Shown piece by piece: positions 1 to 43,970 of a stretch of 43,970 bases of DNA. Numbering within the stretch: position 1 is the first letter of the stretch; the number at the start of each line of letters is the position of its first letter. The stretch spans positions 1 to 43,970 of the forward strand of contig CACBDX010000006.1 of the NCBI GenBank assembly GCA_902538155.1. The letters run 5' to 3'. The notes under the pieces were generated by a model, which saw only the letters and a list, made by a program, of their open reading frames with translations, searched no databases and was not told the origin of the DNA. This DNA comes from an uncultured Alphaproteobacteria bacterium (GTDB taxonomy: Bacteria; Pseudomonadota; Alphaproteobacteria; HIMB59; GCA-002718135). The position numbers and the translations under genes were made by a program.

Positions 1-539
1 ATCCAGCTTTGGTTCTTAATGCTGATTTTCGGCCACTATCGTATTACCCACTTTCCTTATGCTCATGGCAAGATGCCATTAAAGCCGTTTTTCTTGAAAG
101 AGTTTCAGTGATTGAAAATTATGAGCATGAAGTTCATTCTCCAAATCTTACTTTTAAGTTACCAAGTGTAATCGCACTTAAAGATTATGTAACGCCTCAA
201 AGAAGACCTGCGTTCACTCGTTTTAATGTATTTTTAAGAGATAATTTTACTTGTCAGTATTGCACTAATCGTTTCCCTGCAAATGAACTAACATTTGATC
301 ATTTAGTTCCTAAATGTCTGAATGGAAAAACTACTTGGGAAAACGTTGTTTCTGCATGTACATCCTGTAATCTAAAAAAAGGAAGAAAACTTATACAGAA
401 TACTGATATGAAACTTTTTAAAAAACCTCTCCGACCTTCTTCAATTCAACTACAAAATAATGGAAGAAATTTCCCTCCTAATTTTTTACATGAAACTTGG
501 AGAGATTATTTATATTGGGATACTGAATTAGAAAATTAA
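1..539 (+). CDS. HNH endonuclease (5' partial)
   Basis: This is the C-terminal part of an HNH-family nuclease; the reading frame is open back to the window edge, so the TTG at base 9 is not a convincing start. The visible part begins with the conserved block PALVLNADFRPLSYYP. It then has a zinc-type CQYC pair, the FDHLVPKCLNG core that holds the catalytic His, and a second pair CTSC, which together make the HNH beta-beta-alpha metal fold. Small stand-alone HNH proteins of this kind are widespread in Alphaproteobacteria as housekeeping genes of uncertain role, so I do not read it as a mobile-element nuclease. Its end overlaps the convergent COQ7 gene by 4 bases. Confidence 0.88.
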   Translation, partial: PALVLNADFRPLSYYPLSLCSWQDAIKAVFLERVSVIENYEHEVHSPNLTFKLPSVIALKDYVTPQRRPAFTRFNVFLRDNFTCQYCTNRFPANELTFDHLVPKCLNGKTTWENVVSACTSCNLKKGRKLIQNTDMKLFKKPLRPSSIQLQNNGRNFPPNFLHETWRDYLYWDTELEN

Positions 540-1105
540 ATTTTTTTTGAGATAGCAATTGCAGTTTTACATCCAAGTTCAATTACTTTTGACATAATTT
601 TATATCCTGGCGCACTTTCTGCATCATGTTCAATTCCAATATCATGATGTTCAAGCTCATCATCTCTAAATTTGGAAATTGTTTTTTTTAAATCTTTATG
701 ATCATCTCCTAAGATATCCAATTGTTCTTGGTAGTGCTCACCGATTACTTTTTCAACAGCAACAGTACATGCCATGGCAGCTTTCTCACCCATCAAGGCA
801 GTGGATGCACCAAGCGCATAACCTGCAACATTCCATAAAGGAAGGAGAGCAGTTGGTCTAACTCTATGTTCTAAGATCAATTCATTGAATTTATCAATAT
901 GCTCTTGTTCTTGATCTGCCATATGCTGAATTGTTTTGCCAAGCTTTGAACTTTTGCCAAATATTGCTATTTGACCATCATATATCTTAGTCGCACCATA
1001 TTCACCTGCATGATCGACTCTTATAATTTCTTCCAAAACCTCCCTATGAGTAGTTCTATTTGACGAGGATTTTTTTTTAGACGCTTTTTTCTTTTTTAAT
1101 GCCAT
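536..1105 (-). CDS. coq7: COQ7-type 2-polyprenyl-3-methyl-6-methoxy-1,4-benzoquinol hydroxylase
   Basis: A di-iron hydroxylase of ubiquinone synthesis. The ferritin-like fold is recognised by the opening RVDHAGEYGA block, then DQEQEH with the E-x-x-H ligand pair, and the later DELEHHDIGIEHDAE segment with two more Glu/His ligands. The N-terminus is a lysine-rich tail. I prefer the ATG at 1105 (MALKKKK) to the upstream one at 1129, because the longer form reads further back into dsbB; even so the gene starts 29 bases inside the dsbB 3' end on the same strand, suggesting cotranscription with dsbB and the YqaA gene. Length (189 residues) is normal for alphaproteobacterial COQ7. Confidence 0.92.
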   Translation of the reverse strand: MALKKKKASKKKSSSNRTTHREVLEEIIRVDHAGEYGATKIYDGQIAIFGKSSKLGKTIQHMADQEQEHIDKFNELILEHRVRPTALLPLWNVAGYALGASTALMGEKAAMACTVAVEKVIGEHYQEQLDILGDDHKDLKKTISKFRDDELEHHDIGIEHDAESAPGYKIMSKVIELGCKTAIAISKKI

Positions 1106-1571
1106 AGTATCTAAATAAATAAATAGCATTTAAAATAAAAATAACTAGTAAAACAAGCGTATTAATTGAAGCAGCAGAAATTCCAAAAAAACTCCATATA
1201 ACCTCATCACAACTAATTACCTGCTTTGATAATATCTGCACTTTAAGGTCTGTAGTATTTTCACTTTTTGTTAGCATTGCTGAACAACCTGCTGGTCCTT
1301 TAAGAATTTTATTTTCAACCCCTACGTGCCATATAGAATAAAAAAGCCCGTAAATTGATGCAAACTGTATTACTAAATAAAGCCAAATTTTATTTAAATT
1401 TTTGAATAAAAATATCAAAATCAAACATATTAAAATTAAATAATATGGATGTCTTTGCTTTAAACACAATTCACATGGCTGAAGATTAAAAAAGTATTCT
1501 GCAATTAATGCCGATGATATCGAGACAAGTGAAATAATAAATAAAAATGTTGTCCAATTCTGAATTATCAT
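1077..1571 (-). CDS. dsbB: Disulfide bond formation protein B
   Basis: An inner-membrane oxidase that reoxidises periplasmic DsbA and passes electrons to ubiquinone. Four hydrophobic segments are visible, with the first periplasmic redox pair in LQPCELCLKQRHPYY (C-x-x-C followed by the conserved Arg) about residue 33. The second pair is spread over the later loop, in GPAGCSAM and VISCDEV. The length of 164 residues is normal. It sits between the YqaA-type membrane protein (overlap 4 bases) and coq7, forming a three-gene membrane/quinone operon on the minus strand. Confidence 0.85.
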   Translation of the reverse strand: MIIQNWTTFLFIISLVSISSALIAEYFFNLQPCELCLKQRHPYYLILICLILIFLFKNLNKIWLYLVIQFASIYGLFYSIWHVGVENKILKGPAGCSAMLTKSENTTDLKVQILSKQVISCDEVIWSFFGISAASINTLVLLVIFILNAIYLFRYYGIKKEKSV

Positions 1572-2152
1572 AAAAATCTAATTATAAAAACGCTTCCAAC
1601 AAGTAAAATAAAAAACACAACAGTTAAAATATTAAAATATTTATCAATAATTAACTTAATTTTTTCACCAAAAAAATAAAGAAGTATTGCTATTAAATAA
1701 AATCTTAATCCTCGACCAACAATAGAAATAATAATAAATAAAAAAATGTTTAATCCAAATACTCCACTTGCAATTGTAATAAACTTATATGGGAAGGGTG
1801 TTATTCCAGCACCTAAAACAATTAGAATACCAAATTCTTTATAATAATCTTCAAAAATACTAAAAGAATTTTCCAAATGATAAAACTCAACAATGTAAAT
1901 ACCTAAAGTATTATAAAAATAATATCCAATTGCATAACCAAGAATACCACCAAGAACTGAAGAAAAAGTGCAAATAAAAGCATAAAATATAGCTTTAGTT
2001 TTTGACGCTAAAGCCATAGGAATAAGAAGTAGATCAGGAGGAATTGGAAAAAATGAACTTTCTGCAAATGAAATTAAACTTAAATACCATTTAGCATTTT
2101 TGTGATTTGCTTTATCTAAGGTCCAATTATATAATCTCTTTAGAGAATTCAT
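1568..2152 (-). CDS. YqaA/DedA-family membrane protein
   Basis: A 194-residue membrane protein of the DedA/SNARE-associated family. The characteristic parts are the FAESSFFPIPPDLLLIPM segment near residues 29-46 (an amphipathic re-entrant helix with the conserved E and PIPPD), a GGILGYAIGYY helix, and GAGITPFPYKFITIASG, where family members carry the conserved Phe/Arg-type turn. Members are linked to membrane homeostasis, in some cases lipid or cation transport; the exact substrate here is unknown. It is the first gene of the minus-strand operon with dsbB and coq7, and faces the MFS gene across a 77-base divergent spacer. Confidence 0.82.
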   Translation of the reverse strand: MNSLKRLYNWTLDKANHKNAKWYLSLISFAESSFFPIPPDLLLIPMALASKTKAIFYAFICTFSSVLGGILGYAIGYYFYNTLGIYIVEFYHLENSFSIFEDYYKEFGILIVLGAGITPFPYKFITIASGVFGLNIFLFIIISIVGRGLRFYLIAILLYFFGEKIKLIIDKYFNILTVVFFILLVGSVFIIRFL

Positions 2153-2229
2153 TTTACATTTATTTATAAGGTAAATTTAGCTTATACTATTTACAAAACT
2201 AAATCTAAAAATTTTTTTAAATAATTATT

Positions 2230-3408
2230 ATGAAAGTCAATAACGAAAAAGAATTAGACATTGCATTTAAAGCAACATTCTCACAAGGTTTTTTTGCTAC
2301 TGTTACTTTTAGTACATACTTAGTTCATACTCCTATTTTATTCCAACTCATTGAAATGACTGAGTCTGAATTTGCTCTTGGTTTTGTTATTTTTGGAATT
2401 TTTAATGTCATCACTAATCAATTAACAACAAGATTTTTACTACCAAAGATAGGAAGTACCAACTGCCTTATTCTTGCAAGATTAATGTATTCTTTTATTC
2501 CATTTTTAATATTTTATACCGCATCTTATAATGTGTTTATTTTGCTTTCAATTTTTTGGGGTATAACTATTGGTATTCAAGCGCCAAATCTTTTTACGCA
2601 AGTTGCAATTATAGAAGAGAATACCAAAAAAATTTTGAACCCAATTTTTAAATCTTCTTTTAGTATCGGGTTTATATTTGGCGGAAGTATAAGTAGTATA
2701 GCGATGGGTTTAGAAATCTCTCCTGTGATCACAACATTTATTACAGGATCCATAGTTTTTCTTTCCTCGATTACTATGTTTTTTTATGGCTTAAAAAGAA
2801 AATATGACATACAGAATGACAATCCTAGTTTTGTATTACCAAACTCTAAAATTGTAATGTTCGCATCTATTAATATGTGTATTTTTGCTTGTATGGGTAT
2901 AATTGTACAATGGTCACCCCTTTGGCTTGTAAATGATTTAAAGGCCCCTCTTTTTTTAGTTGGTTCTATTGTTATACTTTTTAATTTAGGCGAAATAATA
3001 AGTAATATTTTTGCATCAAAGCTTATTAGACTTTTCAATGAAAAAATCGTCGGACCATATTTTGCAATGTTTGGTTCAGTGATACTTCTTTTAAGCGTTA
3101 TTTCTCAAAATATTTTAATAATTTATGTAGCTGTTATTCTTTTTGGATTTTTAATTTCAAATGTTATGCCTATAGTTAATAGACAATCTATAAAATTTTC
3201 CCCTTATTCTATACCTGTAACTATGTCTCATGTTACAAGTATTTCATTTACAGGTGTAATATTTGGCCCTGCTCTTGTTGGTTTGTTAGCAGAAATATTT
3301 GGTTTAACATTTAATATGTATCTTCTTGGCATTCTAATGTTCTTAATTTCTTCATTAATGCTCTTTATAATGAATACCTCAAGTTCAAGTACCCAAAAAA
3401 TAAATTGA
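2230..3408 (+). CDS. MFS-family transporter
   Basis: A 392-residue protein with about 12 hydrophobic helices and no cytoplasmic domain, consistent with a major facilitator superfamily secondary transporter. The first half contains the internal loop with RFLLPKIG between helices 2 and 3, roughly where MFS proteins have their conserved D/R turn, and there is a Lys-rich central loop around residue 190 (GLKRKYD) dividing the two six-helix halves. I see no motif that identifies a substrate. It is monocistronic, divergent from the YqaA gene, and followed by the tRNA-Leu relic. Confidence 0.7.
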   Translation: MKVNNEKELDIAFKATFSQGFFATVTFSTYLVHTPILFQLIEMTESEFALGFVIFGIFNVITNQLTTRFLLPKIGSTNCLILARLMYSFIPFLIFYTASYNVFILLSIFWGITIGIQAPNLFTQVAIIEENTKKILNPIFKSSFSIGFIFGGSISSIAMGLEISPVITTFITGSIVFLSSITMFFYGLKRKYDIQNDNPSFVLPNSKIVMFASINMCIFACMGIIVQWSPLWLVNDLKAPLFLVGSIVILFNLGEIISNIFASKLIRLFNEKIVGPYFAMFGSVILLLSVISQNILIIYVAVILFGFLISNVMPIVNRQSIKFSPYSIPVTMSHVTSISFTGVIFGPALVGLLAEIFGLTFNMYLLGILMFLISSLMLFIMNTSSSSTQKIN

Positions 3409-3426
3409 AATATTTTTCAAAGAAAA

Positions 3427-3511
3427 TGGTACGAGTAGAGGGAATCGAAGCCACACCACCGAAGTGACCGGATTTTGAATCCATCAAACAAATCAGCTCC
3501 ACTAAACTCCT
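3427..3511 (-). pseudogene. Decayed tRNA-Leu(CAA) copy
   Basis: An 85-base stretch that aligns without gaps to the intact tRNA-Leu at 4511-4595. The part corresponding to the tRNA 3' half (3427-3482: CCA, acceptor 3' strand, T arm, variable arm, anticodon loop) matches at 54 of 56 positions. The 5' half (3483-3511) matches at only about half the positions. The acceptor 5' strand, D arm and 5' anticodon strand no longer pair properly, and one of the two changes in the conserved half breaks the T stem. It should not give a working tRNA. It may be a decayed duplicate or an att-like scar left by an integration event at the tRNA 3' end. Confidence 0.8.
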
Positions 3512-3581
3512 AGTTTATTTTCTAAGTAATACTTGGTTTTTATGTCTAAGTCTACGAGTTTGTAGTACAAAAATAAGATTA

Positions 3582-3609
3582 CAAGTCAACCATAGGGCAA
3601 CTTTTTTAA
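3582..3609 (+). repeat. Short direct repeat, copy 1
   Basis: A 28-base block, starting CAAGTCAACCATAGGGCAAC and running into a T tract, that recurs at 4452-4480 with about four substitutions and one extra T. The two copies sit inside the interval bounded by the decayed and intact tRNA-Leu copies, on either side of the lipoprotein gene. The remainder of 3512-3721 is AT-rich spacer in which I see no gene. Confidence 0.55.
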
Positions 3610-3721
3610 CTCACAGGGAATCTACAGGGAAACTATAATTATAGTTTAGATTTTCTCTTAAGTAATAGTATATTATATTTTGATAAGTATGAAATTGCAC
3701 TTTTTTACAATAATCTTAAAA

Positions 3722-4396
3722 ATGAAAAATAAATTATTAATTTTAATAAGTTTAACTTTATTTCTTTCTGGCTGTAAAATTGACTTTACTGGTGATCTAT
3801 TCACATCAGACTTAATTGATCTAGCAAACACAGCTGAAAATAAACAATTCAATTTACCAATGGAAATAGCATATCAAGTCGCTGATTGCGAAAGTGATGA
3901 AACTAACAGAATGCTATCAACTTATTTTATTGAATTTAAAAAAACTGGCTGCACTTTAGGAGAAGATTTTATGAGTTATACTACTGCTCAAGTTAGTGTA
4001 CCTGTTGTAAATGACTATGATGTTTTCAATAATTCTAGTGACAGCCTTATCGGATTTGTTTCTTATCTGTCCGAAGATAAAACACTTGTTTATGTCGATG
4101 CAGTAACTAATTCTGAGTTATTTGAAAGTCTTAAAAACTATGTCTATAATGAAACTTTTCAAGAACTTTCTTTAGCTGATAGTAATTTAATTATTAGATT
4201 AAATAATGATATGAATAGTGCAACAATAGAAGTTCCTCCTAGTTTTGTGAATAATGAACCGATCGTGTTTTCAACTGAATACAATATGGAAAGAAGAGAG
4301 TTACTCATTATTCAATCTTCTGATGTTAACGCTTCTTTTCTTGAAAATAATTTGTGGACCCCTTTATTTGTATTAAAAAATAATATTCAAAATTAA
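3722..4396 (+). CDS. Predicted lipoprotein, unknown function
   Basis: A 224-residue protein with a classical type II signal: MKNKLLILISLTLFL then the lipobox LSGC, so Cys19 would be lipidated. I chose the ATG at 3722 because it puts the basic residues directly before the hydrophobic stretch; the upstream TTG at 3680 and ATG at 3689 would add residues ahead of the signal. The mature part is acidic and beta-rich with no domain that I recognise. It contains three further cysteines in its first third. The gene lies alone between the decayed and intact tRNA-Leu copies, so it may be cargo of an integrated element. Function unknown. Confidence 0.75.
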   Translation: MKNKLLILISLTLFLSGCKIDFTGDLFTSDLIDLANTAENKQFNLPMEIAYQVADCESDETNRMLSTYFIEFKKTGCTLGEDFMSYTTAQVSVPVVNDYDVFNNSSDSLIGFVSYLSEDKTLVYVDAVTNSELFESLKNYVYNETFQELSLADSNLIIRLNNDMNSATIEVPPSFVNNEPIVFSTEYNMERRELLIIQSSDVNASFLENNLWTPLFVLKNNIQN

Positions 4397-4451
4397 CTAA
4401 AAAGGTTGGTAGTATATCTTACTTCCTATTCACTTAATAATAAAGTAATTT

Positions 4452-4480
4452 CAAGGCAACCATGAGTCAACTTTTTTTAA
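4452..4480 (+). repeat. Short direct repeat, copy 2
   Basis: The partner of the block at 3582-3609; it starts CAAGGCAACCATGAGTCAAC and runs into a T tract. It lies 31 bases from the encoded 3' end of tRNA-Leu, between the lipoprotein and the tRNA. No inverted-repeat or stem structure is obvious in either copy. Confidence 0.5.
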
Positions 4481-4510
4481 ATCTGAAGTTTGATAGAGGT
4501 CAATTTTTGT

Positions 4511-4595
4511 TGGTAGGAGTAGAGGGAATCGAACCCACACCACCGAAGTGACCGGATTTTGAATCCGGCGCGTCTACCAGTTCCGCCATACTCCC
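4511..4595 (-). tRNA. tRNA-Leu (anticodon CAA)
   Basis: Read on the minus strand, the gene has the acceptor strand GGGAGTA pairing with TACTCCT (one G-U), a class II D arm with GGTAGACGC, and the anticodon stem CCGGA/TCCGG around loop TTCAAAA. It continues with a long variable arm TCACTTCGGTGG, the T arm GGGTTCGATTCCC, discriminator A and an encoded CCA at 4511-4513. The CAA anticodon reads UUG. The long variable arm and the discriminator A are the normal leucine identity features. It is the only functional RNA gene that I can support in this window. Confidence 0.96.
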
Positions 4596-4645
4596 AAAAT
4601 TAATTTTTATTTTTATAAAACAGAATATAAGATAACGTAACAAAT

Positions 4646-4762
4646 ATGAAGAAGTTTATAAAGACTTTAGTAATTATAATAGTATTTATTATAATTGCAG
4701 TTTTAGTTGTTAATTTTTATTTTAATCTGCTTGAGAATATTTTTGTCTTTCAGTCTTTTTAA
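4646..4762 (+). CDS. Possible 38-residue single-span membrane peptide
   Basis: An ATG-started frame of 38 codons reading MKKFIKTLVIIIVFIIIAVL and ending in FQSF. A short basic N-terminus is followed by one strongly hydrophobic span of about 20 residues, typical of small inner-membrane proteins. There is no clear Shine-Dalgarno, and AT-rich spacers produce hydrophobic frames by chance, so this is a candidate only. It fills much of the spacer between tRNA-Leu and the flavin reductase gene. The rest of 4596-4806 holds nothing that I can name. Confidence 0.35.
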   Translation: MKKFIKTLVIIIVFIIIAVLVVNFYFNLLENIFVFQSF

Positions 4763-4806
4763 TTTAAAGAAAAAAAAATTAAATTATCTATCATTTAAAT
4801 AAGAAT

Positions 4807-5415
4807 TTAACTCTTTCTTTTCAATGAGAATTTGGAAGCAATTGTAGTATATTCACTATATCCCATTCTTGCGATATATCGCATTGAAACACTATCAACT
4901 CTATTGTTCTTAATAAATTTGTTATTTATATAAATTCCAATTACTTCACCAACAATCATTGTAGAGATTTTTTTGGTATTTGATTTTAATTTAATTGTTT
5001 TAACTAATTTACATTCTAAATTTACAGGACTATCTTTAACTGATGGCACTCTAATAAGTTTTGATTTTTTCTTTTTTAAATTTGAAAAATAAAATTCATC
5101 TTCATCTGGTTTAAAGTCTCTTGAAGATATATTCATTTGATTTCGTAAACTTGAAGTCACAAAATTTACGACAAATTCTTTTGTAGATAAAATATTTGAT
5201 AACGAATCCTTATATTTCCCATGTGCTGAACTACCATTTGAACAAAACATCACTTGTGGCGGTTCATCAGCCACAGCATTAAAGTATGAATAGGGCGCTA
5301 AGTTAGCAACACCATTTTTATTAATTGAAGATATCCATCCAATAGGTCGAGGAAAAACTAATGATTTAAATGGATCTATTTTAAAAGGATTTCCCTTTTT
5401 TGGCTCATAAAACAT
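4807..5415 (-). CDS. Flavin reductase-like / FMN-binding split-barrel protein
   Basis: A 202-residue protein of the flavin reductase-like (DIM6/NTAB) family. The diagnostic N-terminal half reads KSLVFPRPIGWISSINKNG, then NLAPYSYFNAV and PPQVMFCSNG, the FMN-phosphate-binding turns of the split barrel. Later EFVVNFVTSSL and SPVNLECKLV give the dimer strands. Members reduce flavin with NAD(P)H or oxidise small molecules; the partner here is not evident, since no flavin monooxygenase lies next to it. It is the last gene upstream of the decayed sufE copy on the minus strand. Confidence 0.85.
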   Translation of the reverse strand: MFYEPKKGNPFKIDPFKSLVFPRPIGWISSINKNGVANLAPYSYFNAVADEPPQVMFCSNGSSAHGKYKDSLSNILSTKEFVVNFVTSSLRNQMNISSRDFKPDEDEFYFSNLKKKKSKLIRVPSVKDSPVNLECKLVKTIKLKSNTKKISTMIVGEVIGIYINNKFIKNNRVDSVSMRYIARMGYSEYTTIASKFSLKRKS

Positions 5416-5423
5416 TATCTATT

Positions 5424-5600
5424 TTATACACAAGAATTTGCGTATTCTTTTATTTTTTCAAGCATTGAATAAACACCATTTCTTCTTCTTGGGGTTAAAA
5501 GGTTATCAAACTGTAAAATATTTAACATTTTAAATCAGATTCTTTAATTTCAGAAGGACTTCTATCACCATAAATATCACATAGAATTGTTACCATACCT
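5424..5600 (-). pseudogene. Truncated, frameshifted sufE copy
   Basis: Minus-strand translation gives GMVTILCDIYGDRSPSEIKE, corresponding to GMVTILCDIYGNREPKEIKD of the intact SufE encoded at 6439-6855. It then meets a stop, and after a frameshift continues NILQFDNLLTPRRRNGVYSM and LEKIKEYAN to a natural stop. Only the C-terminal 40% or so is left; the active-site cysteine part is missing and the 5601-5697 bases show no convincing remainder. The copy is in the same orientation as intact sufE, with the methyltransferase gene exactly between the two, so the arrangement looks like a duplication scar. Confidence 0.85.
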
Positions 5601-5697
5601 CAAGTATTACTTTGTTTTTTTAAGTTAAATCTATGAGCTTGTTTGAAGATATTGAATTCGAAAAGCGTCATAAAAACGTCGCAATTATTTTGTTCTC

Positions 5698-6426
5698 TTA
5701 TTCATAAATTCTTAATGCTTTCTTAGAGTTATTAAAAATCAAATTGAAGTATTTTTCAAAAATACCATTTTCGGATTGATTGACAAATATAATTTTACTT
5801 TTATTTTTTTTTATATGAGACATATTTTGCGAGAAAAATTTTCTAACATAAATATCACTAAAAGGATTAAATAAAAAAATTAAATAACTCCTATTATCTT
5901 CAAATTTAAAATCTAATGCATCTTGATTAATAAATTTTATATTATTTTTTGGAAAGTTTTTTTTATTTCTGAAAGACTTTAAATTTTTGTTCGCTATAGA
6001 TATCATTTTATCTGAAATATCAACACCAACAAATTTAGATATTCTTGGATAATATTTTGAAGCAAAAAAACATGGACGACCCATACCACAACCAATATCT
6101 AAAAAAAAATCATATGTAATTTTGTCATCTTTCAGTAAATAATCTAATGATAACTTTAAATGTTTTAATGATGTTGCCTGATATCTTGTAGAATGTTTCT
6201 TTTGTTCTCCTTTTATATCTAAATCCTCAACTTCAATTATCTTTGTTGTTGATATACCCCAATATGAATCATAAATTAGGTTTGATAAATATTTAATTAA
6301 ATCTAATATTAAAAAGTGATATAATCCCTCTATTAATCCATTTGTTTTTATTAAAAAATATAATCTACCTACAAAGTTTTTTATTTTAAAAAAAATTAAT
6401 ATTTTTTTTAAATTTTCTTTCATCAA
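5698..6426 (-). CDS. Class I SAM-dependent methyltransferase
   Basis: A 242-residue protein with SAM-binding motif I as FFLDIGCGMGRPCFFAS near residues 108-124, motif II as KFVGVDISDKMI, and a later FINQDALDFKF acidic turn. The first 75 residues are unlike typical free methyltransferases: basic, hydrophobic and Phe/Ile/Tyr-rich, perhaps lying on the membrane. Substrate unknown; methyltransferases of this shape often act on lipids, glycans or other polymers. Composition is even more Lys/Asn/Phe-rich than the neighbours, and the gene is bracketed by a broken and an intact sufE, which suggests recent insertion. Confidence 0.75.
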   Translation of the reverse strand: MMKENLKKILIFFKIKNFVGRLYFLIKTNGLIEGLYHFLILDLIKYLSNLIYDSYWGISTTKIIEVEDLDIKGEQKKHSTRYQATSLKHLKLSLDYLLKDDKITYDFFLDIGCGMGRPCFFASKYYPRISKFVGVDISDKMISIANKNLKSFRNKKNFPKNNIKFINQDALDFKFEDNRSYLIFLFNPFSDIYVRKFFSQNMSHIKKNKSKIIFVNQSENGIFEKYFNLIFNNSKKALRIYE

Positions 6427-6438
6427 TTAAAAATTAAT

Positions 6439-6855
6439 TTATTTAGAATATACATTTGCATATTCTTTTATTTTTTCTAACATAGAATAAACACCATTTC
6501 TTCTGCCAGGAGTTAAAAGAGTTTCTAATTCAAGTAATTTTAGAAGTTCAAAATCTGAGTCTTTTATTTCTTTTGGTTCTCTGTTCCCATAGATATCACA
6601 CAAAATAGTTACCATTCCTTTTGATATGAAAGCGTCAGAGTCATAATAAAATGATAATTTATTGTGTTTATGCATTGGAACCAACCATACTTGAGCTTGA
6701 CATCCTGAAACTTTAAAGGAGTCATTTCTATATTCTTCTGGAAAATTTTTAGCATTTTTTGCCTGATCAATTAAAAACTTATACTTATCCATTCCGTCAT
6801 CAAATAGATCTAGACTCTCTTTGTAGTAATTTATTTTTTCTTCTATTGTCTTCAT
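6439..6855 (-). CDS. sufE: Cysteine desulfuration protein SufE
   Basis: SufE takes persulfide sulfur from the cysteine desulfurase SufS and hands it to the SufBCD scaffold for Fe-S cluster assembly. The acceptor cysteine is Cys52 in KVSGCQAQVWL, and the C-terminal signature TPGRRNGVYSMLEKIK is intact. Length of 138 residues is normal. It overlaps galT by 4 bases and so is probably transcribed from the galE-galT promoter. No suf operon genes lie in the window. A decayed copy of its 3' end lies at 5424-5600. Confidence 0.92.
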   Translation of the reverse strand: MKTIEEKINYYKESLDLFDDGMDKYKFLIDQAKNAKNFPEEYRNDSFKVSGCQAQVWLVPMHKHNKLSFYYDSDAFISKGMVTILCDIYGNREPKEIKDSDFELLKLLELETLLTPGRRNGVYSMLEKIKEYANVYSK

Positions 6856-7901
6856 GACATAAATTTTCTTAATACTTTAGCAGAATCTTCTGGCAATACA
6901 TCCATAATGAAAACACCAGCCATTGACTCAGAACCTGCTAAAACTTTTGGTTTATCGTTGTGTCGTAGAGGTGGATAAAATTCAACGTGGAAATGAAATT
7001 GATTATCATTTAATTCAGGGGAAGCGTGTAAGCCCATTATATACGGGCATCTCTTATTGAGAAAACTATCATATCCTTTTACAACCTGTTGAATACATTT
7101 AGAAAAATCTTCAATTTGCTTATCATTAAATTTCCAAGGTCCCTCAACTTGAATTTTTGGTATTAACCATATCTCATAAGCATATCTAGCAAAGGGTGGT
7201 ACGGCAGCAATAAAATTGTCATTTTGATATACATAGTATTTTTCCTCCAGTTCCCTCATTATTCTAATTAAAAAGTTCTCTTTTTTGAATGCCTTTATTT
7301 CTTTTTCAATTGCAGGAGGAATAAAAGGATAAGCATAAATTTGACCATGTGGATGATGAAGAGTAACACCACATTCTTCCCCTCTATTTTCAAAAGGTAG
7401 AACATATTTAACATCCGGTTTCTTTTGCAATTCCTTATATCTATCAATCCAAACTGTTGTTAATAATTCTATTCGCTCCAAAGGCATTTCAGAAATTGTA
7501 TCAAGATGTGCTGAAGAATATACAACTACTTCACATTCTCCTTTTGAAGGTTTACTTAAAATATTTTCTAAAAGTATATTTTCTCCATTAGGATTAAAGC
7601 TAGCCCAACGATTTGGAAAGACTGCAACTTCGAAGTTTGAAAATGGTATCTCTGTCGGATAATTTAAATTTGCACCTGGACAAAGTGGGCAATACTCTTT
7701 TGGTGGGAATGAAGTTCTGTCTTTTCTTCCTGCTGAGTAGGTAACCCATTCTTCTCTTGAAGGGTTCCATCTCATATGAGGTTTAGGAATTTCTGTAATC
7801 TCAAGTTCTTGGCTTGGGGACTCTTTGTGTTCATTATAACCATAAAGATAAAGTTCTTTTTTATCATTTCTTATAAAAATTCTTTTATGTATTTGATTCA
7901 T
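6852..7901 (-). CDS. galT: Galactose-1-phosphate uridylyltransferase
   Basis: A Leloir-pathway enzyme: UDP-glucose plus galactose-1-phosphate gives UDP-galactose plus glucose-1-phosphate. The HIT-type active site is plain in GVTLHHPHGQIYAYPF, with the nucleophilic His in the HPHGQ stretch. The N-terminal zinc pair is in CPLCPGA, and the C-terminal part carries the FHFHVEFYPPLR histidines. Length of 349 residues is typical. It overlaps galE by 17 bases and sufE by 4. Confidence 0.94.
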   Translation of the reverse strand: MNQIHKRIFIRNDKKELYLYGYNEHKESPSQELEITEIPKPHMRWNPSREEWVTYSAGRKDRTSFPPKEYCPLCPGANLNYPTEIPFSNFEVAVFPNRWASFNPNGENILLENILSKPSKGECEVVVYSSAHLDTISEMPLERIELLTTVWIDRYKELQKKPDVKYVLPFENRGEECGVTLHHPHGQIYAYPFIPPAIEKEIKAFKKENFLIRIMRELEEKYYVYQNDNFIAAVPPFARYAYEIWLIPKIQVEGPWKFNDKQIEDFSKCIQQVVKGYDSFLNKRCPYIMGLHASPELNDNQFHFHVEFYPPLRHNDKPKVLAGSESMAGVFIMDVLPEDSAKVLRKFMS

Positions 7902-8868
7902 TAATTTTTTCTTCCCATTTAATTGAAGAATTTATAATTTCACTTAGATCATTATGTTTTGGTCTCCAATCAATATGTTTTAATATTTTTGATGTATCTG
8001 CAATTAATTGTTCAACATCCCCATCTCTTCTATTTGAAAATTTGTAATCAATTTTGTCTTTTGAAATTTTATTTGCAGTATTTATAACATCTAAAACACT
8101 AAAACCATTTCCATAACCACAATTAAATAAATTGGATTCTGAACTTTCTAATAAATATTTTGCAACTTCTAAGTGGATATCAGCAAGATCAGAGACATGA
8201 ATATAGTCTCTGATAGCTGTTCCATCAGGCGTATTATAATCATTGCCAAATATTTCAATATGATCTCTTTTACCTACAACTACCTCAGATAAAATTTTTA
8301 TTAAATGTGTTGATCTTTTAGATATTTGACCTGATCTTAATTTTTTATCAGCACCAGCAACGTTAAAGTATCGTAATATTATAAATTTGAAGTCATCTTT
8401 ATTTTCAAATAAAAAATTTTCTGTTTTTATTTTAGATTCAGCATATGGATTTTGAGGATTTAAATTTGTATTTTCATCTATTAATTTATTTTCACTTACT
8501 GATCCGTATGCAGCAGCTGTTGAAGAAAATACTATTTTATTTAATCCATTATTTTTACAAGTTTCAAATAGCTTAGTTGCATTTTCAGTATTATTATCAA
8601 AATATTTCTGCGGATATTTTACAGATTCCTCAACTTGAATAAAACCGGCAAAGTGCATTAATAAATCAAAGCTATTAGATTCTATAAGCTCAGAAATTAC
8701 TTTTTCATCATTAATGTTACAGTTTGTAAAAAATGCATTTTTAGGAATGAGACTTTCATTTCCAGTAGATAAATTATCAATAATATGAACATTATGACCA
8801 GCATCTAGAAAAGAAAGAGCGGCATGACTTCCGATATAACCAGCTCCACCTGATAAAAGAATATTCAT
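7885..8868 (-). CDS. galE: UDP-glucose 4-epimerase
   Basis: Interconverts UDP-glucose and UDP-galactose. An extended SDR: NAD-binding GGAGYIGSH at residues 7-15, SSTAAAYG around 115-122 supplying the catalytic Ser/Thr, and Tyr142-x-x-x-Lys146 in PYAESK. It then has the YFNVAGA and RDYIHVSDLA blocks typical of GalE. Length of 327 is normal. It is the first gene of the minus-strand galE-galT-sufE unit, divergent from the lactonase gene across 88 bases. galE/galT could serve galactose catabolism or supply UDP-galactose for surface glycans. Confidence 0.94.
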   Translation of the reverse strand: MNILLSGGAGYIGSHAALSFLDAGHNVHIIDNLSTGNESLIPKNAFFTNCNINDEKVISELIESNSFDLLMHFAGFIQVEESVKYPQKYFDNNTENATKLFETCKNNGLNKIVFSSTAAAYGSVSENKLIDENTNLNPQNPYAESKIKTENFLFENKDDFKFIILRYFNVAGADKKLRSGQISKRSTHLIKILSEVVVGKRDHIEIFGNDYNTPDGTAIRDYIHVSDLADIHLEVAKYLLESSESNLFNCGYGNGFSVLDVINTANKISKDKIDYKFSNRRDGDVEQLIADTSKILKHIDWRPKHNDLSEIINSSIKWEEKINESNT

Positions 8869-8956
8869 TTATTTTATAATAAATCATTATTTGACTATTT
8901 GAAAATATATTAACAAAAATAGTTTCATCCTGAACAATATGTGTTAAACATTATGT

Positions 8957-9799
8957 ATGGAATTAATAGATACTCATCAGCATTTAATGTACCGGGACCA
9001 AGTTGGATATAGTTGGGCAAATGAATTTCCACCTATAGATAAGGGAAATTTTTCATTAGAGGATTATAAAGAACTAACTAAAGACTTTAAAATCAAAGGA
9101 ACAATATTCATGGAAACAGGAGTAGATGACTCTGATTATAAAAAAGAAACAAAATTTATAAAATCTATTATGGATCAGCCTAATAGTAATATGAAGGGTT
9201 TAATTGTTTCAATAAGACCAGAAGAAGAAAATGGTTTTGATCAATGGTTGGAGGAAACTATTGATATGAATGTAGTTGGATATAGAAGAATTTTTCATGT
9301 TATGCCTGATGAATTTTCTCAAAACACTGTATTAAGAAATAATGTAAAAAAAATTGGTTCAGCTGGAAAACCCTTTGATATTTGTTTTCTTCCAACACAG
9401 CTAAAAATTGCAAAAGAATTTGCAAAGGAATGTGATCAGATGGATTTAGTATTGAATCATTGTGGGGTTCCGCCTATTGCATCTGGAGAGATCGATGAAT
9501 GGGGTAAAGATATTAAATCTCTTTCTGAACTTCCAAATGTTACTTGTAAATTATCAGGTTTAATGGCCTATTGTGCACCTGGCACTTCTTCTTATGAAAC
9601 AATAAAGCCATACGTAGATCATTCTTTAGAGTGTTTTGGTCCTGATAGAATGGTTTGGGGCAGTGATTATCCAGTAGTCAATGCTGGTAAAGGTATTCAA
9701 GAGTGGATTAAAGTTACACATACCATTTTAGGTAATCTTTCAGATGATGAGGCAAAGAAAATTGCAAGTTCTAATGCCGAAAGAATCTATAAAATTTAA
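8957..9799 (+). CDS. Amidohydrolase-family sugar lactonase (L-fuconolactonase-like)
   Basis: A 280-residue TIM-barrel metal hydrolase of the COG3618 type. The first metal site is DTHQHL (His7, His9), a later VLNHCG gives another barrel His, and VWGSDYPV carries the catalytic Asp. This family includes L-fuconolactonase, other sugar-acid lactonases and 2-pyrone-4,6-dicarboxylate lactonase. I favour L-fucono- or L-rhamnono-lactonase because the window also encodes a 6-deoxysugar mutarotase, an L-fuconate dehydratase and the downstream enzymes. It stands alone on the plus strand and is convergent with the MetE-core gene, the two stop codons abutting. Confidence 0.78.
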   Translation: MELIDTHQHLMYRDQVGYSWANEFPPIDKGNFSLEDYKELTKDFKIKGTIFMETGVDDSDYKKETKFIKSIMDQPNSNMKGLIVSIRPEEENGFDQWLEETIDMNVVGYRRIFHVMPDEFSQNTVLRNNVKKIGSAGKPFDICFLPTQLKIAKEFAKECDQMDLVLNHCGVPPIASGEIDEWGKDIKSLSELPNVTCKLSGLMAYCAPGTSSYETIKPYVDHSLECFGPDRMVWGSDYPVVNAGKGIQEWIKVTHTILGNLSDDEAKKIASSNAERIYKI

Positions 9800-10828
9800 T
9801 TATAATTTTTTCGCGGTAGCAACCAACATTTTTATTTTATTTTTAACAATATCTATTGGTACATGACCAAATCCGCACTCACTGGTTAATAATATTTTTT
9901 CTTTTGGAAAATATTCTAGAGCAGGTTTAATAGCTTTTATAATGTCTTCCTCTGTTTCCGTATTATCAATTCTTTGATCAATTACTCCAAGAGATACTTT
10001 TCCATCAAATTTCCAATCATTAAATACATCCAACATTTTATAATGTAAGCTGCAGTGCTCTAGATGTATTTCATCAACGTTTAAAATCTTAAACGCCTCA
10101 ATCATATCAGTGTATTTTCCAAAAAAACCTCTTTTCCTGTGAGCATTACCGCCACATACATGAAGGTTAAAATCTACATTAGGAAATTTTTCAATAATTC
10201 CATTTAGTATTTCAGCGGCCCATTTTGTTTCATTTACATTTTCTGTCCAAACCGGTTCATCAAATTGAACATAATCGCATCCTTCACTTACGACTTCTTC
10301 TAGTTCTTCGGTTAAAGCATTCGCATAAGCTTTTGCTAAAGCAATGTCATCAGGATAGAGATCAGGTCTTTCATTAACACTAAATCTTGCCAGCATATGA
10401 GGACCAGTAATTGTTTGTTTCACTCTCACGTTTGAAGGAGTATTGTCTCTCGCAATCCTCCATTTTTTTGCCAAACCAGTTCTCAGATTTTTAATTTCAT
10501 CTTTTACAACTGCGCACTCAATTCCAAATCCTTTTGTTCCATGGGTCTTACTTAAATCCACACCTTTCATTGAACCACCGAGTGTGAAATCTTTACGAAT
10601 TTTATTTATAGCATCTACCCCATCCAGTCGTAATTGGTAAAACCAATACATATTTTCTCTATATCCTTCACCGTCTGTAATAATATCAAGTCCGAGATCA
10701 GATTGTTCTTTAACTGCCCATTTAATCATTTCAAAAGACTCTTCTTCCGAAACACTCGGTTTGCGAAGTGTATCTTTTTGTACTTCTTTCCTTGGGTAAC
10801 TACCCGTGACTGTTGTTGTGTAACTCAT
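9800..10828 (-). CDS. Cobalamin-independent methionine synthase core (MetE C-terminal-type) methyltransferase
   Basis: A 342-residue TIM barrel matching only the catalytic half of MetE. All four zinc ligands of the family can be placed: His223 and Cys225 in LHVCGGN, Glu257 in IHLEHC, and Cys318 in SECGFGH; the YVQFDEP strand is also present. The N-terminal folate-binding repeat of full-length MetE (about 750 residues) is missing, so the methyl donor may not be methyltetrahydrofolate-polyglutamate. It lies at the end of an operon with a mutarotase and an SDR, which does not fit a plain methionine biosynthesis role. Probable zinc thiol methyltransferase of unknown donor. Confidence 0.8.
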   Translation of the reverse strand: MSYTTTVTGSYPRKEVQKDTLRKPSVSEEESFEMIKWAVKEQSDLGLDIITDGEGYRENMYWFYQLRLDGVDAINKIRKDFTLGGSMKGVDLSKTHGTKGFGIECAVVKDEIKNLRTGLAKKWRIARDNTPSNVRVKQTITGPHMLARFSVNERPDLYPDDIALAKAYANALTEELEEVVSEGCDYVQFDEPVWTENVNETKWAAEILNGIIEKFPNVDFNLHVCGGNAHRKRGFFGKYTDMIEAFKILNVDEIHLEHCSLHYKMLDVFNDWKFDGKVSLGVIDQRIDNTETEEDIIKAIKPALEYFPKEKILLTSECGFGHVPIDIVKNKIKMLVATAKKL

Positions 10829-10831
10829 ATA

Positions 10832-11794
10832 TCAATTACTTTCTCTCACATCTTGTATAAGACATTGAACACCATCTTCAAAGGATCTTGGATTAAAATC
10901 TATTTCTTTTCGAATTCTTTCATCATTTTGATCATCAATTAACGGTGTTGATTTTACATTTTCATCAAAATAGATTTCTGCATCTGGAATTATTTTTTTA
11001 ACCGTTGCTTCTAATTGACTACCATCTAAAGTTTCAGCACCTGTATTAAAGCAAGAATAGTTTAGAGTTTCTTTTAATGCTAAACGAACAAGTTGCTCTG
11101 CACAATCATCTACATAAATCCAATTATCTCTATTTTTTTTTGAAAATGGTAAATGCGCTGCTTGTCCCAAAGCAGGTTTAGCTGCAAAATCTTCGGCCCA
11201 GTTTATTGCAGTATTTTGTCTTCCATAACCAAATACGACTGATGGTCTAGTATAGGCAATACTACATCCATGTTTTTTGATATATTTTTCAGCCATAAAC
11301 TCATTAAGAAGTTTCATCACACCATATGTATAAAAGTGATTATTAATACCCGAGTAATCCTCTTCTGTTACAGCTCTGTTTCCAAAGAATTCTTGATGAG
11401 CACCGTAAACGGTTTCGCTACTTGCAAATACTAATCGTCTAATTTTATACTTTACAATCATTTCAAATATTGAAGTAGTTCCAACAATATTTATTTTACT
11501 TGCTAGTAATGGATTTTCTTCACATATAGTTCCAATTCCATATGCTAAATTAATAACTGAATCTATTTTGTTATTTTGAAAAATATTTTCAATTTCTTTA
11601 TAATTGGTAATATCTAATTTTTGATATTTTACTTTGTCTTTATTTTTTCCAATTTTTAATATGTTACTTTCAAGTTTGTCTTTATTTTTTACAATATCTA
11701 GATCTGTCACCAAAACATCAATATCTTTTTTTAGTAATTGTAAAACAACCTTAGATCCAATAAAGCCTAAACCACCTGTAACTAAAACAGTCAT
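10832..11794 (-). CDS. NAD(P)-dependent epimerase/dehydrogenase, extended SDR
   Basis: A 320-residue extended SDR with TGGLGFIGSK at residues 6-15, the conserved Asp of VTDLDI after beta-2, ASSETVYG at 124-131, and the catalytic pair Tyr157/Lys161 in FYTYGVMK. It resembles nucleotide-sugar epimerases, but in this family short-range homologues also oxidise free sugars, such as uronate or L-fucose-type dehydrogenases. The mutarotase gene is 3 bases upstream and the MetE-core gene 3 bases downstream, so all three are cotranscribed. A role as the first oxidation step of 6-deoxysugar breakdown is possible but unproven; the Gfo/Idh gene at 12276 is the alternative. Confidence 0.8.
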   Translation of the reverse strand: MTVLVTGGLGFIGSKVVLQLLKKDIDVLVTDLDIVKNKDKLESNILKIGKNKDKVKYQKLDITNYKEIENIFQNNKIDSVINLAYGIGTICEENPLLASKINIVGTTSIFEMIVKYKIRRLVFASSETVYGAHQEFFGNRAVTEEDYSGINNHFYTYGVMKLLNEFMAEKYIKKHGCSIAYTRPSVVFGYGRQNTAINWAEDFAAKPALGQAAHLPFSKKNRDNWIYVDDCAEQLVRLALKETLNYSCFNTGAETLDGSQLEATVKKIIPDAEIYFDENVKSTPLIDDQNDERIRKEIDFNPRSFEDGVQCLIQDVRESN

Positions 11795-11797
11795 TAA

Positions 11798-12127
11798 TTA
11801 TTCCATAAAAAAAATTTGATCCATCATAACCCAGGATTCATTATCTTCATTATTGGGAAATGGATTAAAACAATCTATCATTAGTTTAGTCCATTTATCT
11901 ACAATTGGTATTTGTTGCATCTTTCCCATATCACCATCAAAATTGTTCCCTGTATACTCTAGATATCCAAACATAAAATCTTCTTTTAAGAAGATACTAT
12001 AATTTTGAACATTGATTTTTTTTAACTCTTCTAAAACTTCAGGCCAAACATTTGCATGATTTTCAATATAATATTGTCTTTTCTCATCTTTCAACCTGAC
12101 AGCCATTCCATATCTTTGTATAGCCAT
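11798..12127 (-). CDS. L-rhamnose mutarotase family protein (RhaM-like)
   Basis: A 109-residue member of the L-rhamnose mutarotase family, which interconverts the alpha and beta anomers of 6-deoxy-L-sugars. Conserved features are RYGMAVRLKDEK, the YYIENHANVWPEV block with catalytic-site Tyr and His24, SIFLKEDFMFGYLEY, and the near C-terminal Trp-Val-Met-Met-Asp. Length matches the family (about 104). A good ribosome binding site, AGGAGGT, lies 5 bases before the ATG. Family members include L-fucose mutarotases, and the presence of fuconate dehydratase in the window makes an L-fucose role as likely as L-rhamnose. Confidence 0.88.
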   Translation of the reverse strand: MAIQRYGMAVRLKDEKRQYYIENHANVWPEVLEELKKINVQNYSIFLKEDFMFGYLEYTGNNFDGDMGKMQQIPIVDKWTKLMIDCFNPFPNNEDNESWVMMDQIFFME

Positions 12128-12275
12128 ACAACCTCCTTAAATTTTCATTAACTTAACACAGAACTTACAATGATATGAAATAAAATCATTAGTTATTCAT
12201 AATTTTTTCTGATCTAAATTTTTATTACTGTATGATTTATTGATTTTTTAAAAAATTTAGTTAGAAATATTTCCT
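12128..12275. promoter_or_regulatory. Divergent promoter region, mutarotase operon and Gfo/Idh gene
   Basis: A 148-base AT-rich spacer between two divergent genes, so it must hold the start signals for both. On the minus strand an AGGAGG Shine-Dalgarno sits at about 12132-12137. The plus-strand gene has no clear Shine-Dalgarno. I see no convincing operator palindrome, and no candidate regulator gene is nearby. Confidence 0.5.
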
Positions 12276-13361
12276 ATGGAAAAAATTAGTATTGATGATA
12301 TTGCAAATTTAAATACAGTTTGGGAGTTACCAAAAAATAAAAAACCGATTGTAATCATTGGTGCTGGTGGAATAGTAAGCGATGCTCATTTACCAGCTTA
12401 TAAAAAAGCAAACTTTACTGTTAAAGGTATTTATGATCCTGATATAGAAAAAGCAAAAAAGTGTGCTGAAAATTATTCTATTGAAAAGATTTACTCTAGT
12501 GAAGAAGAAGCATTAGCAGAAAAAGATGTAGTATTTGATATTGCTGTTCCTCCTCAAGTACTTTTGAGTATAGTTGAAAGGATCCCAGCTAACTCCGTTT
12601 GTCAATTACAAAAACCAATGGGTAATAGTATGGAGGAGGCTAAAAAAATCAGGGATATTATTCATGAAAAAAAAATTACCGCATGCGTCAATCTTCAATT
12701 AAAATTTAGCCCTATGATGATTGCTTTAAAAGAAGCAATAGATAAAAAAATGTTAGGTAGACTAACTGAATTAGAAATAAGTTTAAGCGTTGGAACGCCT
12801 TGGCATCTATGGCCTTTTTTAGAAACATTAGATAATGTTGAAGTACCTCTTCATTCAATTCATTATTTGGATTGGATAAGATCAGTTCTTGGCAATCCAA
12901 AAAGCGTACATTGCAAATCAGTAAAACATCCAAATCTTCCTAATCTGGCAGATGCAAGATCAAGTATAATCCTACAATATGAAGACGATATAAGATGTTG
13001 TTTATCTATAAATCATACACATGATAATTCTTCACATGGAATGAAACATTCACATGCGTACGCTAGGGTAGAGGGTTTAGACGGTGCAGCATATATAAAA
13101 TTTGGATTACTTCTTAATTATCCAAATGGAGAACCAGAAGAAATTGAAATATCAACAAAAGACGTTGATTGGACAAAAGTAAAGAATGTAGGCACTTGGT
13201 TTCCGGATGCATTTATAGGCACTATGTCTAGCTTACAAAGATATGCATCAGGTGAAGAGACTGAATTAACTCATTCAGTAGATAATGCTTATAATACAAT
13301 GGCTTTAGTTTATGCTTGTCTTGAGTCTAATTCTCAACCTGGGACAATAGTTCACTATTAG
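12276..13361 (+). CDS. Gfo/Idh/MocA-family oxidoreductase
   Basis: A 361-residue NAD(P)-dependent sugar dehydrogenase candidate. The Rossmann start is VIIGAGGIVSDAHLPAY at residues 27-43, followed by YDPD after beta-2. In the usual EKP motif the Glu is replaced: here it reads LQKPMG, with Lys kept. The catalytic-region His is in LHSIHYLDWIR, and a His-rich INHTHDNSSHGMKHSHAY stretch is unusual. Position between the mutarotase and the system A importer makes it a candidate for oxidation of an imported sugar, possibly the L-fucose dehydrogenase step. System A begins 81 bases after its stop. Confidence 0.82.
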   Translation: MEKISIDDIANLNTVWELPKNKKPIVIIGAGGIVSDAHLPAYKKANFTVKGIYDPDIEKAKKCAENYSIEKIYSSEEEALAEKDVVFDIAVPPQVLLSIVERIPANSVCQLQKPMGNSMEEAKKIRDIIHEKKITACVNLQLKFSPMMIALKEAIDKKMLGRLTELEISLSVGTPWHLWPFLETLDNVEVPLHSIHYLDWIRSVLGNPKSVHCKSVKHPNLPNLADARSSIILQYEDDIRCCLSINHTHDNSSHGMKHSHAYARVEGLDGAAYIKFGLLLNYPNGEPEEIEISTKDVDWTKVKNVGTWFPDAFIGTMSSLQRYASGEETELTHSVDNAYNTMALVYACLESNSQPGTIVHY

Positions 13362-13442
13362 TATAATTTTTTTTGTAAAGTTATTGTATTTTTTGCAAAT
13401 AATTGCATCATACTCTCATAAATTAATAAATATGGAGGAATG

Positions 13443-14768
13443 ATGTTAAGATTATTTTTATCATTGATTCTTGCCGTATCTTTCTTTGGTTCATTTTCTG
13501 CAAAAGCAGAAACTGAGTTATGGGGAGATTTTTCTGGTGTAACTCTAAGAGTTAAACTTATCGGCGGAGGTCAATACGAAGGCTTATACAATGAAGTAAT
13601 TCCATGGTGGGAAGAAAACACAGGTGGAAAAATTGAAATCGTCACACAAAAAAATCACTTTGAATTAGATAAAGAGATTAAGAAAGATATTGCTTCTGGC
13701 AATTTAGATTTTTGTGTTGCGTCAAACCACACAAGTTTTGCATCTCAGTATGGTAATATTTACACAGACTTAAATAGTATTATGCCTGCATCTGTTTTAG
13801 CAGATTACACGCCATTAATATTAGAGCACTCTACTGTTGATGGAAGATTGGTACAAATGCCAAGACACAGTGATGTGAGTAATTTATATTATCAAAAAAG
13901 TTTATATGAAGATGCTGATAACAAAGCTAACTTTAAAGCAAAGTATGGCTATGATTTAACACCACCTGAAACTTGGGATCAAGTTAAAGATCAGGCTATC
14001 TTTTTTTCAAACCCACCTGATTTCTACGGAACTCAATATGTTGGTAAAGAGGAAGCTATAGCAGGTCGTTTTTATGAACTTGTAATTGCAAATGGTGGAG
14101 CATTATTTGATGAAGACTATCGTCCAATATTCAACTCACCTGCAGGTGTTGAAGCTCTTCAATGGTTCATTGATTTGTATAATGCAAAAGCAGTTCCTGA
14201 TGGAGTTTTAAACTATCTTTGGGATGACACTGGATTAGGTTTTGCAAGTGGAACAATTGCTATGAACCTTGACTGGGCAGGATGGGCAGGTTTCTTTAAT
14301 GATCCAGAAAACTCAAAAGTTGCTGGAGATATTGGACTTGTACGTGCTCCAATGGGTTCTGGTGGTTTAAGAACAGGTTGGTCAGGATCACACTCTTTCT
14401 CAATGACAGAGTCTTGTCCGGATAAAGAAGCAGCTGCATCATTTTTATGGGCTTTAACAAGTAATAAAGCACAAATGATTGAAGCAAGAGGTGGACTATC
14501 ACCAACTCGTCCAGCTATTTGGGATGCAATCATTGCTGAAAAGAAAGCTGAAGGTGATGACTTTATGTTAATGGTATTTGAAACTTTCAAAATGTCATTA
14601 GCTGAAGATGCATTCACTCCACCACTAATTCCTGAGTGGATTGAATTTACTAACGTTCTATATCCAGAACTTCAAGCTGCTATCCTTGGGGACAAATCTC
14701 CTGAAGATGCGCTAGCTACTGCTTCTAAGAAAGCAACTGAAATTATGGAAGACGCTGGTTACTTCTAA
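13443..14768 (+). CDS. CUT1 sugar ABC transporter, periplasmic binding protein (system A)
   Basis: A family 1 extracellular solute-binding protein of 441 residues with a Sec signal (hydrophobic LFLSLILAVSFFGSFSA, cleavage after AKA). Two adjacent ATGs occur at 13440 and 13443; the Shine-Dalgarno GGAGG at 13434-13438 is only 1 base from the first but 4 from the second, so I chose 13443. The mature protein has Trp-rich ligand-cleft stretches (NLDWAGWAGFFND, RTGWSGSHSFSM) typical of sugar binders, and ends with the family's ATASKKATEIMEDAGY helix. Codon use looks more biased than the neighbours, suggesting high expression. It is first in the binding protein-permease-permease-ATPase order. Confidence 0.9.
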   Translation: MLRLFLSLILAVSFFGSFSAKAETELWGDFSGVTLRVKLIGGGQYEGLYNEVIPWWEENTGGKIEIVTQKNHFELDKEIKKDIASGNLDFCVASNHTSFASQYGNIYTDLNSIMPASVLADYTPLILEHSTVDGRLVQMPRHSDVSNLYYQKSLYEDADNKANFKAKYGYDLTPPETWDQVKDQAIFFSNPPDFYGTQYVGKEEAIAGRFYELVIANGGALFDEDYRPIFNSPAGVEALQWFIDLYNAKAVPDGVLNYLWDDTGLGFASGTIAMNLDWAGWAGFFNDPENSKVAGDIGLVRAPMGSGGLRTGWSGSHSFSMTESCPDKEAAASFLWALTSNKAQMIEARGGLSPTRPAIWDAIIAEKKAEGDDFMLMVFETFKMSLAEDAFTPPLIPEWIEFTNVLYPELQAAILGDKSPEDALATASKKATEIMEDAGYF

Positions 14769-14782
14769 CATTTACTAATATA

Positions 14783-14807
14783 CCTAGCTCTATTAAGTAG
14801 GGCTAGG
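14783..14807 (+). terminator. Intra-operon stem-loop after binding protein gene (system A)
   Basis: CCTAGCTC pairs with GGGCTAGG (one G-U) around a 9-base loop, just after the binding protein stop and before the first permease. Only a short TTT follows, so termination is probably partial. A similar element follows the binding protein gene of systems C and D. The usual effect is to keep the binding protein transcript more abundant than the membrane subunits. Confidence 0.7.
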
Positions 14808-14821
14808 TTTCCAAACGTATC

Positions 14822-15709
14822 ATGAGAAAATTTCTAAATGGTCCATGGGTTTTACTTATGCCCACTTTAATAATACTTACATGTGTTGTTCTACTGCCCT
14901 TGTTGTTATCCTTATGGACAAGTTTCACACCTTTTAAGTTAACAAAACCCGATACTCTTTATCGCTTTGTTGGATTTAGAAATTATGAAAGATTAATTGG
15001 GGATATTGATTTTTGGATTGCTTTTGGAAGAACAGTCTTATTTTTAGCTATAGCTCTTAATTTAGAATTAGTCTTTGGACTTGGAATAGCACTTTTAATA
15101 AATAAAATTACCTACGGACAAAGAACATTGAGAACACTTATGATGTTTCCAATGATGTTTTCTCCAATTCTAGTTGGATTTCAATGGAAGTATATTTTTA
15201 ACGATAATATTGGTTTGATGAACAATTTTTTGAGAGAGTTTGGAGTCATACAACCGATACCATGGCTTGTTGATGGCATTTTAGCAAACGTTTCAATAAT
15301 GGCAGCTGAAATATGGTCAAGTACTTCAGTATTTGCGATTTTATTATTAGCAGGTTTATTAGGCATACCTAAAGACCCCATTGAGGCTGCTAAAGTTGAT
15401 GGATGTAATTCATGGCAAGTGTTTAAAAATATTACATTACCTTTTTTGATGCCTTTTGTATTTATTGCGATGACGATCAGATCATTAGATGTAGCAAGAG
15501 CTTATGATATTGTTCAGATGATGACTGGAGGAGGTCCAGCTAAAAGAACTGAATTACTATGGACTTTAATTTCGAGAACTGGATATGTTGATGCTAAGAT
15601 GGGAATGGCCAATGCAATGTCGTATATTTCAATATTTCTTTCGATTGCTTTTACTTTTTTCTTTTTTTACAAACTTGTAGAAGCAAGGCAGAGGTTAAGT
15701 TATGAATAA
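14822..15709 (+). CDS. CUT1 sugar ABC transporter permease, MalF/UgpA type (system A)
   Basis: A 295-residue inner-membrane permease with six hydrophobic helices. The cytoplasmic EAA loop, which docks the ATPase, reads EAAKVDGCNSWQVFKNITLP near residues 188-207, with the conserved Gly. After it comes the MTGGGPAKRTELLWTL segment typical of the MalF/UgpA half. It overlaps the second permease gene by 8 bases. Confidence 0.93.
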   Translation: MRKFLNGPWVLLMPTLIILTCVVLLPLLLSLWTSFTPFKLTKPDTLYRFVGFRNYERLIGDIDFWIAFGRTVLFLAIALNLELVFGLGIALLINKITYGQRTLRTLMMFPMMFSPILVGFQWKYIFNDNIGLMNNFLREFGVIQPIPWLVDGILANVSIMAAEIWSSTSVFAILLLAGLLGIPKDPIEAAKVDGCNSWQVFKNITLPFLMPFVFIAMTIRSLDVARAYDIVQMMTGGGPAKRTELLWTLISRTGYVDAKMGMANAMSYISIFLSIAFTFFFFYKLVEARQRLSYE

Positions 15710-16562
15710 AAAACAAATAAATAATATTTTAATTTGGTTTTCAGCTATTGTTTTAATAATTCTAATTATGACTCCTGGCTTATGGGTAGTACTTACAGCA
15801 TTCAGACCTCAAGTAGATGTTATGGCAAAACCTGCTGTTTGGATACCTCGTAATTTAAACTTAATTCAATTTGAAACCATGCTCTTTGGCGGGTCTGAGG
15901 GATCAATGGGTAGAAGCCCTATCCCTGTTTTAAGTTATTTAAGAAATTCACTTATAATTTCTTTTACAAGTACTTTTATAGCAGTTTTAGTTGGTACAAT
16001 TGGAGGCTATGGTTTTGCTAGACATAATTTTAAACACAAAAATAAATATTTTTTATTAATTATGTTAACTAGAACTATTCCTGGAATATCTTTAAGTTTA
16101 CCTATCTTTATTATATTTTCAAAAATTGGTTTAATCGATACGCATATTGGCATTATATTAGTTTTTGTTGCTTTAAATATTCCATTTACAGTTTGGCTAA
16201 CTGATGGTTTTTTTAGACAAATTCCAAGAGCCATGTCAGAAGTAGCAATGACAGATGGTTGTACCAAACTTCAAGCTTTTTGGCATATAGAGTTACCATT
16301 ATCTAGATCAGGAATAGCATCTGCTGGAATATTTGCATTTTTAATTTCATGGAATGAATATGCATTAGTTTCAAATCTAGCAAGAAGTACAGATTCAAAA
16401 ACATTAACTGTTGGACTTATGGATTTCACTGCGCAATTCACAATAAATTGGCCTGGTATGTGCGCTCTCGCAGTTTTTATAATTATTCCAGCACTAATCT
16501 TAACCTTCATGGTTCAAAAGCACTTAGTAACAGGATTAACATTTGGAGGAGTAAAAGGATAA
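15702..16562 (+). CDS. CUT1 sugar ABC transporter permease, MalG/UgpE type (system A)
   Basis: A 286-residue permease with six helices and the EAA loop EVAMTDGCTKLQAFWHIELP around residues 180-199, the MalG-side variant. The C-terminus QKHLVTGLTFGGVKG is the standard tail of MalG/UgpE proteins. Its stop TAA shares one base with the ATG of the ATPase gene, so translation is coupled. Confidence 0.93.
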   Translation: MNKKQINNILIWFSAIVLIILIMTPGLWVVLTAFRPQVDVMAKPAVWIPRNLNLIQFETMLFGGSEGSMGRSPIPVLSYLRNSLIISFTSTFIAVLVGTIGGYGFARHNFKHKNKYFLLIMLTRTIPGISLSLPIFIIFSKIGLIDTHIGIILVFVALNIPFTVWLTDGFFRQIPRAMSEVAMTDGCTKLQAFWHIELPLSRSGIASAGIFAFLISWNEYALVSNLARSTDSKTLTVGLMDFTAQFTINWPGMCALAVFIIIPALILTFMVQKHLVTGLTFGGVKG

Positions 16563-17656
16563 TGGCAAAAGTAAGCTTACAAGGAGTTTCAAAATTTTAT
16601 GGAAAAGTTCAAGCAGTAAAAAAAATTGATCTAGAAATTATTGATAAAGAATTTTTAGTTCTAGTTGGACCATCTGGTTGTGGAAAATCATCTTCTCTAA
16701 GAATGATTGCAGGATTAGAGGAAATTGATGAGGGTGTTATCAAAATTGGAGACAAAGAAATGAATAATCTAGAACCTAGAGAAAGAAATGTTTCGATGGT
16801 ATTTCAAAACTATGCTCTTTATCCTCATATGACAGTAGAAGAAAACTTAGGATTTTCATTAAAGATCGCAGGACTTGATAAAAAAGAAATTGAAGAAAGA
16901 GTACATGAGGCTGCAGGAATTTTAGATATAACTGAATTTTTACAGAGAAAACCATCGCAATTATCAGGTGGTCAAAGACAAAGAGTTGCAATGGGAAGAG
17001 CAATTGTAAGAAGACCAGATGTTTTTTTATTTGATGAGCCTCTATCTAATTTAGATGCAAAATTAAGAAACCAAATGAGGACAGAAATTAAAAGATTACA
17101 TCAAAAAGTATCAACGACAATTGTCTACGTTACCCACGATCAAGTTGAAGCAATGACTTTAGCTGATCGAATTGTAATTATGAAAGATGGTATAATAGAA
17201 CAAATAGGAACACCATTAGATCTATTTGAAAGACCAGCTACAAAATTTGTAGCCACTTTTATTGGATCTCCTTCCATGAACATGATTAAGGCTTCAATAG
17301 TGAAACAGAATAATGAATTATCTATGAAGACAAACGATGGAATTATAGTACCAGTACCCAAAGATAAACAAAATTCTTTAAGTGTAGGTCAAAATATTTC
17401 TTTTGGGTTTAGAGCTGAAGATATAGTGCCACTAAAATTTGGACAAAAACCATCTAGTGCTTGGGAAATGCAATCTTCAGTTAATTTAGCTGAACCACTT
17501 GGAACTGAAACTTTGATTTTTACAAATTTTGGTGAAATAGAAATAGTTAGTAGAATGTTTACACCAGAACAAGTTAAATCAAATGATGTTTTAGATTTTG
17601 CTTTAAATTTAGATAGAACATATTTATTTGATGAAAATAGTGGTTTAGCTATATGA
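16562..17656 (+). CDS. CUT1 sugar ABC transporter ATPase, MalK/UgpC type (system A)
   Basis: A 364-residue ATPase. Walker A GPSGCGKSS at residues 36-44, Q-loop in MVFQNYALYPHMTV, signature LSGGQRQRVAMGRA, Walker B VFLFDEPLSNLDAKLR and the switch His in VTHDQVEAM. About 130 C-terminal residues form the OB/TOBE regulatory domain of MalK-type ATPases. An in-frame ATG at 16448 would extend the protein 38 residues back into the permease coding sequence in another frame; the start at 16562, which begins MAKVSLQGVSKF, is the natural one. MalK-type ATPases are often shared by several CUT1 importers, so it may also serve system D. Confidence 0.94.
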   Translation: MAKVSLQGVSKFYGKVQAVKKIDLEIIDKEFLVLVGPSGCGKSSSLRMIAGLEEIDEGVIKIGDKEMNNLEPRERNVSMVFQNYALYPHMTVEENLGFSLKIAGLDKKEIEERVHEAAGILDITEFLQRKPSQLSGGQRQRVAMGRAIVRRPDVFLFDEPLSNLDAKLRNQMRTEIKRLHQKVSTTIVYVTHDQVEAMTLADRIVIMKDGIIEQIGTPLDLFERPATKFVATFIGSPSMNMIKASIVKQNNELSMKTNDGIIVPVPKDKQNSLSVGQNISFGFRAEDIVPLKFGQKPSSAWEMQSSVNLAEPLGTETLIFTNFGEIEIVSRMFTPEQVKSNDVLDFALNLDRTYLFDENSGLAI

Positions 17657-18309
17657 CAAGCTCTACTGAAATATCAGATAGATTATCAAAATGTTTTAGT
17701 AGTGTTATCCATGATGTCATGAGAGATGATGGATTTAAAAATTTTGTTTTAAATCCAAATATTAAACCTAATAAGGAAAAACACAAAATCGCTGGGCAAA
17801 TTTTTACTATTGAAGGGGAATCAAATACTAGTTTTTCTCATCATGAAACACTCCTTGCTTGGACTGGTCTTTTATCAAAGGCTCCATCAGATAAAGTTCT
17901 TATCTGTCAACCAAACGATAATAATATAGCTTTAATGGGTGAGTTGAGTGCTGAAACTTTACAAAAGAAAAATATTAGAGGCTACATTGCTGATGGCGGG
18001 TGCAGAGATTTAGAATTTATAAACAAAATCGATTTTCCTGTTTGGTCAAAATTTTATACGCCTAAAGATGTCGTTGCTTATTGGAAGCCCACAAAATTTG
18101 AAGAAACTATTAAAATTGGAGATGTGGAAATACATAACGGTGATTATGTAATGGCAGATATTGATGGTATTGTTATTATTCCCCGAGATAAAGTTATAGA
18201 TGTTTTAGAAAAATCAGAAAAACTAATTAATACTGAAAGCCAAGTTAGAAAAGCTATAAGAGAAGGAATGGATCCACAAGAAGCATATATTAAGTATAGC
18301 GTTTTTTAA
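17653..18309 (+). CDS. RraA-family protein (4-hydroxy-4-methyl-2-oxoglutarate aldolase-like)
   Basis: A 218-residue RraA/HMG-aldolase fold protein. The metal and substrate site is GYIADGGCRDLE, with Asp114, Arg118 and Asp119; the upstream MGELSAE strand and downstream DYVMADIDGIVIIP are the other signatures. Relatives are class II pyruvate aldolases that split 4-hydroxy-2-oxo acids, or regulators of RNase E. The start overlaps the ATPase stop by 4 bases, so it belongs to the system A operon, which supports an aldolase or lyase working on a 2-oxo acid derived from the imported sugar rather than RNase E control. The end overlaps the convergent MaoC gene by 4 bases. Confidence 0.82.
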   Translation: MTSSTEISDRLSKCFSSVIHDVMRDDGFKNFVLNPNIKPNKEKHKIAGQIFTIEGESNTSFSHHETLLAWTGLLSKAPSDKVLICQPNDNNIALMGELSAETLQKKNIRGYIADGGCRDLEFINKIDFPVWSKFYTPKDVVAYWKPTKFEETIKIGDVEIHNGDYVMADIDGIVIIPRDKVIDVLEKSEKLINTESQVRKAIREGMDPQEAYIKYSVF

Positions 18310-18755
18310 GTATTTTTTCTTTCAACCAAAAGTATATGTTCAGAATAACAAACGCATTTGTCGTTTTGATTTAAAATTTCACACGCCTCATTAACTTGTC
18401 CGTATTGAGGTCTTTTCGGATCATCTTTTTTTTCTTTTATAGTAACCTTAGTGTGAATTGTATCACCTATAAAAACAGGATTAGGAAAACGAAGTCTTTC
18501 AAACCCATAGGTGAAAGCTCGCTTGTTAACTATCGAAGCTGTAAGTGCGATACCTATCGAAAAAGTACAACTAAATTGTGCTATTCGTTGACCAAATGGA
18601 CCCTTTTTGGCAAACTCCGCATCAGTGTGATGAGGGTAAAAGTCTCCAGAGTGCATTGCGTGCATTACAATATCAGTCTCAGTGATGGTTCTGCCAACAG
18701 TGACTCTTTCTGCACCAAGTTCATAGTCTTCGAAGAATTGTTCTATTTCTACCAT
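18306..18755 (-). CDS. MaoC-like hydratase, catalytic residues kept
   Basis: A 149-residue hot-dog fold protein of the (R)-enoyl-CoA hydratase/MaoC type. The catalytic Asp and His are present as Asp38 and His43 in SGDFYPHH, the usual D-x-N-P-x-H spacing with the Asn replaced by Tyr. It continues with the SIGIALTAS helix and [20 protein letters not shown], the family's hydratase signature. It faces a second MaoC gene across 48 bases, and the two proteins align without gaps through the active-site region. Substrate is probably an acyl-CoA produced by the CoA-transferase encoded at 20506. Confidence 0.85.
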   Translation of the reverse strand: MVEIEQFFEDYELGAERVTVGRTITETDIVMHAMHSGDFYPHHTDAEFAKKGPFGQRIAQFSCTFSIGIALTASIVNKRAFTYGFERLRFPNPVFIGDTIHTKVTIKEKKDDPKRPQYGQVNEACEILNQNDKCVCYSEHILLVERKNT

Positions 18756-18803
18756 TTCTATTGAATAAATATTTCTCTATAATAAGGTAGCATAATTGTA
18801 AAA

Positions 18804-19367
18804 ATGAATAAAGATAATAAATTTGAAAACACTGTTGGAATCGAGTCAACCTTTCCAAAAGATATGCCTAATGAGCATGGAGAAATTCCAGTATGGAATT
18901 CTGAAAACTGGTTTTATGAAGATGTTATTGTCGGTCATAAAATTAGATCTCTTCGCCGAACAATATCTGAAGGAGAGGCCATGCAATTTAATTGTATGGT
19001 TTTAGATATGCATCCTTATGTGGGCGACGAACATTTTGCAAAAAATGAAGGAATGTTCCAAAAAAGATTAGTAGCAGGAGCTATGGTTTTTTCTTATGGT
19101 TTAGGTTTAGTTGCAACTAACTGTGTAAACTCTTTTAGTTATGGATATGACCGTTTAAGATTCATCAAACCTGTTTTTATTGGAGATACAATTTATACAA
19201 TTAGAACTAATATGGAAAAAAAACCTAAATATGAAAAAATGGGTTTAGTTAGAACTAGTTACGAAGTTTTTAAAGATGAAGGCGAAATCGTTCTATATTG
19301 TGAGCACCTACATTCAGTTTTATATAAAAAACCAGAAGACTTTAAAGATAAATACGAAAAAAAATGA
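18804..19367 (+). CDS. MaoC-like protein lacking the catalytic His
   Basis: A 187-residue hot-dog protein with a 35-residue extension before the fold. The active-site segment reads [15 protein letters not shown]: Asp68 aligns with the catalytic Asp, but the His five residues later is Val73, and the Gly before Asp is Leu. Shared features with the divergent partner include YGYDRLRF and [11 protein letters not shown] heterodimer with the protein from 18306-18755, one active and one structural subunit, is a reasonable reading, as in known two-subunit enoyl hydratases. First gene of the eight-gene operon running to 26797. Confidence 0.8.
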
Positions 19368-20497
19368 TTAACTTAAAAGGAATGACCTGGGATCATTCTA
19401 GAGGTTTTGACCCAATGGTTGCTACATCTAAAAAATTTCGGGAAATTCATAATAATAAAGTTTCAATTGAATGGGATAAAAGACCGTTACAAGCATTTGC
19501 AGATAGACCTATAGAAGACATGACTGATGATTATGATTTAATAGTAATAGACTATCCTCATGTTGGTGAAGTAGCTCACAAAGGACTTTTACAAAACTTA
19601 AATATCAATGAATATCAATCTCAATTAAACGATTTAAAAAAGCAATCAGTTGGAAAATCGCATGAGAGTTATTTTATAGATAATAAACAATGGGCTCTTT
19701 CCATAGATGCTGCCTCACAGACCGCCTGTTACAGAGAAGATTTAGTTAGGACACTTCCATCCAAATGGGATGATCTTCTTTCATTAGCAAAAGAGAGAAA
19801 AGTTCTTTGGCCTTTAAAACCAGTTCATGCAATAAGTAGTTTTTATAGTATTTATAACAACATTACTGAAGAATTAATCCCAGAAGAAAAAAATTTTATT
19901 AATAAAGATGCTGGTGTTAAAACCCTTACAATGATGAAAGCGGTATCTAAAGAAATAATCAATGATTGTTTAAGTATGGATCCAATCCAAACTGCTGAAC
20001 TCATGACAGAGACTAATGATTTTTATTATTGCCCATACATTTATGGATTTTCAAATTACTCAAGAAATAATTATAGAAAAAATATTTTGAAATACATTGA
20101 TGTTTTAGATTTGTCAGGCAAAGGTCCATCAGGAACACATTTAGGCGGTACTGGTATAGCAGTATCAAATGTTAGTAAGAATAAAGATCTAGCAATTGAA
20201 TATGCATTTTGGATAGCAGGTGCTGAATGTCAAAAGTCACTTTTTTACCAAAGTGGTGGACAGCCAGGAAATTCTGAAGCTTGGGAGGATGAAAAGATAA
20301 ATCTAGAAACAAATGATTTTTTTAAAGCAACTCGTAAAACTCTTGATTTGGCATGGGTAAGACCAAGGCATAATGGTTATATGGAATTTCAGGACAAAAG
20401 TGGTGATCTCATTAATGAATATCTACAAACAGAAATTACAGCTGAAAGTATTTGTGAAAAATTATCTGATATGTACAATAAGAGTTTCAAAGAATAA
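19364..20497 (+). CDS. Cytosolic family 1 solute-binding-like protein (no signal peptide)
   Basis: A 377-residue protein built like a CUT1 solute-binding protein: an early [14 protein letters not shown] strand, [32 protein letters not shown] and a C-terminal helix [19 protein letters not shown]. There is no signal peptide. The start ATG overlaps the preceding MaoC stop by 4 bases, and the first residues ([15 protein letters not shown]) already form the first strand and loop of the domain, so no export sequence has been missed. It has no permease partner next to it and is flanked by MaoC and CoA-transferase genes. It may bind a metabolite in the cytoplasm or have become an enzyme or subunit. 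Function unknown. Confidence 0.75.
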
Positions 20498-20505
20498 ATT
20501 ATTGT

Positions 20506-21654
20506 ATGACAAAACCATTAGAAGGATTAACTGTATTAGAATTTAGCCAGTTTTTATCAGGGCCATATGCAGGCTTAAGACTTGCTGATTTAGGTGCAAG
20601 AGTAATTAAAATTGAAAGACCAGAAGTTGGGGATCTTTGCAGAAACTTATATATCAGCGATACCGATCTTGAAGGTGATAGTACTTTATTTCATGCAATT
20701 AATAGAAATAAGGAGAGCTTTGCAGCAAATTTAAAAGATGCCAAAGACATAGAGTTAATAAAAAAATTAATTAAGAAGGCAGATATAATTACACAAAATT
20801 TTAGACCAGGAGTAATAGAACGTATTGGTTTGGATTATAAAAATGTAAAAAAAATAAATCCAAAAATAGTTTATGGAACTATTTCTGGTTACGGATCTGA
20901 CGGCCCTTGGAGTTCATTACCTGGACAAGATTTATTAGCGCAATCTAGAACAGGTTTAGTTTGGTTAAATGGTAATGGAAGTGAAGCACCAACCCCAATG
21001 GGTTTGGCAGTTGCTGACATGTTAGCAGGACATACACTAGTTGAAGGTATACTAGCAGCGGTTATCAAAAGATTTCGAACGGATATTGGATCTCATGTAG
21101 AAACAAGTTTAGTTGAGGCCTTATTAGATTTTCAATTTGAAGTTCTTACGACATATTTTAACGATGGAAATAGAAAGCCGCAAAGAAGCTCTTATAATAA
21201 TGCCCATGCATATCTATCTGCTCCATATGGAATTTATAAAACTTCTAATGGATATATAGCAATAGCAATGACCCCACTGCCTCAACTAGGTGAATTGCTA
21301 GATTTAAATTCAATTAAAGATTTATATGATCAAAAAGAATGGTTCACAAAAAGAGATGAGATTAAAAAACAAATTGGTGACTGGATTGAAAAAGAAACAA
21401 CAGAACATTGGTTGAGTATTCTTGAGCCAGCAGATATATGGTGTGCCAAAGTACTTGATTGGGAAACAATGGTTAAACACGAAGGATTTAAAATACTCGA
21501 TATGGTTCAGAGAATTAAAAGAGATGATGGACTTGATATTGAAACACTTCGTTGCCCAATAAAAATTGATGGAGAGATCTTTAAATCAAATAAGGCAGCT
21601 CCAAAAATTGGTAACGACAATAATAGTATTATGAAAGAATTTGGTATCTCATGA
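20506..21654 (+). CDS. CaiB/BaiF family (class III) CoA-transferase
   Basis: A 382-residue class III CoA-transferase, moving CoA between carboxylic acids through an aspartyl intermediate. N-terminal VLEFSQFLSGPYAGLRLADLGARV and VIKIERPEVGD, the TQNFRPGVIERIGLDY block around residues 96-111, and the catalytic Asp171 in GLAVADMLAGHTL (Asp169 in formyl-CoA transferase). Substrate acid unknown; the paired MaoC genes suggest the product CoA ester is hydrated or dehydrated next. Start lies 8 bases after the preceding stop and the end overlaps the next gene by 4 bases. Confidence 0.92.
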   Translation: MTKPLEGLTVLEFSQFLSGPYAGLRLADLGARVIKIERPEVGDLCRNLYISDTDLEGDSTLFHAINRNKESFAANLKDAKDIELIKKLIKKADIITQNFRPGVIERIGLDYKNVKKINPKIVYGTISGYGSDGPWSSLPGQDLLAQSRTGLVWLNGNGSEAPTPMGLAVADMLAGHTLVEGILAAVIKRFRTDIGSHVETSLVEALLDFQFEVLTTYFNDGNRKPQRSSYNNAHAYLSAPYGIYKTSNGYIAIAMTPLPQLGELLDLNSIKDLYDQKEWFTKRDEIKKQIGDWIEKETTEHWLSILEPADIWCAKVLDWETMVKHEGFKILDMVQRIKRDDGLDIETLRCPIKIDGEIFKSNKAAPKIGNDNNSIMKEFGIS

Positions 21655-22757
21655 AAATAAAAAACATAGAAATTCGTATGTGTCGACACAAAGAACCTGT
21701 CATGAAAGATTCAGAAATGAGAGATGGAAAAAAATCAGATTTAGAATTCTTAGTTATTACATTTCACACTGATGAAGGTCTATCAAGCTCCACTTTTGGG
21801 TTTGCAGGCCGAGGTGCAGAAATGGCAGGAGAGATTGCTAATTCAATCTTTAAACCCTTTTTCACTGGCAGAGATCCACTATATCGTGAGCAACACTGGC
21901 ATGAATATAGAACTGCAGACAGATGGTGGAATCACGCACCAATTTATAGTTATGGACCATTTGATATTAATTGTTGGCTTCTATCATCTATGCAAGCTGG
22001 CCAACCTCTTTACAAATATTTAGGAGCTTATAGAGACAAGGTTCCAATTTATGGAAGTTCTCTTGTTTTAGACTCTCCTGAAGCTTATGCAAAAGAAGCA
22101 GTAGAATATAAAAAGAGAGGCTTTAAAGCATATAAACTCCATCCTCCTGGAGAATATGATTTTGATTTAGAAGCTCACAAAAAAGCACGCGAGGCTGTAG
22201 GTGATAATTTTAAACTTATGAGTGATCCAGTTGCTCCTTACACATTTGAGCAAGCATTACGTTTTGGAAGAGAATTAGAAAAATTAAATTATCATTGGTA
22301 TGAGGAACCTCTGTTTGATGAAAATTTTCATAATTTGAGAGAATTAACTAGAATTTTAGATATTCCAATTATTGGAACTGAAGTAATTGCAAAACATCCT
22401 TACAGTGTCGCTGAATGTATCTCTACAAGAGTTGTTGACATGGTGAGAGCAGATCCATCCTGGAGCGGAGGTATTACCGCTACAATGAAAACGGCCCACT
22501 TAGCAGAAAGTTTTGGTGTTCAATGTGAAATTCATACAGCTATTTATCATCCTTTAGAACTTGTTAACTTACATTGTTGTGCAGCTATAAAAAATTCTGA
22601 ATTTTTTGAAGTACTCGTTCCTTATGAATATTTTAATTTTGGTTTAAAAGATTCTATCAAGGTTGAAAATGGTTATGCCCATTTACCTTCTAAGCCAGGT
22701 CTTGGTATTGATTTAGATTGGGATTTTATAGACAATACAACTTTCAAAAAAATTTAA
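21651..22757 (+). CDS. Enolase-superfamily acid-sugar dehydratase (mandelate racemase group)
   Basis: A 368-residue member of the mandelate racemase/muconate lactonising enzyme superfamily. The base-bearing strand is KAYKLHPPG (Lys159, Lys162), metal ligands fit Asp192 in MSDPVAP, Glu218 in WYEEPLF and Glu244 in GTEVIAK, and a candidate acid/base His295 is in CEIHTAIYHP. Members dehydrate acid sugars; I cannot fix which one. It sits directly before the fuconate dehydratase gene but is clearly a different subfamily, so the operon may handle two sugar acids. Confidence 0.83.
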   Translation: MKIKNIEIRMCRHKEPVMKDSEMRDGKKSDLEFLVITFHTDEGLSSSTFGFAGRGAEMAGEIANSIFKPFFTGRDPLYREQHWHEYRTADRWWNHAPIYSYGPFDINCWLLSSMQAGQPLYKYLGAYRDKVPIYGSSLVLDSPEAYAKEAVEYKKRGFKAYKLHPPGEYDFDLEAHKKAREAVGDNFKLMSDPVAPYTFEQALRFGRELEKLNYHWYEEPLFDENFHNLRELTRILDIPIIGTEVIAKHPYSVAECISTRVVDMVRADPSWSGGITATMKTAHLAESFGVQCEIHTAIYHPLELVNLHCCAAIKNSEFFEVLVPYEYFNFGLKDSIKVENGYAHLPSKPGLGIDLDWDFIDNTTFKKI

Positions 22758-22759
22758 AA

Positions 22760-24061
22760 ATGACAAAGATTACTAAATTTAGTGTTCAAGATGTCAGATT
22801 TCCTACTTCTAAAGATTTAACAGGATCTGATGCCATTCATACAGATCCTGATTATTCAGCAACCTATGTGACGGCTTTTACTGATCAATTAGAGTTAAAA
22901 GGATATGGTATTGCCTTCACAATTGGCAAAGGAAATGACATTGTTGCTGAATGTATAAAACATTTTTTTCCAATTTTTGAAAATATGGATTTAAATTATT
23001 TAGAAAATAACATTGGTAAGCTCTGGTTCAAGTGCGTTGATCATAGTCAACTACGGTGGTTAGGCCCTGAAAAAGGAGTTGTTCATATGGCTGTATCAGC
23101 AATCTTTAATTGTTTATGGGATTTAATTGCTAAGAAGCACAAAAAACCTTTGTGGCAATTTGTTGTAGAAAGTGAGCCTGAAAAAATAGTTAGTTGGTTA
23201 ACATTTAAATATATTGAAGATGTTTTAACTCCAGAGGAAGCGTTAGCGATTTTGTCGAAAAATCAAAATGATAAACAAAAACGTATCGATACAGTATTAC
23301 AAGAAGGGTATCCATCTTACACAACTGCTGCAGGATGGCTTGGCTATTCAGATGAAAAAATAATTCAATTATGCAGAGAATATATGGCAAAAGGTTGGAA
23401 GCATTTTAAAATCAAGGTTGGTTTAGATCTAAATGCAGATGTAAAAAGACTTGATTTAATTAGAAAAACAATTGGTGATGATTGCTTTATTATGGTTGAT
23501 GCAAACCAACAATGGAACGTAAAACAATCGATTAAACATATTAATGCATACAAAAAATTTAATTTATTTTTTGTAGAAGAACCTACAAGTCCAGATGATG
23601 TAATGGGTTTTGCCAAAATAAAAAAAGAAGTTGGAAACGTAAGACTTGCAACTGGAGAAGCTTGTGGAGGTCGTATCATGTTTAAACAATTTCTCGAATC
23701 TGGAGCGATGAATATTTGTCAAATTGATAGTTGCAGATTGGGAAGTATAAATGAAATAATAACTGTATTGATAATGGCACATAAATTTAATGTTCCAGTA
23801 TTTCCTCATGCCGGCGGTGTTGGTCTTTGTGAGTATGTCCAACACTTATGTATGATTGATTATATTTTAATTAATGGTTCAAAAAATGATAAAGTAGTAG
23901 AATATCAAGATAGTTTACATGAACACTTCATATACCCATGTAAAATTGAAAATGGAAATTATATGCCTCCACTTGATCATGGATATTCTATTGAAATGAA
24001 AGAAAAGTCTGTTAATGAGTTCTCTTTTCCTAACGGCGAGTATTGGAAGAATAATATATGA
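22760..24061 (+). CDS. L-fuconate dehydratase
   Basis: A 433-residue enolase-superfamily enzyme removing water from L-fuconate to give 2-keto-3-deoxy-L-fuconate. The N-terminus (DVRFPTSKDLTGSDAIHTDP) is diagnostic for the fuconate dehydratase/ENOSF1 subfamily. Catalytic and metal residues fall as Lys219 (KIKVG), Asp247 and Asn249 (VDANQQW), Glu273 (VEEP), Glu300 (ATGEA) and His350 (FPHAGG), spaced as I recall them for the characterised Xanthomonas enzyme with an offset of one. I start it at the ATG at 22760, two bases after the previous stop; an earlier in-frame ATG at 22718 would add 14 residues lying inside the previous gene. Confidence 0.92.
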   Translation: MTKITKFSVQDVRFPTSKDLTGSDAIHTDPDYSATYVTAFTDQLELKGYGIAFTIGKGNDIVAECIKHFFPIFENMDLNYLENNIGKLWFKCVDHSQLRWLGPEKGVVHMAVSAIFNCLWDLIAKKHKKPLWQFVVESEPEKIVSWLTFKYIEDVLTPEEALAILSKNQNDKQKRIDTVLQEGYPSYTTAAGWLGYSDEKIIQLCREYMAKGWKHFKIKVGLDLNADVKRLDLIRKTIGDDCFIMVDANQQWNVKQSIKHINAYKKFNLFFVEEPTSPDDVMGFAKIKKEVGNVRLATGEACGGRIMFKQFLESGAMNICQIDSCRLGSINEIITVLIMAHKFNVPVFPHAGGVGLCEYVQHLCMIDYILINGSKNDKVVEYQDSLHEHFIYPCKIENGNYMPPLDHGYSIEMKEKSVNEFSFPNGEYWKNNI

Positions 24062-24795
24062 GACTAAAAGATAAAAAAATAATTGTAACTGCTGCGGCCC
24101 AAGGGATTGGTAGAGCAACTGCAATGATGTTTGCTAAAGAAGGTGCTTCTGTGATTGCTACAGATATTAACGAAGAAAAACTTAATGAATTAATCAAAGA
24201 AAATAATTTTATAAAAACTCAAAAATTAGACGCAACAAATAAAAAGGCAGTTGAAGAATTTTGTTCCAGTATTGATTCGGTTGATGTTCTTTTTCATGCA
24301 GTGGGCTTTGTTCATCATGGAACGTTATTGGAATGTGATGATGAAGAATTTTATCGATCAGTAAATGTAAATGTATATTCAGCCTATCTTATGAGCTACA
24401 ATTTAGTTCCTAAAATGTTAGAAAAAGGGAAAGGAAATATTATCATAGTATCTTCTGCAGCTTCTAATGTGAAAGGTGTTGAAAATAGATTTATATATGG
24501 AGCAACTAAAGCAGCTTTAAATGGTTTTGTGAAAGCAGTTGCAGCTGACTATGTGAAAAAAGGAATTCGATGCAATGCAATACTTCCTGGAACTGTAGAA
24601 ACACCTTCCTGGGAAGGAAGAGTAAACATGGCTGCTGATCCAAAGAAAGCTCGTGAAGACTTTATAGCGAGACAGGCAATGGGTAGATTGGCTCAACCAG
24701 AAGAAATTGCTTCACTTGCTACTTATCTAGCGAGTGACGAATCATCTTTTGTAACAGGAACCTTAAATTTAATTGATGGAGGATGGACTTTATAA
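24058..24795 (+). CDS. SDR dehydrogenase, probable 2-keto-3-deoxy-L-fuconate dehydrogenase
   Basis: A 245-residue classical SDR: cofactor motif TAAAQGIGRA at residues 11-20, Asp36 in ATDINEE favouring NAD, catalytic Ser around 132-133 (VSSAAS) and Tyr147/Lys151 in YGATK, with the IDGGWTL ending. In the non-phosphorylative L-fucose pathway the dehydratase product is oxidised at C4 by such an enzyme. The assignment to that step rests on position: it overlaps the fuconate dehydratase gene by 4 bases and shares one base with the FAH-hydrolase gene. Confidence 0.85.
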   Translation: MRLKDKKIIVTAAAQGIGRATAMMFAKEGASVIATDINEEKLNELIKENNFIKTQKLDATNKKAVEEFCSSIDSVDVLFHAVGFVHHGTLLECDDEEFYRSVNVNVYSAYLMSYNLVPKMLEKGKGNIIIVSSAASNVKGVENRFIYGATKAALNGFVKAVAADYVKKGIRCNAILPGTVETPSWEGRVNMAADPKKAREDFIARQAMGRLAQPEEIASLATYLASDESSFVTGTLNLIDGGWTL

Positions 24796-25643
24796 TGAAA
24801 ACTTTAAGATATAGAATTGGAAAAGAAGTGAAACCAGGGATTGTCGATACTCAAGGACAAGTTCGCGATGCTTCATCGTTGGTAAAAGATTGGGATAGAG
24901 AAAATGTAACTATTGATAAGCTTAATGAAGTGAAAAAAGCTGATATTGGATCACTTCCTATTGTTCAAAGTTACGATAGTATTGCTCCTTGTGTCTGTAA
25001 AGAAAGTATTGGAAAGTTTATTTGTATAGGATTAAATTACTCAGATCATGCTGAAGAAACTGGGATGAAAGTACCGCCTGAACCAATTATATTTGCAAAA
25101 GCAACAAGCGCTGTTATTGGTCCAAATGATGATGTAGAAATTCCTAAAAAATCTGTAAAGTCTGACTGGGAAGTAGAGCTTGGAGTAATTATTGGAAAAG
25201 AAGCAAAGTATATTTCAGAAAGTGAATCAGAATCTCATATAGCCGGTTACTGTGTTATTAATGATCTTAGTGAAAGAGAATTTCAGATAGAACACTCAGG
25301 CCAGTGGGTGAAAGGTAAGTCTTGTGATACTTTTGGACCAATTGGTCCCTATTTGGTTACAACTGATGAAGTACCTGATCCACAAAATCTTAAAATGTGG
25401 TTAGAAGTTAATGGTAAAACAATGCAAAATGGCTCAACTAATACCATGGTTTACGGTGTAAATTTTCTAGTAAGTTATCTAAGCCAATTCATGTCATTGC
25501 AACCTGGTGACATTATTTCTACTGGTACACCTCCAGGAGTAGGCATGGGAATGAACCCACAGGTATTTTTAAAAGCTGGTGATGTAATGAAATTGGGAAT
25601 TGAAGGTCTAGGAGAGCAAACTCAAAAAACTATTCAGGCGTAA
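24795..25643 (+). CDS. FAH-family hydrolase, probable 2,4-diketo-3-deoxy-L-fuconate hydrolase
   Basis: A 282-residue fumarylacetoacetate hydrolase-fold enzyme. Signatures are ICIGLNYSDHAEETG, EPIIFAKATSAVIGP and the metal site Glu126 and Glu128 (DWEVELG) with Asp157 (VINDLSE). In the fucose route it splits 2,4-diketo-3-deoxy-L-fuconate into pyruvate and L-lactate, which agrees with the lactate dehydrogenase gene immediately downstream. The ATG at 24795 shares a base with the SDR stop; a TTG-adjacent ATG at 24783 would add four residues and is less likely. Oxaloacetate- or acylpyruvate-hydrolase activity is the alternative reading. Confidence 0.86.
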   Translation: MKTLRYRIGKEVKPGIVDTQGQVRDASSLVKDWDRENVTIDKLNEVKKADIGSLPIVQSYDSIAPCVCKESIGKFICIGLNYSDHAEETGMKVPPEPIIFAKATSAVIGPNDDVEIPKKSVKSDWEVELGVIIGKEAKYISESESESHIAGYCVINDLSEREFQIEHSGQWVKGKSCDTFGPIGPYLVTTDEVPDPQNLKMWLEVNGKTMQNGSTNTMVYGVNFLVSYLSQFMSLQPGDIISTGTPPGVGMGMNPQVFLKAGDVMKLGIEGLGEQTQKTIQA

Positions 25644-26797
25644 TGTTTGGGAGTATTAATAACTGTCATAATGTAAAAGACTTTAGAAATTTAGCAAAAA
25701 AAAGGCTACCAAGTCCAATATTTCATTACATCGATGGTGCAGCAGATGATGAAATAACTTATAAAAGAAACACAGATGCTTACGAGCAATGTGATTTGAT
25801 TCCAAATGTTTTAAGTGGCGTTGATAAAGTGGATATGTCAACTACGGTTATGGGACAAAAGTTAGATATACCTTTGTATTGTGCACCTACTGCTCTTCAA
25901 AGGTTGTTCCATCATGAAGGTGAGATTGGAGTTGCAAAAGCTGCCGAAAAATTTGGCACAATGTTTGGAATATCTTCTTTAGGTACAGCAAGTATAGAGG
26001 AGATATCAAATTTAGTTAAAACACCAAAACTTTTTCAACTTTATGTTCATAAAGATAAAGGATTAAACAAAGCCCTTATAGAAAGATGTAAAGAGTCAAA
26101 TTTTGAAGCAATGGCAGTTACAGTTGATACGGCTGTTGGAGGAAATCGTGAAAGAGATTTATATACAGGTTTCACTATTCCAATGAAATTAAAACTCAAT
26201 AGCGTTTTAAGTTTTATGCTCCATCCAAAGTGGGCAGTCGATTATTTTACAAAACCTAAATGGGAATTAAGTAATCTAAAAGATCACATTAATGAAGGCA
26301 CAACAGTAATGACAACCATAGGAGATTATTTCACAAAAATGCTTGATAATTCCATGAGTTGGAAAGATGTAGAAAATATTAATAAAGAGTGGGGTCGTCA
26401 ATTTGCTATTAAAGGTGTTATGTCTGTAGATGATGCAAAAAAAGCTGTTGATGTAGGCGCCTCAGCTATAATGGTTTCAAATCATGGTGGTAGACAATTA
26501 GATGGTTCAAGATCACCATTTGATCAACTAGCTGAAATTGTTGATGCTGTTGGAGATAAGATAGATGTAATTTGTGAAGGAGGAATTAGAAGAGGTACTC
26601 ATGTTTTAAAAGCACTGTCACTTGGTGCAAAAGCCTGTTCTGGTGGAAGAATGTATTTATACGCTTTGGCTGCAGGAGGTCAAAAAGGTGTAGAAAAAAG
26701 TTTATCTAATTTACGCAATGAAATTGAACGAGATATGAAATTAATGGGAGTTTCTAACGTAAAAGAACTCACAAGAAAAAATCTAAAATTCAGATAA
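25643..26797 (+). CDS. FMN-dependent L-lactate dehydrogenase / alpha-hydroxy acid oxidase
   Basis: A 384-residue FMN TIM-barrel enzyme. N-terminal FHYIDGAADDEITYKRN is the family signature, VTVDTAVGGNRERDL follows the substrate loop, and the active site is MVSNHGGRQLDGS with catalytic His and Arg, then the FMN phosphate site GGIRRGTHVLKALSLGAKA. It oxidises L-lactate to pyruvate, passing electrons to the quinone pool in the bacterial LldD type. The start shares one base with the FAH hydrolase stop. As the last gene of the operon it would consume the L-lactate released upstream. Confidence 0.9.
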   Translation: MFGSINNCHNVKDFRNLAKKRLPSPIFHYIDGAADDEITYKRNTDAYEQCDLIPNVLSGVDKVDMSTTVMGQKLDIPLYCAPTALQRLFHHEGEIGVAKAAEKFGTMFGISSLGTASIEEISNLVKTPKLFQLYVHKDKGLNKALIERCKESNFEAMAVTVDTAVGGNRERDLYTGFTIPMKLKLNSVLSFMLHPKWAVDYFTKPKWELSNLKDHINEGTTVMTTIGDYFTKMLDNSMSWKDVENINKEWGRQFAIKGVMSVDDAKKAVDVGASAIMVSNHGGRQLDGSRSPFDQLAEIVDAVGDKIDVICEGGIRRGTHVLKALSLGAKACSGGRMYLYALAAGGQKGVEKSLSNLRNEIERDMKLMGVSNVKELTRKNLKFR

Positions 26798-26857
26798 ATC
26801 AACAACTTTCTTAAAAAAAATATTTATTCTAATTCAATTTTATTTTACAAATTTTTT

Positions 26858-27178
26858 ATGAATGATGAAATTGATCCAATACTAGTTGGTGAAACTGATG
26901 ATATCGAAGTTGGAACTGTGGAAAGTTTTGAACATGACGATGTTAATTACGCAGTTTATCATTTAGAGCCAGGATTTTTTTGCACACAGGGAAACTGTAA
27001 TTGCGAGGAGAAAGCACCTTTGAGTGAATCTGAAATTGAAGGAGAAGAGTTAGAGTGTGTTGGTTGTGGTAATACTTATAGTATTGTTTCTGGTGATTGT
27101 ATTAGTGATCCTGAATTGGATGGTCTTAAGATCTTTGACATCTCTGAAGAGGATGGAAATATTTACTTAAATATCTAA
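26858..27178 (+). CDS. Rieske-type ferredoxin-like protein with all-cysteine ligand set
   Basis: A 106-residue acidic protein with the size and strand order of a Rieske-type ferredoxin (opening IEVGTVESFEHDDVNYAVYH, closing GLKIFDISEEDGNIYLNI). The Rieske ligand pattern is C-x-H, about 15-17 residues, then C-x-x-H. Here the equivalent positions are Cys47-x-Cys49, 17 residues, Cys67-x-x-Cys70: both histidines are cysteines. Cys42 and Cys81 are additional. It could hold a low-potential [2Fe-2S] cluster or a zinc ion. It lies between the lactate dehydrogenase gene (60-base gap) and a convergent dehydrogenase gene. It might serve one of the oxygenases encoded at 38-41 kb. Confidence 0.72.
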   Translation: MNDEIDPILVGETDDIEVGTVESFEHDDVNYAVYHLEPGFFCTQGNCNCEEKAPLSESEIEGEELECVGCGNTYSIVSGDCISDPELDGLKIFDISEEDGNIYLNI

Positions 27179-28140
27179 CTTATAATTTTAAGATTTATAA
27201 TATTATTTTTGTTTAAATTTTTACTTTTAGTTAAAAAATCAAAAACATTTTCACAAGACTCTACAGACATCCTTTTTCTGCATTCTAGAGTTAAAGCAGC
27301 ATTATGTGGTGTCAACAAAGTATTAGCTAAAGAAAACAGTTTGTGATTTTCTATTGGCGGTTCTTTTTCAAATACATCAACACCAGCTGCAAAAATTTTT
27401 TTATTTTTCAAAGCTTCGTATAAGGCATCTTCATTAATTATACCGCCTCTTGCTGTATTAATTAAAATCAAATTTGATTTAAAGGTTTCAAATTGATCAA
27501 AAGAAATCAGATTTTTAGTTTCTTCATTTAAAGGTAAATGGATACTTATATAGTCAGCAATTTTAAAGCCTTCTTCTTTATTTATTGGAATACATTTATG
27601 ATTTTTTATTTCTTCATCCGAAAGAAACGGATCATGTACATAAACCTCCATTTCAAACCCACTACATCTTTTTGCTAAAGCTTTTCCTATTCGACCAAAA
27701 CCAAGAATTAAAATTTTTTTATTATAGAGTTCAAAGTAGTTGGGTAGATTACCCTTTTCTTGAAACTTACCTAATTTCACTAATCTATCTGATTCAAAAA
27801 TATTTTTTGTTAAACAAAGCATCATTGTCATTACATGTTCAGCTACGCTGGTTGCATTCGCTTTTCCAGTAATGGCCATAGCTATCTTATTATGATTTAA
27901 ATATTCAGTATCCACATTGTCATATCCAACACCATGTCTTGCAACAATTTTTAGGTTCTTTGATTGAGAGAGAATATTTTTATTTATTTCTGCTGTTCTT
28001 ACGACAATACCATCCACATCTCGTAATTTTTCTATTAGATGACCTTCATCAATATTATTGGTGACAAAGTATTCAATATTATTTTTATCAAATATCTCAT
28101 ATCCACTTGGATGAATTTCACCAACAATCCCAACTTTCAT
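27175..28140 (-). CDS. D-isomer-specific 2-hydroxyacid dehydrogenase
   Basis: A 321-residue NAD-dependent dehydrogenase of the phosphoglycerate/hydroxypyruvate reductase family. The Rossmann motif is ILGFGRIGKALAKRC, the catalytic Arg is in NTARGGIIN, the Glu in VFEKEPP and the catalytic His in LLTPHNAAL. There is no C-terminal ACT domain, so it is not the regulated SerA form. It reads toward the Rieske-like gene (4-base overlap) and away from iolD across 100 bases. Substrate cannot be read from the sequence. Confidence 0.88.
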   Translation of the reverse strand: MKVGIVGEIHPSGYEIFDKNNIEYFVTNNIDEGHLIEKLRDVDGIVVRTAEINKNILSQSKNLKIVARHGVGYDNVDTEYLNHNKIAMAITGKANATSVAEHVMTMMLCLTKNIFESDRLVKLGKFQEKGNLPNYFELYNKKILILGFGRIGKALAKRCSGFEMEVYVHDPFLSDEEIKNHKCIPINKEEGFKIADYISIHLPLNEETKNLISFDQFETFKSNLILINTARGGIINEDALYEALKNKKIFAAGVDVFEKEPPIENHKLFSLANTLLTPHNAALTLECRKRMSVESCENVFDFLTKSKNLNKNNIINLKIIS

Positions 28141-28205
28141 GAATAATTCTATATTCTAAAATATTAGAAAAATAAATTGTTTAACTCTTTAAATTATTTT
28201 TTTAT

Positions 28206-28211
28206 TATAAT
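28206..28211 (+). promoter_or_regulatory. Possible -10 element of iolD
   Basis: A perfect TATAAT at 28206-28211, 29 bases ahead of the chosen iolD ATG. No -35 box is properly spaced (TTGTTT at 28177 is 23 bases away), and AT-rich spacers produce such hexamers by chance. The 100-base region 28141-28240 separates divergent genes and must hold start signals for both. Confidence 0.3.
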
Positions 28212-28240
28212 AGTATCTATTTTTTTTGGGAAAGGAACAC

Positions 28241-30085
28241 ATGAAAACAGTTAGAATGTCATGTTCACATGCATTAATTAAATATTTAACTATGCAAAAA
28301 ATTTTAATTAATGGAAAAAAAGAACCACTATTTCCAGGTGCTTTCGGTATTTATGGCCATGGTAATGTTGCTTGTATTGGACAAGCTATGGAAGAATATC
28401 AAAATGAACTTCCTGGATACAGAGGTCATCATGAACAAAATATGGCACTAACAGGTATTGCATATGCTCGTGCCAAAAGAAGACAACAAATATTTGTTGC
28501 AACTTCATCTGTTGGACCTGGTTCTACTAATATGGTTACAGCTGCAGCAGTTGCTTTAAGTAACAGACTTCCAATTTTACTTTTACCAGGTGATACATTT
28601 TCTAGCCGTTTTCCAGATCCTGTTTTACAACAAGTAGAACATTTTAATTCCCCTTCAGAAACTCAAAATGATTCATTTAAATCTGTATCACGATATTTTG
28701 ATCGAATAACTAGACCTGAACAAATTTTAACATCTTTACCACAAGCAATTAATGTAATGCTTGATCCTGCAGATTGTGGACCAGCAGTAATTTCTATGTC
28801 ACAAGATGTTCAAGGAGAAGCCTATGATTATCCTGAAATCTTTTTTGAAGAAAAAATTCATGAAATTAGAAGAATTCATCCTGATCCAAATCAAATACAA
28901 AAAGCTGCAGATAAATTAAAACAATCTAAACAACCAATTATTATTTCAGGTGGAGGTGTTTTATATTCAGAAGCAGAGCAGGAAATTTCTAATTTTGCAA
29001 AAAAACATAATATTCCTGTAACAGCAACTGTAATGGGGATTGGATGTATGAAAAAAGATGATCCTTACTATATAAGTGCAATTGGATGCTTAGGAGAAGG
29101 TTCATCTAACAACCTTGCTACTGATACAGATTTAGCACTAGCTGTGGGAACAAAGTTAGGAGACTTTACAACTGGCTCTTGGACTAATTTTGAAAATGAA
29201 AATTTTCAACTTGTATCAATAAATACTTCACGATTTGATACTACAAAACATCGCGCAACTCCTGTTGTCAGTGATGCAAAAATTGGACTTCAAGAATTAT
29301 CAAAAGCATTAGGAGAATGGAAAGCGCCAGATAATTGGTACCAGCGTTCAATTGAAGAAAGAAATAAATGGGATGAATATGTTGCCAAAGAAAGTGGACC
29401 AACGAATCAAGAATTACCATCCTATGCTCATGCTGTAGGTGCAGTCTATAGAAACTCAGACCCATCAGATATTGTGGTAACTGCTGCTGGAGGGTTAGTT
29501 GGCGAAGTAGTTCAAATATGGAAACCTAAAGAACTAAATACTTTTGAAACTGAATGGGGGTTTAGTTGCATGAGTTATGAAATATCAGGTGCACTTGGAA
29601 TCAAAATGGCAAAACCTGAACAAGATGTAATTGTATTTGTAGGCGATGGTTCATACCTCTTACAAAATAGCGATATCTACAGTTCAGTTTTATATGATAA
29701 AAAATTAATTATAGTAGTTTGTGATAATGGTGGTCATATGGTTATTAATAGATTGCAACTAGCAAAAGGTGGAAATGAATATCTTTGTAATCTCAATGCT
29801 GCAAGAGCGACAAATGTACAGTTTGTAGATTTTGAAGCTCACGCAAAAAGCATGGGGGCAAATGGTGAGACTGTTAAATCTATTTCAGAGTTAGAGGCCG
29901 CTTTTAAAAGAGCAAAAGAATCAGACAAAACATACGTAATTTCTATGAAAACAGATGGATATGAGTGGTTAGAAGGAACAGCTTTTTGGGAAAGCCCAAC
30001 ACTTGAAGTGGATAATACCGAAGGTAAGAAATCAGCTCTTAACGAATTTTTAGAAGGAAAAAATAAACAACGTAAGGGCGTATAA
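28241..30085 (+). CDS. iolD: 3D-(3,5/4)-trihydroxycyclohexane-1,2-dione hydrolase (ThDP enzyme)
   Basis: A 614-residue ThDP-dependent enzyme that opens the ring of the dione formed from myo-inositol by IolG and IolE. Recognition rests on the GYRGHHEQNMALTGIAYA block holding the ThDP-activating Glu, SSVGPGSTNMVTAAA, LLPGDTFSSRFPDPVLQQVEH, DRITRPEQ and QDVQGEAYDYPE, all specific to IolD rather than other ThDP enzymes. The diphosphate site is FVGDGSYLLQNSDI with Asn-Gly about 25 residues later. The ATG at 28241 has GGAAAGGA upstream; the TTG at 28226 would place that ribosome site inside the gene. No iolG/E/B/C neighbours are present, so the substrate may be a variant cyclitol. Confidence 0.92.
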   Translation: MKTVRMSCSHALIKYLTMQKILINGKKEPLFPGAFGIYGHGNVACIGQAMEEYQNELPGYRGHHEQNMALTGIAYARAKRRQQIFVATSSVGPGSTNMVTAAAVALSNRLPILLLPGDTFSSRFPDPVLQQVEHFNSPSETQNDSFKSVSRYFDRITRPEQILTSLPQAINVMLDPADCGPAVISMSQDVQGEAYDYPEIFFEEKIHEIRRIHPDPNQIQKAADKLKQSKQPIIISGGGVLYSEAEQEISNFAKKHNIPVTATVMGIGCMKKDDPYYISAIGCLGEGSSNNLATDTDLALAVGTKLGDFTTGSWTNFENENFQLVSINTSRFDTTKHRATPVVSDAKIGLQELSKALGEWKAPDNWYQRSIEERNKWDEYVAKESGPTNQELPSYAHAVGAVYRNSDPSDIVVTAAGGLVGEVVQIWKPKELNTFETEWGFSCMSYEISGALGIKMAKPEQDVIVFVGDGSYLLQNSDIYSSVLYDKKLIIVVCDNGGHMVINRLQLAKGGNEYLCNLNAARATNVQFVDFEAHAKSMGANGETVKSISELEAAFKRAKESDKTYVISMKTDGYEWLEGTAFWESPTLEVDNTEGKKSALNEFLEGKNKQRKGV

Positions 30086-30120
30086 ATAATAAATTTCTTT
30101 TTCTAAAATTTAAAAATTGT

Positions 30121-31149
30121 ATGAGTCAAAACAAGCCTATAATTTTATTAGATCCATATCCAAGAACAATGGATCTACTTTTTTCTAAAGAAAATTTAAA
30201 ATACTTAAAAAAAAATTTTAAACTTATTACTGCTCCAAATAAAAATAAAAATAATTTTTATGAAAAAAATTTATCTAAAGCAGATTATATTTTTGGGCAA
30301 CCCAATTTACCTTCATCTTTAATTTGTAAATCCACAAAACTTAAAGCAATATTTAATGTAGAGAGCAATTTTATGGATAATATGGATTACGATTATTGTT
30401 TTAGAAAAGGAATACATGTTTTAGCAACATCGCCTGTGTTTGCTCAACCTGTTGCTGAAATGGCAATGGGTCTTACTTTATCTATAGCTAGAAGTATTCA
30501 TATTGCTCACTCAGACTTTATTTCAAAAAAAGAAAAATATGGTGGCGCAATAAGTCAGAATAATTTTTTAATAAAAAATAAAACTTTTGGTTTAATTGGA
30601 TTTGGTGATTTAGCTAAATCACTTACTCCTATAATCAAAGCATTCTCTAATAAAATTATTGCCTATGATCCTTGGATTCCCAATAAAGAAATCGAAAAAT
30701 TTGATGTTAAGCCTACTAGTTTAAATTTGTTACTCAAAAATGCTGACATCATTTATATATTAGCTTCCATTACTTCCTCTAATGAAGCTATGATTAATAC
30801 TTCTAAACTTAAATTAATAAAAGATGGATCAGTGTTTGTCTTAATGAGTAGAGCGGCCATAATAAATTTTGATGATTTTTTTAATTTTTTAAAAAATAGA
30901 AATGTGTTTGCTGCCATTGATGTTTTTCCACAAGAACCATTTCCTAAAAATCATAAATTAAGAAAACTCAAAAATGTAATTTTTTCTCCACACAGAGCCG
31001 GAGCATTAGACAGCGCATTCAAAGAGATGGGTGAATTAGTAATTCAAGATTTAAAACTTATTTCAAAAGGCCTGCCTCCTAAATTATGCAAAAAAGCTGA
31101 AAGAGAAACTGTTAAATATTTACGCTCAAAACCAGTTGATATTAATTAA
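30121..31149 (+). CDS. D-isomer-specific 2-hydroxyacid dehydrogenase family protein
   Basis: A 342-residue member of the same broad family as the gene at 27175 but only distantly similar. The dinucleotide motif is altered: GLIGFGDLAKSL has Ala where the third Gly is usual. Catalytic residues are present: Arg in MSRAAIIN, Glu in FPQEPFP and His in FSPHRAGA. It begins 35 bases after iolD and 21 bases before the system B ATPase, so is likely cotranscribed with both. Substrate unknown; a cyclitol- or sugar-acid-derived 2-hydroxy acid is plausible from context. Confidence 0.8.
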   Translation: MSQNKPIILLDPYPRTMDLLFSKENLKYLKKNFKLITAPNKNKNNFYEKNLSKADYIFGQPNLPSSLICKSTKLKAIFNVESNFMDNMDYDYCFRKGIHVLATSPVFAQPVAEMAMGLTLSIARSIHIAHSDFISKKEKYGGAISQNNFLIKNKTFGLIGFGDLAKSLTPIIKAFSNKIIAYDPWIPNKEIEKFDVKPTSLNLLLKNADIIYILASITSSNEAMINTSKLKLIKDGSVFVLMSRAAIINFDDFFNFLKNRNVFAAIDVFPQEPFPKNHKLRKLKNVIFSPHRAGALDSAFKEMGELVIQDLKLISKGLPPKLCKKAERETVKYLRSKPVDIN

Positions 31150-31170
31150 AATTTATTTAAAAACACACTT

Positions 31171-31917
31171 ATGTCAGATAACTTAGTACTGGAAGCTAAA
31201 TCAGTTTCAAAATTTTTTGGTACTATTACAGCACTTCAAAATGTAGATCTTCATTTAAATAAAGGTGAGGTTCTTGGTGTCGTCGGCGATAACGGTGCTG
31301 GAAAGTCTACATTAATGAAAGTTTTATCAGGATTATATAAGCCAAGTGAAGGATCTCTTTTTTTTGATAAAGAAAAAGTAACTTTAAATAGTCCCAGAGA
31401 CTCTCAAAATTTGGGCTTAGAAATGGTCTATCAAGATTTAGCACTAGCTGGGAATCTCCCCATTGGTGATAATATTTTTTTAGGAAGAGAGCCAACAAGA
31501 AAAGTTGGCCCTTTCAATTTTTTAGATCATAAAAAAAGAAAACAGTTAACTGAAGAGCATCTTGCAAAACTAAAAATTAACGTAAAGAGTGCTGATCAAA
31601 AGGTTGAAGAATTATCAGGTGGACAAAGACAAGCTGTTGCAATTGCTAGAGCTACAGCTTTTAATGCAAAAATTGTATTAATGGATGAACCAACAGCAGC
31701 ACTTGCTGTTAAAGAAGTTGGAAAGGTTCTAGATTTAATTTTAAATCTAAAAAAATTGGGTGTTAGTGTAATAGTAATTAGTCACCGAATGGATGATATT
31801 TTTACTGTTTGTGATCGCGTAATGGCATTATTTCAAGGTACAAACTTTGCTGAGTCAGAATTAAAAAATACTTCAAGAGACGAAGTGATTGGATGGATCA
31901 TGGGGAAAAAAGATTAA
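31171..31917 (+). CDS. CUT2 sugar ABC transporter ATPase, single-domain (system B)
   Basis: A 248-residue ATPase with Walker A GDNGAGKSTLM, Q-loop in MVYQDLALAG, signature LSGGQRQAVAIARA, Walker B IVLMDEPTAALAVKE and switch His in VISHRMDDI. RbsA-type ATPases of CUT2 systems are normally about 500 residues with two fused cassettes; this one has a single cassette and presumably acts as a homodimer. Its end overlaps the permease start by one base (TAATG). Confidence 0.92.
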   Translation: MSDNLVLEAKSVSKFFGTITALQNVDLHLNKGEVLGVVGDNGAGKSTLMKVLSGLYKPSEGSLFFDKEKVTLNSPRDSQNLGLEMVYQDLALAGNLPIGDNIFLGREPTRKVGPFNFLDHKKRKQLTEEHLAKLKINVKSADQKVEELSGGQRQAVAIARATAFNAKIVLMDEPTAALAVKEVGKVLDLILNLKKLGVSVIVISHRMDDIFTVCDRVMALFQGTNFAESELKNTSRDEVIGWIMGKKD

Positions 31918-32924
31918 TGGATAAGAATCAAGAAACTTTATTTGTCAGACTTATTCCTTTTTTTGAGAGATATGGAATCTTATTACTTATCCTAATAATG
32001 ATTGCAGTTTTGCATTTGTTGCAACCTGATGTGTTTTTATCATGGAGAAATGTAACAAATATTTTTAAACAAGTTTCTTGGCAGTCTATGTTAGCACTTG
32101 GTGTCTTTATGGTCATTGTAACTGCAGGTATAGATTTATCAGTCGGTTCAATTATTATGTTATCATTAATGGGGCTTGCTATTGCTTCAAAAGCAGGAAT
32201 GCCTTGGTACGTTGTCATGCTAGTTGCCCCGGCAATAGGATTTTTGTGTGGTATGTTTAATGGTATTGGAATAACCTTACTTCGAATGCCTCATCCGTTT
32301 ATTATGACGTTAGGAACGCTGTACATATTTAGAGGAATTGGAAACCTTATTTCTGGAGGAGTGCCAATAACAGGTTTTGCTGAACAGATAAGAGTTATCG
32401 GAAATGGTAAAATTAAACTGGATGTTTTTTTTGGAGAAGGGGCGCGAGAGTACATTCCCACAAGCTTAATTTTAATGATTGTTATATTCTTTATCTTTTG
32501 GGTTTTTTTAAATCATACACGAATAGGTAAATGGATTTATGCGATTGGTGGTAATCCTGGAGCAGCAAGAGCAGCAGGTATAAACGTCGATCGTATTTTA
32601 ATCGTAGTTTACACCCTTTGTGGTTTCTTGGCTGGTATTGGAGGTTTAATTTTAGCTGGAAGAACGAATTCTGCTTATCCAAATGCTGGTTTACAATCTG
32701 AACTAGATGCGATTGCAGCAGTTATTATAGGTGGAGCAAGCTTCTTTGGGGGCAGAGGAACCGTTTTAGGTGTGTTTGCTGGAGTCATGATTATGGGTAT
32801 ACTCCGAAATGGTTTAAATCTAATGAATGTTAGTGTTTTCTGGCAACAAGTTCTTATAGGGTCAATTATTATTTTGGCCGTTTATATTGATGTTTTAAGG
32901 AGACAACTTGCGACCAGAACATAA
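31917..32924 (+). CDS. CUT2 sugar ABC transporter permease, RbsC type (system B)
   Basis: A 335-residue permease with about 8-10 hydrophobic helices. RbsC-family signatures include VTAGIDLSVGSIIMLSLMG, the GGNPGAARAAGINVDR cytoplasmic loop that meets the ATPase, and GRTNSAYPNAGLQSELDAIAAVIIGGASFFGGRG. I start at the ATG at 31917, which shares a base with the ATPase stop; a start at 31893 would lie within the ATPase frame. Binding protein gene follows at 33014. Confidence 0.93.
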   Translation: MDKNQETLFVRLIPFFERYGILLLILIMIAVLHLLQPDVFLSWRNVTNIFKQVSWQSMLALGVFMVIVTAGIDLSVGSIIMLSLMGLAIASKAGMPWYVVMLVAPAIGFLCGMFNGIGITLLRMPHPFIMTLGTLYIFRGIGNLISGGVPITGFAEQIRVIGNGKIKLDVFFGEGAREYIPTSLILMIVIFFIFWVFLNHTRIGKWIYAIGGNPGAARAAGINVDRILIVVYTLCGFLAGIGGLILAGRTNSAYPNAGLQSELDAIAAVIIGGASFFGGRGTVLGVFAGVMIMGILRNGLNLMNVSVFWQQVLIGSIIILAVYIDVLRRQLATRT

Positions 32925-33013
32925 TATTAAAAAATAATTACTTTCTGACAAACAGTCACTTGATTACATTTTCATTTTTGATTAATGATTAAAAAAAAAT
33001 TTTAGGAGGAAAA

Positions 33014-33931
33014 ATGAAATTTTTTATTTCTATAATTACTACTTCTGTATTGTTTTTTTCAGGTAGTCTTTTAGCAGGCTCACATGCAAAAACAATAATG
33101 CTAAGTACTAAAGGACCAGGTGCTGGAAATCCATTTTGGGCTTCAGTTGAAGCTGGTGCTAAAGATGCTGCTGAAGAGTTTGGTGTAAACTTAATTATCC
33201 TTTCACCACCGCAAGAAAGTGATGTTATGGCTCAGGTAGCACAAATTGAAGACCAAATTGCAAAAGGTGTAGACGGCATTGCTATTGCACCAACTGACCC
33301 TAACGCAGTTGCACCAATTCTTGATGATGCAATGGCTTCAGGTGTTCCAGTTGTATACATTGATACTAATGGAATTAATGAAGGTGTAACTTTCATTGGT
33401 ACAAACAATATCAATGGTGCTGCTTTAGCTGCTCAATATATTTGTGATAATGTTCCAAGTGGTTCTGATGTTGCAATTCTTCAAGGAATGATTACTCAAA
33501 CTACTGGTCAGCACAGAGCTGAAGGATCTAGTAAAGGTCTTAAAGCATGTGGTATGAACGTTGTTGCTGAACTTCCAGCTAACTGGGATACTGCACAAGG
33601 TATGTCAGTAACGGAAGATATCATCACTGGTAACCCAAATCTAAAAGCAATTTTTGCTTCTAACGATAATATGGGTCTAGGCGCTATCCAAGCACTAAAA
33701 AATGCTGATATGCTAGATGATGTTGTCGTTGTTGGATTTGATGCTAACCCTGATGCTGCTGCAAGTGTAATGGCTGGTGAAATGTCAGCAACTATTGCTC
33801 AATTCTCATACAACATGGGATACATGGGTGTAGAAAATGCACTTAAATTAGCTAATGGTGAGAGCATTCCAGATAACATTGATACTGGAACTGTATTAGT
33901 TACAAAAGAAAACGCTGCAGACTTTATGTAG
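33014..33931 (+). CDS. CUT2 sugar ABC transporter, periplasmic binding protein (system B)
   Basis: A 305-residue RbsB-like protein (periplasmic-binding family 4). Sec signal FFISIITTSVLFFSGSLLAG with cleavage near AGS. The mature N-terminus contains the sugar-contacting GNPFWASVEAGAKDAAEE and then GVDGIAIAPTDPNAVAPILD, ASGVPVVYIDT, TTGQHRAEGSSKGL and IFASNDNMGLGAIQALK, the regular ribose-type strand order. A strong Shine-Dalgarno AGGAGGA sits at 33004-33010. In this system the binding protein comes last, unlike A, C and D, and a clear terminator follows. Confidence 0.93.
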   Translation: MKFFISIITTSVLFFSGSLLAGSHAKTIMLSTKGPGAGNPFWASVEAGAKDAAEEFGVNLIILSPPQESDVMAQVAQIEDQIAKGVDGIAIAPTDPNAVAPILDDAMASGVPVVYIDTNGINEGVTFIGTNNINGAALAAQYICDNVPSGSDVAILQGMITQTTGQHRAEGSSKGLKACGMNVVAELPANWDTAQGMSVTEDIITGNPNLKAIFASNDNMGLGAIQALKNADMLDDVVVVGFDANPDAAASVMAGEMSATIAQFSYNMGYMGVENALKLANGESIPDNIDTGTVLVTKENAADFM

Positions 33932-33951
33932 GTCTAAGCAAAATTATTTTT

Positions 33952-33983
33952 AAAGGGCCGTAATTTTTTACGGCCTTTTTTTT
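33952..33983 (+). terminator. Rho-independent terminator after system B
   Basis: GGCCGTAA at 33956-33963 pairs exactly with TTACGGCC at 33968-33975 around a TTTT loop, with further A-T pairs outside and then a long T run. It closes the iolD - dehydrogenase - ATPase - permease - binding protein unit. Confidence 0.9.
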
Positions 33984-34023
33984 TACTATTCCATTTTTTA
34001 CAATTGATTTATAGAAACAAGTT

Positions 34024-35175
34024 ATGAAAAATATTGGTCTAATTGGTTGTGGTAATATTGCAGAGACCTATTTCCGGGCTCAGGAATATTTTAATAACAT
34101 AAATTTTGTTGCTTGTGCTGATATTAATTTAGATGCCGCAAAAAAAACAGCTGATCAATATAATATTATTCCTTTATCAGTTGATGAAATACTTAATGAC
34201 AAGAATGTAGATATTATTCTTAATCTCACAATTCCTCAAGCGCACTATGAAATATCTAAAAGAGCTCTTGAGTCTAATAAACATGTTTATTGTGAAAAAC
34301 CAATGAGTGTTAAGTTTGATGAAGCAAAAGAATTATTAAATTTAGCAAAAAAAAATAGTCTCTACATTGGGAATGCACCCGATACTTTTTTAGGAGGAGG
34401 AGGTCAACTTACACGAAATTTAATTGACAACAATGATATTGGACAAATTCTAACTGGTAATTTTATATTTGCCTTTCCTGGCGTTCAAGATTTTCATCCA
34501 AGTCCTGAGTCATGGTTTCAAGAAGGAGGAGGGCCGGTAATAGATATGGGTCCATATTTTTTCACCACCCTTGTTAATCTTTTAGGCCCCGTAAAAAACA
34601 TAAGAGGAAGAGGAGCTAAATTTTCTGATAAAAGAGAATATAAAGCTGGTCCAAAAAAAGGAGAAACTTTTAATGTTGAAATTCCAACTTCTTATATGTT
34701 TAATATTGAGTTTCAAAATAAAGCTATCATTCAAGGTTTCATTTCATTTGATGTTTTAAATCATAAACGTAATCATATGGAGCTTTACGGAACGAAAGGT
34801 TCAATAGTAGTGCCTGATCCAAATATGTTTGGTGGTCCAGTTTCCATATCTGGTGAGTTTGGATCTGAATGGAAAGATATTAGCGTCGAAGATAAACCCC
34901 TTGGAAAAACAAATATAGTTAACCATAGTGGAAGAAGTAATGAGGCGCCTGAACAAGCAAACTACAGGGGTATTGGGTTAGCCGAAATGATTGACGCTAT
35001 CGAAAATAATAGAATGCATAGGTGTAATGGAGAACTTGCTCTTCACGTTTTAGATGTAATCGAGTGTGCGATGATTTCTTCAATTTATAAAGTGGAAGTA
35101 GAGCTCCGTTCTTCGTGTGTGAAGCCTGAACCCATGCATGATGATTTCATAAGGCAAATCCTAAAAAAAATATAA
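34024..35175 (+). CDS. Gfo/Idh/MocA-family oxidoreductase
   Basis: A 383-residue NAD(P)-dependent dehydrogenase with GLIGCGNIAETYFRAQ at residues 4-19, ADINLDAA after beta-2, the intact EKP motif in VYCEKPMSVKFDEAK, and GGGPVIDMGPYFFTTLVNLLGPV, the segment where the family holds its catalytic Asp. Relatives oxidise inositols, glucose-type sugars and rhizopine (MocA). It lies between the terminator of system B and system C, so it may be expressed on its own. A role as inositol-like dehydrogenase feeding IolD is possible. Confidence 0.88.
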   Translation: MKNIGLIGCGNIAETYFRAQEYFNNINFVACADINLDAAKKTADQYNIIPLSVDEILNDKNVDIILNLTIPQAHYEISKRALESNKHVYCEKPMSVKFDEAKELLNLAKKNSLYIGNAPDTFLGGGGQLTRNLIDNNDIGQILTGNFIFAFPGVQDFHPSPESWFQEGGGPVIDMGPYFFTTLVNLLGPVKNIRGRGAKFSDKREYKAGPKKGETFNVEIPTSYMFNIEFQNKAIIQGFISFDVLNHKRNHMELYGTKGSIVVPDPNMFGGPVSISGEFGSEWKDISVEDKPLGKTNIVNHSGRSNEAPEQANYRGIGLAEMIDAIENNRMHRCNGELALHVLDVIECAMISSIYKVEVELRSSCVKPEPMHDDFIRQILKKI

Positions 35176-35287
35176 ATTTTGCTCCGCTATTGAATTAGTG
35201 CGATAATTTTACAGCCTAATTCCCAATATTTCTCCTTGTTTTAAATACCCATTCTTGCTAGGAAAATATTATTTATAGGAGGAATGC

Positions 35288-36253
35288 ATGAAAAAAATTG
35301 CTTCAATTATTCTTGCCTCTGTAGCGCTTTTTGCTACTTCAGCGAAGGCAGAATACAAATTTAACTTCGTAATGCACAGTGATACGAACAATGCTTTCTG
35401 GGCAGCTGTTCACAAAGGTTTTAAAGATGCTTGTGCACAAATTAATGCTGATTGCCAAATGTTAACTCTTTCAGGTGATGGAGACCAACAAGAGCAATTA
35501 CAAAACTTAGAGTCTTCAATAGCTCAAGGTGTTGATGGTATCGTAACTACAATTACTAACCCAACTATCTTTGATGCTGCAGTTGATGAAGCATTAGCTG
35601 CTGGTATTCCAGTAATTACAGCTAATACTGATGATCCAGAAGGTGCTGCTGGTAGTAACAGACTAGCATATGTTGGACAAGACTTAGAAGCAGCTGGTTA
35701 TGAATTAACAGCTAATCTTTCTGAAATGTTTCCTGATGGAGATATTCACGTTCTAATCGGTGTTGCAGACATGAACCAATCATGGGCATACACTAGAGGA
35801 AACGGTATTGCACGTTTCATGGAAGATTACAAAGCAGCTAACCCTGATAGAAAAGTAACTTATGAGAAAATCGAGTCAGGTCTAGATCTTTCAACTGTTG
35901 GAAACAGAGTGGCAGCTTATGTTCAAGCTAACCCAAATACAACTGCATATCTTGATGTAGGTTTCTGGGAAGCTGGTGCAGCTGCAGCAGTAAGAAACTT
36001 AGGTTACGGACCTGGTGAAATACTTCTTGCTGGTTTTGACTTAGTTGACGTAGTTTTCGAAGAAATGGACAAAGGTTATGTTCAACTAACAGTTGACCAA
36101 CAACCATACTACCAAGGTTACATGTCAGTTCACCAATTATACTTAATGAACAAGTATGGTTTAAGTGCACTAGATATCAACACTGGTAAAGCTATGATTG
36201 GTCCTGATGATGTTGAAACAATCAGATCATTCAAAGGAATGTCAGTTAGATAA
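35288..36253 (+). CDS. CUT2 sugar ABC transporter, periplasmic binding protein (system C)
   Basis: A 321-residue RbsB/MocB-like binding protein. Sec signal KKIASIILASVALFATSAKA, cleaved after AKA. The mature start YKFNFVMHSDTNNAFWAAVHKG carries the ligand aromatic (NAFWAAV), followed by GVDGIVTTITNPTIFDAAVDEA, AGIPVITANTDDP and GFWEAGAAAAVRNLGYGPGE. It is clearly related to, but quite divergent from, the system B binding protein, so a different ligand is expected. Strong Shine-Dalgarno AGGAGGA at 35277-35283, 4 bases before the start. Codon use suggests high expression. Confidence 0.93.
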   Translation: MKKIASIILASVALFATSAKAEYKFNFVMHSDTNNAFWAAVHKGFKDACAQINADCQMLTLSGDGDQQEQLQNLESSIAQGVDGIVTTITNPTIFDAAVDEALAAGIPVITANTDDPEGAAGSNRLAYVGQDLEAAGYELTANLSEMFPDGDIHVLIGVADMNQSWAYTRGNGIARFMEDYKAANPDRKVTYEKIESGLDLSTVGNRVAAYVQANPNTTAYLDVGFWEAGAAAAVRNLGYGPGEILLAGFDLVDVVFEEMDKGYVQLTVDQQPYYQGYMSVHQLYLMNKYGLSALDINTGKAMIGPDDVETIRSFKGMSVR

Positions 36254-36260
36254 ATATCTT

Positions 36261-36293
36261 AACCAGGCTCTTTAAATAGAGCCTGGTTTTTTT
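36261..36293 (+). terminator. Intra-operon hairpin after binding protein gene (system C)
   Basis: AACCAGGCTC at 36261-36270 pairs perfectly with GAGCCTGGTT at 36279-36288 around an 8-base loop, followed by a T run. It has the form of a rho-independent terminator yet the permease gene begins 15 bases later with no new clear promoter, so read-through and differential expression of the binding protein are likely. Confidence 0.88.
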
Positions 36294-36307
36294 AAAAATA
36301 AAAAAAT

Positions 36308-37288
36308 ATGAGTAAAAATTTTAGTCTTAGAAGTTTATTAGTAAGACCAGAAGTAGCAACCTTCTTAATGTTCCTAGCAATAATGATTGGATTTTATATT
36401 GCTAATGAAAGATTTTTAGATGCAAGAAATATAAGAATAGTTATGGGTATTACACCCGAGTATATTATTGTTGCTATTGGCATCGCAATATTAATGATCT
36501 CAGGTGAATTTGATTTATCTGTAGGCTCTGTTTTTGCATTAGTCCCAATGACTATTGTACAAATGGTGCATCAAGGGATACCACCTTGGTTCGCTATTTT
36601 TCTAGGATTAATGATTGGTATTATTGTTGGTTTTGTCAATGGATTTATTACCTTAAGATTTGGAATCCCTTCTTTCATTGCAACTCTTGGAATGCTCTAT
36701 ATTGCTAGAAGTCTTACAACTGTAGCTACTGCAGGATTTCCACCACCATTTCCTCATATTTTACCAAATGAGTTATTCGTTTATCAATTTGAGTTATTTA
36801 GAGCTTCTTTGTACTGGGCTCTTTTAGTTGCAGTAGTTTTAGGTGTTATGCTTCACAGAAGTAATGTTGGTAACTGGATCTATGCAACTGGCGGAGATCA
36901 AAACGCAGCATCTTCAATGGGAATAAAGACTGGAAACGTTAAAATGTTTTGTTTCATCTTATGTGGTTTCTTAGCTGGCTTTGCTGGAATGATTCAAACA
37001 TTTAGATTGGAAGCACCATTACCATCTCAAGGATACTTATTAGAACTAGAGTCAATTGCTGCAGCAGTTATTGGTGGTGTCAGTTTATTTGGAGGTATCG
37101 GAACAGTTTTTGGTGCCGTTATTGGCGCAATACTAATCAGGTTTTTAGAAAGTGGAATCATTATGGCTAGAATAGATGCTGAATGGTTTAGAGCAGGTTT
37201 AGGTTCTTTAATTATCATAGCCGTAGTGTTCAATACTTATATAAGTAGAAGAGCTACTCGAATTGGTCAAAACAAGGCAAAGGATTAA
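36308..37288 (+). CDS. CUT2 sugar ABC transporter permease, RbsC type (system C)
   Basis: A 326-residue permease with about 8-10 helices. Family signatures are LMISGEFDLSVGSVFALVPM, NVGNWIYATGGDQNAASSMGIKTGNVK (coupling loop) and LLELESIAAAVIGGVSLFGGIGT. The ATPase gene follows after 2 bases. Confidence 0.93.
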   Translation: MSKNFSLRSLLVRPEVATFLMFLAIMIGFYIANERFLDARNIRIVMGITPEYIIVAIGIAILMISGEFDLSVGSVFALVPMTIVQMVHQGIPPWFAIFLGLMIGIIVGFVNGFITLRFGIPSFIATLGMLYIARSLTTVATAGFPPPFPHILPNELFVYQFELFRASLYWALLVAVVLGVMLHRSNVGNWIYATGGDQNAASSMGIKTGNVKMFCFILCGFLAGFAGMIQTFRLEAPLPSQGYLLELESIAAAVIGGVSLFGGIGTVFGAVIGAILIRFLESGIIMARIDAEWFRAGLGSLIIIAVVFNTYISRRATRIGQNKAKD

Positions 37289-37290
37289 AG

Positions 37291-38028
37291 ATGGAAGATA
37301 TAATAGTTTGTGAGGGTCTAAACAAATACTATTCAGGAGTTCATGCTTTAAAAGATTTAAGCTTAAAGATAAAAAAAGACTCTGTAGTTGGCCTTATTGG
37401 AGACAATGGTGCTGGTAAATCAACATTAATTAAAATTTTATCTGGTGCACATCAACCTGATTCAGGTCATATATATTTTGAAGGTAATAAGGTTAAATTT
37501 AAATCTACAAAAGAAGCAATGAATTTAGGTATTGAAACAATTTATCAGTATTCAGCTTTGATCCCTGAAATGTCCATTGCAAGAAATATTTTTATTGGAC
37601 GTGAACAAACTCAATATAATGTTGGCAATTTTGGTTTAATGAAAACTAAAACCATGCAGGACGATGCTATGAAAGCATTAACAGATGTTGAACTGCATCT
37701 TCGATCTCCTGATACACCAGTTAACCAATTGTCTGGAGGAGAAAGACAAGGTGTTGTGATTGCAAGGGCAATGTATTTTAAATCAAAAGTTTTAATATTA
37801 GACGAACCAACAAACCACTTATCAGTAAAAGAAACAAATAAAGTACTAAGGTTTGTAGAAGGATTAAAAAGCCAAGGCGTGACATCAATATTTATTACTC
37901 ACAACTTGAGTCATGTGTATCCAATTGCAGATCATTTATGTGTAATGGCAAGAGGTGAAAAAATTGCTGATTTGGATAAAAAGGATACAACAATAGATCA
38001 TCTAACTGATTTATTAGTGAATGGATAA
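37291..38028 (+). CDS. CUT2 sugar ABC transporter ATPase, single-domain (system C)
   Basis: A 245-residue single-cassette ATPase: Walker A GDNGAGKSTLIK, Q-loop in TIYQYSALIPEMSI, signature LSGGERQGVVIARA, Walker B VLILDEPTNHLSVKE and switch His in FITHNLSHVY. Like the system B ATPase it is half the length of classical RbsA. The phytanoyl dioxygenase gene starts 14 bases later with a strong ribosome site, so transport and oxidation genes appear to be one transcript. Confidence 0.92.
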   Translation: MEDIIVCEGLNKYYSGVHALKDLSLKIKKDSVVGLIGDNGAGKSTLIKILSGAHQPDSGHIYFEGNKVKFKSTKEAMNLGIETIYQYSALIPEMSIARNIFIGREQTQYNVGNFGLMKTKTMQDDAMKALTDVELHLRSPDTPVNQLSGGERQGVVIARAMYFKSKVLILDEPTNHLSVKETNKVLRFVEGLKSQGVTSIFITHNLSHVYPIADHLCVMARGEKIADLDKKDTTIDHLTDLLVNG

Positions 38029-38042
38029 TTTTGGGAGGAATT

Positions 38043-38978
38043 ATGATTAGTGATGCGCAAATAAAACAATATAACGAAGAAGGTTACACGATCGTTGAAA
38101 ATGTTTTTAGTATGGATGAGTTAAATCCAATATTAAATGAATTTGAAGAAATTGTTGATGATTTTGCAGAAAAAGCTTTTCAAGCTGGAAAAATTACAAA
38201 CAAACATGATGATAAAGATGTTTTTAAAAGACTAGCTGCTCTCGAAAGAGATTTTAAAGGTTCTTCGGTTTTAATTCATCATAGAGGTGAATTAAAACCA
38301 GCTCTTGCAAATCTTTGGGGATCAAAAAAACTTTTAGATATGGTTGAAAATTGGGTTGGCAAAGATATTTCTGGTCATCCAGTTTGGAATATTAGATCTA
38401 AAACACCTCAGACAGCTAGGATGACAGTTCCATGGCACCAAGATTCTGCTTATTTAAAAGATGGAGCAGAAAAAACCACTCAGCCTGCTGCGTGGATTCC
38501 ATTTCTAGATGTAAATAAACATAATGGATGCATGCAAGTTGTTCCTGGGGGACATAGACCTGAAAGAGTTTTGAATCATAAATTAGAAAAGAAAGATGGT
38601 TCAGTAAAAGATTCTTGGTATTTATTTATTGAAGAAAAAGATATTCCAGAAGAAAAAGTCGTTACTTGTGAAATGAAGGCTGGTTCAGTTTTATTTTTAC
38701 ATCAATTAGTTCCTCATCGATCACTTGAAAATTTATCTGAGGATGTAAGATGGAGTGTTGACCTACGATTTCAAAATCCAAAAGATGAAGCTGGTTTTCA
38801 TACTGGTTTGGTTGATCCAATCATAATGAGAAAATCAGAAGACCCAAGCTATACAGCTGATTGGGATTCTTGGTTTCAAGGTTATGAAGAAGAACACACT
38901 AAATTTAGAGGGACTTCAAAAAAAGACCAATTTGACTCCACAGTTGATGGGTCATGGTTAGAGCGTTGGGATAACTAA
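38043..38978 (+). CDS. Phytanoyl-CoA dioxygenase (PhyH) family Fe(II)/2-oxoglutarate oxygenase
   Basis: A 311-residue non-heme iron dioxygenase of the PhyH family. Iron ligands are His132 and Asp134 in VPWHQDSAYL and His225 in LVPHRSLEN; Arg236 is placed for 2-oxoglutarate binding. The N-terminal EEGYTIVENVFSMDEL is the usual PhyH opening. Members hydroxylate a wide range of small molecules, not only phytanoyl-CoA. The ATG at 38043 follows GGGAGGA at 38033-38039; the ATG at 38031 would place this ribosome site within the gene. First of three iron oxygenases behind the system C transporter. Confidence 0.9.
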   Translation: MISDAQIKQYNEEGYTIVENVFSMDELNPILNEFEEIVDDFAEKAFQAGKITNKHDDKDVFKRLAALERDFKGSSVLIHHRGELKPALANLWGSKKLLDMVENWVGKDISGHPVWNIRSKTPQTARMTVPWHQDSAYLKDGAEKTTQPAAWIPFLDVNKHNGCMQVVPGGHRPERVLNHKLEKKDGSVKDSWYLFIEEKDIPEEKVVTCEMKAGSVLFLHQLVPHRSLENLSEDVRWSVDLRFQNPKDEAGFHTGLVDPIIMRKSEDPSYTADWDSWFQGYEEEHTKFRGTSKKDQFDSTVDGSWLERWDN

Positions 38979-38992
38979 TTTAATTATCAAGC

Positions 38993-39970
38993 ATGGAAGT
39001 TAATCTCGTTGATTGGTACAGACCAGAAGTCGACAGAAAAAAATTAAAAGCCTTAAGTAAAAGAAGAGATCTACCTGGACTAATCCATTTCTTCTTTTAT
39101 TTTTTATCTTTATTTATTTCAGGATATTTAGCATACATTACTTTAGGTACGTGGTGGACATATCTATTCTTTTTTATTTATGGTACAATTTATGCGTTCA
39201 GTGTAGCAAACTGGCATGAAACTGTTCATCGAACTGCATTCAAGACTCGTTGGATAAATGAATTTTTTTACCACATCAGTTCTTTCATGTGTGACTTTGA
39301 AGGTTTTAGATGGCGCTGGAGTCATACTTTTCATCATTCAAAAACATTACAAACCCAAGATGATTATGATCACGAAATTCAAGTATCAAGACCGATAGAA
39401 TTATTTGCATTCTTTTTGAATTTTATACCTCTAACAGATTTATTGTACCCACATAAATTAATTAAATTTGAAGTTTTAAAACATGCTTTTGGAAAATTCA
39501 CTCCAGTTATTGATATAACAGCACCTAAAGAAGAAAAGAAAAAAATTCTTTGGAACTCAAGATTATATGTTTTTATTTGGTTAGCAGTTATTATATATTC
39601 TTTTTACTTAGGTTCTTTCTTACCAATAATTTATATTATTTTACCAACTTATATTGGGAAGCCAATTTGGTTTGCTGTTAATGTGACTCAACATCTAGCA
39701 GCTAAAGTTGACACAAAAGATCACCGCTTAAGCACTTACTCTGTAAGAATAAACCCAATATTAAGTTTTCTTTATTGGCATATGGAATATCATTTAGAAC
39801 ATCATATGTTCCCGATGATACCTTCCTATAATCTTAAAAAATTAAGAAAAGAAATAGACGATCAATTACCTAAACCTTTCAAAAGCTTATTTGAATTTTA
39901 TAGACTTGTTCTTCCATCTGTTATAGCTTTGGCAACTAATCCTGAAAAATATTATAAAGTAAAAATTTAA
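38993..39970 (+). CDS. Membrane di-iron oxygenase (fatty acid desaturase fold, MocD-like candidate)
   Basis: A 325-residue integral membrane protein with the three histidine boxes of the desaturase/hydroxylase superfamily: HETVH at residues 75-79, HTFHH at 111-115 and HLEHH at 267-271, with extra histidines at 234 and 263. Hydrophobic pairs flank the boxes at about 32-72 and 190-225. The fold covers lipid desaturases, alkane hydroxylases and MocD of rhizopine breakdown. Position between two soluble Fe/2OG oxygenases and behind a sugar importer argues for a small-molecule hydroxylase, but a lipid substrate is not excluded. It needs an electron donor, possibly the Rieske-like protein at 26858. 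Confidence 0.83.
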   Translation: MEVNLVDWYRPEVDRKKLKALSKRRDLPGLIHFFFYFLSLFISGYLAYITLGTWWTYLFFFIYGTIYAFSVANWHETVHRTAFKTRWINEFFYHISSFMCDFEGFRWRWSHTFHHSKTLQTQDDYDHEIQVSRPIELFAFFLNFIPLTDLLYPHKLIKFEVLKHAFGKFTPVIDITAPKEEKKKILWNSRLYVFIWLAVIIYSFYLGSFLPIIYIILPTYIGKPIWFAVNVTQHLAAKVDTKDHRLSTYSVRINPILSFLYWHMEYHLEHHMFPMIPSYNLKKLRKEIDDQLPKPFKSLFEFYRLVLPSVIALATNPEKYYKVKI

Positions 39971-39977
39971 TTGAATT

Positions 39978-41210
39978 ATGATTGATTTAAAAAATATTGA
40001 AGACATAATTATTAAAGAAAAAAATATTTTAAGAAATAAATCAAAGGATTTTAGAGAAAATTTTTCAAAAATTGAAAAATATATTTTGAGTGAAATTATA
40101 AAAATAGAAGACTTAAAGAAAAACAATAAACAAATTATTCCGGAGATTAAATTCCAAGATTTAAATTCAAATACAGAAGAATTTGAAAGAGAAGTTAAAC
40201 AAAAAGGTTGTGTTATTATAAGAGATGTTTTTGAAGATAATATAATGGATGAAATGAATAAAAATTTAGAAAATTATATTGAAGAAAATAATTATTATGA
40301 AGATCAAAAGAAAAAAGCTGACTTGGATAAATATTTCAGTGAATTAAAATCAGGTAAACCGCAGATATTTGGATTGTATTGGTCAAAAACACAAGTGCAA
40401 ATAAGACAATCTGCTGAAATGGATGTTGTAAAAAAATGGTTAAATAATCTTTGGATCAATAAAAATAAAGATGAAGTAATTTTTGATCCTAATCAAGAAC
40501 TTGTTTATGCTGATCGTATTCGAAGAAGAGAACCCGGAGACTCAACTTTAGGATTGTCACCTCACTGCGATGCTGGCTCAGTTGAAAGATGGATAGATAA
40601 AGGGTATCAATCAGTTTACGAAAAAGTTTTTGCTGACAAATTTATAGACTATGATCCTTTTAATGCTTCTTTTAGAAATAAAACTCAAGAAATAGAATCT
40701 CCTGCTGTTAGTCATGTCTTTAGAACTTTTCAAGGTTGGGTTGCTTTAACTCAACAAGGTCCTGGAGATGGTACACTTCAATTAATCCCAATAGCAAAGT
40801 CCATGGCTTTTATTTTAACGAGAGCCTTAATGGAGGATGTAAATGAAAATGAATTATGTGGTTCTAAACCAGCAAGGGCGTTGTCTGTTAATTCGACATA
40901 TCACTCTCTTTTATTAAGGGGATTAGTTTCAATTCCAAAAATGAATGCAGGTGATACAGTGTGGTGGCATCCAGATGTAGTTCATGCAGTGGAAGATCAT
41001 CATTCTGGAACAGGTTATTCAAATGTGGTGTATGTTGGATCCACACCTTACTGTGAAAAAAATTTAGCTTATGCTCAAAAGCAATCCAAAAAATTTATCG
41101 AGGGAAAAAGCCCACCCGATTTTGCAGCTGAGGATTATGAAGTTACTTATAAAAACAGAGCTACAATTGACGACTTAACTCCTTTAGGAAAAAAACAACT
41201 AGCTTTATAA
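39978..41210 (+). CDS. DUF1479 family (YbiU-like) putative Fe(II)/2-oxoglutarate oxygenase
   Basis: A 410-residue protein of the DUF1479 family, which has the jelly-roll fold of non-heme iron dioxygenases. A Lys/Asn-rich helical N-terminus (about 70 residues) leads to GCVIIRDVFEDNIMDEM; iron ligands fit His196 and Asp198 in LSPHCDAGS and His336 in WWHPDVVHAVEDHH. The RIRRREPGDSTLG block before the HxD motif is characteristic. Reaction unknown. It starts 7 bases after the desaturase-fold gene and ends one base before the convergent glyoxalase gene. Confidence 0.85.
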   Translation: MIDLKNIEDIIIKEKNILRNKSKDFRENFSKIEKYILSEIIKIEDLKKNNKQIIPEIKFQDLNSNTEEFEREVKQKGCVIIRDVFEDNIMDEMNKNLENYIEENNYYEDQKKKADLDKYFSELKSGKPQIFGLYWSKTQVQIRQSAEMDVVKKWLNNLWINKNKDEVIFDPNQELVYADRIRRREPGDSTLGLSPHCDAGSVERWIDKGYQSVYEKVFADKFIDYDPFNASFRNKTQEIESPAVSHVFRTFQGWVALTQQGPGDGTLQLIPIAKSMAFILTRALMEDVNENELCGSKPARALSVNSTYHSLLLRGLVSIPKMNAGDTVWWHPDVVHAVEDHHSGTGYSNVVYVGSTPYCEKNLAYAQKQSKKFIEGKSPPDFAAEDYEVTYKNRATIDDLTPLGKKQLAL

Positions 41211-41211
41211 A

Positions 41212-41637
41212 TTACCAACTTCCAGAATTTTCCATAGACTTCCATGGTTCCTGTTCTGGTAAAGATTCCCCTTCTTGTAATATCTCAATGGAAATTCCAT
41301 CGGGAGAGCGGACAAAAGCCATATGTCCATCACGAGGTGGTCTATTAATTGTGACGCCGTTATTCATTAATTTTTCACACACTTCATAAATATTGTTAAC
41401 ACTGTAAGCTAGATGACCAAAGTTTCTGCCCCCAGTATATTTTTCAGGATCCCAATTATATGTTAATTCAAGAAGACCCGTTCTTTCATCGCTATTTTCA
41501 GCACCTAAAAATATGAGGGTAAAACGACCTTTTTCGTTTTCAACTCGTCGTACTTCTTTTAATCCAAGTTTGTTACAATAAAAGTCTAGCGAAGCATCAA
41601 TATTCTCAACCCTCACCATTGTGTGTAAATATTTCAT
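41212..41637 (-). CDS. gloA: Lactoylglutathione lyase (glyoxalase I)
   Basis: A 141-residue glyoxalase I, which isomerises the methylglyoxal-glutathione hemithioacetal to S-lactoylglutathione. The metal ligands are all present: His5 in LHTMVRV, Glu57 in LLELTYNW, His75 in FGHLAYSV and Glu118 in SIEILQEG. The YTGGRNFGH and FVRSPDG segments are typical. Sugar-rich metabolism generates methylglyoxal, so its place here is sensible. It is divergent from the system D binding protein. Confidence 0.92.
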   Translation of the reverse strand: MKYLHTMVRVENIDASLDFYCNKLGLKEVRRVENEKGRFTLIFLGAENSDERTGLLELTYNWDPEKYTGGRNFGHLAYSVNNIYEVCEKLMNNGVTINRPPRDGHMAFVRSPDGISIEILQEGESLPEQEPWKSMENSGSW

Positions 41638-41679
41638 AAAAACTAATAAATATTAACACAATTTTAATTTTATTTTCAA

Positions 41680-41707
41680 TTGTTATTTTACCTATTTCAC
41701 GTAAGAT
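41680..41707 (+). promoter_or_regulatory. Possible promoter of system D
   Basis: TTGTTA at 41680-41685 and TAAGAT at 41702-41707 with 16 bases between them, just ahead of the Shine-Dalgarno at 41720-41726. Both boxes deviate from consensus. The 93-base spacer 41638-41730 separates divergent genes, so a promoter must be here, though this exact pair is only a candidate. Confidence 0.35.
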
Positions 41708-41730
41708 AAAAAGCAAATAGGGAGGAATTA

Positions 41731-43263
41731 ATGAAAAAGAAAAAAGAATTAAAAATCTCTAGACGTACAGTTATGAAAGGAGCTCTTGCTGCAGGTGCAA
41801 TGATGTCAGCAGGATCTATACCTTCAAAACTATTTGCTGGAGAATATAATATTCCTGATCCACTAAAACCATTACCAACAACTGGTGGCAATATGCGATG
41901 GATTGATAGTGGTGATATGAAAGGTGTCTTTTGGAAAAAATTATTTCCAGAATATGCAGCTTCAAGAGGCATAACTATTGAATATGATGGATTGCCATGG
42001 AAAGAAATAAACAAAATTGTTCCAATCGCTATAAGAAATGGAACTGTTCATGATGTATTCCAATTACCTTTAGGAATGGATCCAGGTGTTGCAGTAGCTG
42101 AAGGTTGGGTGCAACCTTGGGATGACTACATTGAAAATATCGATGAATGGTTAGCTGCATTTCCTAGTGGTGTTTATCTACCTGGTGTCAACCAATTCAA
42201 TGGAAAGACTTATGGTACATGCTTAACAGCAAACAAGAGAACGGGAACCTGTCTATTGTATAGTGAAAAATACATGAGTGAGGCTGGTTATGATCCTCAA
42301 GCTGGTCGTATGACCTATTCTGAAATCAGAGATGCTGCAAAAAAAATTACTAAAAATGGTAATGGTCAGTATTATGGTTGGATTATTGGTGGTAACCAAG
42401 TTAATCGATGGGAAGATGTTGTCCATACGTTTGGACAAGTAGGTGGAGCACATAGCGGAAGAGGTGGATTCACAAACAGACACATCAACTTCCAAAATGG
42501 TAAATTCCAAATTGCATCTGATCAATATATGGAAGCAGTTGAATTACTTCTTCAATTAAAATCAGATGGTAGTGCTTTCCCAGGAGTTATGAGTATGAAC
42601 GCTCCTCAAGCTAGAGCTTTGATGCCACAAGGTGCAGCAGGAATGATATTCCAAGGCCCTTGGTGTATTGGAGTTTGGGGAAGAGATGCTCCAGATTGGA
42701 AATATGGTATTGCAAGTGAACCAGTTCCAGATGGAAAAGAAGCACAACCACTTTACATTGCAGAAGGTGGATCAAATACTTTTTGGTTAAGTGCTAATAG
42801 TACAATGGGACCATTTGCTGGTGATCTGATTAGATTTATGGGAACTGAGCAAGGTCAAATTTACTGGGCTCAAACTGTTGGTGCAGCAGACCCTGCTGTT
42901 AATCCAGATGCAGTTGCTAAAGCTGGTTTAACCGGACCATCAGCACAAGCATTAGCTATGTTTGCTAAAAATATTCTTGTTGGACCTAATCCAATTGTAA
43001 GAAATAAAGATGTTGGTATTGTAGCTGCTAAGTCTAGAGTACCAGATCCTTCATTGGCTCTAGTTATTCAAGGGTTGTATACTGGACAACTTAAAGGTGT
43101 GGAAGCACAACTGAAAGATTGTAATCAAAGATACGAAGATGCTCTTGATAAAGCTGTTGAAGAGGCTAGAGCAGATGGTGCTAATGTAACTCGTGATGAT
43201 TGGGTCTTCCCTAATTGGGATGTATACTCAAATTACGGTGCTGAAAAGTATCAAGAACTTTAA
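41731..43263 (+). CDS. ABC transporter solute-binding protein, Tat-exported (system D)
   Basis: A 510-residue family 1 solute-binding protein. The N-terminus has a twin-arginine signal, SRRTVMK, followed by GALAAGAMMSAGSIPSKLFAG, so it is exported folded by Tat rather than Sec, unlike the other three binding proteins here. The mature part has GWVQPWDDYIENIDEW, RTGTCLLYSEKYMSEAGYDPQ, GMIFQGPWCIGVWGRDAP and other Trp-rich cleft segments of sugar or polyol binders. Strong Shine-Dalgarno GGGAGGA at 41720-41726, 4 bases before the start. Longer than typical CUT1 binders. Confidence 0.9.
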   Translation: MKKKKELKISRRTVMKGALAAGAMMSAGSIPSKLFAGEYNIPDPLKPLPTTGGNMRWIDSGDMKGVFWKKLFPEYAASRGITIEYDGLPWKEINKIVPIAIRNGTVHDVFQLPLGMDPGVAVAEGWVQPWDDYIENIDEWLAAFPSGVYLPGVNQFNGKTYGTCLTANKRTGTCLLYSEKYMSEAGYDPQAGRMTYSEIRDAAKKITKNGNGQYYGWIIGGNQVNRWEDVVHTFGQVGGAHSGRGGFTNRHINFQNGKFQIASDQYMEAVELLLQLKSDGSAFPGVMSMNAPQARALMPQGAAGMIFQGPWCIGVWGRDAPDWKYGIASEPVPDGKEAQPLYIAEGGSNTFWLSANSTMGPFAGDLIRFMGTEQGQIYWAQTVGAADPAVNPDAVAKAGLTGPSAQALAMFAKNILVGPNPIVRNKDVGIVAAKSRVPDPSLALVIQGLYTGQLKGVEAQLKDCNQRYEDALDKAVEEARADGANVTRDDWVFPNWDVYSNYGAEKYQEL

Positions 43264-43274
43264 ACAAAATATCT

Positions 43275-43308
43275 AAAGGCGAATTTTTTTAAATTCGCCT
43301 TTTTTTTA
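43275..43308 (+). terminator. Intra-operon hairpin after binding protein gene (system D)
   Basis: GGCGAATTT at 43278-43286 pairs with AAATTCGCC at 43291-43299 around TTTT, extended by three A-T pairs, then a T run that ends two bases before the permease ATG at 43311. As in systems A and C it separates the binding protein from the membrane subunits. Confidence 0.88.
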
Positions 43309-43310
43309 CT

Positions 43311-43970
43311 ATGCACAAAAAACCTCTATCTAAACAAATATATGATGCAAGATGGTGTTACTTATTTGTTTTACCATGCTCAATTCTTACAGGAATGTTT
43401 GTCATTTATCCGATTGGAATGTCTTGGTACTTTTCTTTATTAGATTGGAGTGGCTTTACAAAAGAGGCAAAATTCATTGGCCTTCAAAATTATTATGAAG
43501 CTGTCAATGATGAATTCTTTTGGGATGCATTCATTCGTTCTTTTATTTTTATGTTTGGAACAGTTCCAGTAAAAATAGTTTTAGGTTTCATTATTGCAGT
43601 ATTTTTAAATAATCAGGTTTTAAAACTTGCCCCTTTCTTTCGTACTGTAATCTTTATGCCAGTAGTTACTGCAATTGCTATCATTGGTATTGTAATGACT
43701 TTTGTATTTAGCCCTTTTAATGGACCTGCTAATAAATTTTTAATGTCTACTAATTTAACTTCTGCTCCAATTGATTTTCTTGGAAACCCAGATACGGTGC
43801 TTCCAACTGTAATGGGAGTGTATGTTTGGAAATGGCTAGGGATAACTATGATGTATTGGCTTGCCGCTTTACAAACAGTCCCACAAGATGTTTACGATGC
43901 TGCAAAAATTGATGGTGCTGAAGGATATAGATTATGGATCCATATTATTTTACCAATTGTACTACCTTTT
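43311..43970 (+). CDS. ABC transporter permease, UgpA/MalF type (system D, 3' partial)
   Basis: An open frame of 220 codons with no stop before the window end, reading MHKKPLSKQIYDARWCYLF and then several hydrophobic helices. The end of the visible part is the EAA loop (DAAKIDGAEGYRLWIHIILP) and the start of helix 5, so roughly 70-80 residues are missing. The ATG lies directly after the hairpin T run with no clear Shine-Dalgarno. The second permease and ATPase presumably follow beyond the window; otherwise the system A ATPase would have to serve it. Confidence 0.9.
   Translation, partial: MHKKPLSKQIYDARWCYLFVLPCSILTGMFVIYPIGMSWYFSLLDWSGFTKEAKFIGLQNYYEAVNDEFFWDAFIRSFIFMFGTVPVKIVLGFIIAVFLNNQVLKLAPFFRTVIFMPVVTAIAIIGIVMTFVFSPFNGPANKFLMSTNLTSAPIDFLGNPDTVLPTVMGVYVWKWLGITMMYWLAALQTVPQDVYDAAKIDGAEGYRLWIHIILPIVLPF

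Follow-up and report, generated by a model that had tools for sequence, protein, structure and literature searches.

A one-gene element integrated at tRNA-Leu(CAA) in an uncultured HIMB59 alphaproteobacterium, and relatives with common ends and different cargo

Why do an intact tRNA-Leu gene and a partial second copy of it bracket a lone lipoprotein gene in an uncultured alphaproteobacterium of the HIMB59 lineage? The locus lies in a stretch of 43,970 nucleotides (hereafter the window), which is one contig (C6) of a 1.07-Mb assembly in 61 contigs that is 60.85% complete. An initial annotation, made from the letters alone, had noticed direct repeats 1.08 kb apart with a near-identical 3' half, and this holds: positions 3427-3482 and 4511-4566 match at 54 of 56 bp, with a start-to-start offset of 1,084 bp. 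The 56-bp repeat is the 3' part of tRNA-Leu(CAA), called once by ARAGORN and Rfam and lying intact on the minus strand at 4511-4595; the left copy gives no tRNA match even at an E-value of 10. A second direct repeat (3578-3607 and 4448-4477; 30 nt, 83% identity), absent from the initial list, lies just within both ends of the intervening segment and is central to reading it as an element. The main ORF between the repeats spans 3722-4396 when read from its ATG (the listed frame begins at TTG 3680). The parts recognized in the locus are given below, with genomes denoted by G-numbers and that of the window as G000.

3427-4510, no strand: integrated element of 1,084 bp, whose removal leaves sequence collinear with the G012 empty site; a crossover is possible anywhere in the repeat, and the element may be phased up to 56 bp rightward
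3427-3482, minus strand: displaced 3' half of tRNA-Leu, left att core, 54/56 identical to 4511-4566
3483-3511, minus strand: tRNA-like 5' half, borne by the element and not a product of decay in place, 24-26/29 to G029, G030a and G077 and 15/29 to the intact tRNA
3512-3577, no strand: conserved left flank resembling the region upstream of tRNA-Leu, from the left-end alignment and tRNA 5' flanks
3585-3601, plus strand: left arm-type pair GTCAACCATAGGGCAAC with 11-bp spacing, from the lag-11 signal in 56 cargo-side flanks
3614-3631, plus strand: second left pair CAGGGAATCTACAGGGAA, resembling the left pair of G002
3722-4396, plus strand: cargo gene for a DUF7424 lipoprotein-like protein of 224 aa (PF24199, E 2e-20)
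4455-4471, plus strand: right arm-type pair GGCAACCATGAGTCAAC
4472-4510, no strand: conserved right end reaching the tRNA, common to seven aligned elements including the integrase-bearing one of G002
4511-4595, minus strand: intact tRNA-Leu(CAA), with the right att core in its 3' half (ARAGORN, Rfam)
4552-4568, minus strand: anticodon stem-loop CCGGA-TTTTGAA-TCCGG, proposed core site with a 7-bp overlap, from the overlap of the relatives' 3'-type and 5'-type fragments at tRNA letters 42-50

The gene order in G012 is VTT-like (93% identical to the VTT-like gene of the window; its Pfam score lies below the cut-off), MFS, tRNA-Leu and flavin reductase. With the 1,084 bp taken out, the window locus is 2,764 bp long and aligns end to end with 2,763 bp of G012 at 92.4% identity. 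This collinear empty site shows the MFS and flavin reductase genes to be context and the lipoprotein gene to be inserted; the segment 3427-4510 is an integrated element. Hence, the earlier suggestion of an integration-site duplication with the lipoprotein as inserted cargo is borne out by G012, and also by other elements that share the same ends and carry different cargo.

These other elements emerge from a search of 101 genomes of the genus with the 70-nt right end of G029, which gives long matches in G029, G030 (two), G002, G036, G077 and G000 and a 51-nt match in G037, the others being short with E-values above 1e-6. Over the whole span between arm pair and tRNA, close alignment is seen for seven right ends (G000, G002, G029, G030a, G030b, G077 and G036); they come from six genomes, G030 carrying two elements in tandem. 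Six of the left ends also align, that of G002 being different. Among the seven, the element of G002 (9.5 kb) encodes a tyrosine integrase, with none seen in the other six, one of which (G036) has an unassembled middle. Compared over 29 nt, the 5' half of the relic in the window agrees with the intact tRNA at 15 positions without gaps, and with the corresponding part of G077 at 26, G030a at 25, G029 at 24 and G036 at 20, with lower scores for G030b (10), G002 (9) and G056 (8). As this 5' half is common to other elements, it is inherited with the element in the G077/G030a/G029 group, and the alignments indicate that several left-end variants exist. The initial annotation had taken the 5' half as heavily decayed: that it is odd is real, whereas decay in place is at variance with its match to three other elements at 24-26 of 29 positions.

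The wider setting was defined by 38 intervals with the VTT-like and flavin reductase genes on one contig and less than 20 kb apart, which with the window make 39 loci. All 39 contain a full-length tRNA-Leu, and the interval between the two genes ranges from 164 bp to 17.4 kb. The gap between the tRNA and the flavin reductase gene is empty in seven (G065, G073, G021, G012, G041, G076 and G087). The initial annotation had named conservation of the lipoprotein and relic at this place in all relatives as the outcome that would refute it; instead, these seven loci have nothing there, and DUF7424 was found in 10 of 151 genomes, a count that includes the genome of the window. A second tRNA-Leu copy or long fragment is present in 16 of the 39 loci, a count that leaves out 14-16-nt matches in G074 and G084: 3'-half fragments in five (G000, G056, G002, G030 twice and G029), 5'-half fragments in nine (G046, G047, G053, G027, G013, G039, G024, G038 and G009) and two full-length copies in two (G010 and G048). 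The remaining 16 loci hold cargo with no detected second copy of the tRNA. The 17 elements of the 16 second-copy loci span 905-3,008 bp, except that of G002 at 9,546 bp. An integrase is encoded at one of the 39 loci; its absence elsewhere rests on PF00589 searches in the window's genome, G001-G054 and 36 genomes of another family, and for 15 loci (G056 and above) on a search for relatives of the G002 integrase only.

The G002 element, in locus L104 (G002:C7:7734-19849), carries a 332-aa tyrosine integrase next to the tRNA (PF00589, E 2.6e-24; phrog_1, E 3.4e-57) and a primase-like protein with a DUF5906 match, besides another 13 ORFs that are 55 aa or longer; no conjugation or transfer gene was recognized among the 9 of its 15 ORFs that were scanned, and it resembles a satellite or tycheposon. 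Some match to its integrase is found in 27 of 102 genomes of the genus, with full-length relatives in G049 (85%) and G035 (77%) and the next at 56%. Fragments of the tRNA-Leu 5' part lie beside the integrase in both G049 and G035, and by eye the end of the G049 element is common to integrase-less elements of G047, G013, G039 and G038. A tRNA or tmRNA gene lies within the stretch examined at 11 of 20 loci with integrase matches (Leu 2, Arg 1, Gly 6, Gln 1 and tmRNA 1, with the tmRNA gene at a distance of about 900 bp); two of the nine without one are G049 and G035 with their tRNA-Leu fragments. Traces of the enzyme also persist: its first codons or leader are discernible by eye at the right end in G030a and G038, and G057 retains an N-terminal piece (100 aa at 71%) beside a tRNA-Leu fragment. 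These pieces point to deletion derivatives. A leader motif finds no such trace at the window's right end, the motif having missed G030a and G038 too. The initial remark that no integrase is visible is true of the window and of its genome as assembled (60.85% complete), in which neither the PF00589 profile nor the search for G002-integrase relatives gave a match; at this completeness, a helper integrase resident in the genome is possible. Viral contigs contained no relative of the lipoprotein or the integrase and no exact right-end or tRNA-core pattern, a negative that bears weakly on a phage-satellite reading.

Separately, integrase pieces that comprise the N-terminal part alone (about 57-126 aa, near 50% identity) occur beside tRNA-Gly in G029 and G075 (L237, L240), and further such pieces are seen in G042, G087, G065, G077, G030 and G153. 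A tyrosine recombinase frame of 354-384 aa is present in 37 of 55 genomes of the genus, with frames of 329 and 286 aa in a sister family; it is perhaps a single Xer-like recombinase.

Inside both ends of the window element lie the paired heptamers spaced 11 bp apart (3585-3601 and 4455-4471). Across the relatives, self-similarity at lags 7-19 peaks at lag 11, with z of 9.2 for the 56 left flanks on the cargo side, taken at a distance of 55-115 nt from the tRNA, and 10.2 in 23 right ends, against 1.4 in the empty flanks, of which there are only seven; the test shuffled letters singly and the sequences are related, so that z overstates significance, and G007, with no tRNA in its stretch, was left out of the flank set. 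Lesser peaks occur at lag 19 (z 6.2) and lag 18 (z 3.1) nearer the tRNA (0-60) and at lag 8 (z 2.4) in the right ends. Under a loose criterion that was chosen once the data were known, a heptamer pair is present in 35 of the 56 cargo flanks and in none of the seven empty ones; the 21 cargo flanks failing it include those of G002, where the left pair sits further out, G030 and G056, all with displaced tRNA halves. The heptamers vary by element (GGGCAAC, GGTCAAC, GTGTC-like and GGGAATC-like, by eye), and the pairs differ between element groups and are also found beside integrase genes. By analogy with the arm sites of lambda-type integrases, the paired heptamers would be arm sites of a tyrosine integrase. 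The fragments themselves bear on the point of crossover: on the plus strand, 3'-type fragments reach tRNA letter 50 or beyond and 5'-type fragments begin at letter 42 or before, and letters 42-50 fall in CCGGA-TTTTGAA-TCCGG (42-58), the anticodon stem with its 7-nt loop. Tyrosine integrases use an inverted repeat around seven bases, and the fragment ends suggest that crossover takes place in the anticodon loop of tRNA-Leu with a 7-bp overlap. In the window, the relic bears two substitutions (54/56) and the right pair departs from its relatives, with GAGTCAAC in place of GGGCAAC; this copy may no longer move.

The cargo product matches DUF7424 and is related to the phage-protein family phrog_3832 (E 1e-8), although tblastn against phage records gave no match at E 0.01. 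Cys18, which follows a hydrophobic leader, is invariant in an alignment of 10 DUF7424 sequences including that of the window; AlphaFold2 run on four lipoprotein sequences gave a mean pLDDT of 35.9. Among the genome contigs searched, the three nearest relatives of the lipoprotein come from uncultured Alphaproteobacteria bacterium isolates with the name prefixes AG-426, AG-414 and AG-447 (one as a MAG), which we take to be single cells from the surface ocean. Composition, which the initial annotation had proposed as a check, does not mark the gene as foreign: its GC content is 28.1%, against 28.5% for MFS, 27.6% for flavin reductase, 24.1% for the VTT-like gene and 32.0% for the window. A promoter scan gave 9 sigma-70-like sites against 5.8 expected, and the same promoter/terminator scan found no terminator. 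The idea that DUF7424 permanently belongs to this place was considered and rejected: in G064, G050 and G055, the tRNA-Leu is followed by a rhodanese gene without DUF7424. In G012, a distant DUF7424 gene (44%) sits at another location, about 4.4 kb away from tmRNA; relatives at 43-47% are found at distances of 1.7-4.4 kb from tmRNA in four members of the genus (L019-L022), and one at 48% lies near tRNA-Arg in a member of another family (L018). No mention of DUF7424 was found in the accessible portions of the literature searched.

Cargo also moves between lineages. The cargo of G030b and G077 is 90.7% identical over 744 bp and that of G039 and G077 94.5% over 804 bp, while the VTT-like genes of these hosts stand at 96% (G030), 87% (G039) and 55% (G077) to that of the window; such near-alike cargo in divergent hosts indicates transfer. 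For DUF7424 itself, dS from the window to G019, G001 and G066 is 0.66-0.84, and that of four neighboring genes 0.93-2.35, which is near saturation. Between G019 and G001, the lipoprotein has a dS of 0.11 and its neighbors 1.11-1.48; between G019 and G066 it has 0.43 vs 1.08-1.38; and between G001 and G066, where the VTT-like and DsbB genes are closer, 0.47 vs 0.20-0.67. In this mixed pattern, the lipoprotein distances disagree with those of the neighbors in more than one way. In all three genomes the lipoprotein gene lies on the 5' side of the sole detected tRNA-Leu, and G019 and G001 show what may be worn arm pairs; inspection by eye gave none in G066.

We consider it quite probable that the window holds a small integrative element that is non-autonomous, carries a single cargo gene and took its integrase from elsewhere. 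Site-specific recombination would have put it into the anticodon-loop region of tRNA-Leu(CAA), restoring the tRNA on one side and leaving the displaced 3' half on the other, and the element would keep only the cis needs of a tyrosine integrase (a core and paired arm sites at both ends) along with its cargo gene. The enzyme would most likely be supplied in trans by an element of the G002 type, or else its gene could have been lost from an ancestor of the window copy. The common ends together with the cargo transfer make a helper in trans likeliest, with decay in place accompanied by homologous exchange as the main rival. G002 itself is not the direct parent, since its left end differs from that of G000 (9/29 in the 5' half). 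Neither an excised circle nor an attP junction was observed. That the element is instead a dead remnant, once autonomous and now fixed and unmoved after an internal deletion removed its integrase, is rather doubtful. The integrase vestiges in G030a, G038 and G057 speak for it, as does the failure to find a helper in the window's 61%-complete genome; against it, integrase-less elements with the same ends carry near-alike cargo in divergent hosts, and the lack of a leader-motif trace at the right end of the window element says little.

Slightly less probable still is that cargo is swapped by homologous recombination between the conserved flanks and tRNA copies with no integrase involved, which would account for cargo changing while ends stay conserved and for the same cargo lying between different arm types (G039/G077 and G009/G048). 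Yet junctions inside the tRNA, half-genes of both kinds and empty sites call for at least one site-specific event, and homologous exchange may act in addition to site-specific insertion. As for the duplication of a whole tRNA gene that decayed unevenly with the lipoprotein gene caught between the copies, suggested in the initial annotation by the gapless half match of the 5' part, the two full-length copies in G010 and G048 also speak for it; but other elements share with that of the window its odd 5' half, its arm pairs and its right end, and the empty site of G012 is collinear, making this highly improbable. We tentatively entertain, without thinking it likely, a cassette economy on one anticodon loop, in which single genes would pass between these bacteria of small genome size inside integrase-less elements, and the heptamers of each element would form an arm code naming a rare helper integrase acting in trans; if true, such a system would resemble an integron in function while not being an integron.

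Like tRNA-gene islands of the tyrosine integrase type, the window element has a restored tRNA at one end and a displaced fragment at the other; the integrase gene inside such islands is lacking here, the main ORF being DUF7424. The nearest known kinds are the CIMEs and the integrase-less ssrA islands of Dehalococcoides. CIMEs (cis-mobilizable elements), in the accessible portion of their description, retain attL and attR and lack the genes for integration and transfer (PMC5704250). The window element likewise has att sites and neither kind of gene, and its relatives include tandem elements as in G030; it differs in being 1.08 kb long with one gene, and with regard to an origin from conjugative or mobilizable elements, its G002 relative has integrase and primase-like genes and no transfer gene in the 9/15 ORFs scanned. 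A CIME moves in cis along with an active element next to it; at this locus of the window no integrase is present. The ssrA islands, as far as the available part of their account goes, are site-specific at an RNA gene with several in tandem, 15 of them without an integration module (PMC3146451), features shared with the present group; they use a serine recombinase and many carry rdhA, whereas the window group has a tyrosine integrase and tRNA-Leu. The window element is far smaller than either kind and has one gene. Integron cassettes are also single mobile genes with a recombination site, inserted by an enzyme encoded elsewhere, but the window element is bounded by two tRNA att sites with no integrase at the locus. 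Tycheposons, from the part of the source available, are tRNA-bounded elements of 4-200 kb with a tyrosine recombinase and cargo (PMC10872708); the window element shares the tRNA target, and G002 resembles this kind, but the former has 1,084 bp and no recombinase inside. The HIMB59 islands in the accessible part of PMC10734472 have no tRNA at their borders and are a different kind. We found no description of this tRNA-Leu locus in the available portions of PMC10872708, PMC3146451, PMC10734472, PMC5704250, PMC10308909 and PMC12416821.

Little is known of the routes by which flexible genes come into small streamlined genomes, and here one tRNA gene collects inserts of one to a few genes with an integrase at one of 39 loci. 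Island finders that require an integrase will miss such elements. As the 11-bp pairs vary from one element group to another and also occur beside integrase genes, the matching of integrase to cargo is directly testable.

Two minor observations concern further inserts. In G050 (L204, 585-3515), a stretch of 2.9 kb contains tRNA-Leu four times as copy or fragment: three are of 85, 44 and 62 nt, and one is a full copy at 91%. Between them lie genes for a rhodanese, a 277-aa protein without a Pfam match and a bactofilin, an array that we read as stacked inserts. The window has a second insert at 5431-6438: a worn fragment of the 3' part of sufE (about 5436-5599, 73-75% at the amino acid level) is followed by a part 82-87% like the tRNA-Leu 5' flanks of G050, G053, G081 and G054, which holds an 11-bp pair (AGCGTC/AACGTC, 5664-5680), then by a methyltransferase gene and the full sufE. 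In six of six relatives examined, the flavin reductase and sufE genes are adjacent.
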